Source: Bacteroidota bacterium
GTDB taxonomy: Bacteria > Bacteroidota > Bacteroidia > UKL13-3
Direction: 5' to 3'
Length of the DNA: 42,411 nt
NCBI GenBank assembly: GCA_030680835.1
Contig: JAUXUD010000096.1
Span: forward strand, 1 to 42,411
The position numbers and the translations under genes were made by a program. Shown here in pieces: positions 1 to 42,411 of the stretch (within the stretch, counting starts at the first letter, position 1; the number at the start of each line of letters is the position of its first letter). A model generated the notes under the pieces. That model worked only from the letters and a program-made list of their open reading frames with translations. It did not search any database and had not been told where the DNA came from.

Positions 1-161
1 CGCATTCCAAAAAAGCCAAGCTCAGCTGCCTCTTTAAAAAGTTCCGTAGGAAACTTTTTTTCTTCATCCAGTTTTGCCGCTGCGGGTTTTACTTTTTTAT
101 CAGTAAAATCCCTGAAGGTTTGCTGAATTTGTTTTTGTATATCGCTTAATTCAAAGTCCAT
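1..161 (-). CDS. Acyl-CoA dehydrogenase, N-terminal fragment (runs off the window)
   Basis: Reading leftwards from the ATG at 161-159, about 53 residues are visible, beginning MDFELSDIQKQIQQTFRDF and continuing through a K-P-A-A-A stretch to E-L-G-F-F-G-M. This is the usual start of the alpha-helical N-terminal domain of acyl-CoA dehydrogenases, the FAD enzymes that introduce the alpha-beta double bond into acyl-CoA thioesters. The catalytic base and FAD-binding regions lie outside the window. The start codon overlaps the stop of the upstream Rid-family gene by one base (TAATG), which argues for translational coupling and for this start. It is the last visible gene of a five-gene minus-strand operon that also encodes a 3-hydroxyacyl-CoA dehydrogenase, so CoA-thioester degradation is a reasonable inference. 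The substrate cannot be told. Confidence 0.8.
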   Translation of the reverse strand, partial: MDFELSDIQKQIQQTFRDFTDKKVKPAAAKLDEEKKFPTELFKEAAELGFFGM

Positions 162-562
162 TATTCAGGAATTACTGCAATAGCCTCAATTTCAATTACT
201 GCGGGGTGATCCAATAAATCAACAATAAATATCATGCTCATGCAGGGATAATGGTTTCCCATTAATTCTTTCCATATTTTACCCAGTTCTTTTCGGGATG
301 CTAAATAGTGTTCCCGGTCTTTGCAAAAGCAGGTCATCTTACATATATCTTCTGCTTTACCACCGGCTTTGGTAACAATGGCAAGAATATTTTTTAAAGC
401 CTGCTCAAATTGAGGAACCAATTCTTCGCTGGTAAATTGTTCCTCAGCATTCCAGCCTACCTGGCCGGCTAAAAAGAGTACCCTTCCTTTTTCAGCAAGA
501 ATTCCGTTTGAATAACCTTTGGGTATTGGCCAGCCTTCGGGTAAAATAATCTGGTGATTCAT
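161..562 (-). CDS. Rid family (YjgF/YER057c/UK114) protein lacking the RidA arginine
   Basis: This 133-residue protein has the length and fold pattern of the Rid family: V-L-F-L-A-G-Q-V-G near residues 28-36 and the C-terminal signature I-E-I-E-A-I-A-V near 123-130. Authentic RidA hydrolyses reactive enamines and imines such as 2-aminoacrylate, and needs an Arg in a P-x-R-S-like motif. Here the aligned stretch is P106-C-M108-S109, so the Arg is a Met and imine hydrolysis of the RidA type is not expected. It is better placed among the uncharacterised Rid subgroups that travel with catabolic genes. It starts 3 bases after the hyuB stop and ends on the start codon of the acyl-CoA dehydrogenase, so it belongs to the operon. 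It may act on a pathway intermediate, but that is inference. Confidence 0.85.
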   Translation of the reverse strand: MNHQIILPEGWPIPKGYSNGILAEKGRVLFLAGQVGWNAEEQFTSEELVPQFEQALKNILAIVTKAGGKAEDICKMTCFCKDREHYLASRKELGKIWKELMGNHYPCMSMIFIVDLLDHPAVIEIEAIAVIPE

Positions 563-565
563 AAT

Positions 566-2239
566 TTATTTTTTTAGTCCATATAAGTTTATAGCGGCTT
601 TTTTTGAAACCACTTCATTCTTTACATCCTGTAATACTTTTTCTTTATTACGTTTTTTGGGATTGCCATAACCACCACCACCTCCTGCAATTTGTTTATA
701 CAGGGTATTGTCAGGAATTCCATGTATCATATCTTTACTCATTGGAATTCTTTTTTTTCCATCGGCGTATTTGAGTTCAATTTTATTAAGCAAACTGCCT
801 TTACCGCCAAACAATCCATAATTGGTTTCCACATCTCCATCTCCAAAAACTACCATGGTTGTGTCGTTTCCCTTCAGCATAATTTGGGTAACAGTTCCCA
901 ATCCACCGCGCCATTGCCCGGCACCTCCCGAGTCGCATAAATATTCATGCTGTAAAACCATATGCGGGGTCTGCTGCTCATACATTTCATAATCCTGGTC
1001 GAGCACACCTCCCGAAGCATCAATCATTCCAATATGGTCATAACCATCGTCGCCCTTTAAAGCGCCGCTGCCCCCTTTCATTCCGAGAAAGCAAATGTCG
1101 ACATATTTTTTACCTGTTTTGGGATGATTGCCGGTAAACAGTGAACATAATAAATGGTTCCAGCCGCCAGTAACTTTTTCGGGAACTGCAGGTCCGAGGG
1201 CTTTAAAAATAGCATCGGCAACCTGCGGACATAAATGATTCCCAAAAGTAGTAGCTGCAGGATAGGATGCATTTAAAATGGTACCTTCGGGCACGATGTA
1301 TTTTAAGGGTTTAATCATTCCTTCATTATGCGGAATGTTTGGATTTACGATTTGCAAAAATGTAAGCGTTATGGCTGAACATGTAGAAGTATAGGTTCCA
1401 TTTACAAAGCCCTTTGTTTGCGTTGACGATTTTGAGAAATCGAAAATAATTTCTTCGTTCTTAACTGTAATTTCTGTCCGGATGGGGAATTTGCTTCCCA
1501 CATGTTTGCCATCATAATACACCATGCTGCTCCCTTTGTAAACTCCATCGGGGATTGCCTTTATTTCTGCACGCATCATTTTTTCGGTTGCATCGAATAA
1601 TGCCTGTTTGTGTGCGTCAAAAACTTCTAAACCGTATTTTGTCACAAAAGCTTGTAATCTTCTTTCGCCAAGTGTACAAGCACCTATTTGCGCTTTAATA
1701 TCTTCCTGAACCATTTGCAAGCGAATGTTTGCAAAAATTAAATTCCACACATCTTTTCTCAGTTTTCCCTTTTCAACTATTTTAACTGCAGGTATCCGTA
1801 TTGCTTCCTGCCATACTTCCGTTGCATTTGGATTGTATCCACCCTGCACCGCACCGCCAATATCTGCCTGATGGCCCTTTGCCGCCGACCAGCCTACCAG
1901 CTCCTTATTATAAAAAATAGGCTTAAATATTGCCACATCATTGTTCTGGTTTCCCATTGAGAACACATCATTGTGAATAATCACATCACCTTCAGATATA
2001 TCATTGCCATATTGCTCTAAAATAACCCGGCAAACCGGACCCAATGAAAATGAAAGTATGGGAAGATTCTCCGTTTGTTCAAGCATTTGTCCCGTTGCAT
2101 CATACAAACCGGTAACAAAATCTTTCGCTTCGCACAATATGGGTGAACGCGTGGTTTTTGTCAGCGAAATGCTCATTTCATCGGTAATGGATTTAAACGC
2201 CCGCTGAAAAATAGATACCAGTATTTTGTCAATATGCAT
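566..2239 (-). CDS. hyuB: HyuB/acetone carboxylase alpha-like subunit (N-methylhydantoinase B family)
   Basis: This 557-residue protein belongs to the hydantoinase B/oxoprolinase family, which works with a HyuA-type ATPase to open lactam or hydantoin rings, or to carboxylate ketones, at ATP cost. The N-terminal half carries the family's metal-site region: D101, then G-H123-Q-A-D-I-G-G. Spacing matches the His-x2-Asp-x21-His manganese site described for acetone carboxylase alpha, but the first position is Gln (Q98) rather than His. Other family features are the Gly-rich region near 425-450 and G-G-G-G-G-Y-G-N-P close to the C-terminus. Its start overlaps the end of hyuA by 11 bases, and the Rid gene follows after 3 bases. 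No gamma subunit like that of acetone carboxylase is present, so a two-component lactamase or hydantoinase-like enzyme is more likely than a carboxylase. The substrate is unknown. Confidence 0.88.
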   Translation of the reverse strand: MHIDKILVSIFQRAFKSITDEMSISLTKTTRSPILCEAKDFVTGLYDATGQMLEQTENLPILSFSLGPVCRVILEQYGNDISEGDVIIHNDVFSMGNQNNDVAIFKPIFYNKELVGWSAAKGHQADIGGAVQGGYNPNATEVWQEAIRIPAVKIVEKGKLRKDVWNLIFANIRLQMVQEDIKAQIGACTLGERRLQAFVTKYGLEVFDAHKQALFDATEKMMRAEIKAIPDGVYKGSSMVYYDGKHVGSKFPIRTEITVKNEEIIFDFSKSSTQTKGFVNGTYTSTCSAITLTFLQIVNPNIPHNEGMIKPLKYIVPEGTILNASYPAATTFGNHLCPQVADAIFKALGPAVPEKVTGGWNHLLCSLFTGNHPKTGKKYVDICFLGMKGGSGALKGDDGYDHIGMIDASGGVLDQDYEMYEQQTPHMVLQHEYLCDSGGAGQWRGGLGTVTQIMLKGNDTTMVVFGDGDVETNYGLFGGKGSLLNKIELKYADGKKRIPMSKDMIHGIPDNTLYKQIAGGGGGYGNPKKRNKEKVLQDVKNEVVSKKAAINLYGLKK

Positions 2240-4358
2240 ATGCTTCAGTGGTTTTATGGATTAATGAAAATCCCTGCGGAAATTTCTCCTTTTCATATAC
2301 GATAAATGAGCCGTAATCATCAACCATGCAATCATAATTTTCACTTACAAAAACACTGGTGGTTATTTTTTCAATCATACAAGGACCATTTAGCAAAGCA
2401 CCAAAAATGGGTTTATCACCATCATATACCGGTACTTCCTTCATCCGGTTCAATTCAGGGATATATACTTTTCTGAATTCTTTGATAGCCGATTCAGCAG
2501 GAATGAATTCAGTATTTACAGAAAGGAATTTGGGCTTCTCTGTTTTTCCCAAAACCCTTAACCGAAGGTTGATCAATTCCATTTCGGTTCCTTCTTCTTT
2601 CAGTGAATAACCAAATTGACGGTTATGTTCTTTGTGAAAGCGTTCAAATACCTGTTCAATATTAAAGCTCATTATTTCTTCCCAGCTTGTTTCCAGCTGC
2701 ACTTCATGATATTGTCCGGCATAGCGCATATCGAGAATGGGATGAAATGAAATTCTATTATGCTTCACCCCCTCTTCATCATGTAATGCATGGATTCCTT
2801 CTGCTTTCATTTCATTGAAACAGGAAAGAAATATTTTTTTATCAAGTTGTTTAAAGGATGTAAAATAAGAACGGATATAATCGTGTTTTAAATCGCCCAT
2901 TAACATTCCGGCTGCACAAAAAATGGAGGATACATTAGGCACCAGGAACATAGGAATCTCAAGTTCCTTGCAGATTTCCGAGGCGTGAATAGAACCGGCA
3001 CCACCGGCAACAATGAATAAAAATTCTCTCGGATCATAACCGCGTTCAACAGAAATTTCACGAACACCCTGGGCCATATTGCTGTTGATGATGCGAAACA
3101 TTCCTGCTGCAGTTTCATGAACCGATAATCCAAGTTTAGAGGCAAGTACTTCCTTAATGGCTTGCGCTGCTTTTGTCTTGCTCAATTTTAGCTTTCCTCC
3201 GGCAAAAAAATCCGGATTCAGGTAACCCAGAATTAAATCAGCATCGGTACATGCAGGTATTTTCCCACCTTTATCATAACAAACCGGACCCGGTATTGCA
3301 CCTGCACTTTGTGGCCCCATTTGCAGGAGTCCGCCATTATTGAGCCAACCTATACTTCCACCTCCTGCACCAATGGTAATAATATCAAGTGATGGCAATG
3401 CGATCCGGTACCGGTTAATAGCTCCTTCCGTACTGGTAACACATTGATTTTCGATAACCAGTGCAGCATCAAAACTGGTTCCGCCCATATCAACCGTAAT
3501 ACAATTCTTATACCCGAGCATTTTTGAATAAAAAGCACCTGCCGTAGGAGCCGCTGCAGGTCCCGACAATACCGTAACAGCAGGATTTTTCCGAACCTGC
3601 TCCGGAACTACAACCCCACCATTCGACTGCATAATTAACAGAGACCCTTTAAAATGGTTGTCTGCTAATTTTTGTGTGAGATTGTCAAGATATGTTGAGA
3701 GAATCGGACCTACAAAAGCGCTCACAGCGGTGGTACTGATTCGTTCATAAAAACGTATTGAAGGCAGTACCTCAAATGAAGCGGTAACAAAAACACCGGG
3801 AAGTTTTTTACGGAGAAATGTGAGCGCCTGTTTTTCATGAATCGGGTTTTTATATGAATTCATAAAACAGATGGCAACCGATTCAACTTTTTCTTCAATT
3901 ATTTTCTGGATGAGCGGAAGCAGGTCTTTCACTTTTAATTTAGAAATGATATTACCTTCTGAACCGATTCTTTCATTAATCGTAAAACGCAGATATCGCG
4001 GCACAAGCGGAACTACATTTTTGTAATGGTTATTGTATTGTTCTTCTCTGATTCCCCTTCTCATTTCAAGTGCATCGCGAAACCCTTTGGTGGTAATCAA
4101 TGCAACTTTGGCTCCTTTAAGGGTAAGCAGGGCATTTGTGGCAACTGTGGTACCATGCACAATGGTATCAATGGAAGCGATAAACGTTTCGAAAGGCTGC
4201 TTTGCAATGGCGGCAATTTCCCGGATGCCGTTAATAAAACCTATGGAAGGATCCTCAGGTGTAGATAAAGTTTTATGTATAAGGGTATCTCCTTTGCTTG
4301 AAACACAGATCAAATCTGTAAAGGTTCCGCCAATATCAATTCCTGCATTATACTTCAT
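2229..4358 (-). CDS. hyuA: HyuA/5-oxoprolinase-type ATPase subunit (N-methylhydantoinase A family)
   Basis: This 709-residue protein is the ATP-binding partner of HyuB. It has the ASKHA-type phosphate motifs of the family: G-I-D-I-G-G-T-F-T-D at residues 6-15, H-G-T-T-V-A-T-N-A-L-L shortly after, and D-M-G-G-T-S-F-D-A-A near the middle. The enzyme is expected to phosphorylate a carbonyl or enol oxygen of the substrate in the cytoplasm so that its partner can hydrolyse or carboxylate it. Length is normal for the family. It overlaps the upstream 3-hydroxyacyl-CoA dehydrogenase by 11 bases and the downstream hyuB by 11 bases, so the three are surely co-translated. Caprolactamase, acetophenone carboxylase and 5-oxoprolinase all share this architecture, and sequence alone does not separate them. 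Confidence 0.9.
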   Translation of the reverse strand: MKYNAGIDIGGTFTDLICVSSKGDTLIHKTLSTPEDPSIGFINGIREIAAIAKQPFETFIASIDTIVHGTTVATNALLTLKGAKVALITTKGFRDALEMRRGIREEQYNNHYKNVVPLVPRYLRFTINERIGSEGNIISKLKVKDLLPLIQKIIEEKVESVAICFMNSYKNPIHEKQALTFLRKKLPGVFVTASFEVLPSIRFYERISTTAVSAFVGPILSTYLDNLTQKLADNHFKGSLLIMQSNGGVVVPEQVRKNPAVTVLSGPAAAPTAGAFYSKMLGYKNCITVDMGGTSFDAALVIENQCVTSTEGAINRYRIALPSLDIITIGAGGGSIGWLNNGGLLQMGPQSAGAIPGPVCYDKGGKIPACTDADLILGYLNPDFFAGGKLKLSKTKAAQAIKEVLASKLGLSVHETAAGMFRIINSNMAQGVREISVERGYDPREFLFIVAGGAGSIHASEICKELEIPMFLVPNVSSIFCAAGMLMGDLKHDYIRSYFTSFKQLDKKIFLSCFNEMKAEGIHALHDEEGVKHNRISFHPILDMRYAGQYHEVQLETSWEEIMSFNIEQVFERFHKEHNRQFGYSLKEEGTEMELINLRLRVLGKTEKPKFLSVNTEFIPAESAIKEFRKVYIPELNRMKEVPVYDGDKPIFGALLNGPCMIEKITTSVFVSENYDCMVDDYGSFIVYEKEKFPQGFSLIHKTTEAYAY

Positions 4359-5514
4359 GATTCAGATTCCATTGGCCCATTTTAGATGCCTCAATTAAGC
4401 TTTTCGGAACTGCAAAATTTTGATGCCTGGCGCAAAACCCTTCCACAAGTTCCAGTGATTTGTTTGTACCCAGTTCATTCATTATGGTGAAAGGGGGTTT
4501 CACTACAAGAGAAAGTTTGCAGGCCTGATCCAAATCATTTAAAGTAATGATATTGCGATCCATAATATATGCGCACAAAGAAAAGTAAGCACCTAAAAAT
4601 TCAAGCCTTAGTTTTTCTTTCAATTCATCCGGTACTTCAATAATCTCATCTCTGCCGGCTATCACCCATTGTGTTTTATTCTTTACCGCTTCATGTAAAA
4701 TTTCGGGTGTTTTAAACCAGGGCATGAGTTGTTTTCCCATTTCATCCAGTCCATGCGCAGTGATCGGATTGCCACCTGTGAAATTAAGTGCGGTAAACGG
4801 TCCTACTCCCAAACCCAGCGTTTCACAGGCTATTTTGTCTATTTGCTTTTCATTGCCCCAGCCCTTTTCAAGACATAGAATTGCTGTTTCACACAGACCT
4901 TCAAAAATCGGGTCAATGGCATATCCGTATGAACTTTTTACCTGGATGGGATGCTTCCCGATTGATTTATAAAATTCAAGCACCTGGAGTGTAATGTCTG
5001 TATCCGTTTTTTCTGAAGGCACAATTTCCACTACCGGATTCCGGTCAGCGGGGAAAAAATAATGAGCTACCAGGCAACGTGTTTTATTTTTAATATTCCT
5101 GAAAATAACTTCAGGCTGCATGTGTGATGAGTTCGACAGATATATACAGGAGTCGTCTGTTAATTTCTCAACCTGAAGAAATATGCTGTCTTTTATATTT
5201 TCATTTTCTGTTGCGGCTTCAACAACTATTTGTGAACCCCGCACGTTTTCATAATCGGAAGAGTAGATAAGCGCTGATTTTATTTTTTCAGATTCATCCG
5301 AAGTTATAGCCCCTTTTTCAACATCTTTCTGAATTTTTTTCCAGGCTTTATTTTTAGCCGTCTCCAGTGCCAGGGGAGATATATCCAGATTGATTATTTG
5401 TACATCATGCAGGTAGAGAGATTTTGTAAAATGAAGCGCAATGTCTGGTCCGATTTGCCCGGCCCCGATAACAGAAATTTTTGTTATGTTTAAGTTATTG
5501 AAAAGGTAAGCCAT
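4348..5514 (-). CDS. 3-hydroxyacyl-CoA dehydrogenase family protein
   Basis: This 388-residue protein has an N-terminal NAD-binding Rossmann fold (I-G-A-G-Q-I-G-P near residues 16-23, acidic D44 after the second strand) followed by two 3HCDH-type C-terminal helical domains, which explains why it is about 100 residues longer than the short 3-hydroxybutyryl-CoA dehydrogenases. The catalytic His-Glu pair is visible as H151 (H-Y-F-F-P) and E163 (V-V-E-I-V). The usual G-F-x-x-N-R motif that follows reads G-Y-A-I-D201-P, so the conserved Asn is Asp, suggesting a non-standard substrate. It is the first gene of the hyuA-hyuB-Rid-acyl-CoA dehydrogenase operon. It probably oxidises a 3-hydroxyacyl-CoA or a related branched hydroxy acid with NAD. 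Confidence 0.85.
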   Translation of the reverse strand: MAYLFNNLNITKISVIGAGQIGPDIALHFTKSLYLHDVQIINLDISPLALETAKNKAWKKIQKDVEKGAITSDESEKIKSALIYSSDYENVRGSQIVVEAATENENIKDSIFLQVEKLTDDSCIYLSNSSHMQPEVIFRNIKNKTRCLVAHYFFPADRNPVVEIVPSEKTDTDITLQVLEFYKSIGKHPIQVKSSYGYAIDPIFEGLCETAILCLEKGWGNEKQIDKIACETLGLGVGPFTALNFTGGNPITAHGLDEMGKQLMPWFKTPEILHEAVKNKTQWVIAGRDEIIEVPDELKEKLRLEFLGAYFSLCAYIMDRNIITLNDLDQACKLSLVVKPPFTIMNELGTNKSLELVEGFCARHQNFAVPKSLIEASKMGQWNLNHEV

Positions 5515-5542
5515 GGTTTTCAGGTTTTGAGATGTAAAATTA

Positions 5543-5608
5543 TTGATACTTTAAAAGGAAAAAGTTGATTGGGGTCATGCTTTTACAAGAATTATCAGCG
5601 TAGATTTA
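5543..5608 (+). promoter_or_regulatory. Weak candidate for the tandem FNR-like promoter
   Basis: TTGATTGGGGTCAT at 5565-5578 fits the island's operator. A half-site (TTGAT at 5543-5547) begins a second copy exactly 22 bp upstream, but its other half is lost. TAGATTTA at 5601-5608 sits at the standard distance, with the final G replaced by A. It would drive the pseudoprotease gene at 5766. A separate, ordinary -7 element (AATATTTG at 5702-5709) is nearer that gene, so this is only a possibility. Confidence 0.3.
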
Positions 5609-5765
5609 CCTCAGGGGCTCAGGGCGTATATTGATTGCATCCCGGATACTGATAGGATTCTGTTGTTTTTTACAGGTTCATACCATACTAAATTTTCTTT
5701 TAATATTTGCAGGAAATATTATATTAGCGACCTCAATATATTGTAAATAACTAAACAAAAAGCCC

Positions 5766-6899
5766 ATGCAAAGAATTATTTTGATGTTTCTAACTGTGCT
5801 TGTTTATAGTAACCTGAACAGTCAAACTTTCACCAATGAAGGTGATGTTTATAATTATCTAAAAGGTAATATCATCAATATTGATCAGATAGAAGGGGTA
5901 TATAAATATGCCTCCTATACACAGAAAAACAATGAAGCACCGGTGAGGGTTCCCATAGCACCGGTTAATGTTGCCATTGTAGCTGTAGGGGGCGTTTATA
6001 ATGCATATTGGATAACCAACGGCAACAGGTTGATAAACCAGAAATTCTTTATGCAGATTAAAAAAATAGAATATCTGAGCAAATTTGAAGCAACCTTTTA
6101 TGGAGGAGAACCCAGGGAAGTAGAATTTCTGGAAGAAGGAAATTTCAGGGTGTATAAAGAAAAGGCAAAATCAAAAACCGAAGAAGGAGCCGTTGAAAGC
6201 AATATTTATTATTTCGAAAAAGTATTTCCTTCAAAAGCTGAAATAGAAGCGGAACGGGCACGGTATGAAGCGGCCAATCCAAAATTCGCAAAATGTACCG
6301 GATTTGTAATCGGAAAGAATTTGATTGTTACAAACCTGAGTGTGGTTGAAAAAGCCAAAAAAATTATGATTAAGGGAGTTAAGGGTGATATTACCAGGTA
6401 TTATACTGCAATGGTTATTCAAACCGATAAAGAAAATGATCTGGCAATTCTTGGATTAACCGACGAAACGGTTCAGATTGTATCTCCGGTTGTAATGAAT
6501 AAAATTCCGCTTGAGGTAGGCAATGATGTATATGTATTGGGTTATCCACTAACCGCTGCAACAGGTGAAGAAGTAAGACTCACCAATGGAATTGTGAGTT
6601 CAAAAACAGGTTATCAGGGTGAAGGAAGTTCCTACCAGATTACAGCATCCATTCAAACCGGAAATATTGGCGGCCCTGTGTATGATAAAAAGGGAGCTCT
6701 TGTGGGAATTATTAATGCCCCGAAAGAAGGTGCAGAAAATGCAAATTATTGCATTAAAGCGATTTATATAAAAGGTTTAATAGATGCCCTGCCGGTTAAA
6801 ATAAAATTGCCTGTAACCAATATTATTGCCGCAAAACCCTTACCCGAGAAAGTTAAAGTACTTAGAAAGTATGTTTACTTAATTGAGGTGGAGTACTAG
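5766..6899 (+). CDS. Exported trypsin/HtrA-fold pseudoprotease
   Basis: This 377-residue protein has a signal peptide (residues 1-19, ending S-N-L-N-S-Q), an N-terminal region of unknown fold (about 20-165) and a trypsin-like serine protease domain (about 175-345) of the HtrA type. The domain is recognisable by C-T-G-F-V-I-G, L-I-V-T-N, N-D225-L-A-I-L, V-L-G-Y-P and T-G-N-I-G-G-P-V-Y-D. Only the Asp of the triad survives. The His position (T-N-x-H-V) is Ser192, and the nucleophile of G-N-S-G-G-P is Ile301. It therefore cannot cleave by the serine mechanism and is probably a binding or scaffold protein of the periplasm. It is monocistronic and convergent with the next gene (12-base gap). Confidence 0.85.
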   Translation: MQRIILMFLTVLVYSNLNSQTFTNEGDVYNYLKGNIINIDQIEGVYKYASYTQKNNEAPVRVPIAPVNVAIVAVGGVYNAYWITNGNRLINQKFFMQIKKIEYLSKFEATFYGGEPREVEFLEEGNFRVYKEKAKSKTEEGAVESNIYYFEKVFPSKAEIEAERARYEAANPKFAKCTGFVIGKNLIVTNLSVVEKAKKIMIKGVKGDITRYYTAMVIQTDKENDLAILGLTDETVQIVSPVVMNKIPLEVGNDVYVLGYPLTAATGEEVRLTNGIVSSKTGYQGEGSSYQITASIQTGNIGGPVYDKKGALVGIINAPKEGAENANYCIKAIYIKGLIDALPVKIKLPVTNIIAAKPLPEKVKVLRKYVYLIEVEY

Positions 6900-6911
6900 A
6901 ATAAACAATAT

Positions 6912-9029
6912 TTACTCAATAATAAATTTCCCGGATTTCCATAAACCATCAATTCCTTTTAAGGTATAAATATAAATTCCTGTTGCCGGATTTGAGAGCT
7001 TGATTTTTGTTTGGTTTGTATTGCTGTTAACAGAATGAATTTCTCTACCATCAATTGCATAAATGTTAATTGTATGGCTTCCTTCATTTTGTATATCGAA
7101 TATAATTTCATTCCCCGCCATCACCGGATTGGGGTAAACATTTACAAGAATATTATTTTTTGAAATGTTATTTTCTACTCCAACAGCAGCGCTATCCAGT
7201 TTCCAGATGGATGCGTTTTGAGGTGCTGCAAATATTTTTCCATTCACAGAAATCATGGCAATTTTTGGATAGGTAGCCATGCCATTGGTATTGCCCATAT
7301 ATTTCCAGATGGTATCAACAGATGCAAGACCCCAGAGACCCATATTCCCGGAAGTGTTATAAACATAAGCTGTGGAGCCTTGCACAAACAGTCCGCCGCA
7401 TATAGGCCAGGGAGCAGCCGGCATTCCGGTATGGAATGTACGGAAAGTGCTTCCATTATTATCGCTTACATACAATTCATAGTCACGCTGATATAATAAC
7501 CGGTTACCTTGTGTGGCAAAATAACCTCCGAAGCTTAACGGATTTTTCCATGCCCAGCTTGCACCCGCATCAGTGGTCAGGATAAAACCTGCGTTCATTT
7601 CTGCAAGCCAAGCATTTGTACTGTGTTTATGAAAATCCTTAATTACTTTGCTTGTCCATCCGCTTTGCCCTGTAACTGTTTTCTGGCTCCAGTTAGAACC
7701 ACCATCTGAACTCATCCATACTTCAGGGCCTGAGGAATTGCTTACACCGGCTATCATGAGTTGTCCTTCTGCGAAAAATGCAGTAACTGCTTTGCCATTA
7801 AAATAATTTATGGCCGACCACGTTGCTCCATTATCTGTACTTTTATTTACCCCAATATCTTTACATGCATAAACTGAATTGCCATCACTTGCAATATTTG
7901 TATATAAATTGGTATCTGCCAGGTTCCAGCTTGCTCCCATATCGGTTGATTTATATAGTTTAGCTCCTGTTATGGCAAAAACATTATTGCCTGAACCAAT
8001 AAGCTGTGTAATATTCATATAATTCAACCCGTTGTTTTTACCTTGCCAGTTTGTATTGGCCACCGGTTTACTATATATCCCAAAATAAGTAGTTCCAACA
8101 GCAGCCGACCAGGTGAGCGGACTTACCCATATCTGAGAACCATCATAATAGAATACGGTAGCACCGGCAGAATTGCCGTCAATTTTTTCTTCTGTAAAAG
8201 TTGTTCCATTATCTGATGATACATAACATTTATTATAATCGGTAGCGGATACATAAATTTTACTATCTGCAACTTCTATCGTATTCGGACTTGATACCCC
8301 TGTTGAACTCACAATAGTTGCCCCCCAGTCATCAGTATAAAAAACCGGAGCTGCATAAGAGGTGATAAAAAATAAACGGCCGTTTCGATAATCAATAGCC
8401 ATACAGTTATTAAAAGGTAAGGTGGGTAATGGTTTATATATATCAGAAGCGAAATCTGTTAATGTTGCTCCTTTATTGGTACTCCATTTTGGCCGGCCGA
8501 TACCTGCACCTCCAATAACCAATGTGTCGCCTTTGGCAAAAACGGCATTCGTACAACCTCCCTGAACGGTTGGTACCCAATTGGCGCCGAAATCGGCGGT
8601 CTTTAAAACTCCGGCAGTAGTTGTACCTAAAAAAAGTGTATCTTTAATTACAGCCATTTGTGTGGGAGAAAAAACAGCATTTCCCCCAGCCTGAGGTAAA
8701 CCGTTTTGAACTCCAATCCAGGTATTGCCCCCGTCATTACTTTTATACATGCGTATCTTACCATTGTTGGAAGCTGCAAATACAAAGCTCCCTGCTTTTG
8801 CCAAAGCTTTAAAATCGGAAGCATCAGCGGCTACTGTTAATTTAGTCCAGGTAGTGCCGTTGTCTGTAGTTTTGTATAAACCGGATTGAATGCCTGCATA
8901 CATGATGCTGCCATCTTTTAAAAAGCAGGTTGCCTGAGCACCTCCGGATGGTCCGGCGGTAGGTTTAAATTGTGCGGTTAAGTTTAGTTGGCTAAGCAGA
9001 ATTGTAATAATTAGAATAGATTTTTTCAT
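6912..9029 (-). CDS. Type IX-secreted beta-propeller (BNR/WD40-like repeat) protein
   Basis: This 705-residue protein opens with a signal peptide (MKKSILIITILLSQLNLTAQ). Its body has many repeats of the sialidase-type Asp-box or photosystem II stability-factor type: units such as S-x-D-x-G-x-T-W recur (for example K-T-T-D-N-G-T-T-W near 49, K-S-N-D-G-G-N-T-W near 105, S-S-D-G-G-S-N-W further on). These predict one or more beta-propellers. The last 80 residues are a type A sorting domain (V-Y-P-N-P-V, then G-I-Y-I-Y-T-L-K-G and a C-terminal K-F-I-I-E), so it should be exported by the Sec system and then moved over the outer membrane by the type IX system. No catalytic residues can be assigned. 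A surface binding or adhesive role is a guess. Confidence 0.88.
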   Translation of the reverse strand: MKKSILIITILLSQLNLTAQFKPTAGPSGGAQATCFLKDGSIMYAGIQSGLYKTTDNGTTWTKLTVAADASDFKALAKAGSFVFAASNNGKIRMYKSNDGGNTWIGVQNGLPQAGGNAVFSPTQMAVIKDTLFLGTTTAGVLKTADFGANWVPTVQGGCTNAVFAKGDTLVIGGAGIGRPKWSTNKGATLTDFASDIYKPLPTLPFNNCMAIDYRNGRLFFITSYAAPVFYTDDWGATIVSSTGVSSPNTIEVADSKIYVSATDYNKCYVSSDNGTTFTEEKIDGNSAGATVFYYDGSQIWVSPLTWSAAVGTTYFGIYSKPVANTNWQGKNNGLNYMNITQLIGSGNNVFAITGAKLYKSTDMGASWNLADTNLYTNIASDGNSVYACKDIGVNKSTDNGATWSAINYFNGKAVTAFFAEGQLMIAGVSNSSGPEVWMSSDGGSNWSQKTVTGQSGWTSKVIKDFHKHSTNAWLAEMNAGFILTTDAGASWAWKNPLSFGGYFATQGNRLLYQRDYELYVSDNNGSTFRTFHTGMPAAPWPICGGLFVQGSTAYVYNTSGNMGLWGLASVDTIWKYMGNTNGMATYPKIAMISVNGKIFAAPQNASIWKLDSAAVGVENNISKNNILVNVYPNPVMAGNEIIFDIQNEGSHTINIYAIDGREIHSVNSNTNQTKIKLSNPATGIYIYTLKGIDGLWKSGKFIIE

Positions 9030-9112
9030 GTGTTTAAAAATTAAATGAATAAATAATTATTAAATTACGATATTGGTACTTATCAATTTTTGATGATTTG
9101 TTTAAAAATATC

Positions 9113-10906
9113 TTACAATTTTGTCGGGTCAAATTTCCCAAACCATATGGAATTGCCCCAGCGCTCAGTGCCTGTAAATCCACCTTTGCGCTCCCGTGCC
9201 AGGTAAACATATTCTTTACCGCCGTTTATCAGAAAGTAAGGCTCTTTATTCCCCTTTTCATTTTCCAAATCCATGTATAGGTAAAAGTCCTCACCACCAA
9301 ATAATTTAAAATCACTGATGGTTCCGGATGCAATATCTATCTTACCTATTCTTCCCTGGAAGAGCGGAGTATAATAACAGGTGGTTGTATTTGTTGTGGT
9401 GTTAATACCAATACTTGTTTGATAGGAACAATCCTCATCCACGTCCTTTACCAGAAAAACATTCCAGACCAAACTTTTTTTATCCGGACTTTCGGTCAAT
9501 GTGCTTTTCGACGGAAATGCTTGCGCGTTGGCGATGGGGCGCAACCGATTTTTTGCTGTATTCTCAATGCCATAAAATCTTTTGAAATTACCGTCTTTGT
9601 CAAATTGAAACATCAACAGATCTTTAAACGCACGATAAGAATAAGAACTCCCTACGGGCTTTTGATTTTTGAAATCCTGTCCGTCAATAAAAATATCTCC
9701 TGTGCCTGTAATATTAATGCTGTTAAGAACAAACCGTTTTCCATCAAACGCATACATTTTCTTTTGAGATGGGGTCTTAACTGCTTTGGAATTTATTTCT
9801 TCTATACTCACTGCATTTAAAAAGGCAAGTTTGCCATCGGTAACTTTCATGATCTGGAGGTACTCATACTTTTTCTCTTCCCAAATAGTTTCCCGCTGTT
9901 CATCTGTAAACCCTATGGCCGACATTCCACCTGCGCTCAGACTAAATTCATTATATTTTTTCTCTGGTTTGTCAATCATCCCCGGACCATATAAGAAAAC
10001 ATCTTTTCCATTTTGTGCAATATTCATTACGGCCCAGTTATTACATTTTGATTGAAAGTTAAACCGTTCGATAATATTTCCTCCGGGTGCAACTCTCACA
10101 TAAGTAAAATTGGTAGGAACCGGATCATCAATTTTTTTGTAAAAGGCACAAGGTGCAAAAACATACACGGCATCAAGGTCTCCATTTGGGTCAGTACCGG
10201 ATAAACTACCTTTAAAAATCAAATTCTGGGGAGCGGTAAACAGGAGGGAAGTTTCTTCGGCAATTTGTAAATCTTTGTTGAACCTAAGCAGTAAATAATT
10301 GCGATTACCCGATTTGGCCATATTCGAAATGCCTGGATTTTCAAGGGTTAACACCAAAAGTTCTCCTGATGAAGAAATTTCCTGTTTTGCAAGGTAAAAT
10401 AGTTTTCGCTTCTTACCATCTTCATCCATTGTTGTAGGCTTAACCTTGTCGAGCTCCCTGGTTTCATATTCGTATTGGCCGGTATACCAGTTGAATTTTT
10501 TAATGGTTTGATTTTTTTTCAAAACGAGTTTCCCAACCATATTTGATTGGGCTGTAATCCCTTCATAAATCTCAGCATCCTTTTCACCATCTCCTTTATA
10601 TTTAAACCATTTGTATTTAGTGTTTGCATTTTTCACATCCTGCTCATCAGCAACCGTATTCAGCAGGTTCAGGTTGTAATCAAACTTGTATACTTCAAAC
10701 TTGATTTTTTTGTTTGTTGATTTTGTGACAAACACCATTTCGAATTGCTTTTTGGCATCATCGGTTACCACGTTTCCAAGGTACCCTTTACTTTTTGATT
10801 TGCCCGTTAGCTCCACCGTTTTTTCACTCACAAACGTTTGGGAACTTGCCTTCCTTCCACCAACTATCATGATGAAAAGGATGGTTATTATCAATTTATT
10901 TTTCAT
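9113..10906 (-). CDS. Exported protein of unknown function
   Basis: The product is about 597 residues from the ATG at 10906, which gives a clean signal peptide (MKNKLIITILFIMIVGG, with cleavage near S-S-Q). An in-frame ATG 10 codons upstream (10936) would put hydrophilic residues before it and is less likely. The mature protein is rich in beta-strand-forming, Lys- and Thr-rich segments with phrases such as G-D-I-F-I-D-G-Q-D-F. It has no cysteine-rich, catalytic or sorting motif that I recognise. No C-terminal type IX domain is visible, so a periplasmic or outer-membrane-associated location is likely. A beta-propeller is possible. It stands alone between the propeller protein and pfkA. Confidence 0.75.
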   Translation of the reverse strand: MKNKLIITILFIMIVGGRKASSQTFVSEKTVELTGKSKSKGYLGNVVTDDAKKQFEMVFVTKSTNKKIKFEVYKFDYNLNLLNTVADEQDVKNANTKYKWFKYKGDGEKDAEIYEGITAQSNMVGKLVLKKNQTIKKFNWYTGQYEYETRELDKVKPTTMDEDGKKRKLFYLAKQEISSSGELLVLTLENPGISNMAKSGNRNYLLLRFNKDLQIAEETSLLFTAPQNLIFKGSLSGTDPNGDLDAVYVFAPCAFYKKIDDPVPTNFTYVRVAPGGNIIERFNFQSKCNNWAVMNIAQNGKDVFLYGPGMIDKPEKKYNEFSLSAGGMSAIGFTDEQRETIWEEKKYEYLQIMKVTDGKLAFLNAVSIEEINSKAVKTPSQKKMYAFDGKRFVLNSINITGTGDIFIDGQDFKNQKPVGSSYSYRAFKDLLMFQFDKDGNFKRFYGIENTAKNRLRPIANAQAFPSKSTLTESPDKKSLVWNVFLVKDVDEDCSYQTSIGINTTTNTTTCYYTPLFQGRIGKIDIASGTISDFKLFGGEDFYLYMDLENEKGNKEPYFLINGGKEYVYLARERKGGFTGTERWGNSIWFGKFDPTKL

Positions 10907-11052
10907 ATGTTTGGTTTTTGTTATAACAAAGAACATTCAGAACTTAGCTTATATCAATACGTCAAATGCCCCATTTTATCAATTGGATCATTATACATCA
11001 ATAATTGAAAAAACGAATTCAATGGACATCAGCAAACAGAAATAAATACAAA

Positions 11053-12036
11053 TTATGCAGACAGAATCTCAAGCATTCTTAGCATATTCTCATTCACGTT
11101 CATGTGGTGTTTTACAGCCTTGTTGAAAGGAGTATATACGATTTCCTTATTCACTTCACCAACCATCACACCTGTTTTACCTTCAAGCAATGCTTCTACG
11201 GCTGCGATACCCAGTTTACTTGCTAGTACCCTGTCTGAACAGGTTGGAGAACCTCCTCTTTGAACATGGCCTAAAATACATACCCGGGTATCAAATTGAG
11301 GAAATTTTTGTTTTACTTTTGTTGCAATTGTAAATGCTCCGCCTTCTTCGTCACCTTCTGCTACAACGATAATCATGGAGCTTTTTTCGCGGCTCCAGCC
11401 TTTTTCAAAAACAGACAGCAAATGGTTGAAATCGGTAGTTGTTTCGGGTACAAGAATTGCTTCAGCACCTACGCCGATTCCTGTTCTCAGTGCAATAAAG
11501 CCTGCATCACGGCCCATTACCTCCACAAAAAAAATGCGATTATGCGACTCAGCGGTATCACGTATTTTATCTATCACCTGCATGGCCGTATTGATTGCTG
11601 AGTCGTAGCCAATTGCAAAATCGGTACCGAATAAATCATTATCAATCGTTTTGGGTATACCGATTACAGGAAAATCATTTTCTAAAATAAATTTTGCCGC
11701 ACCGGCAAATGAACCATCACCACCCAATAAAACCAAGGCATCGATTTTCGCTTTTTTCAATTGCCTGAAAGCTATAGCCCTGCCTTCTTCTGTTTTGAAC
11801 TGTAAACTGCGTGATGACTTGAGAATGGTACCACCCCTGTGAATTATATTACTTACCGAGGAAGCATCCATATCGATAATATCACCATCAATCAGTCCCT
11901 CGAATCCTCTTTGAACGCCGCATACCTTAATGCCATAAAAGCAACTGCTGCGTACTACCGCCCTGATACAGGCGTTTAAACCCGGGGCATCGCCACCGGA
12001 AGTAACTATTGCAATTTTGTTAACAGGTATTTTCAT
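11053..12036 (-). CDS. pfkA: 6-phosphofructokinase
   Basis: This 327-residue protein is a group A phosphofructokinase, catalysing the committed step of glycolysis. Visible motifs are T-S-G-G-D-A-P-G-L-N (residues 12-21), G-G-D-G-S (105-109), T-I-D-N-D (130-134, with the catalytic Asp), M-G-R-D-A-G (fructose-6-phosphate binding) and G-H-V-Q-R-G-G-S-P. Gly108 is the residue of ATP-using enzymes, whereas Lys129 (P-K-T-I-D-N-D) is the residue typical of pyrophosphate-using or mixed-type enzymes; most Bacteroidota PfkA proteins have Gly there. ATP is still the likely phosphoryl donor. The gene is divergent from ppsA, which encodes an opposing gluconeogenic reaction; 158 bases lie between them. Confidence 0.95.
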   Translation of the reverse strand: MKIPVNKIAIVTSGGDAPGLNACIRAVVRSSCFYGIKVCGVQRGFEGLIDGDIIDMDASSVSNIIHRGGTILKSSRSLQFKTEEGRAIAFRQLKKAKIDALVLLGGDGSFAGAAKFILENDFPVIGIPKTIDNDLFGTDFAIGYDSAINTAMQVIDKIRDTAESHNRIFFVEVMGRDAGFIALRTGIGVGAEAILVPETTTDFNHLLSVFEKGWSREKSSMIIVVAEGDEEGGAFTIATKVKQKFPQFDTRVCILGHVQRGGSPTCSDRVLASKLGIAAVEALLEGKTGVMVGEVNKEIVYTPFNKAVKHHMNVNENMLRMLEILSA

Positions 12037-12110
12037 TCAATTTGCAGGATGAATTAATAATGCAAGTTATTCTTTTTATTCTAAAAGAATGCTGTAGTCG
12101 AAAGTTCCGG

Positions 12111-12176
12111 ATGATAAAAATCAAACCCTGACATAACAGAAATCATAAATCCATATTTTTTGTCTGCTAAACTTTG
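12111..12176 (+). promoter_or_regulatory. ppsA promoter with tandem FNR-like sites
   Basis: ATGATAAAAATCAA (12111-12124, centre 12117.5) and ATAACAGAAATCAT (12133-12146, centre 12139.5) are 22 bp apart. AAACTTTG (12169-12176) is the -7 element, with its G exactly 36.5 bp from the proximal centre. The proximal site has TAA for TGA in its left half, so it is one of two degraded sites in the set. The inferred transcript start is near 12181, 14 bases before the ATG. Confidence 0.65.
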
Positions 12177-12194
12177 TGAATTGATACCACAACA

Positions 12195-14597
12195 ATGAAC
12201 CCAGTATTTATTCTTCCCTATAGCGATCTCAGTAATAAAGATATCGCTGTAGTAGGCGGTAAAAATGCATCTTTAGGTGAAATGATTCATCATCTTACTT
12301 CTAAAGGTGTTCGTGTTCCCGACGGATTTGCAACTACCGCAGAAGCGTACCGGCTTTTTCTTTTCGAAAACAAACTCGAGCAGACTATCAGGAATGAGCT
12401 TGACCGTATTGATGTTTCAACTTTCAATAACCTGGATGAAGTAAGTAAAACAATCCGGGAACTGATGATGAGAGCACGTATGCCGGAAGGTATACAGAAG
12501 GAAATTAAAAGTGGCTATGCTGCATTATGCAAGCGTTATGGAAGAGAAGTAGATGTTGCCGTAAGAAGCAGTGCTACGGCAGAAGACCTTCCCAATGCAA
12601 GCTTTGCGGGTCAGCATGAATCATTCCTGAATATCCGGAATGAAAATGAAATTGTAGAATCCGTTCAACGCTGCTTTGCTTCGCTTTTTAACGCCCGTGC
12701 CATCAAGTATCGGTATGAAAATGGCTTCGACCATATGAAAATTTCCTTATCTGCCGGAGTACAATTGATGGTACGCTCTGATCTGGCCAGTTCGGGCGTA
12801 TGCTTTACCCTGGAGCCTGAATCTGGTTTTCGGGATGTAATAGTGATATCGGGTTGTTGGGGCTTGGGAGAAAACATTGTACAGGGTATCGTAAATCCGG
12901 ATGAATTCTATGTGTTTAAACCCACACTGAAGGCAGATAAAAATGCCATCATTTCTAAAAAAATGGGTTCAAAAGCCAAAACAATGATATATGCCGGTAC
13001 AGGAGATTTTGGCAATACCATTAATTTGGATACCCTTATTGAAAAGCAACAGGAATGGGTATTGGATGACCGTGAAGTAACAATACTTGCCCAATGGTGC
13101 CTTTGCATTGAAGAACATTATAATATGCCCATGGATATTGAATGGGCAAAGGATGGGAATACCGGTCAAATTTTCATCATTCAGGCCAGACCCGAAACAG
13201 TACATTCTACAAAGGACCCGTATGTAAAAAATGAATTTGTATTGAAGGAAAAAGGGAAACTGCTTGTACAGGGAAGTGCTGTAGGTTCAGGCATTGCAAC
13301 AGGTAAAGCCCGGATTATTTTATTGCCTTCGGATGCTGGTAAATTGCAACCCGGAGAAGTTTTGGTAACCGATATCACAAATCCGGATTGGGATCCCATA
13401 TTAAAAAAAGCATCCGCAATTATTACTAATAAAGGAGGCCGAACCAGTCATGCTGCCATTGTAGCAAGAGAAATAGGAGTCGTTGCAGTAGTCGGATGTT
13501 TCGATGCAACATTAAAAATAAAGGATGGACAACAGGTAACTGTTTCCTGCGCAGAAGGTAAAACAGGGGCGGTTTATGATGGGAAACTTGCATGGTATGA
13601 GAAGAGCATCAACTTTGGACAACTTGAACTTCCCAAAACAGCACCTATGTTGATATTGGGTGACCCTGATAAAGCATTCCGTTATTCATTTTATCCTAAT
13701 AAGGGCATTGGACTTATGCGACTGGAGTTTATCATTACAAATGCCATTAAAGTACATCCGATGGCATTGGTAAAATTTGATGAATTGAAAGATGATAAGG
13801 CTAAAATTGAAATTGCTGCCCTTACCATTCAATATCAAATCAAGGAGCACTATTTTATTGACAAGCTTTCACAGGCGGTTGCTACCATTGCCGCAGCCTT
13901 TTATCCCAAAGATGTAATTGTGCGCATGAGTGATTTTAAAACCAATGAATATGCAAATCTGCTGGGGGGCAAAGTGTTTGAGCCAGAGGAAGAGAACCCG
14001 ATGCTGGGCTTTCGGGGAGCATCAAGATATGACCATGATCGTTACCGTGAGGGATTCAGGCTGGAATGCGAAGCGATTAAAAAAGTTCGCGGTGAAATGG
14101 GTTTAACCAATGTGAAACTCATGATCCCTTTTTGCAGAACAATACCTGAGGGTAAAAAAGTAATTGCACTGATGGAGCATTATGGTTTAAAAAGAGGGGA
14201 AAATGGTTTGGAGATTTATGTTATGGCTGAAATTCCTAGCAATGTAATTTTGGCCAAAGAATTTGCAAAAGTATTTGATGGATTTTCCATAGGTTCAAAT
14301 GACCTGACGCAATTAACACTTGGACTTGACCGTGATTCGGCCATAGTTAATGAAATGTTTGATGAAAATGATCCGGCTGTAAAAAATATGATTGCATCGG
14401 TAATCAGGGATGCGAAAATATGCAAGGTAAAAATAGGATTGTGTGGTCAGGCGCCAAGTGATTTTCCGGAGTTTGCTCAATTCCTGATTGAACAGGAAAT
14501 TGATAGTATTTCATTCAATCCGGATGCTTTGCTGAAGGGAATTGAGAACATGGTTAAAGCAGAGAAAAACAGGGCAAATAGGGTTCAAACCAAATAA
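12195..14597 (+). CDS. ppsA: Phosphoenolpyruvate synthase
   Basis: This 800-residue protein makes PEP from pyruvate, ATP and water. Three domains follow in order. The first is an ATP-grasp-like PPDK N-terminal domain (about 1-340), with V-G-G-K-N-A-S-L-G-E-M near 20-30 and V-R-S-S-A-T-A-E-D-L-P. The second is the swivelling phosphohistidine domain, with G-G-R-T-S-H419-A-A-I-V-A-R-E. The third is a C-terminal PEP/pyruvate barrel (about 470-785), with G-L-M-R-L-E-F and G-S-N-D-L-T-Q. Length is normal. An SDR gene follows after 10 bases and is probably co-transcribed. Upstream lies the tandem FNR-like promoter, which would make pyruvate-to-PEP conversion part of the stress response. Confidence 0.95.
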   Translation: MNPVFILPYSDLSNKDIAVVGGKNASLGEMIHHLTSKGVRVPDGFATTAEAYRLFLFENKLEQTIRNELDRIDVSTFNNLDEVSKTIRELMMRARMPEGIQKEIKSGYAALCKRYGREVDVAVRSSATAEDLPNASFAGQHESFLNIRNENEIVESVQRCFASLFNARAIKYRYENGFDHMKISLSAGVQLMVRSDLASSGVCFTLEPESGFRDVIVISGCWGLGENIVQGIVNPDEFYVFKPTLKADKNAIISKKMGSKAKTMIYAGTGDFGNTINLDTLIEKQQEWVLDDREVTILAQWCLCIEEHYNMPMDIEWAKDGNTGQIFIIQARPETVHSTKDPYVKNEFVLKEKGKLLVQGSAVGSGIATGKARIILLPSDAGKLQPGEVLVTDITNPDWDPILKKASAIITNKGGRTSHAAIVAREIGVVAVVGCFDATLKIKDGQQVTVSCAEGKTGAVYDGKLAWYEKSINFGQLELPKTAPMLILGDPDKAFRYSFYPNKGIGLMRLEFIITNAIKVHPMALVKFDELKDDKAKIEIAALTIQYQIKEHYFIDKLSQAVATIAAAFYPKDVIVRMSDFKTNEYANLLGGKVFEPEEENPMLGFRGASRYDHDRYREGFRLECEAIKKVRGEMGLTNVKLMIPFCRTIPEGKKVIALMEHYGLKRGENGLEIYVMAEIPSNVILAKEFAKVFDGFSIGSNDLTQLTLGLDRDSAIVNEMFDENDPAVKNMIASVIRDAKICKVKIGLCGQAPSDFPEFAQFLIEQEIDSISFNPDALLKGIENMVKAEKNRANRVQTK

Positions 14598-14607
14598 TTG
14601 TATAATC

Positions 14608-15360
14608 ATGAAAGATTTTGAAAACAAAGTTGCCATAATAACCGGAGGTAGTTTCGGTATTGGAAGGGCAACCGCAATTGCATTTGCAAAAAGAGGTGCA
14701 AAAATAACTGTAGCGGATTATATTGAAGACATGGAAACGGTTAAGTTGGTTCAGGCGGCAGGCGCCGAAGCACTGTTTATAAAATGTGATGTTTCAAAAG
14801 CGATGGAAGTGAAAACCATGGTAGATAAAACCATTACAGCTTTCGGACGTTTGGATTATGCTTTTAACAATGCAGGTATAGAAGGACCCTCGGCATATTT
14901 ACATGAATATACAGAAGAGAACTGGGACAAAACAATTGGCATTAATCTGAAAGGTGTTTGGTTATGTATGAAATATGAATTGCCACATATGCTGAAACAA
15001 AAAAAGGGTGTAATTGTGAATTGTGCTTCAGTTGCCGGTTTGGTTGGAGTTTCGAGATTGCCTGCATATGTGGCTTCAAAACATGGAGTGATTGGACTTA
15101 CCAAAACCTGTGCACTGGAGAATGCCAAATTGGGAGTTCGCATCAATGCCGTATGTCCAGGAGTAATTGATACACCTATGATTGACAGAATAACAGGAAA
15201 AGATAAGATAGTAGAAATGAAGTTTATTGACATGGAGCCTATTGGCAGAATGGGACACCCTGAGGAAGTTGCGGAAGCCGTAACATGGCTTTGTTCAGAT
15301 GCTGCATCATTTATTACAGGTCATGCCATGGCAGTAGATGGCGGATGGACTACACAGTAA
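14608..15360 (+). CDS. Short-chain dehydrogenase/reductase
   Basis: This 250-residue classical SDR has T-G-G-S-F-G-I-G (residues 12-19) for cofactor binding, N-N-A-G (87-90), and the catalytic Ser141, Tyr154 and Lys158 (Y-V-A-S-K). The C-terminus ends D-G-G-W-T-T-Q as in the FabG-like group. Asp37 (V-A-D-Y) at the end of the second strand favours NAD(H) over NADP(H). I chose the ATG at 14608 because the product then starts directly with the usual short lead-in (MKDFENKVAIITGG); an upstream in-frame ATG at 14542 would overlap ppsA and add an unrelated basic extension. It sits 10 bases after ppsA. The substrate is unknown. Confidence 0.9.
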   Translation: MKDFENKVAIITGGSFGIGRATAIAFAKRGAKITVADYIEDMETVKLVQAAGAEALFIKCDVSKAMEVKTMVDKTITAFGRLDYAFNNAGIEGPSAYLHEYTEENWDKTIGINLKGVWLCMKYELPHMLKQKKGVIVNCASVAGLVGVSRLPAYVASKHGVIGLTKTCALENAKLGVRINAVCPGVIDTPMIDRITGKDKIVEMKFIDMEPIGRMGHPEEVAEAVTWLCSDAASFITGHAMAVDGGWTTQ

Positions 15361-15388
15361 ATTCAAATGTAATTTATAAATAAAATTT

Positions 15389-16477
15389 TTATGCTTCCAA
15401 TCTTCCCAATGTTTTTAATCTTTTTACGTGTGAAATAAGGGCATCCCAAAAAGTGGGTTTGAGATTATAAACAAAGCCGTATTCTTGTGCCGTTTTCTCT
15501 ACGATGGGAGCAATACTCCGATAGTGAATATGACTGATATTGGGAAATAAATGATGCTCAATCTGAAAGTTAAGTCCACCGACATACCAATTGAGAAAAA
15601 GATTATTTCTTGCAAAATCCGAGGTGGTTTGCAACTGTTGAACCATCCATTCATTCTTAATTATGTTATTTGAATCGGGCAGGGGTTGCCCGGTACCTTC
15701 AACCACATGAGCCATTTGAAAAATAGTACCCATAATAATTCCTGCTGTTACATGTATTGCCGCAAATCCAAGGAGGACTTGCCACCAGACAAAGGAGGTT
15801 AACAAAATGGGTAAACCTATTATTATAAATAAATAGAGCGCTTTTGAAACTACTAGTTTAATAGTTTCAATATTGGGTTCATGACGTTGTTCTTTTGTAA
15901 TTCCCGATTTATTGTACTGTCTTAACTGGGCAAACTCGGTTACCAGTTTTGACAGGGTAAAAAGTCCATATAAGAAAAACGCATAAATATTCTGGTAACG
16001 TTGATATTTATTAATGGGCGCATGACTGCATAATCTTAAAACCGATCTTGTACCAATGTCCTGGTCTAATTCGAAAATGTTTGTGAACCGATGGTGTAAA
16101 ATATTATGCTGGATTTTCCAGTTAAATGTACTTCCTCCCAACATATACATACTCGAAGCAAATAAGGTGTTTACCCATTTTTTGCCGGAATAAACCCCAT
16201 GTGCAGCATCATGCATTACCGACATCCCGATTCCCGCTTCTCCGATACCCATGAGTATTGCCAGTAATAAGGCAGAGCCTTTTCCTACAGGTGCAAATAA
16301 GATGATCAGAAAAGGAACAATATAGATGGACATCATTGCAATTGTTTTTAAATACAACGCAGAATTTCCTCTTGTTGAAATGCCTCTTGATTCAAAATAA
16401 GCATTGACATTATTTCTTAAAGCATGACCAAATTGTTTTTGTAAAGGATCGCTGCTGATAAATTTTACAATTTTCAT
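15389..16477 (-). CDS. Membrane fatty acid desaturase
   Basis: This protein of about 362 residues belongs to the acyl-lipid/acyl-CoA desaturase family. Three histidine boxes for the di-iron centre are present: H-D-A-A-H, H-N-I-L-H-H and the last as Q-I-E-H-H-L-F-P, the form with Gln typical of front-end (delta-5/delta-6-like) desaturases. Several transmembrane segments surround them. The enzyme needs oxygen and would alter membrane fluidity. An ATG at 16498 is in frame, but the inferred transcript start (about 16493) lies downstream of it, so the ATG at 16477 is the likely start. It is convergent with the SDR gene (28-base gap) and shares a three-site regulatory region with the divergent baeRF gene. 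Confidence 0.88.
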   Translation of the reverse strand: MKIVKFISSDPLQKQFGHALRNNVNAYFESRGISTRGNSALYLKTIAMMSIYIVPFLIILFAPVGKGSALLLAILMGIGEAGIGMSVMHDAAHGVYSGKKWVNTLFASSMYMLGGSTFNWKIQHNILHHRFTNIFELDQDIGTRSVLRLCSHAPINKYQRYQNIYAFFLYGLFTLSKLVTEFAQLRQYNKSGITKEQRHEPNIETIKLVVSKALYLFIIIGLPILLTSFVWWQVLLGFAAIHVTAGIIMGTIFQMAHVVEGTGQPLPDSNNIIKNEWMVQQLQTTSDFARNNLFLNWYVGGLNFQIEHHLFPNISHIHYRSIAPIVEKTAQEYGFVYNLKPTFWDALISHVKRLKTLGRLEA

Positions 16478-16497
16478 TTTAAATGCATTTATGAACA

Positions 16498-16615
16498 CAA
16501 ATAAATCAAGTATTGCCCTTGAAACGAATGATTTTACTCAATTTGAGTTTTGATTTATGTCACCACTTTTCATGAAATGGGTCAGAAAAAATTGTATTTC
16601 TATTAAGCAATTTTG
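16498..16615. promoter_or_regulatory. Divergent desaturase/baeRF promoters sharing three FNR-like sites
   Basis: Three sites are spaced exactly 22 bp centre to centre: ATGATTTTACTCAA (16528-16541), TTGATTTATGTCAC (16550-16563) and ATGAAATGGGTCAG (16572-16585). Rightward, CAATTTTG (16608-16615) is 36.5 bp from the third site. Leftward, TTTATTTG (read on the minus strand, 16505-16498) is 36.5 bp from the first. The middle site serves as the distal site of both promoters. Confidence 0.82.
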
Positions 16616-16696
16616 AACAATAAATTTAATAAATAAAATGAATTCGAATGCAATTCAGAAGAGGTTTTTATCATTAACATTCTAAAAAAATTTACC

Positions 16697-17785
16697 ATGA
16701 ATAAACAGGAAATCGAAGAACTTTTAACAGTATCTGAACCCAATTGTATTTCAGTGATTGTTCCTACACATCGCTTTTCGGAAGGTAAGTCTGAAGATTC
16801 ACTGGTGTTGAACAAAGCAATTGAAAGGGTTAAAAACCTCATGAATCATAAGCAAAAACCACAAAATCTGCTAGTCTCAAAACTTGATGAACTACATAAA
16901 CAGATTGATTTTTCACATACCAAGGACGGACTGGGGATTTATATCTCACCAGCTGTTTCCCGGATTGTTCATTTCCCTTTCCCTGTAAAAGAAAAAATAA
17001 ATATCGGGCATCATTTTGACAGCAGGGAATTACTTTATTATAAAAATATATCCGACTATTTTGTTTTGTCTGTTAGTAAGAAATCAATCAGACTGTATAG
17101 CGGAAAAGGGGATGAATTGAAAGAGATTGTCAATGACGATTTCCCCCGTCTTTATCATGAAACATATGAGTATGCGCCACCAAGCATAGCAAGTTCAAAC
17201 AGTTTCAGTAACAAATCCTATGAAAAAGACAAATCAGTAATTCAGGAAACACGGCTCAAAGCATTTCAAAGGTCTGCCGATCGCCTTTTGGGAAAATATC
17301 TTGACACACAAATACCTATAATATTATCGGGAGGTTCAAAAGAAGTAGCAGACTATAAAAAAATCACAAAATTTCAACATTTCATAATAGGTAGTATATT
17401 GGGGAATTACGAATACAATAAAAATGAGGTTGCAGATGCTGCCTGGGATTTTATGCAGGAATTTACAAAAAGGAAAAGGGCGATTTTATTGTCAGATTTC
17501 AGAGAACTGGTTGGGCAAAAAAGGGTGGCCCGGGGGATTAAAGAAACCATGAATGCAGCAAAAGAAGGTAAAGGATCCATGTTGTTGGTTGAAAAAGATT
17601 TGGAATATAAAAAACCATTGCTTAAGAAATCGGTTACTGAACATGTTCCCGACTCCGATCCTGTTGAAAAAATCATTAAAACAGTAGTAGAAAAAAAGGG
17701 GAAAGTAACTTTTATGGACAAGGGTACCCTGGAAGATTTTGGGGGAATTGCATTAATATTAAGATACAGTGATGCCTTAAGTTAA
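16697..17785 (+). CDS. baeRF-family (bacterial archaeo-eukaryotic release factor-like) protein
   Basis: This 362-residue cytoplasmic protein resembles the bacterial eRF1-like families. The N-terminal portion begins with C-I-S-V-I-V-P-T-H-R (residues 17-26), the central part has the F-x-L-S-V-S-K-K-S-I-R-L-Y pattern near 125-137, and the C-terminal part has a pelota/eRF1 domain-3-like stretch with K-I-I-K-T-V-V-E-K-K-G-K-V-T-F-M and a final G-G-I-A-L-I-L-R-Y. These proteins are thought to act on stalled ribosomes or tRNA under stress, but activity is unproven for most families. Transcription should start near 16620 from a tandem-site promoter. A bidirectional terminator follows the gene. Subfamily assignment is uncertain. 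Confidence 0.75.
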   Translation: MNKQEIEELLTVSEPNCISVIVPTHRFSEGKSEDSLVLNKAIERVKNLMNHKQKPQNLLVSKLDELHKQIDFSHTKDGLGIYISPAVSRIVHFPFPVKEKINIGHHFDSRELLYYKNISDYFVLSVSKKSIRLYSGKGDELKEIVNDDFPRLYHETYEYAPPSIASSNSFSNKSYEKDKSVIQETRLKAFQRSADRLLGKYLDTQIPIILSGGSKEVADYKKITKFQHFIIGSILGNYEYNKNEVADAAWDFMQEFTKRKRAILLSDFRELVGQKRVARGIKETMNAAKEGKGSMLLVEKDLEYKKPLLKKSVTEHVPDSDPVEKIIKTVVEKKGKVTFMDKGTLEDFGGIALILRYSDALS

Positions 17786-17824
17786 AGCATATTCCTTAAA
17801 AGTATTTGTTAGTATAAAACGATA

Positions 17825-17859
17825 AAAAAACAGGCAGATGCATCATCTGCCTGTTTTTT
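17825..17859. terminator. Bidirectional intrinsic terminator
   Basis: CAGGCAGATG (17831-17840), loop CAT and CATCTGCCTG (17844-17853) form a perfect 10-bp hairpin. It is flanked by A-tracts on the left and six T residues on the right, so it can serve both the baeRF gene (plus) and the BON gene (minus), which converge here. Confidence 0.93.
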
Positions 17860-17880
17860 AAAATTAACCCTGGGCACGTA

Positions 17881-18555
17881 TCAATAAGCAACCAAAGTTT
17901 CTACATAGTTAACTTCAAGTTTATTTTCTACCAGGGTGACACCGGGAGCTGCCCAGGCTGCATCTTCTGCATCATTTTTTTCAGCCAATGAGCGCACAGT
18001 ACCGGTAAGAATAACTTTGTTCCCAACGGTATCTGCGTGAATGTGGCTTGCATCCAGACTGGCGTGTCGTTGAAATGCAGCATTGATCTTATCTTTAACT
18101 TCATTCATTTTTACTTTTGGAGTTAACTGGATTCGGTTTGTAATTCCACGTACCCCAACCAGGTTTTCTATAGCGTTCTTTGCCGAATTTTTCTGAAAAA
18201 GCCACTCTGCTTCGCCTTCCAGAGTTACCCATCCATTGTCGACTTTAACCATAATTTTATCTTCATTAACAGAACTGTTCCATTTCAATGCAGTCATTAT
18301 GGCCTGGGCAATTTCAGTATCATTCTTTTTTAAGGTATTAAAAAGTTTCACTTCGAGGTCTTCGGCCACAGCTTTCACTCCGGATACTTTTGTTGCGGCC
18401 CTTTCTGCAGCGGCTTTTTTAGAAAACGTATCAACGGTCCCGGAAAGCGTTACAATGCCGTCTTTTACGGCAACTCCGATTTCATTTGCTGAAAGGATGG
18501 GCTCCCACCTTAGTTCATCCATCACGTCTTTTTGAATTTCATAATCTGTTCTCAT
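17881..18555 (-). CDS. Triple BON-domain protein
   Basis: This 224-residue protein is built of three BON domains (about 1-70, 75-145 and 150-220). Each has the pattern of a helix, then V-x-V-x-x-G-x-V-x-L-x-G-x-V or a close variant: for example V-K-D-G-I-V-T-L-S-G-T-V in the first, V-D-N-G-W-V-T-L-E-G-E-A in the second and V-G-N-K-V-I-L-T-G-T-V in the third. BON domains bind phospholipid or envelope surfaces and occur in OsmY-type stress proteins. No signal peptide is visible, unlike OsmY, so it may be cytoplasmic or membrane-peripheral. Its promoter carries a tandem FNR-like pair. Confidence 0.9.
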   Translation of the reverse strand: MRTDYEIQKDVMDELRWEPILSANEIGVAVKDGIVTLSGTVDTFSKKAAAERAATKVSGVKAVAEDLEVKLFNTLKKNDTEIAQAIMTALKWNSSVNEDKIMVKVDNGWVTLEGEAEWLFQKNSAKNAIENLVGVRGITNRIQLTPKVKMNEVKDKINAAFQRHASLDASHIHADTVGNKVILTGTVRSLAEKNDAEDAAWAAPGVTLVENKLEVNYVETLVAY

Positions 18556-18603
18556 AATTTTAACGATTACTTATGGTTTAACATTAATAAAAAATTACGG
18601 GTA

Positions 18604-18669
18604 CGAAATAAATTTACTGCATATCAAAATTTGATGAAAACAGTCATAATTTGGCTTGATTTTAATCAA
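18604..18669 (-). promoter_or_regulatory. BON gene promoter with tandem FNR-like sites
   Basis: The proximal site is ATGAAAACAGTCAT (18634-18647, centre 18640.5). The distal site TTGATTTTAATCAA (18656-18669, centre 18662.5) is a perfect FNR-type box. The minus-strand -7 element TTATTTCG spans 18611-18604, with its G exactly 36.5 bp from the proximal centre. The inferred start is near 18599, 44 bases before the ATG. Confidence 0.82.
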
Positions 18670-18681
18670 ACGAATTAACTC

Positions 18682-18747
18682 GTGAGAAAGGTCAATTGTC
18701 GGGGTGATCACCGTCATAATTTTTTTTTTCATTCAATGTTACCTTCG
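18682..18747 (+). promoter_or_regulatory. Promoter of the small RNA/polX with tandem FNR-like sites
   Basis: GTGAGAAAGGTCAA (18682-18695, centre 18688.5) and GTGATCACCGTCAT (18704-18717, centre 18710.5) are 22 bp apart. TACCTTCG (18740-18747) follows at the standard 36.5 bp. This pair is separate from, and divergent to, the BON pair 13 bases to its left. The inferred start is near 18752. Confidence 0.8.
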
Positions 18748-18751
18748 GACT

Positions 18752-18870
18752 CAATTTTAGCCTGAATGACTAAAATGTGGAGTAAATGTTATGTTTGTCC
18801 TCCCTGGTAGGGAGTGTTAAAGAACATAACATGGAAACCGGATACGGGAGCTTCGGCTCCCGTTTCTTTT
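18752..18870 (+). ncRNA. Candidate structured small RNA or 5' leader/attenuator of polX
   Basis: From the inferred start near 18752 the RNA folds into three units. ATTTTAG/CTAAAAT (18754-18760 with 18770-18776) is a 7-bp hairpin. ATGTTATGTT (18786-18795) pairs perfectly with AACATAACAT (18823-18832) and encloses CTCCCT-GGT-AGGGAG (18800-18814). A UUCG-capped terminator follows. The length is about 119 nt. The island's regulator-type promoter sits directly upstream. It may be a free small RNA, comparable in logic to FNR-controlled FnrS, or a leader that attenuates polX, which starts 25 bases after the T-run. A 14-codon reading frame (18766-18810, MTKMWSKCYVCPPW) lies inside, so a leader peptide is also possible. 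Confidence 0.7.
18844..18870 (+). terminator. Intrinsic terminator with UUCG tetraloop
   Basis: ACGGGAGC (18844-18851), TTCG and GCTCCCGT (18856-18863) form a perfect 8-bp stem with the extra-stable C(UUCG)G loop, followed by TTCTTTT. It lies between the tandem-site promoter and the polX start codon, so transcription of polX requires read-through. Confidence 0.88.
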
Positions 18871-18894
18871 AGTAAAAAAAAATTATTAAATGCC

Positions 18895-20652
18895 ATGATA
18901 CCGGAGCTAAACAGTGAATTATCAGTCATTTTCGGGAGTATGGCGGCTATTTATGATTATCTTGGAAGCAATGAACGTTTTCGAGCATTGGCATATAAAA
19001 AAGTATCACGTGTTTTAAAGAGTTTAAATGAGGATATTACTGTTTTTATTAATAACAATACTCTTGACGAAATTCCGGGAGTAGGGGAGGGCATTGCAGA
19101 TAAAATCCGTGAATATGTGAGTACCGGTAAAATTAGTAAATATGAAGAACTGAAGGAAAAAGTTCCTTTTGAATTGATGGAAATGCTTAATATTTCCGGA
19201 TTTGGTCCGGAATCATTAAGACAAATTCACAAAGAACTTAATATTAATACCAAAGAAGAACTGATAAAAGCGATTAATAACGGAAGCATTGCCCGCCTTA
19301 GGAATTTTGGAATTAGAAAAGTAGAAAACATGATGCGTGGCCTTAAACTTCATAAAAAAGCAGAAGAGCGGATGTCGTTATGGTTGGCCCTTCAACTGTC
19401 GGAAAGTATTGCGGGAGAATTAAAAAAGTTAAAAGAAATTACACAAATTGAGGTTGCAGGTAGTATCAGAAGGAAAAAAGAATCTATTGGTGATATTGAT
19501 ATTCTGGTTTCATGCAAACCGGAAAACAGGAGAAAAATTATCAAGGCATTTATATCCTTGAAAATATGTAAAAACGTATTATTAAAGGGAGATACAAAAG
19601 CAAGTATCATTGTAAAGCATGATGACCGGCAAATAGACCTGAGAATTGTTGAAGAGAATGAATGGGGGGCCGCTTTATTGTATTTTACGGGTTCAAAGGA
19701 GCATAATATTTTTTTACGTTCCCTTGCCAAAGAAAAAGGATACAAAATTAACGAGTACGGAGTTTTTAATGTAAAGGATAATAAACGCATTGCAGGGAAA
19801 ACTGAAACGGAAATTTATAAGTTGTTAGGATTTCAATGGATTCCTCCGGAAATGAGAGAAGATAAAGGTGAATATAAATTGGCAGAAAAAAATAAAATCC
19901 CAAAACTTGTGGAGATAGATAATCTGAAAGGCGATATGCAAATGCATTCCCGCTGGAGTGATGGATTGAATTCGATAGAAGAACTTGCATCATTTGTCAT
20001 GAAGAACTATCCTTATGAATATATTGTATTGACGGATCATTCAAAAGCAGAACGGGTGGCCGGAGGCATGGATGAGAATAAATTCAGGGAACAGAATAAA
20101 AAAATAAAGGCAATTAATCTCAAATTAGAAAAAGAATTTATAAAAACCGGTGCTGAGGTAGACATACTTGCGGATGGATCTCTGGATTTAAGTAATGATT
20201 TGTTATCAGAACTCGACTGGGTTTGTGCCTCAATACATTCAGGTTTTAATAAAGACAATACAGAAAGGCTTATCAGTGCATGCCGGAATCCATATGTATG
20301 CTGTATAGGCCACCCGACCGGAAGGTTAATAGGTAAACGAGAGGAATACAAGGCAGATTGGAAAAGAATTTTTAAAGTTGCCGCAGAAACGGGAACTGCC
20401 ATGGAAATAAATTCGCAGCCTGATCGTATGGATTTAAATGATGAACTTTCAGAACTGGCAAGGCAACAAGGTGTAATGCTAACAATCAGTACAGATAGTC
20501 ATTCTCTGTCAGATCTGGCATTTATATCACTTGGAGTTTGGATAGCCCGCAGGGCATGGTGTACAGCAGCGGATATTTTAAACACTGCCGGATGGGAAAC
20601 CGTTAGGAAATTTGCATTAAAGAAAAGGGACCTGTTTACAAACTCAAATTGA
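18895..20652 (+). CDS. polX: Family X DNA polymerase with PHP domain (PolX)
   Basis: This 585-residue repair polymerase has an N-terminal HhH region, with I-P-G-V-G-E-G-I-A-D-K-I and I-S-G-F-G-P-E-S-L motifs. The pol-beta-type palm contains G-S-I-R-R-K-K and the catalytic G-D-I-D-I pair, a third Asp in Q-I-D-L-R, and T-G-S-K-E-H-N. The C-terminal PHP phosphoesterase domain has G-D-M-Q-M-H-S-R-W-S-D-G, L-T-D-H-S, G-A-E-V-D-I and S-T-D-S-H. It should fill short gaps in base excision repair and trim 3' ends. I chose the ATG at 18895; an upstream in-frame GTG at 18814 would place the terminator hairpin inside the coding region. The neighbouring promoter puts it in the stress regulon, subject to read-through. 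Confidence 0.93.
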   Translation: MIPELNSELSVIFGSMAAIYDYLGSNERFRALAYKKVSRVLKSLNEDITVFINNNTLDEIPGVGEGIADKIREYVSTGKISKYEELKEKVPFELMEMLNISGFGPESLRQIHKELNINTKEELIKAINNGSIARLRNFGIRKVENMMRGLKLHKKAEERMSLWLALQLSESIAGELKKLKEITQIEVAGSIRRKKESIGDIDILVSCKPENRRKIIKAFISLKICKNVLLKGDTKASIIVKHDDRQIDLRIVEENEWGAALLYFTGSKEHNIFLRSLAKEKGYKINEYGVFNVKDNKRIAGKTETEIYKLLGFQWIPPEMREDKGEYKLAEKNKIPKLVEIDNLKGDMQMHSRWSDGLNSIEELASFVMKNYPYEYIVLTDHSKAERVAGGMDENKFREQNKKIKAINLKLEKEFIKTGAEVDILADGSLDLSNDLLSELDWVCASIHSGFNKDNTERLISACRNPYVCCIGHPTGRLIGKREEYKADWKRIFKVAAETGTAMEINSQPDRMDLNDELSELARQQGVMLTISTDSHSLSDLAFISLGVWIARRAWCTAADILNTAGWETVRKFALKKRDLFTNSN

Positions 20653-20655
20653 AAC

Positions 20656-20687
20656 TTGACTTATAAGTGCTAAATGAGTTACATTTG
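20656..20687 (+). promoter_or_regulatory. Canonical Bacteroidota promoter of the Pro-rich small gene
   Basis: TTG (20656-20658) and TACATTTG (20680-20687) are separated by 21 bases and match the phylum's -33 and -7 elements. No FNR-like pair is present at the regulon spacing, so this gene seems to be outside the regulon. The inferred start near 20692 leaves a leader of about ten bases. Confidence 0.65.
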
Positions 20688-20701
20688 AATTACAAATAAT
20701 T

Positions 20702-20926
20702 ATGAGGTATACGATGACTATTATTGCCAAAAGCATGATTTCTCAATTTGAGAATCCAAAGCCGGAAATTAATCCTCCGCAAACAGTTCCCGAACCCTCT
20801 CAATCACCCCCGGAGATTATTCCAATACCTGTGAAAGAAGAACCTTATCCCGTAAATCCCGAAATAGAGCAGGAACCTGAGAAACCGGAAGTTGAACCTC
20901 ATAAAAAAGAAATGATGAAACTGTAA
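20702..20926 (+). CDS. Small Pro/Glu-rich protein
   Basis: This 74-residue protein is of very skewed composition. After about 15 residues the rest is dominated by Pro, Glu and Lys (for example N-P-P-Q-T-V-P-E-P and E-Q-E-P-E-K-P-E-V-E-P), so it should be extended and disordered. No signal peptide, membrane segment or cysteine is present. A canonical promoter directly upstream and its position between polX and another gene in the same direction argue that it is real. An ATG at codon 5 (20714) is an alternative start. Function is unknown; a linker-like or protective disordered stress protein is one possibility. Confidence 0.6.
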   Translation: MRYTMTIIAKSMISQFENPKPEINPPQTVPEPSQSPPEIIPIPVKEEPYPVNPEIEQEPEKPEVEPHKKEMMKL

Positions 20927-20961
20927 TCTGCTTTTTTTATGTAGATTTGATTATTGTTTTC

Positions 20962-21543
20962 ATGCGTAAGAAAAGTTATTATATCATTAACATTATTACA
21001 CTGTACAGGTTGATAATGGCACCTGTGTTATTATTTATTATTTTTACGGGCAATTTAAATCTGTTTAAATGGTTATTGCCTTTAAGTTTTTTTACAGACC
21101 TGATAGATGGTTATCTGGCCCGCAAATTCAGGGTTACAAGTACCTGGGGAGCAAAATTGGATTCAATAGCCGATGATGTAAATATACTTGTTGCAGTAAT
21201 TGCTTTATTTGTTTTTAAATTTGAATTCATCATTCAGGAAAAGGCATCAATTATTGTCCTGCTTGTTTTATTTGCAGTGCAAACTGCTTTAGCTTTAATC
21301 CGTTACAAAAAAATCAGTAGTTTTCATACCTATCTGGCTAAATGCGCAGCTATGTTGCAGGGCGTGTTTTTGATTCTTGTTTTCCTGATTCCCGGACCGG
21401 TATATTTTTTGTTTTATGCCATGGTTATTGTTACTGCAATAGAATTATCGGAAGAAATAATACTGGTGCTATTGCTTCCGAAATGGCAAGCTAATGTGAA
21501 AGGTATTTATTGGGTTTTGCAGAAGAAAACAAACCCAGTGTAG
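20962..21543 (+). CDS. CDP-alcohol phosphatidyltransferase family protein
   Basis: This 193-residue integral membrane enzyme carries the complete family signature D-G-x2-A-R-x8-G-x3-D-x3-D, seen as D-G-Y-L-A-R, then G-A-K-L-D and S-I-A-D near residues 47-70. Around it are about five hydrophobic segments. It should exchange CMP of a CDP-diacylglycerol-type substrate for an alcohol (glycerol-3-phosphate, inositol or similar) to make a phospholipid head group. PgsA-like function is possible but cannot be proven. I chose the ATG at 20962; a TTG five codons upstream is in frame but overlaps the -7 element TAGATTTG (20942-20949), which suggests the gene also has its own promoter. Confidence 0.85.
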   Translation: MRKKSYYIINIITLYRLIMAPVLLFIIFTGNLNLFKWLLPLSFFTDLIDGYLARKFRVTSTWGAKLDSIADDVNILVAVIALFVFKFEFIIQEKASIIVLLVLFAVQTALALIRYKKISSFHTYLAKCAAMLQGVFLILVFLIPGPVYFLFYAMVIVTAIELSEEIILVLLLPKWQANVKGIYWVLQKKTNPV

Positions 21544-21544
21544 A

Positions 21545-21610
21545 ATGACCAGGATCAATATTAAATTTGACAGGTATCATACCTGTTAAGATAAGCCCAA
21601 ACTAATTTTG
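21545..21610 (+). promoter_or_regulatory. Promoter of the microprotein/phosphoribosyltransferase operon with tandem FNR-like sites
   Basis: ATGACCAGGATCAA (21545-21558, centre 21551.5) and TTGACAGGTATCAT (21567-21580, centre 21573.5) are 22 bp apart. TAATTTTG (21603-21610) matches the -7 consensus and lies exactly 36.5 bp downstream. The inferred start is near 21615, so the first open frame on the message is the microprotein at 21631. Confidence 0.85.
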
Positions 21611-21630
21611 GGTTCATAAATTTTAACAAA

Positions 21631-21756
21631 ATGTTGAATATGAAAAAAGTTAAAAGATGCGTATCTTTTTTTATCATCAGTTTTATGCAATTCTGTTTTT
21701 GTATGAGTCTGTATGCGGTCAATCTCAAGGCAAACAAGGAAATAATCAATGCGTAA
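21631..21756 (+). CDS. Candidate 41-residue secreted or membrane microprotein
   Basis: This short frame begins with ATG 16 bases after the inferred transcript start. It encodes a basic N-terminus (M-L-N-M-K-K-V-K-R), a hydrophobic core (C-V-S-F-F-I-I-S-F-M-Q-F-C-F-C-M-S-L-Y-A) and a polar tail (VNLKANKEIINA). This is a classic signal peptide followed by only about 12 residues, or else a single-pass membrane peptide. Its stop codon lies within the start region of the phosphoribosyltransferase (overlap of 8 bases with its first ATG), so it could couple translation of that gene. An internal ATG (21640) is an alternative start. Function is unknown. The case rests on position and composition, not on recognised homology. 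Confidence 0.55.
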   Translation: MLNMKKVKRCVSFFIISFMQFCFCMSLYAVNLKANKEIINA

Positions 21757-22390
21757 TACTATGAATAATGTATTTACCAACAGAGTTCAGGCCGGGCTCC
21801 TTCTGGCAGAAAAACTAGGGCAGTACAAAAACAGCAAAGCTATTGTATTGGCTATACCCCGTGGTGGTATACCTGTAGGATTCCAGATTGCTCAAAAACT
21901 GAATTTGCCTCTTGATGTAATCCTGACAAAAAAGATTGGACATCCGGACAACCGGGAGTTTGCAATTGGTTCGGTTTCACTTGATTCTTTTTTTGCAGAA
22001 AAGAATTTTGGAGTATCACAAGAATATATCAATAATGAAGTTAAGAGAATCCGGGAGCTTTTAAAGCAAAAATATATTTTGTTCAGGGGAAATAGAAATC
22101 CTGTATCGGTAATTGATAAAACAGTTATCCTTGTTGATGATGGCATTGCTACAGGCAATACCATGCGAGCCGCCATAAAGGTTTTACGTAAAAGCAAAGT
22201 GGCTAAAATTGTAGTTGCAGTTCCTATAGCTCCTTTACAATCCGATGAAATTAAATTTGCTGCAGATGAATATATTTGTTTAAAGTCACCTGCAAATTTG
22301 TTAAGCATTGGAAATCATTATGATGATTTTAGCGAGGTAAGCGATGAAGAGGTATTGAATTTACTGAATGAAACCACGCTAAAAACCTAG
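21749..22390 (+). CDS. Phosphoribosyltransferase-domain protein
   Basis: This 213-residue cytoplasmic protein has the type I phosphoribosyltransferase fold. Its PRPP loop is visible as V-I-L-V-D-D-G-I-A-T-G-N-T-M-R-A near residues 129-144, and it starts with the I-P-R-G-G-I-P-V-G pattern common in this stand-alone family. The substrate base is unknown; relatives are often found next to stress proteins, including in dormancy regulons. Two starts are possible: the ATG at 21749, which overlaps the microprotein stop, and the ATG at 21761, four bases after that stop, which would suit re-initiation. A terminator shared with Hsp20 follows. Confidence 0.88.
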   Translation: MRNTMNNVFTNRVQAGLLLAEKLGQYKNSKAIVLAIPRGGIPVGFQIAQKLNLPLDVILTKKIGHPDNREFAIGSVSLDSFFAEKNFGVSQEYINNEVKRIRELLKQKYILFRGNRNPVSVIDKTVILVDDGIATGNTMRAAIKVLRKSKVAKIVVAVPIAPLQSDEIKFAADEYICLKSPANLLSIGNHYDDFSEVSDEEVLNLLNETTLKT

Positions 22391-22507
22391 TAAAACAATG
22401 GCAGCAACCGGGTTCAAAGAATATATTTAGAGTACGTATCGTCAGCAGTTCATAAATCAAATGTGCTGTATTTTATTTGAATCAGTTGATATTAAAATAT
22501 AAAAAAT

Positions 22508-22541
22508 AACCCTGCTTTCACCTTGTAAAAGCAGGGTTTTA
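22508..22541. terminator. Bidirectional intrinsic terminator
   Basis: AACCCTGCTTT (22508-22518) and AAAGCAGGGTT (22528-22538) form a perfect 11-bp stem around a 9-base loop, flanked by A-rich sequence on the left and TTTT on the right. It separates the converging phosphoribosyltransferase and Hsp20 genes. Confidence 0.9.
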
Positions 22542-22562
22542 TTTAACTTAAAACGACTCAAG

Positions 22563-23024
22563 TTAAGCAACTGTTATTTCCTTTTTGGTTTTAGTTACAG
22601 TAACTTCTTTTTTAGGAATTGATAATCTGAGAATACCATCTTCGTATTTTGCATCAATTTTATCAGAAAGGGTATTGTCAGGCAACAGGAAGGACCGGCT
22701 GAAAGAGTTGTATGAAAATTCCCTTCTTCTGAAATCTTCTTTTTCCTCTTTTTTTTCTTCTTCTTTTTCAGCACTTATGGTAAGATAATCATTGTCAACT
22801 TCTATTTTGAAATCTTTCTTTTCAAGTCCCGGTGCAGCGAGTTCAATTTTGAAGTCTTTCGTATTTTCAATGATATTTGCGGAAGGTACACGGAAATCAG
22901 TGCTCCATCTGTTTAATAGAGTACTCTCAAGATCAAGCAGATCAGGTAACAACCTGTCTCTTTCAAAAAATTCATTCACCAATGTTGGGAACAAACTTCC
23001 ATTTTTTCTTACTGTGAGTGTCAT
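22563..23024 (-). CDS. Small heat shock protein (Hsp20/alpha-crystallin)
   Basis: This 153-residue protein is a small heat shock protein with an N-terminal arm (1-45) and an alpha-crystallin domain (about 50-140). Typical stretches are F-K-I-E-L-A-A-P-G-L, Y-L-T-I-S-A-E-K and G-I-L-R-L-S-I-P-K-K. It is an ATP-independent holdase that binds unfolding proteins in the cytoplasm. The ATG at 23024 is chosen because the longer in-frame start at 23060 lies upstream of the inferred transcript start (about 23053). Its promoter carries the island's site pair, so control here appears to be by the FNR-like regulator and not only by heat. Confidence 0.93.
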   Translation of the reverse strand: MTLTVRKNGSLFPTLVNEFFERDRLLPDLLDLESTLLNRWSTDFRVPSANIIENTKDFKIELAAPGLEKKDFKIEVDNDYLTISAEKEEEKKEEKEDFRRREFSYNSFSRSFLLPDNTLSDKIDAKYEDGILRLSIPKKEVTVTKTKKEITVA

Positions 23025-23057
23025 AATTAATATATTTAAATAGTCAAAAATACCCGA

Positions 23058-23123
23058 CAAAATTTAACTTGATAAGTGATTTTTGGTATGATTAAAAACA
23101 GATTTTGTATTGATTTTAATCAC
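23058..23123 (-). promoter_or_regulatory. Hsp20 promoter with tandem FNR-like sites (proximal one degraded)
   Basis: The distal site TTGATTTTAATCAC (23110-23123, centre 23116.5) is strong. The proximal ATGATTAAAAACAG (23088-23101, centre 23094.5) keeps TGAT but has ACA instead of TCA. AAATTTTG on the minus strand (23065-23058) has its G exactly 36.5 bp from the proximal centre. Confidence 0.68.
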
Positions 23124-23173
23124 CCCTGAAAGAATCAATATATTACTGATTATCAACAACAGTTAACTTTTAT

Positions 23174-23239
23174 TTGATATAAATCAAATCCTTCAATGAA
23201 TGTTGTCAACTCTAAGATAATCGGGTACAAATATTTTTG
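23174..23239 (+). promoter_or_regulatory. L,D-transpeptidase promoter with tandem FNR-like sites
   Basis: TTGATATAAATCAA (23174-23187, centre 23180.5) is a perfect FNR-type box. ATGAATGTTGTCAA (23196-23209, centre 23202.5) follows at 22 bp. TATTTTTG (23232-23239) is a perfect TAnnTTTG element 36.5 bp downstream. The inferred start is near 23244. Confidence 0.88.
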
Positions 23240-23282
23240 CTTTTAACTTTTTAGTAAATATAAAATAAGAAAACAAAAGTGC

Positions 23283-24797
23283 ATGTGGGGTAATATCATG
23301 ATAGCATTGTTTAGGTTTTTTTTGATAGCAATTCTGATGATTAATCTGAAGTGTAACTGGTTACAAAAAAAGCCACCTGTGAATAATGAAATAAAAGCAT
23401 TATTTGACCAACGGGGTGACTCTGCCTTAATACCGGAATCAGATTCTCAAATAGTCTTTTTAAATTCTGAGAAGGTGCTGTCAGATTATTACCAAAAGAA
23501 AAATTATACGCTAATTTGGATTAATGAGACGGGAATCCTGAATTCTGAATCAGACGCTTTGATTCAAAGAATAAGAAATGCTTATTTGGATGGACTTAAT
23601 CCGGCCGATTATCACCTGAAGGAAATAGAATCTGCTTTGTTAATTCTCAAAAAAAACCAAACTCAGTCTTTTCTGAAAAAGGAGGTTTGTGCGCGGCTTG
23701 ATGTTTTACTTACAGATGCATATATTACTTATGCTAGCCATCAGTATGCAGGACGTGTACATTCGGAAAACGAAAATACCGAATGGTTGGAGCGCATTGC
23801 TGAAATAAATCCGGTTGATTCATTGAAACTTGTCAAAGAAGGGATTAAAATCGATTCAATACTGGAAAAGTTTACCTGTAAGTTTACTCAATACAAACTG
23901 TTGAAAGCCCGGTTGGAAATGTTATATAAAGAAAAAAACAATATTGTTCATTCAAATATTGATACAATTCCTATTGAAAATAAAATTAAAATTATTGCCA
24001 TAAACATGGAGCGATATAGATGGTTGCCCCGGAAAGTCCCTGATGTTTATATAATGGCCAATTTAGCAGGATTTTATGTCGAGATTAAAGATCATAATAT
24101 TGATACTTTAAACATGAAAATAATTATCGGAAAACCTGAACAGCCAACTCCATTATTCCATTCAAAAATGACATGCCTGATTTTAAATCCGTGGTGGGAA
24201 ATTCCCTCAGGAATTGCAAAAAAAGAGATGCTGCCACAAATAAAAATCGACAAGAATTATCTCGTTAAAAATAACATTAAAGTATTTGAATATAAAAAAA
24301 TCAATAGTTCATACATCAGGCTAAGTGTTGAGAGAGAAATAAACTGGGATTTAATCACAAGCAATAACTTCAGGTATAAATTGAGACAAGCTCCGGGCCC
24401 ATGGAATGCCCTTGGACAAATAAAATTCGTTTTCCCCAATACGCATGATATTTATTTTCATGATACCCCAGGCTGCGAATTGTTTTCAAAATCAGTCAGA
24501 ACCTTTAGCCACGGTTGTATCCGTATCGAAAAACCGCTGGAACTTGCTGCTTACCTGTTAAAACAAGACGTATCATGGATAATTGATAAACTGAGAGAAA
24601 AAAAGGAAATTGTACTCAGAATACCTGCTTCGCCAATGGTATATATTTGTTACTGGACTACCTGGGTTGATAAAAATGGAAAGCTAAAATTTGCCTCTGA
24701 TATTTATGGCTATGATCAAAAACTTTTAAACTCATTCCGTGAGTTTAATCCGGTAATTTTGAACCAGCTTTCTATTAAAAATTCCGGTATCAAATAG
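23283..24797 (+). CDS. L,D-transpeptidase (YkuD domain, YcbB/LdtD-like)
   Basis: This 504-residue envelope enzyme has an N-terminal hydrophobic anchor (about residues 6-22), ending I-N-L-K-C, a possible lipobox. A helical scaffold domain follows (about 45-230), then the YkuD catalytic domain, with N-P-W-W-E-I-P and the active-site motif H-D-T-P-G-C, followed by S-H-G-C-I-R-I near residue 415. The Cys of S-H-G-C is the nucleophile that makes 3-3 cross-links in peptidoglycan or attaches proteins to it. Such cross-linking makes walls resistant during stress and non-growth. The ATG at 23298 (codon 6) is an alternative start. It is alone between two regulon promoters. Confidence 0.9.
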   Translation: MWGNIMIALFRFFLIAILMINLKCNWLQKKPPVNNEIKALFDQRGDSALIPESDSQIVFLNSEKVLSDYYQKKNYTLIWINETGILNSESDALIQRIRNAYLDGLNPADYHLKEIESALLILKKNQTQSFLKKEVCARLDVLLTDAYITYASHQYAGRVHSENENTEWLERIAEINPVDSLKLVKEGIKIDSILEKFTCKFTQYKLLKARLEMLYKEKNNIVHSNIDTIPIENKIKIIAINMERYRWLPRKVPDVYIMANLAGFYVEIKDHNIDTLNMKIIIGKPEQPTPLFHSKMTCLILNPWWEIPSGIAKKEMLPQIKIDKNYLVKNNIKVFEYKKINSSYIRLSVEREINWDLITSNNFRYKLRQAPGPWNALGQIKFVFPNTHDIYFHDTPGCELFSKSVRTFSHGCIRIEKPLELAAYLLKQDVSWIIDKLREKKEIVLRIPASPMVYICYWTTWVDKNGKLKFASDIYGYDQKLLNSFREFNPVILNQLSIKNSGIK

Positions 24798-24840
24798 TAA
24801 CTGATTTTCTATAAAACGCTTTTTCTGATTTGTATGATAA

Positions 24841-24906
24841 TTGATATTTATCATGCTTGTTTTTGACTCTTATCATTATTACCCAATACTTTCCGAAATA
24901 ATTTTG
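24841..24906 (+). promoter_or_regulatory. Universal stress protein operon promoter with tandem FNR-like sites
   Basis: TTGATATTTATCAT (24841-24854, centre 24847.5) and TTGACTCTTATCAT (24863-24876, centre 24869.5) are 22 bp apart. TAATTTTG (24899-24906) is a perfect -7 element at the standard distance. The inferred start near 24911 leaves a 24-base leader. Confidence 0.88.
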
Positions 24907-24934
24907 AACTGCGTTAATGTAAAAATATAAAATC

Positions 24935-25792
24935 ATGAAAACGATACTGGTTCCTACCGATTTTTCAAAAAATGCAGACAATGCATTGAAATTCGCAATA
25001 GGTCTGGCAAAGGAAGAAAAGGATAAAATTCTACTGTTAAATGCATGGGAAATTGGTTATCCGGCAACCGAAATTCCGATTACAGGAGAAATTATTGCAC
25101 AGCAACTTCTTTCCGCTGAAACCAATTCCAAAAAACGTCTGGATTCAATAATCTTAAAATTGAGAGAATCCGATGTAAAATGTGACCGGATAAGTGTGGA
25201 GGGACAAGTTGTAGATGCCGTTTTAAATGCAATCGAAAAATACCGTGTTAACCTCGTAATTATGGGAACAAAAGGGGCCAGTGGATTGAAAGAAATATTT
25301 ATTGGAAGCAACACAGCGAAAGTAATTCAAAAGACAAATTGCCCGCTAATTGCGGTTCCTAAAGGTGCGGTTTTTAATAGTTTAAAAAGAATTACTTTTG
25401 CTACCAACTATAAAACAGAAGATATTAAAGCTTTAAAAAAGGTTGTGAAGATTGCTAAATTATTTAAAGCCGATATTACCCTTCTGCATGTGGCTGATGA
25501 AAATTATAAAAAAGAAGAATCAGAGATATTATTGAAAACATTTACAGATAAAGTAACCAAGAAACTGCAATTTAGTCAGCTGACATATAAACTGATTTAT
25601 GGTAAAAATATTGAAAAAAAACTGGATGATTATGTAAAACAAAAACACGCCGATTTGTTTGTAATGTCTACCCTCCATCCAAACCTGTTTGACCGCCTGT
25701 TTGGGGGTAGTCTTGTAAAAACAATGGCATATCATACAAAAATGCCATTAATGGTTTTTCATCACCCCGACAATTCAATAATTTTCCTGTAA
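24935..25792 (+). CDS. Universal stress protein, two tandem USP domains
   Basis: This 285-residue cytoplasmic protein is made of two USP domains (about 1-145 and 150-280). Domain 1 starts with the typical I-L-V-P-T-D-F-S and has the complete ATP-binding motif G-x2-G-x9-G-S (G-T-K-G, then I-G-S-N-T-A). Domain 2 starts I-T-F-A-T-N-Y and has a degenerate loop (M-S-T-L-H-P-N, then F-G-G-S), so only the first half is expected to bind nucleotide. A second USP gene follows after 10 bases, forming an operon. Confidence 0.93.
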   Translation: MKTILVPTDFSKNADNALKFAIGLAKEEKDKILLLNAWEIGYPATEIPITGEIIAQQLLSAETNSKKRLDSIILKLRESDVKCDRISVEGQVVDAVLNAIEKYRVNLVIMGTKGASGLKEIFIGSNTAKVIQKTNCPLIAVPKGAVFNSLKRITFATNYKTEDIKALKKVVKIAKLFKADITLLHVADENYKKEESEILLKTFTDKVTKKLQFSQLTYKLIYGKNIEKKLDDYVKQKHADLFVMSTLHPNLFDRLFGGSLVKTMAYHTKMPLMVFHHPDNSIIFL

Positions 25793-25802
25793 CAATATAA
25801 AT

Positions 25803-26678
25803 ATGGAACACAATTTCAATATATTGATGGCTACAGATTATTCAAAATCTGCAGGCAATGCTGAACGTTATGCTGTTCAATTTTCTAAGGCAACGCAATC
25901 AACAATCAGGTTTGTACATATTTTTGAACCACAATTGGCGGGTTATACAGCTACATTCGATGCAGAGAAGATCGATTACAATCCATTACAATATGAGTTT
26001 TCAAAGCTCAATGAGCATGTAACAAAATTACTGGATTCATTAAATATTAAACCCGGAGAACTTAACTGTCAGTGCATAATCCGTGAAGGAATCAATATCA
26101 GAAAGCAGCTGCTTGACGAAGCTGCTGAATCGAAAACAGATTTAATCATTACCGGAACACACGGGGTAAGCGAGCTCCGCGAAATGATGTTTGGGGGGCA
26201 TACCTGGAAAATCATTAAAAATACCAATATTCCGTTATTGGCCATTCCTGAAAATGCCAGCTACAGCGAAATTAAAAAAATTGTTTTTGCTACAGAGTAC
26301 CGTAAAAATGAAATTTTATCAATTAAATTGTTAACACAAATTGCCAAAAAATTTAATGCTGAAATTACCGTTCTGCATATAACCAATTTTGTGCTGCCTG
26401 AAGAATTTGAAAATAAAATATTTGAAAACTTTAAGAGTGAATTAAAAGATAAAATTACTTACGACAAACTGAATATTCATTTAAAGCATCATTACAGTAT
26501 CATCGATGGTTTAAATGATTATTGTAAATTGAAAAAAGCCAATTGGCTGGTTATGTCACCTGAAAGGTTATCATTGATTGATAAAATACTGAATCCTGCT
26601 GATATTAGTACCACAAAGCATATGAGTTCTCATACAAAGGTTCCGTTGTTTATTATACCCGAATTTAAGCATTCATAA
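25803..26678 (+). CDS. Universal stress protein, two tandem USP domains (second gene)
   Basis: This 291-residue paralogue of the preceding gene has domain 1 beginning I-L-M-A-T-D-Y-S-K-S-A, with the loop G-T-H-G, then F-G-G-H-T, where the usual Ser/Thr after the last Gly is replaced by Gly-His. Domain 2 begins I-V-F-A-T-E-Y and has no recognisable glycine loop (M-S-P-E-R). Nucleotide binding may therefore differ from its neighbour. It is co-transcribed with the first USP and ends 34 bases before the converging mlaD-like gene; no terminator hairpin is visible in that gap. Confidence 0.92.
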   Translation: MEHNFNILMATDYSKSAGNAERYAVQFSKATQSTIRFVHIFEPQLAGYTATFDAEKIDYNPLQYEFSKLNEHVTKLLDSLNIKPGELNCQCIIREGINIRKQLLDEAAESKTDLIITGTHGVSELREMMFGGHTWKIIKNTNIPLLAIPENASYSEIKKIVFATEYRKNEILSIKLLTQIAKKFNAEITVLHITNFVLPEEFENKIFENFKSELKDKITYDKLNIHLKHHYSIIDGLNDYCKLKKANWLVMSPERLSLIDKILNPADISTTKHMSSHTKVPLFIIPEFKHS

Positions 26679-26712
26679 TTCGTTAAATTGGGTTCTAAAT
26701 AATCATCTGCTA

Positions 26713-27690
26713 TCATTTTTTTACCTTTGACTTTTTTTCTGGTTTTTGCATATATTTTTTTAGCAGCGGAATTTTTTGAATTGCATCCATAGATTGGTTG
26801 AGGCTTTCAGAACCCAGCTTCAGGTTACGAACCGCTGTTTTCAAATCATTGGATAAACAGCTGTCTCTTAATAAAACTCCCAGTGTACCCTGTCCTTTAT
26901 CAATGTCTTTTGTAAAACTCAGGAGTTCATTTGAAATTTGTGCTGATTTTTCTCCTGCGGTATTAAGTGATCCAACCAACTGATACAAACGTTTGGACAG
27001 TATGGTATCTTTGGTTAGTATTCCCATCATGCTATTACCCCTGCCGGCATTTTTAACAATAATTTTCAACTCCATTGAGAGATCAGAAATATTTTTACCT
27101 ACTTGCTGAAAATGAATAAAAGTTGAATCAACACGTCCCGAGAGCGTGGTATCGGTGAGTAACTTCCATAAAGTTCCGCGGCTGTTTCCAATTTTTTCGG
27201 TAACATATTTCAGGTTAAAGGCAATACCTGATACATAATCATTTGTTTGGTTTAATGTCCGGAGCATTTCATCGGTTTCAACAGGTTTCAGGGTACTTAC
27301 GATACTTCCGCTTTTAACAATTTCGGCTTTACTGCCCGCTGCATTAATAATATTAATCAACTTGTTTCCCATCAGGCCATCTGTTCCAATACTGGCTACG
27401 GCATCGCTTTTAATAAATACAGTATATTTATCTTGTAAAGTTATTATTACCCTGATGGCTGTATCACTAATTACTTCAACTGATTCTACCGTGCCGGCAT
27501 CTGCCCCCGCAAAACGAACATTGTTTCCGGCCTGTAATCCATTAACATTGCTAAAGTAGCATATTAGATGAATTGTAGGGCCAAACAGGTTTTGATTGCG
27601 GCCAATAAAATACATTGTTAATGCAAACAATACAGTGCCTGCAACAACAAAAACACCTAACCTAAATTGTTTCATTATTTCTTTTTCCAT
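26713..27690 (-). CDS. mlaD: MlaD/Mce-family substrate-binding protein
   Basis: This 325-residue protein has a single N-terminal membrane anchor (about 12-32) followed by one Mce domain (about 38-120), with V-N-G-L-Q-A-G-N-N-V-R-F-A-G and I-G-T-D-G-L-M-G-N-K. The long C-terminal part is predicted helical, as in other Bacteroidota Mce proteins. It should form the periplasmic ring that passes phospholipid between the ABC transporter and the outer membrane. It begins 2 bases after the ATPase gene, so translation is coupled. MlaB and MlaC equivalents are absent here, which is usual in this phylum. Confidence 0.88.
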   Translation of the reverse strand: MEKEIMKQFRLGVFVVAGTVLFALTMYFIGRNQNLFGPTIHLICYFSNVNGLQAGNNVRFAGADAGTVESVEVISDTAIRVIITLQDKYTVFIKSDAVASIGTDGLMGNKLINIINAAGSKAEIVKSGSIVSTLKPVETDEMLRTLNQTNDYVSGIAFNLKYVTEKIGNSRGTLWKLLTDTTLSGRVDSTFIHFQQVGKNISDLSMELKIIVKNAGRGNSMMGILTKDTILSKRLYQLVGSLNTAGEKSAQISNELLSFTKDIDKGQGTLGVLLRDSCLSNDLKTAVRNLKLGSESLNQSMDAIQKIPLLKKYMQKPEKKSKVKK

Positions 27691-27692
27691 AA

Positions 27693-28448
27693 CTATATAA
27701 AAAAACTGTTCACTTTTGGGTCCATTGACCGGGCTAATTCAGTATAGGTTCCCCCGGCATAACATTTTCCATCTATTAAGGCAATTATCCGGTTAGCAGT
27801 AATGCGGGTGCATTGCAAATCGTGAGAAATTATTACTGAAGATATCTGGTAAGCATGCTGCATTTCGAGCATCAGTTGACTGATTTCCCGTGAGGTTATC
27901 GGATCGAGTCCTGTGGTGGGCTCATCATAAAGCATCAATTGTGGTTTTAAAATCAATGCCCGCGCCAAACCAATCCGCTTTTTCATACCACCCGAAAGTT
28001 CGGCAGGCATCATATATTTTGATTCCGGTAGCCCAACGTTTTCCAAAACTTCTTCAACCTGCATGTCTAATTCTTTCCTGCTTTTTCCTTTTTCCCTTCT
28101 TTGCAGGGTAAATGTCAGGTTGTCGCTAATATTCATCGAATCGTAGAGTGCATTGCTTTGAAACAAAAAGCCGATTTTCGATCTGAGCAGGTTTAATTCT
28201 TTCCGCTTATAACCGGTGATGTCATTTCCAAATAAAAAGACTTTGCCCTGGTCGGCGTTTACCAAACCAATGATGCATTTGGCCAAAACAGATTTTCCAC
28301 AACCCGAACGTCCAATAACTACCAGGTTTTCTCCTTTCGATAATGTCAGATTAATCCCTTTTAACACCTCATTTTTGCCGAAGGATTTATATAGATTATT
28401 TATTTTTACAACTGTTTCCGGGTCATTTATGTCAGTATCGTTTGTCAT
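27693..28448 (-). CDS. mlaF: MlaF-like ABC transporter ATPase
   Basis: This 251-residue ATPase subunit of the phospholipid transporter has Walker A G-R-S-G-C-G-K-S (near 44-51), the ABC signature L-S-G-G-M-K-K-R, Walker B L-M-L-Y-D-E-P-T-T-G-L-D and the switch His in I-I-S-H-D. The M-K-K-R ending of the signature is typical of the MlaF group. It lies 17 bases after the permease gene and 2 bases before the Mce gene, in the order E-F-D. Confidence 0.93.
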   Translation of the reverse strand: MTNDTDINDPETVVKINNLYKSFGKNEVLKGINLTLSKGENLVVIGRSGCGKSVLAKCIIGLVNADQGKVFLFGNDITGYKRKELNLLRSKIGFLFQSNALYDSMNISDNLTFTLQRREKGKSRKELDMQVEEVLENVGLPESKYMMPAELSGGMKKRIGLARALILKPQLMLYDEPTTGLDPITSREISQLMLEMQHAYQISSVIISHDLQCTRITANRIIALIDGKCYAGGTYTELARSMDPKVNSFFI

Positions 28449-28465
28449 AACTAAACATGTTCTTA

Positions 28466-29278
28466 TTAAATTATTCCCAATATCTGTAAAATTTGAACTG
28501 CCAGCAGGTCAATTATAAAAATCAATAAAGAAGATATAACAACTGCTGTATTTGCCGAGCGGCCAACCCCCTCTGTTCCTTTGCTTGAATAATAACCTTT
28601 GTAACAACCAACAAATCCTATGGCAAATCCAAAGAAGTAGGATTTAATCAGTGAAGGAATGATGTCGCTGTATTCTACATTATCGAAAACCTGCATAACA
28701 TACAAACGCAGACTGATATTTCCCTGCATATTAATGCCAATATACGAACCCCAGAGAGAAATGGCATCACTCAATATAACCAATACAGGCAACATAAGTG
28801 TTGTAGCCAATACACGGGTTATCACTATGTATTTAATCGGACTTATTCCTGAAACTTCCATGGCATCTATTTGCTCCGTTACGCGCATGGATCCTAATTC
28901 TGCCCCGATTCCGGATGCAACTTTTCCGGCACATATGAGAGCCGTAATTACGGGTCCGATTTCACGGATAATGGATATACTAACCATAGCCGGCAGCCAG
29001 GCCTCTGCCCCAAACATCTGCATGGTAGGACGCGACTGAAGTGTTAATACCAAACCGATAATAAAAGCGGTTACCCCTGCCAATGGCAATGACTTATTTC
29101 CCACATAAAAACATTGCTTCAGGAATTCCTTCCACTCATATTCGGGTCGCAAACCATCAACAATGATTAAATAAAAGAATTGCGCAATCCGACCCGCTTC
29201 AATAAAAATATGTCTGATGGGAAATGGGATTTTTGAAAGAGACAGCATGAATGATATTTGGGGTTTCTTTTTAAACAA
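28466..29278 (-). CDS. mlaE: MlaE-like ABC transporter permease
   Basis: This 270-residue inner-membrane permease has five or so hydrophobic segments. The family region is visible as R-E-I-G-P-V-I-T-A-L-I, then G-A-E-L-G-S-M-R-V-T-E-Q-I-D-A-M-E-V near 115-145. Together with the ATPase and Mce proteins it moves phospholipids to or from the outer membrane to keep lipid asymmetry. An internal ATG at codon 11 (29248) is an alternative start. The operon promoter carries the tandem FNR-like sites, linking envelope lipid upkeep to the stress regulon. Confidence 0.92.
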   Translation of the reverse strand: MFKKKPQISFMLSLSKIPFPIRHIFIEAGRIAQFFYLIIVDGLRPEYEWKEFLKQCFYVGNKSLPLAGVTAFIIGLVLTLQSRPTMQMFGAEAWLPAMVSISIIREIGPVITALICAGKVASGIGAELGSMRVTEQIDAMEVSGISPIKYIVITRVLATTLMLPVLVILSDAISLWGSYIGINMQGNISLRLYVMQVFDNVEYSDIIPSLIKSYFFGFAIGFVGCYKGYYSSKGTEGVGRSANTAVVISSLLIFIIDLLAVQILQILGII

Positions 29279-29336
29279 AATATTTATCTTTAAGTTAATG
29301 GAATGCCATACACTACAAACAAAATTATATTTTATA

Positions 29337-29402
29337 CAGAATTATATTTTAATCTGTTCACGTACTTTGATAAAAGTCAATTCCTGGTATGATGTATGTC
29401 AA
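29337..29402 (-). promoter_or_regulatory. mlaEFD promoter with tandem FNR-like sites
   Basis: The proximal TTGATAAAAGTCAA (29367-29380, centre 29373.5) and distal ATGATGTATGTCAA (29389-29402, centre 29395.5) are 22 bp apart. The minus-strand -7 element TAATTCTG spans 29344-29337, with its G exactly 36.5 bp from the proximal centre. The inferred start is near 29332. Confidence 0.84.
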
Positions 29403-29443
29403 TAGTTTACTGGATTTCAGTGCATGCCCGGCGCTGTATTTGT

Positions 29444-29509
29444 CTGACATGTATCATTGAATCATTTGAGGCTGATCATGAGCATTGCGTATAGGATTTG
29501 CTTGCTTTG
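29444..29509 (+). promoter_or_regulatory. Promoter of the outer-membrane-like/serine hydrolase operon with tandem FNR-like sites
   Basis: CTGACATGTATCAT (29444-29457, centre 29450.5) and TTGAGGCTGATCAT (29466-29479, centre 29472.5) are 22 bp apart. TTGCTTTG (29502-29509) sits at the standard distance. The inferred start is near 29514. Together with the mlaEFD pair this makes four sites in a divergent region of about 170 bases. Confidence 0.78.
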
Positions 29510-29571
29510 CAAAGGAATATTGGAGATGTTTTATTTAATCCGGACATAGCAAATAACACACTTAAATATTC

Positions 29572-29865
29572 ATGCAGATTATTCAAGGATTTATGCATAT
29601 AATCTTGCTCCTGGGGTGTTTTTTAGTAATACATTCTTTAATGATTACTCCCTGTTTTTCACAGAAAACCAAAATACATTATCAAATCTATTCCGTTAAA
29701 TATATCCAGATAAAAGAAGCATTGAATTACGGTCTTGTTTTTCGCGGGCCGGGATTTTGTTACCAACCGGTTTGGCAACTGGAAAATGAAAAAAGGGTAA
29801 TTAATTATCAGGCCCGGCTTGCTTATTCATTTTTAGAAGCTAAGGAAATCAGGGGGGTATTATGA
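29572..29865 (+). CDS. Exported protein, N-terminal part (frameshifted gene or first of two)
   Basis: The 97-residue frame begins with a signal peptide (hydrophobic core I-I-L-L-L-G-C-F-L-V-I-H-S-L and a cut near C-F-S-Q), followed by Y-Q-I-Y-S-V-K-Y-I-Q-I-K-E-A-L-N-Y-G-L-V-F-R-G-P-G. This alternating pattern suggests outer-membrane strands. It ends shortly after a run of six G (29852-29857). The next frame (from 29862, overlap ATGA) has the same character but no signal peptide, so one gene split by a one-base shift in the G-run is the simplest reading. Alternatives are programmed slippage or two coupled genes. Confidence 0.6.
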   Translation: MQIIQGFMHIILLLGCFLVIHSLMITPCFSQKTKIHYQIYSVKYIQIKEALNYGLVFRGPGFCYQPVWQLENEKRVINYQARLAYSFLEAKEIRGVL

Positions 29866-30359
29866 ATCTCATTCCTGCACAAATAGGTTGTTTATTTAAA
29901 CCATTTAAAAATAAAGCAGTTTGTATCGGACCTTTATTAACGGCAGAAATAAATTACCAGTTTTATCCCGATCTGCATAGTGGTTATACTTTTTGGTTCA
30001 CGCATTATGGACTTTGTGCCCTTTTCTCTTATCCATTCAGGGTTACAGAACATCAGTTTAAACACTCATTGTCTTCATCAGTTCTGGGTTTCACTTCAAG
30101 GCCTAAACCGGAACGAAATTCAAGTTTTTATGATTTAGGAATTACGTATGCCTTGGATATTGTTCACAGCAATTTACAATTTGGTTCCTTGAACCGGTAT
30201 AACCAGTCCGGCATCGAAATACGCTGGCAACGAAAACCTTCATCTGTTCTTGCCATTGCATATGCACTGGATTATTATGCTTATTACAAAGTGCCCCGCA
30301 TCTTCATGCTCAATCAATCCCTTAAATTTATCATGCTACCTAAAATCAAAATAAGATGA
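29862..30359 (+). CDS. Outer-membrane-like protein, C-terminal part (frameshifted gene or second of two)
   Basis: The 165-residue frame starts on an ATG overlapping the previous stop by 4 bases. It is rich in Tyr, Phe and Trp in alternating patterns (for example Y-T-F-W-F-T-H-Y-G and I-E-I-R-W-Q-R-K-P), as in beta-barrel strands of outer-membrane proteins, yet it has no export signal of its own. Read with a -1 shift at the upstream G-run it continues the preceding exported frame into one protein of about 260 residues. The serine hydrolase lipoprotein gene begins on its stop codon (ATGA overlap). Function is unknown. Confidence 0.6.
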   Translation: MNLIPAQIGCLFKPFKNKAVCIGPLLTAEINYQFYPDLHSGYTFWFTHYGLCALFSYPFRVTEHQFKHSLSSSVLGFTSRPKPERNSSFYDLGITYALDIVHSNLQFGSLNRYNQSGIEIRWQRKPSSVLAIAYALDYYAYYKVPRIFMLNQSLKFIMLPKIKIR

Positions 30360-31438
30360 AAACCGTTTTATGGTATTTATTATTTATTGTGTTGTTTTCG
30401 GCATGTATTAAGGACGCTCCACTAAAAAAGCCATATACAGGCTATAGCCCGGTGAATATAAATGATGGATGGTTGCTTTCAACCCCTGCCAGTGAACATA
30501 TGGATGCGACAATTCTTGACAACATATACAGGGATGTATATGCAGATGAGAATACCTGGATGATGAAGAGTTTATTGGTATTTAAAAATGGAAAACTGAT
30601 TGCCGAAAGTTATTTAAAAGATGAGGCTGATCGTACAAACCGGGCAGCAATTGGGTCATGTACAATACAACTAACGGGCATTATTACAGGCATCGCACTG
30701 TCGGAGGGTTTTATTGAAAGTATTGATGATCCGGTTGGAAAATACCTGCCTGGATTTATTGGAAATCATCCCGATAAATATAGTATCCCGATAAAAGATA
30801 TGCTAACTATGCGTTCGGGTATTGCATTTAACAATACCGCAATTACAGAAGTATTACGGCAACTTAAAACCAACAATAGCATTGATTTTGTTCTGGGTTT
30901 GGAATTTGAAAAAATTTCCGGACTTTTTTTTGATTACAATGATGGCAATCCGCAAGTAGTATCAGGCATAGTACAATATGCAACAGGAAAAACACTTGAA
31001 GCATACGGAAGAAAAGTGTTGCTTGAGCCATTAGGAATTGAAAATATTTCATGGGATGCTTATCCTGAAGATGGGATTACCCTGGGAGCATTTGGCATCT
31101 TTACAACACCCAGGGAACTGGCAAAAGTAGCGCAATGTGTTATGGATAGCGGGAAATGGAATGGCAACCGGATAATTCCTGTTAGCTGGTGTAAAGAAAT
31201 GTTGGCATCCCGGGTTTATAATGCTTTTGAAGATGCAGCTTTCGGATATTTCTGGTGGAGCATTCCTGCAAAAGGCTGGTATTTTATGTGGAGCTATGAA
31301 GGAACATTTGCTTTTGCCATACCAGCCAAACAATTACTGGTGCTAATCAGTTCGCTTCCAAACGTGCGTAATAACTTTGGTTTAAGTTTTCATAAAGCCA
31401 AAATGATTGTTGATCGTATTATTACAAGCTCCAATTGA
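30356..31438 (+). CDS. Lipoprotein of the class C beta-lactamase/serine hydrolase fold, catalytic motifs degraded
   Basis: This 360-residue protein has a lipoprotein signal (L-F-S-A-C17) and a beta-lactamase-type serine hydrolase fold. The family lead-in and follow-up are clear (G-K-L-I-A-E-S-Y, then I-D-D-P-V-G-K-Y-L-P). The S-x-x-K motif reads S101-C-T-I104, so the general-base Lys is lost although the Ser remains. The second-motif Tyr is present in D-Y-N-D-G-N, and the usual H-x-G region near the C-terminus reads S-Y-E-G. Hydrolysis by the normal mechanism is doubtful. It overlaps the preceding frame by 4 bases and is part of the same operon, converging on the response-regulator gene. Confidence 0.8.
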   Translation: MKTVLWYLLFIVLFSACIKDAPLKKPYTGYSPVNINDGWLLSTPASEHMDATILDNIYRDVYADENTWMMKSLLVFKNGKLIAESYLKDEADRTNRAAIGSCTIQLTGIITGIALSEGFIESIDDPVGKYLPGFIGNHPDKYSIPIKDMLTMRSGIAFNNTAITEVLRQLKTNNSIDFVLGLEFEKISGLFFDYNDGNPQVVSGIVQYATGKTLEAYGRKVLLEPLGIENISWDAYPEDGITLGAFGIFTTPRELAKVAQCVMDSGKWNGNRIIPVSWCKEMLASRVYNAFEDAAFGYFWWSIPAKGWYFMWSYEGTFAFAIPAKQLLVLISSLPNVRNNFGLSFHKAKMIVDRIITSSN

Positions 31439-31489
31439 AAATATTGCAGTATTTTTTGTTTAGCACACGAACCTGTAAGTATTGCCTGT

Positions 31490-32545
31490 TTAATTCTTCA
31501 TTTTAATCAGTTTTTCCTGATTAAGAATTGCAATATTGCTCCCTTTAATGGCAATAATACCTTCATCTTTGAAATCAGAGAGGGTTCTGGTAACGGTTTC
31601 TGTTGCCGTACCAACTAAACCTGCCAGGTCTTCACGGGAAACTGCCATACTCAGGTTTTCACCTTCTTTTGAATAGCGTTCCTGTAACATGATTAAAGCT
31701 TCTGCTACCCTTTTTCTTACTGAATTGTAAGCTAGCCTTACCAGCCTGTTTTCCATTTCTGAAACGTTACCGGAAAGCATTTTAATAAACTTGGCAGCAA
31801 CGTCCCGGTTTGAATAAAGCAGTGAAAAAAACTCATTTTTCGGAATAATTACGGCTTCGGTATCTTCCATGGCAATGGCTGCATCTGTATATGGCAGGTC
31901 CTCAAGGAGCGCTGTGTAACCAATAAAATCACCTTCCTTATATAGTCCGGTAACGTATTCCTTACCATTATCATTTGATTTACAGGTTTTAACTTTTCCT
32001 TTGGTAATAAAAAATACTCCTCTTGGATGGTTGGTTTCCATGTAAAGGCTGTCTTTTTTCCTGTATAATTTCCGTTCCTTATCATCTGATATTTCCTTGA
32101 GTGAATCAGTTCCTTGTGCTTCTTTAAAGAAATCGTTAAGTCCTTCTGCAGTTCGTGCAAACTCAATCCTCAGAATCTCATGCTTTTTCAAACGGGTTTC
32201 AACAGCCTGTAGTAAATCTGCATTCTCAAAAGGTTTTGTCAGATAATCATCAGCTCCCATTCCCATCCCCATTCTCTGGTCACTTTTTTCTGCCTTGGCT
32301 GTAAGGAAAATAAAAGGTATTCCGGCAGTTTCACTATCATTTCCAAGCATATGCAATACGCCGTATCCGTCCAATTCAGGCATCATAATATCACAAACAA
32401 TCAGGTCGGGCTTTTCATGTTGTGCAAATTTTACACCTTCCTTCCCATTCGTTGCCGTGATTACTTTATATTTAGCCAGTTCAAGTATCTCTGCAATGTT
32501 TTCACGCATGTCAGGATTGTCTTCAATAAGCAGGATTGTTTTCAT
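31490..32545 (-). CDS. Response regulator: receiver domain fused to a Crp/FNR-type cNMP-fold and HTH
   Basis: This 351-residue protein has an N-terminal receiver domain (1-122, with D9/D11 region, phospho-acceptor D52, T82 and K104), a cyclic-nucleotide-binding-type beta-roll (about 150-265) and a Crp-type winged helix (about 270-345). The recognition helix contains E316-T-V-T319-R320, close to the E-T-x-S-R of FNR and FixK, which reads TTGAT half-sites. No cysteines for an FNR iron-sulphur cluster are visible in the beta-roll. Its partner kinase gene lies 20 bases upstream in the same operon. The operon promoter carries the same sites, so it is the best candidate for regulator of the 13-promoter set, and would control itself. 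Confidence 0.9.
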   Translation of the reverse strand: MKTILLIEDNPDMRENIAEILELAKYKVITATNGKEGVKFAQHEKPDLIVCDIMMPELDGYGVLHMLGNDSETAGIPFIFLTAKAEKSDQRMGMGMGADDYLTKPFENADLLQAVETRLKKHEILRIEFARTAEGLNDFFKEAQGTDSLKEISDDKERKLYRKKDSLYMETNHPRGVFFITKGKVKTCKSNDNGKEYVTGLYKEGDFIGYTALLEDLPYTDAAIAMEDTEAVIIPKNEFFSLLYSNRDVAAKFIKMLSGNVSEMENRLVRLAYNSVRKRVAEALIMLQERYSKEGENLSMAVSREDLAGLVGTATETVTRTLSDFKDEGIIAIKGSNIAILNQEKLIKMKN

Positions 32546-32565
32546 TATTTTTATTTATTAAGAAT

Positions 32566-33756
32566 CTATTTTATAATAAATTTAAGGGTAAATACGGTTC
32601 CTTCATTTACAGAGCTTTTGTATGCGATATCACCACCCATTAATTCTATATATTTTTTTACGATATTTAAGCCCAAACCGGTTCCCTGTTCATTCCCGGC
32701 ATTCTTGGCGCGGAAAAAACGCTGAAACAAAAATTGCTGGTCTTCCTTTGGAATTCCTATTCCCTGGTCTTTTACTATTATTGTAACCTTATCATTTTCA
32801 CAAAGGGTTTCAAAATTAATTTCCCGGTCTTCCGGAGAATATTTAATCGCATTGGAAATAAGATTGAATAATACATTTTTCAGCAATTGCTTATCAAGAA
32901 ATGCTTGATTTTTATTTCCAATATGCTTATAAATAATGTTTTGACCTATTTTCATCATAGGCCGCATTTCCTCAATGGTGTCTTTTGCAAATTCATCGAG
33001 GTCAAAATATTCGGGTTGGTTCCTAACAACCCCCTCTTCTAATTTACTTAATGATAGGAAATCATTTAATATCTGTGTTAAATTGTGCACAGATGAACGA
33101 ATGCGTGTTATATGCTTTAGTCTTTTTTCCTGATCACGGGTTTCGGGATATTGCCCGATTAATGATACTGAAGATAATATTGTTGCCAATGGCGTCCTGA
33201 ATTCATGTGAAGCAGTGGTTATAAATCTGGATTTTAACTCATTTAATTCCTTTTCCGTTTCAAGCGATCTCATTACTTCCTGCTTCGACTCGGCAAGTTT
33301 ATTAATAGCCTGTGCCAATTCTTCGGTTCTTTCGGCTACCCTATGTTCGAGTTCCGCATTCAAAGCACTTATTTCATGCTGCTGTTTTATCCTTTCAGTG
33401 ATATCAATAATAAAACTCATGAAAAACTGACCTTCACTGGTGGAAAAACTGCTTAAACTAACTTCAACCGGAAACTCGGTGCCGTCTTTTCGCATGGCAT
33501 GAAGATCCATTCCAATACCCATACCTCTTGAATGGGGATTACTCATAAACTGGGTACGGTGCGTAACGTGAGCGGCAGCAAACCGGTGCGGAATCAGTAT
33601 TTCAATTTTTTTATGGTAGAGCTCGTCTTTTGTATATCCGAAAAGCAATTCGGCTTTGGGATTAACCATGATTATTCCTGCATCTTTACCCACAACAATG
33701 ATGCCTTCAGTTGCATTTTTAAATAATGCATCGAGCATCTCTATTTCCTGTTTCAT
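32566..33756 (-). CDS. PAS-domain sensor histidine kinase
   Basis: This 396-residue kinase has a PAS domain (about 5-122), a coiled coil (about 125-170), HisKA with the phospho-acceptor in A-S-H184-E-F-R-T-P-L, and an ATPase domain with N-L-I-S-N-A-I-K-Y, D-Q-G-I-G-I-P and G-T-G-L-G-L-N-I. There is no transmembrane segment, so it senses a cytoplasmic signal. The PAS domain resembles FixL in layout, and H63 falls near the FixL haem ligand, but the FixL distal Arg position (G-I-G-R) is Met here. Non-haem PAS domains can also carry that His, so haem binding is open. It should phosphorylate the receiver-Crp protein encoded next. Confidence 0.92.
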   Translation of the reverse strand: MKQEIEMLDALFKNATEGIIVVGKDAGIIMVNPKAELLFGYTKDELYHKKIEILIPHRFAAAHVTHRTQFMSNPHSRGMGIGMDLHAMRKDGTEFPVEVSLSSFSTSEGQFFMSFIIDITERIKQQHEISALNAELEHRVAERTEELAQAINKLAESKQEVMRSLETEKELNELKSRFITTASHEFRTPLATILSSVSLIGQYPETRDQEKRLKHITRIRSSVHNLTQILNDFLSLSKLEEGVVRNQPEYFDLDEFAKDTIEEMRPMMKIGQNIIYKHIGNKNQAFLDKQLLKNVLFNLISNAIKYSPEDREINFETLCENDKVTIIVKDQGIGIPKEDQQFLFQRFFRAKNAGNEQGTGLGLNIVKKYIELMGGDIAYKSSVNEGTVFTLKFIIK

Positions 33757-33877
33757 GTGGGTTATTTAATTGTATTTTCCACGAATATAATAATAAATTA
33801 ACAGACAGTAACTTTTGAAGGTTTCTGCAAGCAAAATATTACACTAAAAATAGGATCAGAATATATGATCAGGAGAA

Positions 33878-33943
33878 CAAATGTCGGTGAGAAAAAAAGT
33901 CAAGGGATTGATATAAATCAATAAAAACACTGAACAATATCAA
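33878..33943 (-). promoter_or_regulatory. Kinase/regulator operon promoter with tandem FNR-like sites
   Basis: The proximal TTGATATAAATCAA (33908-33921, centre 33914.5) is a perfect FNR-type box. The distal CTGAACAATATCAA (33930-33943, centre 33936.5) lies 22 bp away. The minus-strand -7 element GACATTTG spans 33885-33878, with its G at the standard 36.5 bp. The inferred start near 33873 leaves a leader of about 117 bases. Confidence 0.82.
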
Positions 33944-33960
33944 GAAATCCAGTTAATAAG

Positions 33961-34488
33961 TTAAAGATTATGGTTTTTCAATTTGTCCATTTGCAACAGC
34001 CTGGGAAAAAGGATTTCTTCTTCAAGAAAAATATGTTTTAATATATCCTGTTCAAAGTTAAACAGTTGCGCATAACTTAATTTTATTGTGGCCGAAGTTT
34101 CGGAGGCAGGCGTGTAATTATTGCTTACCTGACGAAGTTTTTTGAAAAGTTTGAGTATGGCCTGGTGTTTTAATTTAATCTCCTTGAAAGAAATGTGAAA
34201 TTCACTGAGCTTTGTACTGTTGGTATTTTCTATTTTTAGCCTCAGATAAGGGAAAAATATTCGTTCATCCTCATCAAAATGCTTTTGAATCAGTTTACCC
34301 AATTTGATTAAAATATCACCAATAATTTTTGATTCTTCTTTATTATCCGAATTTGAAATGGTTTTTGAGCATAAAATAAAAGTAGCCAAAGTTTTTTGAA
34401 GATAAGGTTGTTGAACATCCATCAGATAAACTCCTAAATTATCCGTAGACATTTCACTAAAACTCAAACTTTCAGCTTTTCTTTTCAT
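33961..34488 (-). CDS. RIC/YtfE-like hemerythrin-fold protein with altered iron site
   Basis: This 175-residue, four-helix protein matches the hemerythrin-like domain of the RIC (YtfE/ScdA) di-iron proteins, which repair iron-sulphur clusters or handle nitric oxide. Conserved parts are H70-x3-D-E-R-I-F-F-P, L-K-H108-Q, the N-N-Y-T-P-A-S-E-T-S stretch and K-H152-I-F-L-E156-E-E-I-L-F-P. The N-terminal ScdA domain is absent. The first helix, where RIC has a His pair, reads V-Q-Q-P-Y, so at least one expected iron ligand is missing. It may bind one iron, or bind differently. It has its own tandem-site promoter, and its transcript start (about 34501) lies 13 bases before the ATG. Confidence 0.82.
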   Translation of the reverse strand: MKRKAESLSFSEMSTDNLGVYLMDVQQPYLQKTLATFILCSKTISNSDNKEESKIIGDILIKLGKLIQKHFDEDERIFFPYLRLKIENTNSTKLSEFHISFKEIKLKHQAILKLFKKLRQVSNNYTPASETSATIKLSYAQLFNFEQDILKHIFLEEEILFPRLLQMDKLKNHNL

Positions 34489-34505
34489 TATAATTATTTA
34501 TGAGC

Positions 34506-34571
34506 CAAAATTGCATTATAATGTGAAGAGCTGGGATGACCTGTGTCAAATGCGGATATGATTCTGGTCAT
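34506..34571 (-). promoter_or_regulatory. Hemerythrin gene promoter with tandem FNR-like sites
   Basis: The proximal ATGACCTGTGTCAA (34536-34549, centre 34542.5) and distal ATGATTCTGGTCAT (34558-34571, centre 34564.5) are 22 bp apart. CAATTTTG on the minus strand (34513-34506) is identical to the baeRF element and lies at the standard distance. Confidence 0.85.
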
Positions 34572-34747
34572 TTAAAATCTTATTTATTCCAAAATTGCGC
34601 ATATTTTAGATTTAGTTCAGGCGTATTCTATTGGAAACAAATTAGTTATATTGGTAATTAAGTTAACTCTTATTTAAATTTAAAAATCCAAAAAAGATAT
34701 AACAAATAAGTTAAGTTAAAATTAAATTAATGTTTTATCTTTGTTGG

Positions 34748-34834
34748 CCTGAAAAGCTAGGGGTAGACTTTTCAGGTAGTTTCATAGGCTAGGAAAAGCC
34801 TCTCCGCTTTAAGCGTGGGGGGCTTTTTCGTTTT
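34748..34834 (+). ncRNA. Candidate small RNA of about 87 nt
   Basis: The 363-base gap between two minus-strand genes holds a plus-strand unit. TATCTTTG (34736-34743) is a perfect -7 element. The transcript would start near 34748 with CCTGAAAAG (34748-34756) pairing perfectly with CTTTTCAGG (34768-34776), and end in a strong terminator. A short AGGCT/AGCCT pairing (34786-34790 with 34797-34801) overlaps the terminator's left arm, and GCTAGG occurs twice (34756-34761, 34788-34793), so alternative folds are possible. No reading frame of note is inside, and no FNR-like pair is upstream. I see nothing in 34572-34735 except AT-rich sequence. I do not recognise the family. Confidence 0.7.
34794..34834. 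terminator. Intrinsic terminator, probably bidirectional
   Basis: AAAAGCCTCTCCGC (34794-34807) pairs with GCGTGGGGGGCTTTT (34813-34827), with one bulge and two G-T pairs, and a T-run follows. It ends the small RNA and lies 18 bases beyond the stop of the converging peptidase gene. Confidence 0.85.
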
Positions 34835-34851
34835 ATTTAATGTATCTTTTT

Positions 34852-37083
34852 TTATAAAAAATCCTTGAAGTAAATCGTAATTTTTTTCATTAAATGAACC
34901 CTGTCGGGCCCAAGAACATTATGTTCATGTCCCGGATATACAAAATAGTCGGCTTGTACGCCTTCATCAACACACTTTTTAAGAAATGTAAGGGTATGCT
35001 GCCACAAAACAACATTATCATTGGTTCCATGTATCAATAAAAGTCTTCCCTTCAGGTTTTTAGCATAATTGGTCAGATCGGCATCTGCATAACCATCGGG
35101 GTTTTCCTGCGGACTGTCCATATAGCGTTCGGTATACATTATTTCATACATTCTCCAGTCAATTACTGCACCCCCCGCAACACCCACTTTAAAGGTTTCC
35201 GGTGTTTTGGTCATTAAACCCGTACTCATAAAACCTCCAAAACTCCATCCAAATACTCCCAGGCGTGTGGGATCAATATACTTTTGATTTTTTAAATATG
35301 AAACACCTGCCAACTGGTCTTCCATTTCAATTTTTCCAAAATGCCGGTGAATGGCGTTTTCAAATTCCAGACCCCGGTTCATACTGCCCCGATTGTCTAA
35401 AGTAAAAGTAATATAGCCTTGTTGTGCCATCATATAGAGCCACATATCAGCACCTCCCAGCCAGTTGTTTGTAATCATCTGAGCATGGGGCCCACCATAA
35501 ACATAAACAATAACCGGGTATTTTTTTGTTGAGTCAAACCCGGGAGGCAATATCATACGGCAGTTCAGTTTAACCAGTTTATCGGTTGATGGAATAGAAA
35601 ATATTTTTATGTTGCAACTCTTATAATCACCTATGGGATTTTTTGCATTTAATAAAAGGCTTAATTCCCTGCCTTTTGTATCAAATAAAGTTACTCTTCT
35701 GGGAATACTTGTGCTGCTTAGCTGGTCGAGTGCATAAGTGCCTTCATCATTTACAAGCGTATTATGTTGCCCCTCTAAACCATTAATTGCAATCGATTTG
35801 AGCGTTTTTAAATCGAGTTTATATGCAATTTTACTCAAGCCATCTTCACTGGTTGCGTTATATATTAAAAAGGTTCCCTTTGGGTCGAAACCAATAATAT
35901 CGGTTACTGCATTTTTCCCTTTTGTTAACTGGTTTAATAATTCTCCTTTGTGATTGTATAAATACAAATGATTATACCCATCTCTTTCGCTGAACCAGAT
36001 AAATTTATTGGGATCGCTTTTTAAAAAAACCATTGGTTTTTCAGGCTCAACATATTTTGGATGGGTTTCGGTAAATAAAGTTTTAATAAATACTCCGGTA
36101 GTTCCATCATACATGTTCATGGTCATTTCATTTTGAGCCCGGTTAACAATGGCTATATATAAATAATCTTCATTTAAACTCCATGCAATATTGGTAAGAT
36201 ATTGCTCCGCATCACCCGTTGTTACTACCTCCAGATTTCTTTTCCTGGCAAAGTCGTAAATATATACATGGGCCTCATGACTTTTATTGCCGGCCATTGG
36301 ATATTTTATAGATTGGAAAGATGTGGGCCTTGTTAAGTTTTTATGGTTCGAATCATTGGAGTTTATTTCCATTAATTTGTAATCGGGTACCATACCTTCA
36401 TAGAGTTTATAATAAGCAATACGGGTTCCCTTTGGACTAAAAAAGGTTCCCTTGTTAATTCCAAATTCATTGCGGTGAACGGCTTTTCCATTAACAATTC
36501 CATAGGTTCCATCATTTGTTATCATGTCCTTTTTGTTGACAACCTGACCATCAGTAGTTATTACCGGTACATCTTCGGGTTTACCATTTACATTCACAAA
36601 TAAATTATTGTTTATCGTATAAGCCAGTTTATTGGTTAAAGGCTCAAAGTCCAGGTCTTCGGCCTCTTTTGGGGCGCTTGCCAAAAGGCTGATTGTTTTA
36701 CCGTTTAAATCAAAAAAATAACAGGAGTTATTATACAAAAAACGAAAAGCAGAAGTGTTTATCCACGTGATTGCCGGAAACTTTGTAATTGGTTTTTCAT
36801 TCTTGAGCAGATTTCTAACCACCATACTAAATTCATCAATCGTTAATAAAGTGTCTTTTACTAAAGTTTCAGCCTTCTCAACAATTAAAACCTCTTTACC
36901 CTCTTTTTTTCCAATATAGGTAAACTGATTGGATTGCGGAATCCATTGCAATTGTGCGAGTCTTTCGGGTGCCAAACTGCTTCTTTGTTTCATAACAACT
37001 TCATCAACACTCAGCATTTTTTGTTGCGCAAAAACAACCAAATGGTTTAGGATCAGAATAAAAAGGAAAGTAAGTTTTTTCAT
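34852..37083 (-). CDS. S9 family peptidase (dipeptidyl peptidase IV-like)
   Basis: This 743-residue exported enzyme has a signal peptide (MKKLTFLFILILNHLVVFAQ), an eight-bladed beta-propeller (about 50-480) and a C-terminal alpha/beta hydrolase domain. The catalytic triad is visible: Ser in G-W-S-F-G-G-F, Asp in H-G-T-N-D-N-V and His in G-H-E-H-N. It should cut dipeptides, often Xaa-Pro, from peptides in the periplasm. The double-Glu motif that fixes the substrate N-terminus in DPP-IV was not located with certainty. Length is normal. No regulon sites lie upstream. Confidence 0.93.
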   Translation of the reverse strand: MKKLTFLFILILNHLVVFAQQKMLSVDEVVMKQRSSLAPERLAQLQWIPQSNQFTYIGKKEGKEVLIVEKAETLVKDTLLTIDEFSMVVRNLLKNEKPITKFPAITWINTSAFRFLYNNSCYFFDLNGKTISLLASAPKEAEDLDFEPLTNKLAYTINNNLFVNVNGKPEDVPVITTDGQVVNKKDMITNDGTYGIVNGKAVHRNEFGINKGTFFSPKGTRIAYYKLYEGMVPDYKLMEINSNDSNHKNLTRPTSFQSIKYPMAGNKSHEAHVYIYDFARKRNLEVVTTGDAEQYLTNIAWSLNEDYLYIAIVNRAQNEMTMNMYDGTTGVFIKTLFTETHPKYVEPEKPMVFLKSDPNKFIWFSERDGYNHLYLYNHKGELLNQLTKGKNAVTDIIGFDPKGTFLIYNATSEDGLSKIAYKLDLKTLKSIAINGLEGQHNTLVNDEGTYALDQLSSTSIPRRVTLFDTKGRELSLLLNAKNPIGDYKSCNIKIFSIPSTDKLVKLNCRMILPPGFDSTKKYPVIVYVYGGPHAQMITNNWLGGADMWLYMMAQQGYITFTLDNRGSMNRGLEFENAIHRHFGKIEMEDQLAGVSYLKNQKYIDPTRLGVFGWSFGGFMSTGLMTKTPETFKVGVAGGAVIDWRMYEIMYTERYMDSPQENPDGYADADLTNYAKNLKGRLLLIHGTNDNVVLWQHTLTFLKKCVDEGVQADYFVYPGHEHNVLGPDRVHLMKKITIYFKDFL

Positions 37084-37189
37084 ATTTTATATTTCTTTAA
37101 GCTTTTAAATCAGGTTGGATCATACCAATATTTTGGATCAATATTAAACCAAATTCCCTATTTTCGCAATCCCAAAAATTGAGAGAATT

Positions 37190-38518
37190 ATGTTTGAAAG
37201 TTTAAGTGGTAAGATTGAAAAAGCCTTTAAAACCTTAAAAGGTCAGGGGAAAATATCGGAAATAAATGTTGCTGAAACAGTTAAAGAAATTAGAAAAGCC
37301 TTAATTGATGCCGACGTAAATTATAAAATAGCCAAGCATTTTACGGATACGGTAAGAGAAAAAGCATTGGGTCAAAATGTTTTAACCAGTGTTTCTCCCG
37401 GGCAATTAATGGTTAAAATCGTTAATGATGAGTTAAGAGAATTATTAGGTGGAAAAACAGAAGATATCAATCTGAATGGCAACCCAACGGTTATATTAAT
37501 GGCGGGTTTGCAGGGAAGTGGTAAAACAACCCATTCGGCAAAACTGGCAAATTATATCAAGAAAAAAGGACGTACTGTAATGATGGCAGCTTGTGATGTA
37601 TATCGTCCTGCCGCCATTGAACAGTTAAAAGTTTTGGGCGCGCAAATTGATGTTCCTGTTTTTTGGGAAGAAGGAAACAACAACCCCGTAAAAATTGCTG
37701 AAAATGCTTTAAAGGCTGCTCGTTCGGCCAATATTCGTGTGCTTATTGTAGATACTGCCGGTCGTTTGAGTATTGATGAGCTGATGATGAAAGAAATTGG
37801 CGATATCAAAAAAGCTTTGAATCCCCAGGAAATATTGTTTGTTGTGGATGCCATGACCGGCCAGGATGCAGTGAATACCGCCAAAGCTTTTAATGATGTG
37901 CTGGATTTTAGTGGGGTAATTCTCACCAAACTGGACGGTGATACACGTGGAGGTGCTGCCTTGTCTATAAAATCCATTGTTAACAAGCCCATCAAGTTTA
38001 TGGGTACCGGCGAAAAATTGGAAGCACTTGATGTATTCCATCCCGACCGGATGGCTCAGCGTATTTTAGGGATGGGCGATATCGTAAGTTTGGTGGAAAA
38101 AGCTCAGGAGGTTTTTGATGAAGCAGAAGCTGAAAAAATTCAGAAAAAACTTTTAAAAGACCAGTTTACCTTTGAAGATTTTTTTACCCAGATTCAGCAA
38201 ATCAAAAAAATGGGTAACCTCAAAGACTTAATGGGCATGATACCCGGAGTTGGAAAAGCGGTTAAAGATATTGATATCAGCGACGATGCATTTAAAGGAA
38301 TAGAAGCAATAATTAACTCGATGACTGCTGCGGAACGCAAAACTCCTGATATTATTAATGGTTCAAGAAGAAAGAGAATAGCCATGGGAAGCGGCACCGA
38401 TATTCAACAAGTAAACCAACTCCTGAAACAATTCGAAGAAATGCGTAAAATGATGAAAAGCATTGGCAAATTGCAAGGCGCCGGCCGAAGCTTAAAAGGC
38501 ATGCCCTTTATGAAATAA
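37190..38518 (+). CDS. ffh: Signal recognition particle GTPase
   Basis: This 442-residue protein is the SRP54 homologue that binds signal sequences and 4.5S RNA and delivers ribosomes to FtsY. The N-domain helices (1-90) are followed by the GTPase domain, with G-L-Q-G-S-G-K-T-T, D-V-Y-R-P-A-A, D-T-A-G-R and T-K-L-D-G-D. A methionine-rich M domain follows (about 300-435), with I-P-G-V-G and G-S-G-T-D-I-Q-Q-V-N, ending G-M-P-F-M-K. TATTTTCG (37159-37166) is a plausible -7 element. Length and motifs are normal. Confidence 0.97.
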   Translation: MFESLSGKIEKAFKTLKGQGKISEINVAETVKEIRKALIDADVNYKIAKHFTDTVREKALGQNVLTSVSPGQLMVKIVNDELRELLGGKTEDINLNGNPTVILMAGLQGSGKTTHSAKLANYIKKKGRTVMMAACDVYRPAAIEQLKVLGAQIDVPVFWEEGNNNPVKIAENALKAARSANIRVLIVDTAGRLSIDELMMKEIGDIKKALNPQEILFVVDAMTGQDAVNTAKAFNDVLDFSGVILTKLDGDTRGGAALSIKSIVNKPIKFMGTGEKLEALDVFHPDRMAQRILGMGDIVSLVEKAQEVFDEAEAEKIQKKLLKDQFTFEDFFTQIQQIKKMGNLKDLMGMIPGVGKAVKDIDISDDAFKGIEAIINSMTAAERKTPDIINGSRRKRIAMGSGTDIQQVNQLLKQFEEMRKMMKSIGKLQGAGRSLKGMPFMK

Positions 38519-38544
38519 AGAAAGATTACGAGATTACGAGAATC

Positions 38545-38602
38545 GAGAAGCGAGATATTAGATATTAGTTGGTTTGTTTTCCTGTCTCGCCTCTCGCTTC
38601 TC
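38545..38602. repeat. Imperfect inverted and tandem repeats after ffh
   Basis: GAGAAGCGAGA (38545-38555) and TCTCGCTTCTC (38592-38602) form a perfect 11-bp inverted repeat with 36 bases between. To the left GATTACGA is repeated in tandem (38524-38539 region), and inside the loop AGATATT is repeated. It may be a decayed mobile repeat or a terminator-like hairpin; no T-run follows. Confidence 0.55.
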
Positions 38603-38656
38603 AAACTCTCATTTCTTTATCAGTTTTAAGTCTTATCAATTTTCAATATAGAGCAA

Positions 38657-39151
38657 ATGAATTTTTTAAGATCAAACTTTAAATTGATTCTTTCAATTTC
38701 AATATTTGTGTTGTTGTTTTATTCATGTAAAAAAACACCTGATGAGGTAATTATTGTTTCACCGGTTCCTCCATCTTTAAATATTTTTATTTTGAATAAA
38801 GATAGTATTAGCATTTTTGTTTCACAAACTGATAGCATTAATCTTATACTTGCTCCTCCAAATCAGCTTTTACCAACTTTTGGACGTCTTCAAGCCTGGT
38901 CTGATTTAAGCATTGGCCCTTATCTTGTTTGTGGCTCCTTAATTACATATTCAGCCATAGATAAATTTAAAACTTCATACTTATATTATTCCAATAATCC
39001 AATACCTGATACCTTATTTGTTGATTATAAAACTATAAACAATCATAAAGGTTGGAGGGGATACGATTATATCCCTGATTCAGTTTCTTTAAATAATATT
39101 AAAGGAACACAAACAAATCAATTTGGTAATTGGATATTTGTTAAAAAATAA
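38657..39151 (+). CDS. Small lipoprotein of unknown function
   Basis: This 164-residue protein has a lipoprotein signal (V-L-L-F-Y-S-C24-K-K). The mature part is short, Ser-, Pro- and aromatic-rich, with repeated I-x-I-F and D-S-I-x-I phrases early on (K-D-S-I-S-I-F-V near 50). No catalytic motif or known domain was recognised. It sits alone between ffh and sppA, with an inverted repeat on the left and a CTCATAC tandem repeat on the right. Together these suggest a small lineage-specific insertion between housekeeping genes. It would be anchored in the inner or outer membrane. Confidence 0.65.
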   Translation: MNFLRSNFKLILSISIFVLLFYSCKKTPDEVIIVSPVPPSLNIFILNKDSISIFVSQTDSINLILAPPNQLLPTFGRLQAWSDLSIGPYLVCGSLITYSAIDKFKTSYLYYSNNPIPDTLFVDYKTINNHKGWRGYDYIPDSVSLNNIKGTQTNQFGNWIFVKK

Positions 39152-39159
39152 TTCTAAAT

Positions 39160-39180
39160 CTCATACCTCATACCTCATAA
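39160..39180. repeat. Short tandem repeat, 3 x 7 bp
   Basis: CTCATAC, CTCATAC and CTCATAA follow one another directly (39160-39180), just after the small lipoprotein gene and before the converging sppA. A shorter CTCAA follows at 39181. Too short to assign a function. Confidence 0.7.
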
Positions 39181-39186
39181 CTCAAA

Positions 39187-40953
39187 TCACTGAATCTTAA
39201 AATCATAACTCATCCGCATCTGAATTCCCTGGTATTTCAGTGCATTCTTAATTTGCACATATTGCCTGTAGTCTGAACCCAATTCGCGTTTCATAAAATA
39301 AGTACTTGTATTTTCGCTTATTGTACTCAGCAATTCCGAAAATGGATCTTTTAATTCGGGTAAAATAACGGTACGGTATTCAGTAAGTTTCGCTTTTTTT
39401 GCAGCCACTTCAATGGCCTTATCCAAACCGCCAAAACCATCAATAAGTCCCAATGCCTTGGCTTCAACACCACTGTAAACCCTTCCCTGTGCCAGCGAAT
39501 CAATTTGTGCTTCGCTTAAGTTCCGGCCTTCTGCAACACGTTTGATAAAATCGGCATAAACACGGTCAATTGCTTTTTGAATCACCTTTCTTTCCGCTTC
39601 ATTTAAAGGTCTGTCGGGACTTCCCAAATCAGAGAATTCACCAAATTTTACGGTTTCAATTTTTATACCAAGTTTATTGTTTAACAATTCTTTTGCATTG
39701 AGCATCAATCCAAATACTCCAATGGAACCTGTTATGGTATTGGGTTGGGCAATAATGGCATCTGCAGGTGCAGCAATATAATAACCGCCACTGGCCGCAA
39801 CATCACCCATAGAAACCACTACCGGTTTTATCTTTTTACACAATACTACCTCACGCCATATTACATCGCTTGCAAGTGCACTTCCGCCGGGCGAATTAAT
39901 TCTTAAAACAACTGCTTTATATTTATCATCTTCCCGTATCTTTTTTAAAGTGGCGGCAATTTTTTCTGAACCGATTGTTTCATCATCACCCTTTCCGCTT
40001 ATAATGTCACCCACACAATAAACTACAGCAATTTTATTGTCTGATGTTGAAACTTCACCCCTTACATTTTTGTATTTGGAATTAGATACAAATTCAATTT
40101 TCGCCTTTTCACCAATTCCCAATTTGCTTTTTATTTCGGCTTCTACTTCATCCTCATATTTTACGGCATCAATAATCCCCAGTCGCACGGCATCTTTTGA
40201 ATTCTGAACCTGCAATTGATTTACGATATCCGTAATTTCTTCAACATTTTTCTTTCTTGCACTTGCAATATTTTTCAAAAAATAACGATATAAATTACCC
40301 ATATATGCTTCTATTTGTTTGCGGTTGGCTTCACTCATTTTATCGGCAATTAAAGGCTCCCCGGCTGCTTTGTATTTACCATGACGAATCAACTCAGGTT
40401 CAAGACCAATTTTATCGAGCAATCCTTTAATATAAAACACCTGTTGCGAAAACCCATTCAATAATATATCTCCACTGGGATTTAAATAAATTCTATCGGC
40501 AACCGAAGCTACATAATAGCTGTGTTCATCCATGAGCTCGGCATAGGCATAAATGAACTTCTTTGATTTTTTAAATTTAATAAGTGCGTTTCTTATTTCC
40601 TCAAGGCTGGCATAACTATTGGGTGAAACATCTGCACCCAGATAAATTCCTTTGATATGATCATCTTCTGAAGCCTTTTTAATATTTGCCAGAATATCAT
40701 TTAACCCAAGCGATTTACCAGACTCCATACCTGGGAAATCAAAAAAATAGAAAGGATTTTTCGTGGATCTTTCAGGAATAATATAATTTAGTTTAAGCTT
40801 TAAAACGCTGTTGTCCTTTAGTGCGATAGCTTTTTCATCAGAGCCCCCCGAAGCGATACCGGCCGCAATTCCAATGAGTATAAATATGAGAAGGAAACCG
40901 CCGATAATGAAGCCTAGTAAACTGGCGAACATAAATTTAAAAAATTGTTTCAT
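39187..40953 (-). CDS. sppA: Signal peptide peptidase SppA, 67-kDa type
   Basis: This 588-residue membrane protease has an N-terminal anchor (about 8-33) and two related S49 domains. The general-base Lys lies in the first half, in H-G-K-Y-K-A-A-G-E-P-L, and the nucleophilic Ser in the second, in D-V-A-A-S-G-G-Y-Y-I-A, preceded by N-S-P-G-G-S-A-L-A. It degrades signal peptides left in the inner membrane after processing. The length is that of the long form known from E. coli and common in this phylum. It is divergent from ruvB. Confidence 0.95.
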   Translation of the reverse strand: MKQFFKFMFASLLGFIIGGFLLIFILIGIAAGIASGGSDEKAIALKDNSVLKLKLNYIIPERSTKNPFYFFDFPGMESGKSLGLNDILANIKKASEDDHIKGIYLGADVSPNSYASLEEIRNALIKFKKSKKFIYAYAELMDEHSYYVASVADRIYLNPSGDILLNGFSQQVFYIKGLLDKIGLEPELIRHGKYKAAGEPLIADKMSEANRKQIEAYMGNLYRYFLKNIASARKKNVEEITDIVNQLQVQNSKDAVRLGIIDAVKYEDEVEAEIKSKLGIGEKAKIEFVSNSKYKNVRGEVSTSDNKIAVVYCVGDIISGKGDDETIGSEKIAATLKKIREDDKYKAVVLRINSPGGSALASDVIWREVVLCKKIKPVVVSMGDVAASGGYYIAAPADAIIAQPNTITGSIGVFGLMLNAKELLNNKLGIKIETVKFGEFSDLGSPDRPLNEAERKVIQKAIDRVYADFIKRVAEGRNLSEAQIDSLAQGRVYSGVEAKALGLIDGFGGLDKAIEVAAKKAKLTEYRTVILPELKDPFSELLSTISENTSTYFMKRELGSDYRQYVQIKNALKYQGIQMRMSYDFKIQ

Positions 40954-41089
40954 TATATTTTGCTTAAGTCTTTTTTATGGGGGGTAAATATATACCCAAT
41001 TTTTGAACCTGACACATTTTTTGTTTAAAGGGATGTCTGATTACATATCCGGCATTTTATGGATTAAATGCGTATATTAATTATAAGGA

Positions 41090-41097
41090 TAAATTTG
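41090..41097 (+). promoter_or_regulatory. Candidate -7 element for ruvB
   Basis: TAAATTTG matches the Bacteroidota -7 consensus 31 bases before the ruvB start. No clear -33 TTG at 19-21 bp upstream was seen. Confidence 0.45.
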
Positions 41098-41128
41098 CCC
41101 GCTATTTAAATTTCTATAAATTCGTACC

Positions 41129-42151
41129 GTGCGCAATCCAAATTTAGACCCTGAAGAAAGCAATTTAAGCAATACTGATAAAGATATTGAACGGGTGCTT
41201 CGTCCAAAATCCTTTGATGATTTTACCGGTCAGGAAAAAATTATTGAAAATTTAAAAGTATTTGTACAAGCCGCCCGGCAAAGAGGGGAGTCCTTAGACC
41301 ATGTGTTGCTCCACGGTCCTCCGGGATTGGGTAAAACCACTTTGGCTATTATTATAGCGAATGAATTAGGTGCAGGTATCAAAACAACTTCTGGTCCTGT
41401 ACTGGAAAAGCCCGGCGATTTAGCAGGTTTGTTGACGAATCTCGAAGAAGGAGACGTGCTTTTTATTGATGAAATTCACAGGTTGAGCCCGGTAGTTGAA
41501 GAGTTTTTATACTCAGCCATGGAGGATTTTAAAATAGACATCATGATTGATAGTGGTCCCAATGCGCGAAGTATACAAATTGAAGTAGCACCCTTTACTT
41601 TAATTGGAGCAACCACAAGGAGTGGCTTACTTACTGCGCCATTAAGGGCAAGGTTTGGTATTAATTCGCGCCTGCAGTATTATGATAAAGCCTTGATGAA
41701 AACAATTATTGGCAGGTCGGCAGATATTTTAAAGTCGATGATTGATGAAGAAGCAGCATTTGAAATTGCGCGCAGGAGCAGGGGAACACCCCGCATTGGC
41801 AATGCATTATTAAGACGTACCCGAGATTTTGCACAGATTAAAGGGGATGGCACCATTAGTATGGAAATAGCAAAATATGCCTTGAACGCCCTGAATGTAG
41901 ATGAAGAAGGTTTGGATGAAATGGATGCACGGATCTTAAAAACCATGATAGATAAATTTAAAGGAGGACCTGTAGGTTTAACAACTATAGCCACTGCTAT
42001 TGGCGAAGACCCGGGTACAATAGAAGAAGTATATGAACCGTATTTAATACAGGAAGGTTTTATGATGCGAACACCCAGAGGAAGAGAAGTAACAGAAAAA
42101 GCTTATAAACATTTAGGTGCAGGACCTTCTTATAAGAACACTTTGTTTTAA
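41129..42151 (+). CDS. ruvB: Holliday junction branch migration helicase RuvB
   Basis: This 340-residue AAA+ motor drives branch migration of Holliday junctions with RuvA. Motifs include [11 protein letters not shown] (near 26-36), Walker [10 protein letters not shown], Walker [10 protein letters not shown], the sensor region I-G-A-T-T-R-S-G and a winged-helix C-terminus ([12 protein letters not shown], then R-T-P-R-G-R). The start is a GTG at 41129. This gives the usual short Asp/Glu-rich lead before R-P, as in other Bacteroidota RuvB proteins. Confidence 0.96.
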
Positions 42152-42245
42152 ATAGATAAGGAAGAACTACTGTTTTTATTAATTTATTCTGACCCAAATC
42201 AATTAAATTTATAGTTTATTCAAACTTTTAGCACTAACACACAGT

Positions 42246-42268
42246 CTATTGAATAAAACATTCAATAG
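42246..42268. repeat. Perfect 9-bp inverted repeat upstream of the last promoter
   Basis: CTATTGAAT (42246-42254) and ATTCAATAG (42260-42268) are separated by AAAAC. It lies directly upstream of a -33 element, so it may be an operator; it may also be a weak terminator for ruvB, though no T-run follows. Confidence 0.55.
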
Positions 42269-42272
42269 CTAT

Positions 42273-42302
42273 TTGCAAAAAGCGCAAAACTGCATACATT
42301 TG
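42273..42302 (+). promoter_or_regulatory. Strong canonical promoter for a gene beyond the window
   Basis: TTG (42273-42275, within TTTGC) and TACATTTG (42295-42302) are 19 bases apart and match both Bacteroidota consensus elements. The inferred start is near 42307, followed by a purine-rich leader of at least 100 bases with no start codon I can defend. Confidence 0.75.
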
Positions 42303-42411
42303 CACCCCCTAAGAGAAAAAGAAACGGAGAGCGGGAGCAGGGGAGCAAGGCAAGAGAAGAGGCGGAAACAGGACGGTTTGAAAGATAAATGTGAATAAAC
42401 ATTAAAAATAA

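Follow-up and report, generated by a model that had tools for sequence, protein, structure and literature searches.

A receiver-Crp fusion regulator in Bacteroidota and the tandem FNR-like operator that it probably reads

Many Bacteroidota carry a phosphorylation switch fused to an FNR-type activator, a protein that probably activates genes for low oxygen and stress. Judging from the DNA, it probably does so through a rigid double site whose distance to the promoter is constant. I consider it likely that the FixL-FixJ-FixK cascade is collapsed here into a kinase and a FixJ-FixK fusion, which would activate a microaerobic/stress regulon. The analysis started from a stretch of 42,411 nt (the window), in which the fusion gene and its operon are one part.

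The fusion regulator

A 351-aa ORF at 31490-32545 on the minus strand encodes a receiver, a CRP beta-roll, and a Crp-type HTH. The three Pfam matches (Response_reg, residues 4-116; cNMP_binding, 159-243; HTH_Crp_2, 278-348) all exceed the curated cut-offs. Residues D9, D52, T82, K104, E316, and R320 are invariant in the 19 aligned full fusions. In 76 further fusion ORFs, a pattern search recovered the receiver Asp in 75, the Thr in 72, and the Lys in 71. The protein thus has the two domains of the Crp/FNR superfamily as well as the phospho-acceptor Asp, the Thr, the Lys, and the adjacent kinase of a response regulator, and the architecture proposed in the preliminary description was borne out. 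The proposed FNR-like recognition helix (E316, T319, R320), which would read TTGAT sites, is also supported. T319 is a genuine residue of the window fusion, though atypical for the family; the 76 further fusions have Ile (61), Asn (2), Val (1), or Thr (1) at this position, while 11 were unmatched by the pattern. An FNR-like Ser/Thr was therefore rejected as a family trait.

The fusion resembles the Fe-S oxygen sensors FNR and FnrN in its domains, predicted half-site type, and helix with Glu and Arg, but the receiver occupies the N-terminal part in place of the cysteine cluster of that subfamily. It shares the beta-roll, long C-helix, and HTH with Escherichia coli CRP, as indicated by PDB sequence matches and an AlphaFold model, which, at a mean pLDDT of 70 and a pTM of 0.36, was used only for the order of the domains and the long C-helix. 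In contrast to CRP, no GE-type cAMP phosphate-binding cassette was found by pattern in the 76 fusions, and the window fusion has GY there; the protein does not appear to be a cAMP-dependent CRP. OmpR/PhoB-type response regulators have a similar receiver with an acidic pocket and conserved Thr and Lys, whereas the output of the fusion is Crp-type; the NCBIfam OmpR/PhoB-type matches shown lie mainly over the receiver part and below their own cut-offs. In a 60-row tree, the fusions form a single branch with a support of 100/100, the bootstrap being incompletely settled. No title or abstract found by searching an open-access library describes a receiver-Crp fusion or a 22-bp tandem operator.

The tandem operator and the composite promoter

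The promoter of the kinase-regulator operon contains two FNR-like palindromes 22 bp apart. TTGATATAAATCAA occupies 33908-33921, and with the second site beginning at position 33930 the spacing originally given is correct. An FNR-type operator does stand beside a phosphorelay protein lacking the Fe-S cysteines. Is this spacing a general rule? In the window, five pairs (both sites at least 8/10) have the spacing of 22, against zero to two at any one of the other spacings between 14 and 59. Around 80 fusion loci (1.35 Mb), there are 89 pairs at 22 bp, 11 at 23 bp, and zero to five at each of the remaining spacings in the range 12 to 63, while the reversed motif gave one pair and five Markov null sets gave 0, 0, 1, 0, and 0. 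These pairs are intergenic in 96 of 100 cases, against about 81% coding sequence. No strict pair was found within the flanks searched at 28 of the 80 loci. In the source genome, pairs with at most one mismatch number 26 (13 of them inside the window) against none in the backward control; the pair alone at up to three mismatches is a weaker test, with a twofold excess (202 versus 100).

The pair is part of a longer element of 65 bp, TGAYN4RTCA-N10-TGAYN4RTCA-N23-TAnnTTTG, which was scored out of 22. The TAnnTTTG sequence, the predicted Bacteroidota -7 box, follows the pair at exactly 23 nt in 35 of the 66 pair-gene combinations that are unambiguous, in 59 of these 66 when one mismatch is allowed, and in 104 of all 161. 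In most unambiguous cases, the centre of the proximal site is fixed at 29 nt upstream of the start of the -7 box. The source genome has 30 such composites at up to three mismatches, 14 of them within the window, and the backward control has none; 40 Markov-simulated windows gave two matches of at least 18/22 in total.

The composite of the kinase-regulator operon, at 33878-33942 on the minus strand, scores 20/22. A composite promoter before the regulator's own operon is thus supported, but self-control, as originally suggested, is not general: a composite of at least 18/22 lies upstream of the kinase at 11 of 65 other loci, about as frequently as before neighbouring genes (133 of 949), and at three of nine fusions without a directly upstream kinase, two of these nine having a kinase slightly farther away. 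General self-control was therefore rejected.

Predicted target genes and the signal

The other composites of the window precede a set of predicted target genes. Those of the highest score (22/22) lie before a Usp gene pair (24842-24906, plus strand) and upstream of a phosphoribosyltransferase gene (21546-21610, plus). Composites of 21/22 precede the hemerythrin-domain gene (promoter 34506-34570, minus; gene 33961-34488, minus), the MlaE-ABC-MlaD gene set (29337-29401, minus), and an L,D-transpeptidase gene (23175-23239, plus). Those of 20/22 were found before a 97-aa hypothetical gene (29445-29509, plus), a PolX-like gene (18683-18747, plus), a baeRF-family gene (16551-16615, plus), a PEP synthase-like gene (12112-12176, plus), an Hsp20 gene (23058-23122, minus), and a fatty acid desaturase gene (16498-16562, minus); the true starts of the last two genes are probably downstream of the listed TTG and GTG, respectively. 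A triple-BON-domain gene (18604-18668, minus) and a phosphofructokinase gene (12081-12145, minus), which shares the operator pair at 12112, have composites of 19/22. A citrate synthase gene near a pair elsewhere in the genome (contig C6) was dropped since the pair is inside another ORF.

Around the 80 fusion loci, the genes adjoining pairs are the partner kinase (21 loci), CcoNO (16), Usp (12), a CcoI-like ATPase (7), and Hsp20 (4), followed by ScdA-hemerythrin, HemN, and the fusion itself (3 each) and CcoG (2); one representative per named neighbour cluster was checked by family search, the regulator pair excepted. With the regulator pair excluded, the window genes recurring around these loci are Usp (26 and 18), Hsp20 (8), and MlaF-like ATPases (6). 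The others recur in zero to three of the 80 loci, and a conserved island content was therefore rejected. The BON gene was also tried as a co-occurrence marker and dropped, since it occurs in too few places to tell (eight places in 7 of 60 genomes). Of five BON loci in other genomes, one, in a fusion-bearing genome, has a composite, while two fusion-bearing and two fusion-less ones have none; for one fusion-less locus this covers only about 100 bp upstream, and two further places in G041 are outside the count.

What signal enters this system? The PAS histidine kinase gene (32566-33756, minus; PAS-HisKA-HATPase) has the same direction as the fusion gene and lies 20 bp upstream of it, so the operon was described correctly. 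A kinase is directly upstream of the fusion in 69 of 80 loci. H63 of the window kinase aligns with the heme histidine of FixL; among the aligned kinase rows, 56 of 60 share this His and 25 of 61 have Arg at the FixL Arg position, and 7 of the 69 partner kinases have the full FixL heme-PAS motif. The PAS match to FixL has E=1.4e-29 for the kinase of locus L110 and 1.5e-11 for that of the window, where Met replaces the Arg. A tentative and somewhat unlikely alternative is that the pair belongs to the fusion while the signal is redox, NO, or a metabolite, the genes forming a general stress or dormancy-like regulon. It overlaps with the main explanation except for the signal. Most partner-kinase PAS domains indeed diverge from FixL, the best PDB match of the window PAS is that of another kinase (10jx), some partner kinases gave no PAS alignment (L082, the one tested, has an N-terminal receiver instead), and genes for Usp, Hsp20, BON, and L,D-transpeptidase proteins are abundant in the window island. 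On the other hand, the His column, the Arg column, and the seven full motifs argue for oxygen, as does the cbb3 oxidase, which is, by the site evidence, the commonest pair neighbour after the partner kinase.

Operator sharing, mechanism, and significance

In nine chosen fusion genomes, 42 of 129 composites lie within 22 kb of a fusion, against about 2.1 expected; with the source genome left out, 29 of 102 do so, against about 1.8. The clustering is uneven among the nine (none of six in G026, one of nine in G033). Genomes with the fusion have more pairs (mean 8.4, n=25) than those without it (2.9, n=35; p=0.002, uncorrected for kinship). Among the 25, two genomes (G020 and G022) have no pair, and the only other fusion genome of the same genus (G018) has one. 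Composites were also found in all of ten chosen fusion-less genomes (1-21 each; control 0-1). Moreover, the source genome has a stand-alone Crp/FNR paralogue on contig C30 whose recognition helix is nearly identical to that of the fusion; an HTH_Crp_2 match on contig C55 was rejected as a Crp paralogue, as it looks like a DtxR-type protein by eye. Such a paralogue, and site pairs in genomes without the fusion, had been named in the preliminary description as grounds against it, and each was encountered in part, the spacing in fusion-less genomes being exactly the same. The title of master regulator is thus only partly supported: the fusion as the sole reader of the operator was rejected.

It is rather doubtful, however, that the operators belong to the C30 protein, with the fusion controlling few or none of them and being there by chance or as a co-regulated target. 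Besides the similar helices, this reading draws on the loci of 20 stand-alone genes from fusion-less genomes: at least four N-terminal cysteines are present in 18 of the 20 proteins, and 16 pairs at spacing 22 lie in 13 of the 20 loci, which are not independent since many come from one genus. In the source genome, a one-mismatch pair adjoins the C30 gene; this pair precedes a 286-aa gene that matches no Pfam family, together with the N-terminal portion of a heavy-metal ATPase (L036). Against it stand the clustering of composites around the fusion, the higher number of pairs in fusion genomes, and the intact HTH of the fusion. Since the same operator accompanies a four-cysteine FNR-like protein in fusion-less genomes and such a protein is also present here, the operator is probably shared, the two proteins probably reading the same sites.

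It is quite improbable, but conceivable, that the tandem operator is a two-input gate, with an Fe-S-type FNR at one position and the phosphorylated fusion at the other; across Bacteroidota, cbb3 oxidase and stress genes would then integrate Fe-S and kinase signals at a single promoter. A slight difference in base preference between the distal and the proximal site fits different occupants and equally two dimers of one protein; the tandem is kept in fusion-less genomes too. A role of the pair as a repressor site or architectural element, rather than as a class II activator site, is very unlikely, since in most unambiguous cases the proximal site takes the place of the -33 element and does not cover the start site.

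In the preferred explanation, the PAS kinase, of which several relatives have a clear FixL heme-PAS, would phosphorylate D52 upon a change in oxygen or redox state, and this may shift the CRP dimer towards its DNA-binding form. The tandem operator would hold two dimers on one DNA face, two helical turns apart, the proximal one approximately at a class II activator position relative to the -7 box. The fusion would then activate its own operon and the 12-35 kb island here, and the cbb3 oxidase and its assembly genes elsewhere. The stand-alone four-cysteine protein probably acts on these operators as FnrN and FixK do in rhizobia; anaeroboxes common to FnrN and FixK are described for Alphaproteobacteria in passages of PMC7888657 and PMC4999443. 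The system resembles the alphaproteobacterial FixL-FixJ-FixK and hFixL-FxkR-FixK cascades in having a PAS kinase (some members showing the FixL heme-PAS motif), a receiver protein with an FNR-type activator that has no Fe-S cysteines, and targets that would, judging from site positions, include cbb3 oxidase, its assembly genes, and hemN. It differs in that no separate FixJ activates a separate fixK; a single polypeptide unites the receiver and the activator, the FixJ or FxkR step is absent, and the operator takes the form of a 22-bp tandem followed by a Bacteroidota -7 box. The relevant passages of PMC7888657 and PMC4999443 do not mention, for Fix cascades, the Usp and Hsp20 genes that are frequent here.

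Bacteroidota thus gain a system that may correspond to the FixLJ-FixK oxygen cascade, shortened by one step. The promoter rule (two FNR-like sites, a 10-nt gap, and 23 nt to the -7 box) is precise and predictive, so that the sequence alone may reveal regulons in many genomes, and the rule can be tested in culturable hosts such as Dyadobacter or Pontibacter. A further testable question is how one operator is shared between two FNR-type proteins that respond to different inputs.

The receiver-Crp fusion and its partner kinase

The 351-aa protein encoded at 31490-32545(-) consists of Response_reg, cNMP_binding, and HTH_Crp_2 domains (Pfam), and a 396-aa PAS-HisKA-HATPase kinase (32566-33756(-)) is encoded in the same direction, 20 bp upstream of the fusion gene. 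The coordinates in the preliminary description were correct. In 19 aligned full-length fusions, the phosphorylation residues of the receiver form a complete and invariant set, and the recognition-helix residues E316 and R320 are likewise invariant. A pattern check found the GE-type cAMP cassette in none of 76 fusions, and the receiver occupies the position of the FNR cysteine cluster. Since the fusions form a single branch (support 100/100) in a 60-row tree, the sequences suggest that the receiver replacement arose once.

The best 80 fusion loci were fetched (1.35 Mb together). Most of them are labelled Bacteroidota (two have no phylum name) and include Dyadobacter, Pontibacter, Adhaeribacter, Emticicia, Reichenbachiella, Chitinophaga, Sediminibacterium, and many MAGs. 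One fusion locus, L135, comes from a MAG whose title, Azovibrio restrictus, is the name of a betaproteobacterium; this MAG is probably mislabelled or a mixed bin. A kinase gene lies directly upstream of the fusion gene in 69 of the 80 loci and slightly farther away in two more; the upstream sequence is absent in two.

The tandem operator and the genes behind it

The promoter of the kinase-regulator operon contains two palindromes, of which that at 33908 is perfect and that at 33930 is weaker. This genome has 23 perfect TTGATN4ATCAA sites versus 7 for the backward control, and FNR-like site pairs (TGAYN4RTCA) in the window are more frequent at spacing 22 than at other spacings. It was found that the best 80 fusion loci contain 89 pairs at spacing 22 and 11 at spacing 23, with 0-5 pairs at each remaining spacing between 12 and 63. 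With the reversed motif, spacing 22 gives one pair, and five runs of simulated sequence gave 0, 0, 1, 0, and 0 such pairs. At least one such pair is present in 52 of these loci and none in 28; 96 of the 100 pairs at spacing 22 or 23 are intergenic, although simple ORF calls assign about 81% of the DNA to coding sequence.

I scanned for the Bacteroidota -7 box at the spacing-22 pairs of these 80 loci, 20 stand-alone (receiver-less) Crp/FNR loci, and the window, oriented by neighbouring genes. TAnnTTTG lies exactly 23 nt past the pair end in 52 of 161 pair-gene combinations (104 with at most one mismatch), or in 35 of 66 (59 with at most one mismatch) where one gene alone fits, compared with 0-6 at other offsets. 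Thus, the centre of the proximal site is 29 nt upstream of the -7 box. Promoter numbering follows from the usual position of the start site relative to this box; given that start site, the proximal site is predicted near -41.5, where class II activators sit, and the distal one near -63.5. Of 55 sites (at least 7/8) that are followed by a perfect box at offset 23, 38 are accompanied by a second site of at least 7/8 upstream, so the tandem is the rule, with exceptions.

The pair and the box make up a 65-bp composite with 22 scored bases. At three or fewer mismatches, with two-strand matches of one pair entered separately, the 4.30-Mb genome has 30 composites (backward control, 0), 14 of which are in the 42-kb window contig; 40 simulated windows gave two matches of at least 18/22 in total. 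In the window, the downstream genes encode phosphofructokinase, a PEP synthase-like protein, desaturase, L,D-transpeptidase, MlaE, baeRF, BON, a PolX-like protein, phosphoribosyltransferase, Hsp20, Usp, a 97-aa hypothetical protein, and hemerythrin, in addition to the kinase-regulator operon. The bacterial archaeo-eukaryotic release-factor-like protein (baeRF, 16697-17785) is a predicted regulon member. Beyond the window, composites of at least 19/22 face pyruvate:ferredoxin oxidoreductase, tyrosine phenol-lyase, and benzoyl-CoA reductase subunit C-like genes, among others. The last of these three, behind a 21/22 composite (L170, contig C15 near 57724-57788), exceeds the NCBIfam cut-off for that subunit and is unexpected in such a genome. 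On contig C92 (L029, near 26881), a perfect 22-bp pair precedes a cytochrome c gene, and behind this gene comes one for a Sec-dependent NosZ-like protein (incomplete in the locus); at up to three mismatches, no composite points toward these genes.

In the best 80 fusion loci, 128 pair-adjacent genes were clustered, and one representative of each named cluster, the regulator pair excepted, was checked by family search. They encode the partner kinase (21 loci), a second kinase (one locus), a fused CcoN-CcoO cbb3 oxidase (16), a CcoI-like ATPase (7), CcoG (2), Usp (12), Hsp20 (4), and, with three loci apiece, ScdA-hemerythrin, HemN, and the fusion itself. A small protein family (122-187 aa; L123:9529-9897(-) and five relatives) recurs behind the pair in six loci, and its L123 representative had no Pfam match. 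Rhizobial FixK and FnrN have the cbb3 oxidase, its assembly genes, and hemN among their targets as well (PMC4999443, PMC7888657); Usp and Hsp20 are absent from the passages on targets in these papers.

Candidate readers of the operator

Does the fusion alone read these sites? Other Crp-type proteins of this genome are encoded on contigs C30, C92, and C101, and more distant ones on C5 and C71. The stand-alone C30 protein combines a cysteine cluster at its N-terminus with a recognition helix nearly identical to that of the fusion, and a one-mismatch pair adjoins its gene. Such a paralogue might explain the sites; yet the composites still cluster near the fusion. Nine chosen fusion genomes, including this one, have 129 composites, of which 42 are no more than 22 kb from a fusion (about 2.1 expected); when this genome is left out, the count is 29 of 102 (about 1.8 expected). 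G026, one of the nine, has none within this distance.

The stand-alone set comprises the best relative in each of 20 fusion-less genomes (355 kb), many of one genus. In the 60-row tree, 18 of the 20 proteins group with the C30 protein, and 18 of 20 have at least four N-terminal cysteines. Near these genes, 16 pairs at spacing 22 were found in 13 of the 20 loci, with 0-2 at each other spacing and none for the reversed control at 22. Composites are present in all 10 picked fusion-less genomes. Site pairs thus occur without the fusion gene, yet the mean pair count is higher with it: 8.4 (25 genomes, two with none) versus 2.9 (35 genomes, nine with none and 12 with four or more), with p=0.002 by a statistic that ignores kinship. 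In all, these 60 relatives have 312 pairs versus 20 for the backward control. Judged from sequence, the operator code is thus probably common to the fusion and the stand-alone protein, and the physical clustering of composites links much of it to the fusion. The proposed status of the fusion as the master regulator is not established.

A stand-alone FNR-like protein with just two of the N-terminal cysteines (L163, genome G028) is a natural case for the cysteine role; no 22-bp pair was found in the stretch of DNA covered around its gene. A gene of about 280 aa, Usp-like by eye but with no Pfam match, adjoins the stand-alone gene behind a 22-bp pair (L036:609-1469(-), L148, and related loci).

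Self-control had also been proposed, and the window operon does have a 20/22 composite. In other loci, matches of at least 18/22 lie upstream of 11 of 65 partner kinases versus 133 of 949 neighbouring genes, a similar rate; thus, self-control would be common in the neighbourhood but not general.

The sensor domain and the proposed system

The best match of the window PAS is a different kinase PAS, 10jx; FixL structures match it at E=1.5e-11, and its match to DosP is weaker. In the kinase alignment, whose rows are domain matches and partly non-independent, 56 of 60 rows have His in the FixL heme-histidine column, and of 61 rows at the Arg column, 25 have Arg and 16 have Met. The roles of the heme His and of the Arg are known from FixL work. 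Seven kinases (L085, L087, L089, L109, L110, L137, and L140) have the whole H...IGIGREV motif, and the FixL match of the L110 PAS has E=1.4e-29. In the window PAS, the His is retained and Met takes the Arg position. Thus, oxygen sensing is well supported by sequence for the kinases of some relatives, but no more than plausible for that of the window. In an Adhaeribacter locus (L082), Pfam places a receiver at the N-terminus of the partner kinase and finds no PAS there; inputs thus vary between lineages. A second kinase gene lies near the partner kinase in L082 (8717-9997(+)), L070, L083, L086, L088, L090, L091, and L107. Together with the receiver of the L082 partner kinase, this suggests a longer phosphorelay; L082 is the locus checked by Pfam.

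At the sequence level, there is support for the core idea that FNR-like operators would be controlled by a phosphorelay. The observations are best read as a FixL-(FixJ-FixK) system, namely a kinase and a receiver-FNR fusion, in which the fusion would act as a class II-type activator via a rigid tandem operator. The stand-alone cysteine-type FNR protein probably uses the same tandem operator.
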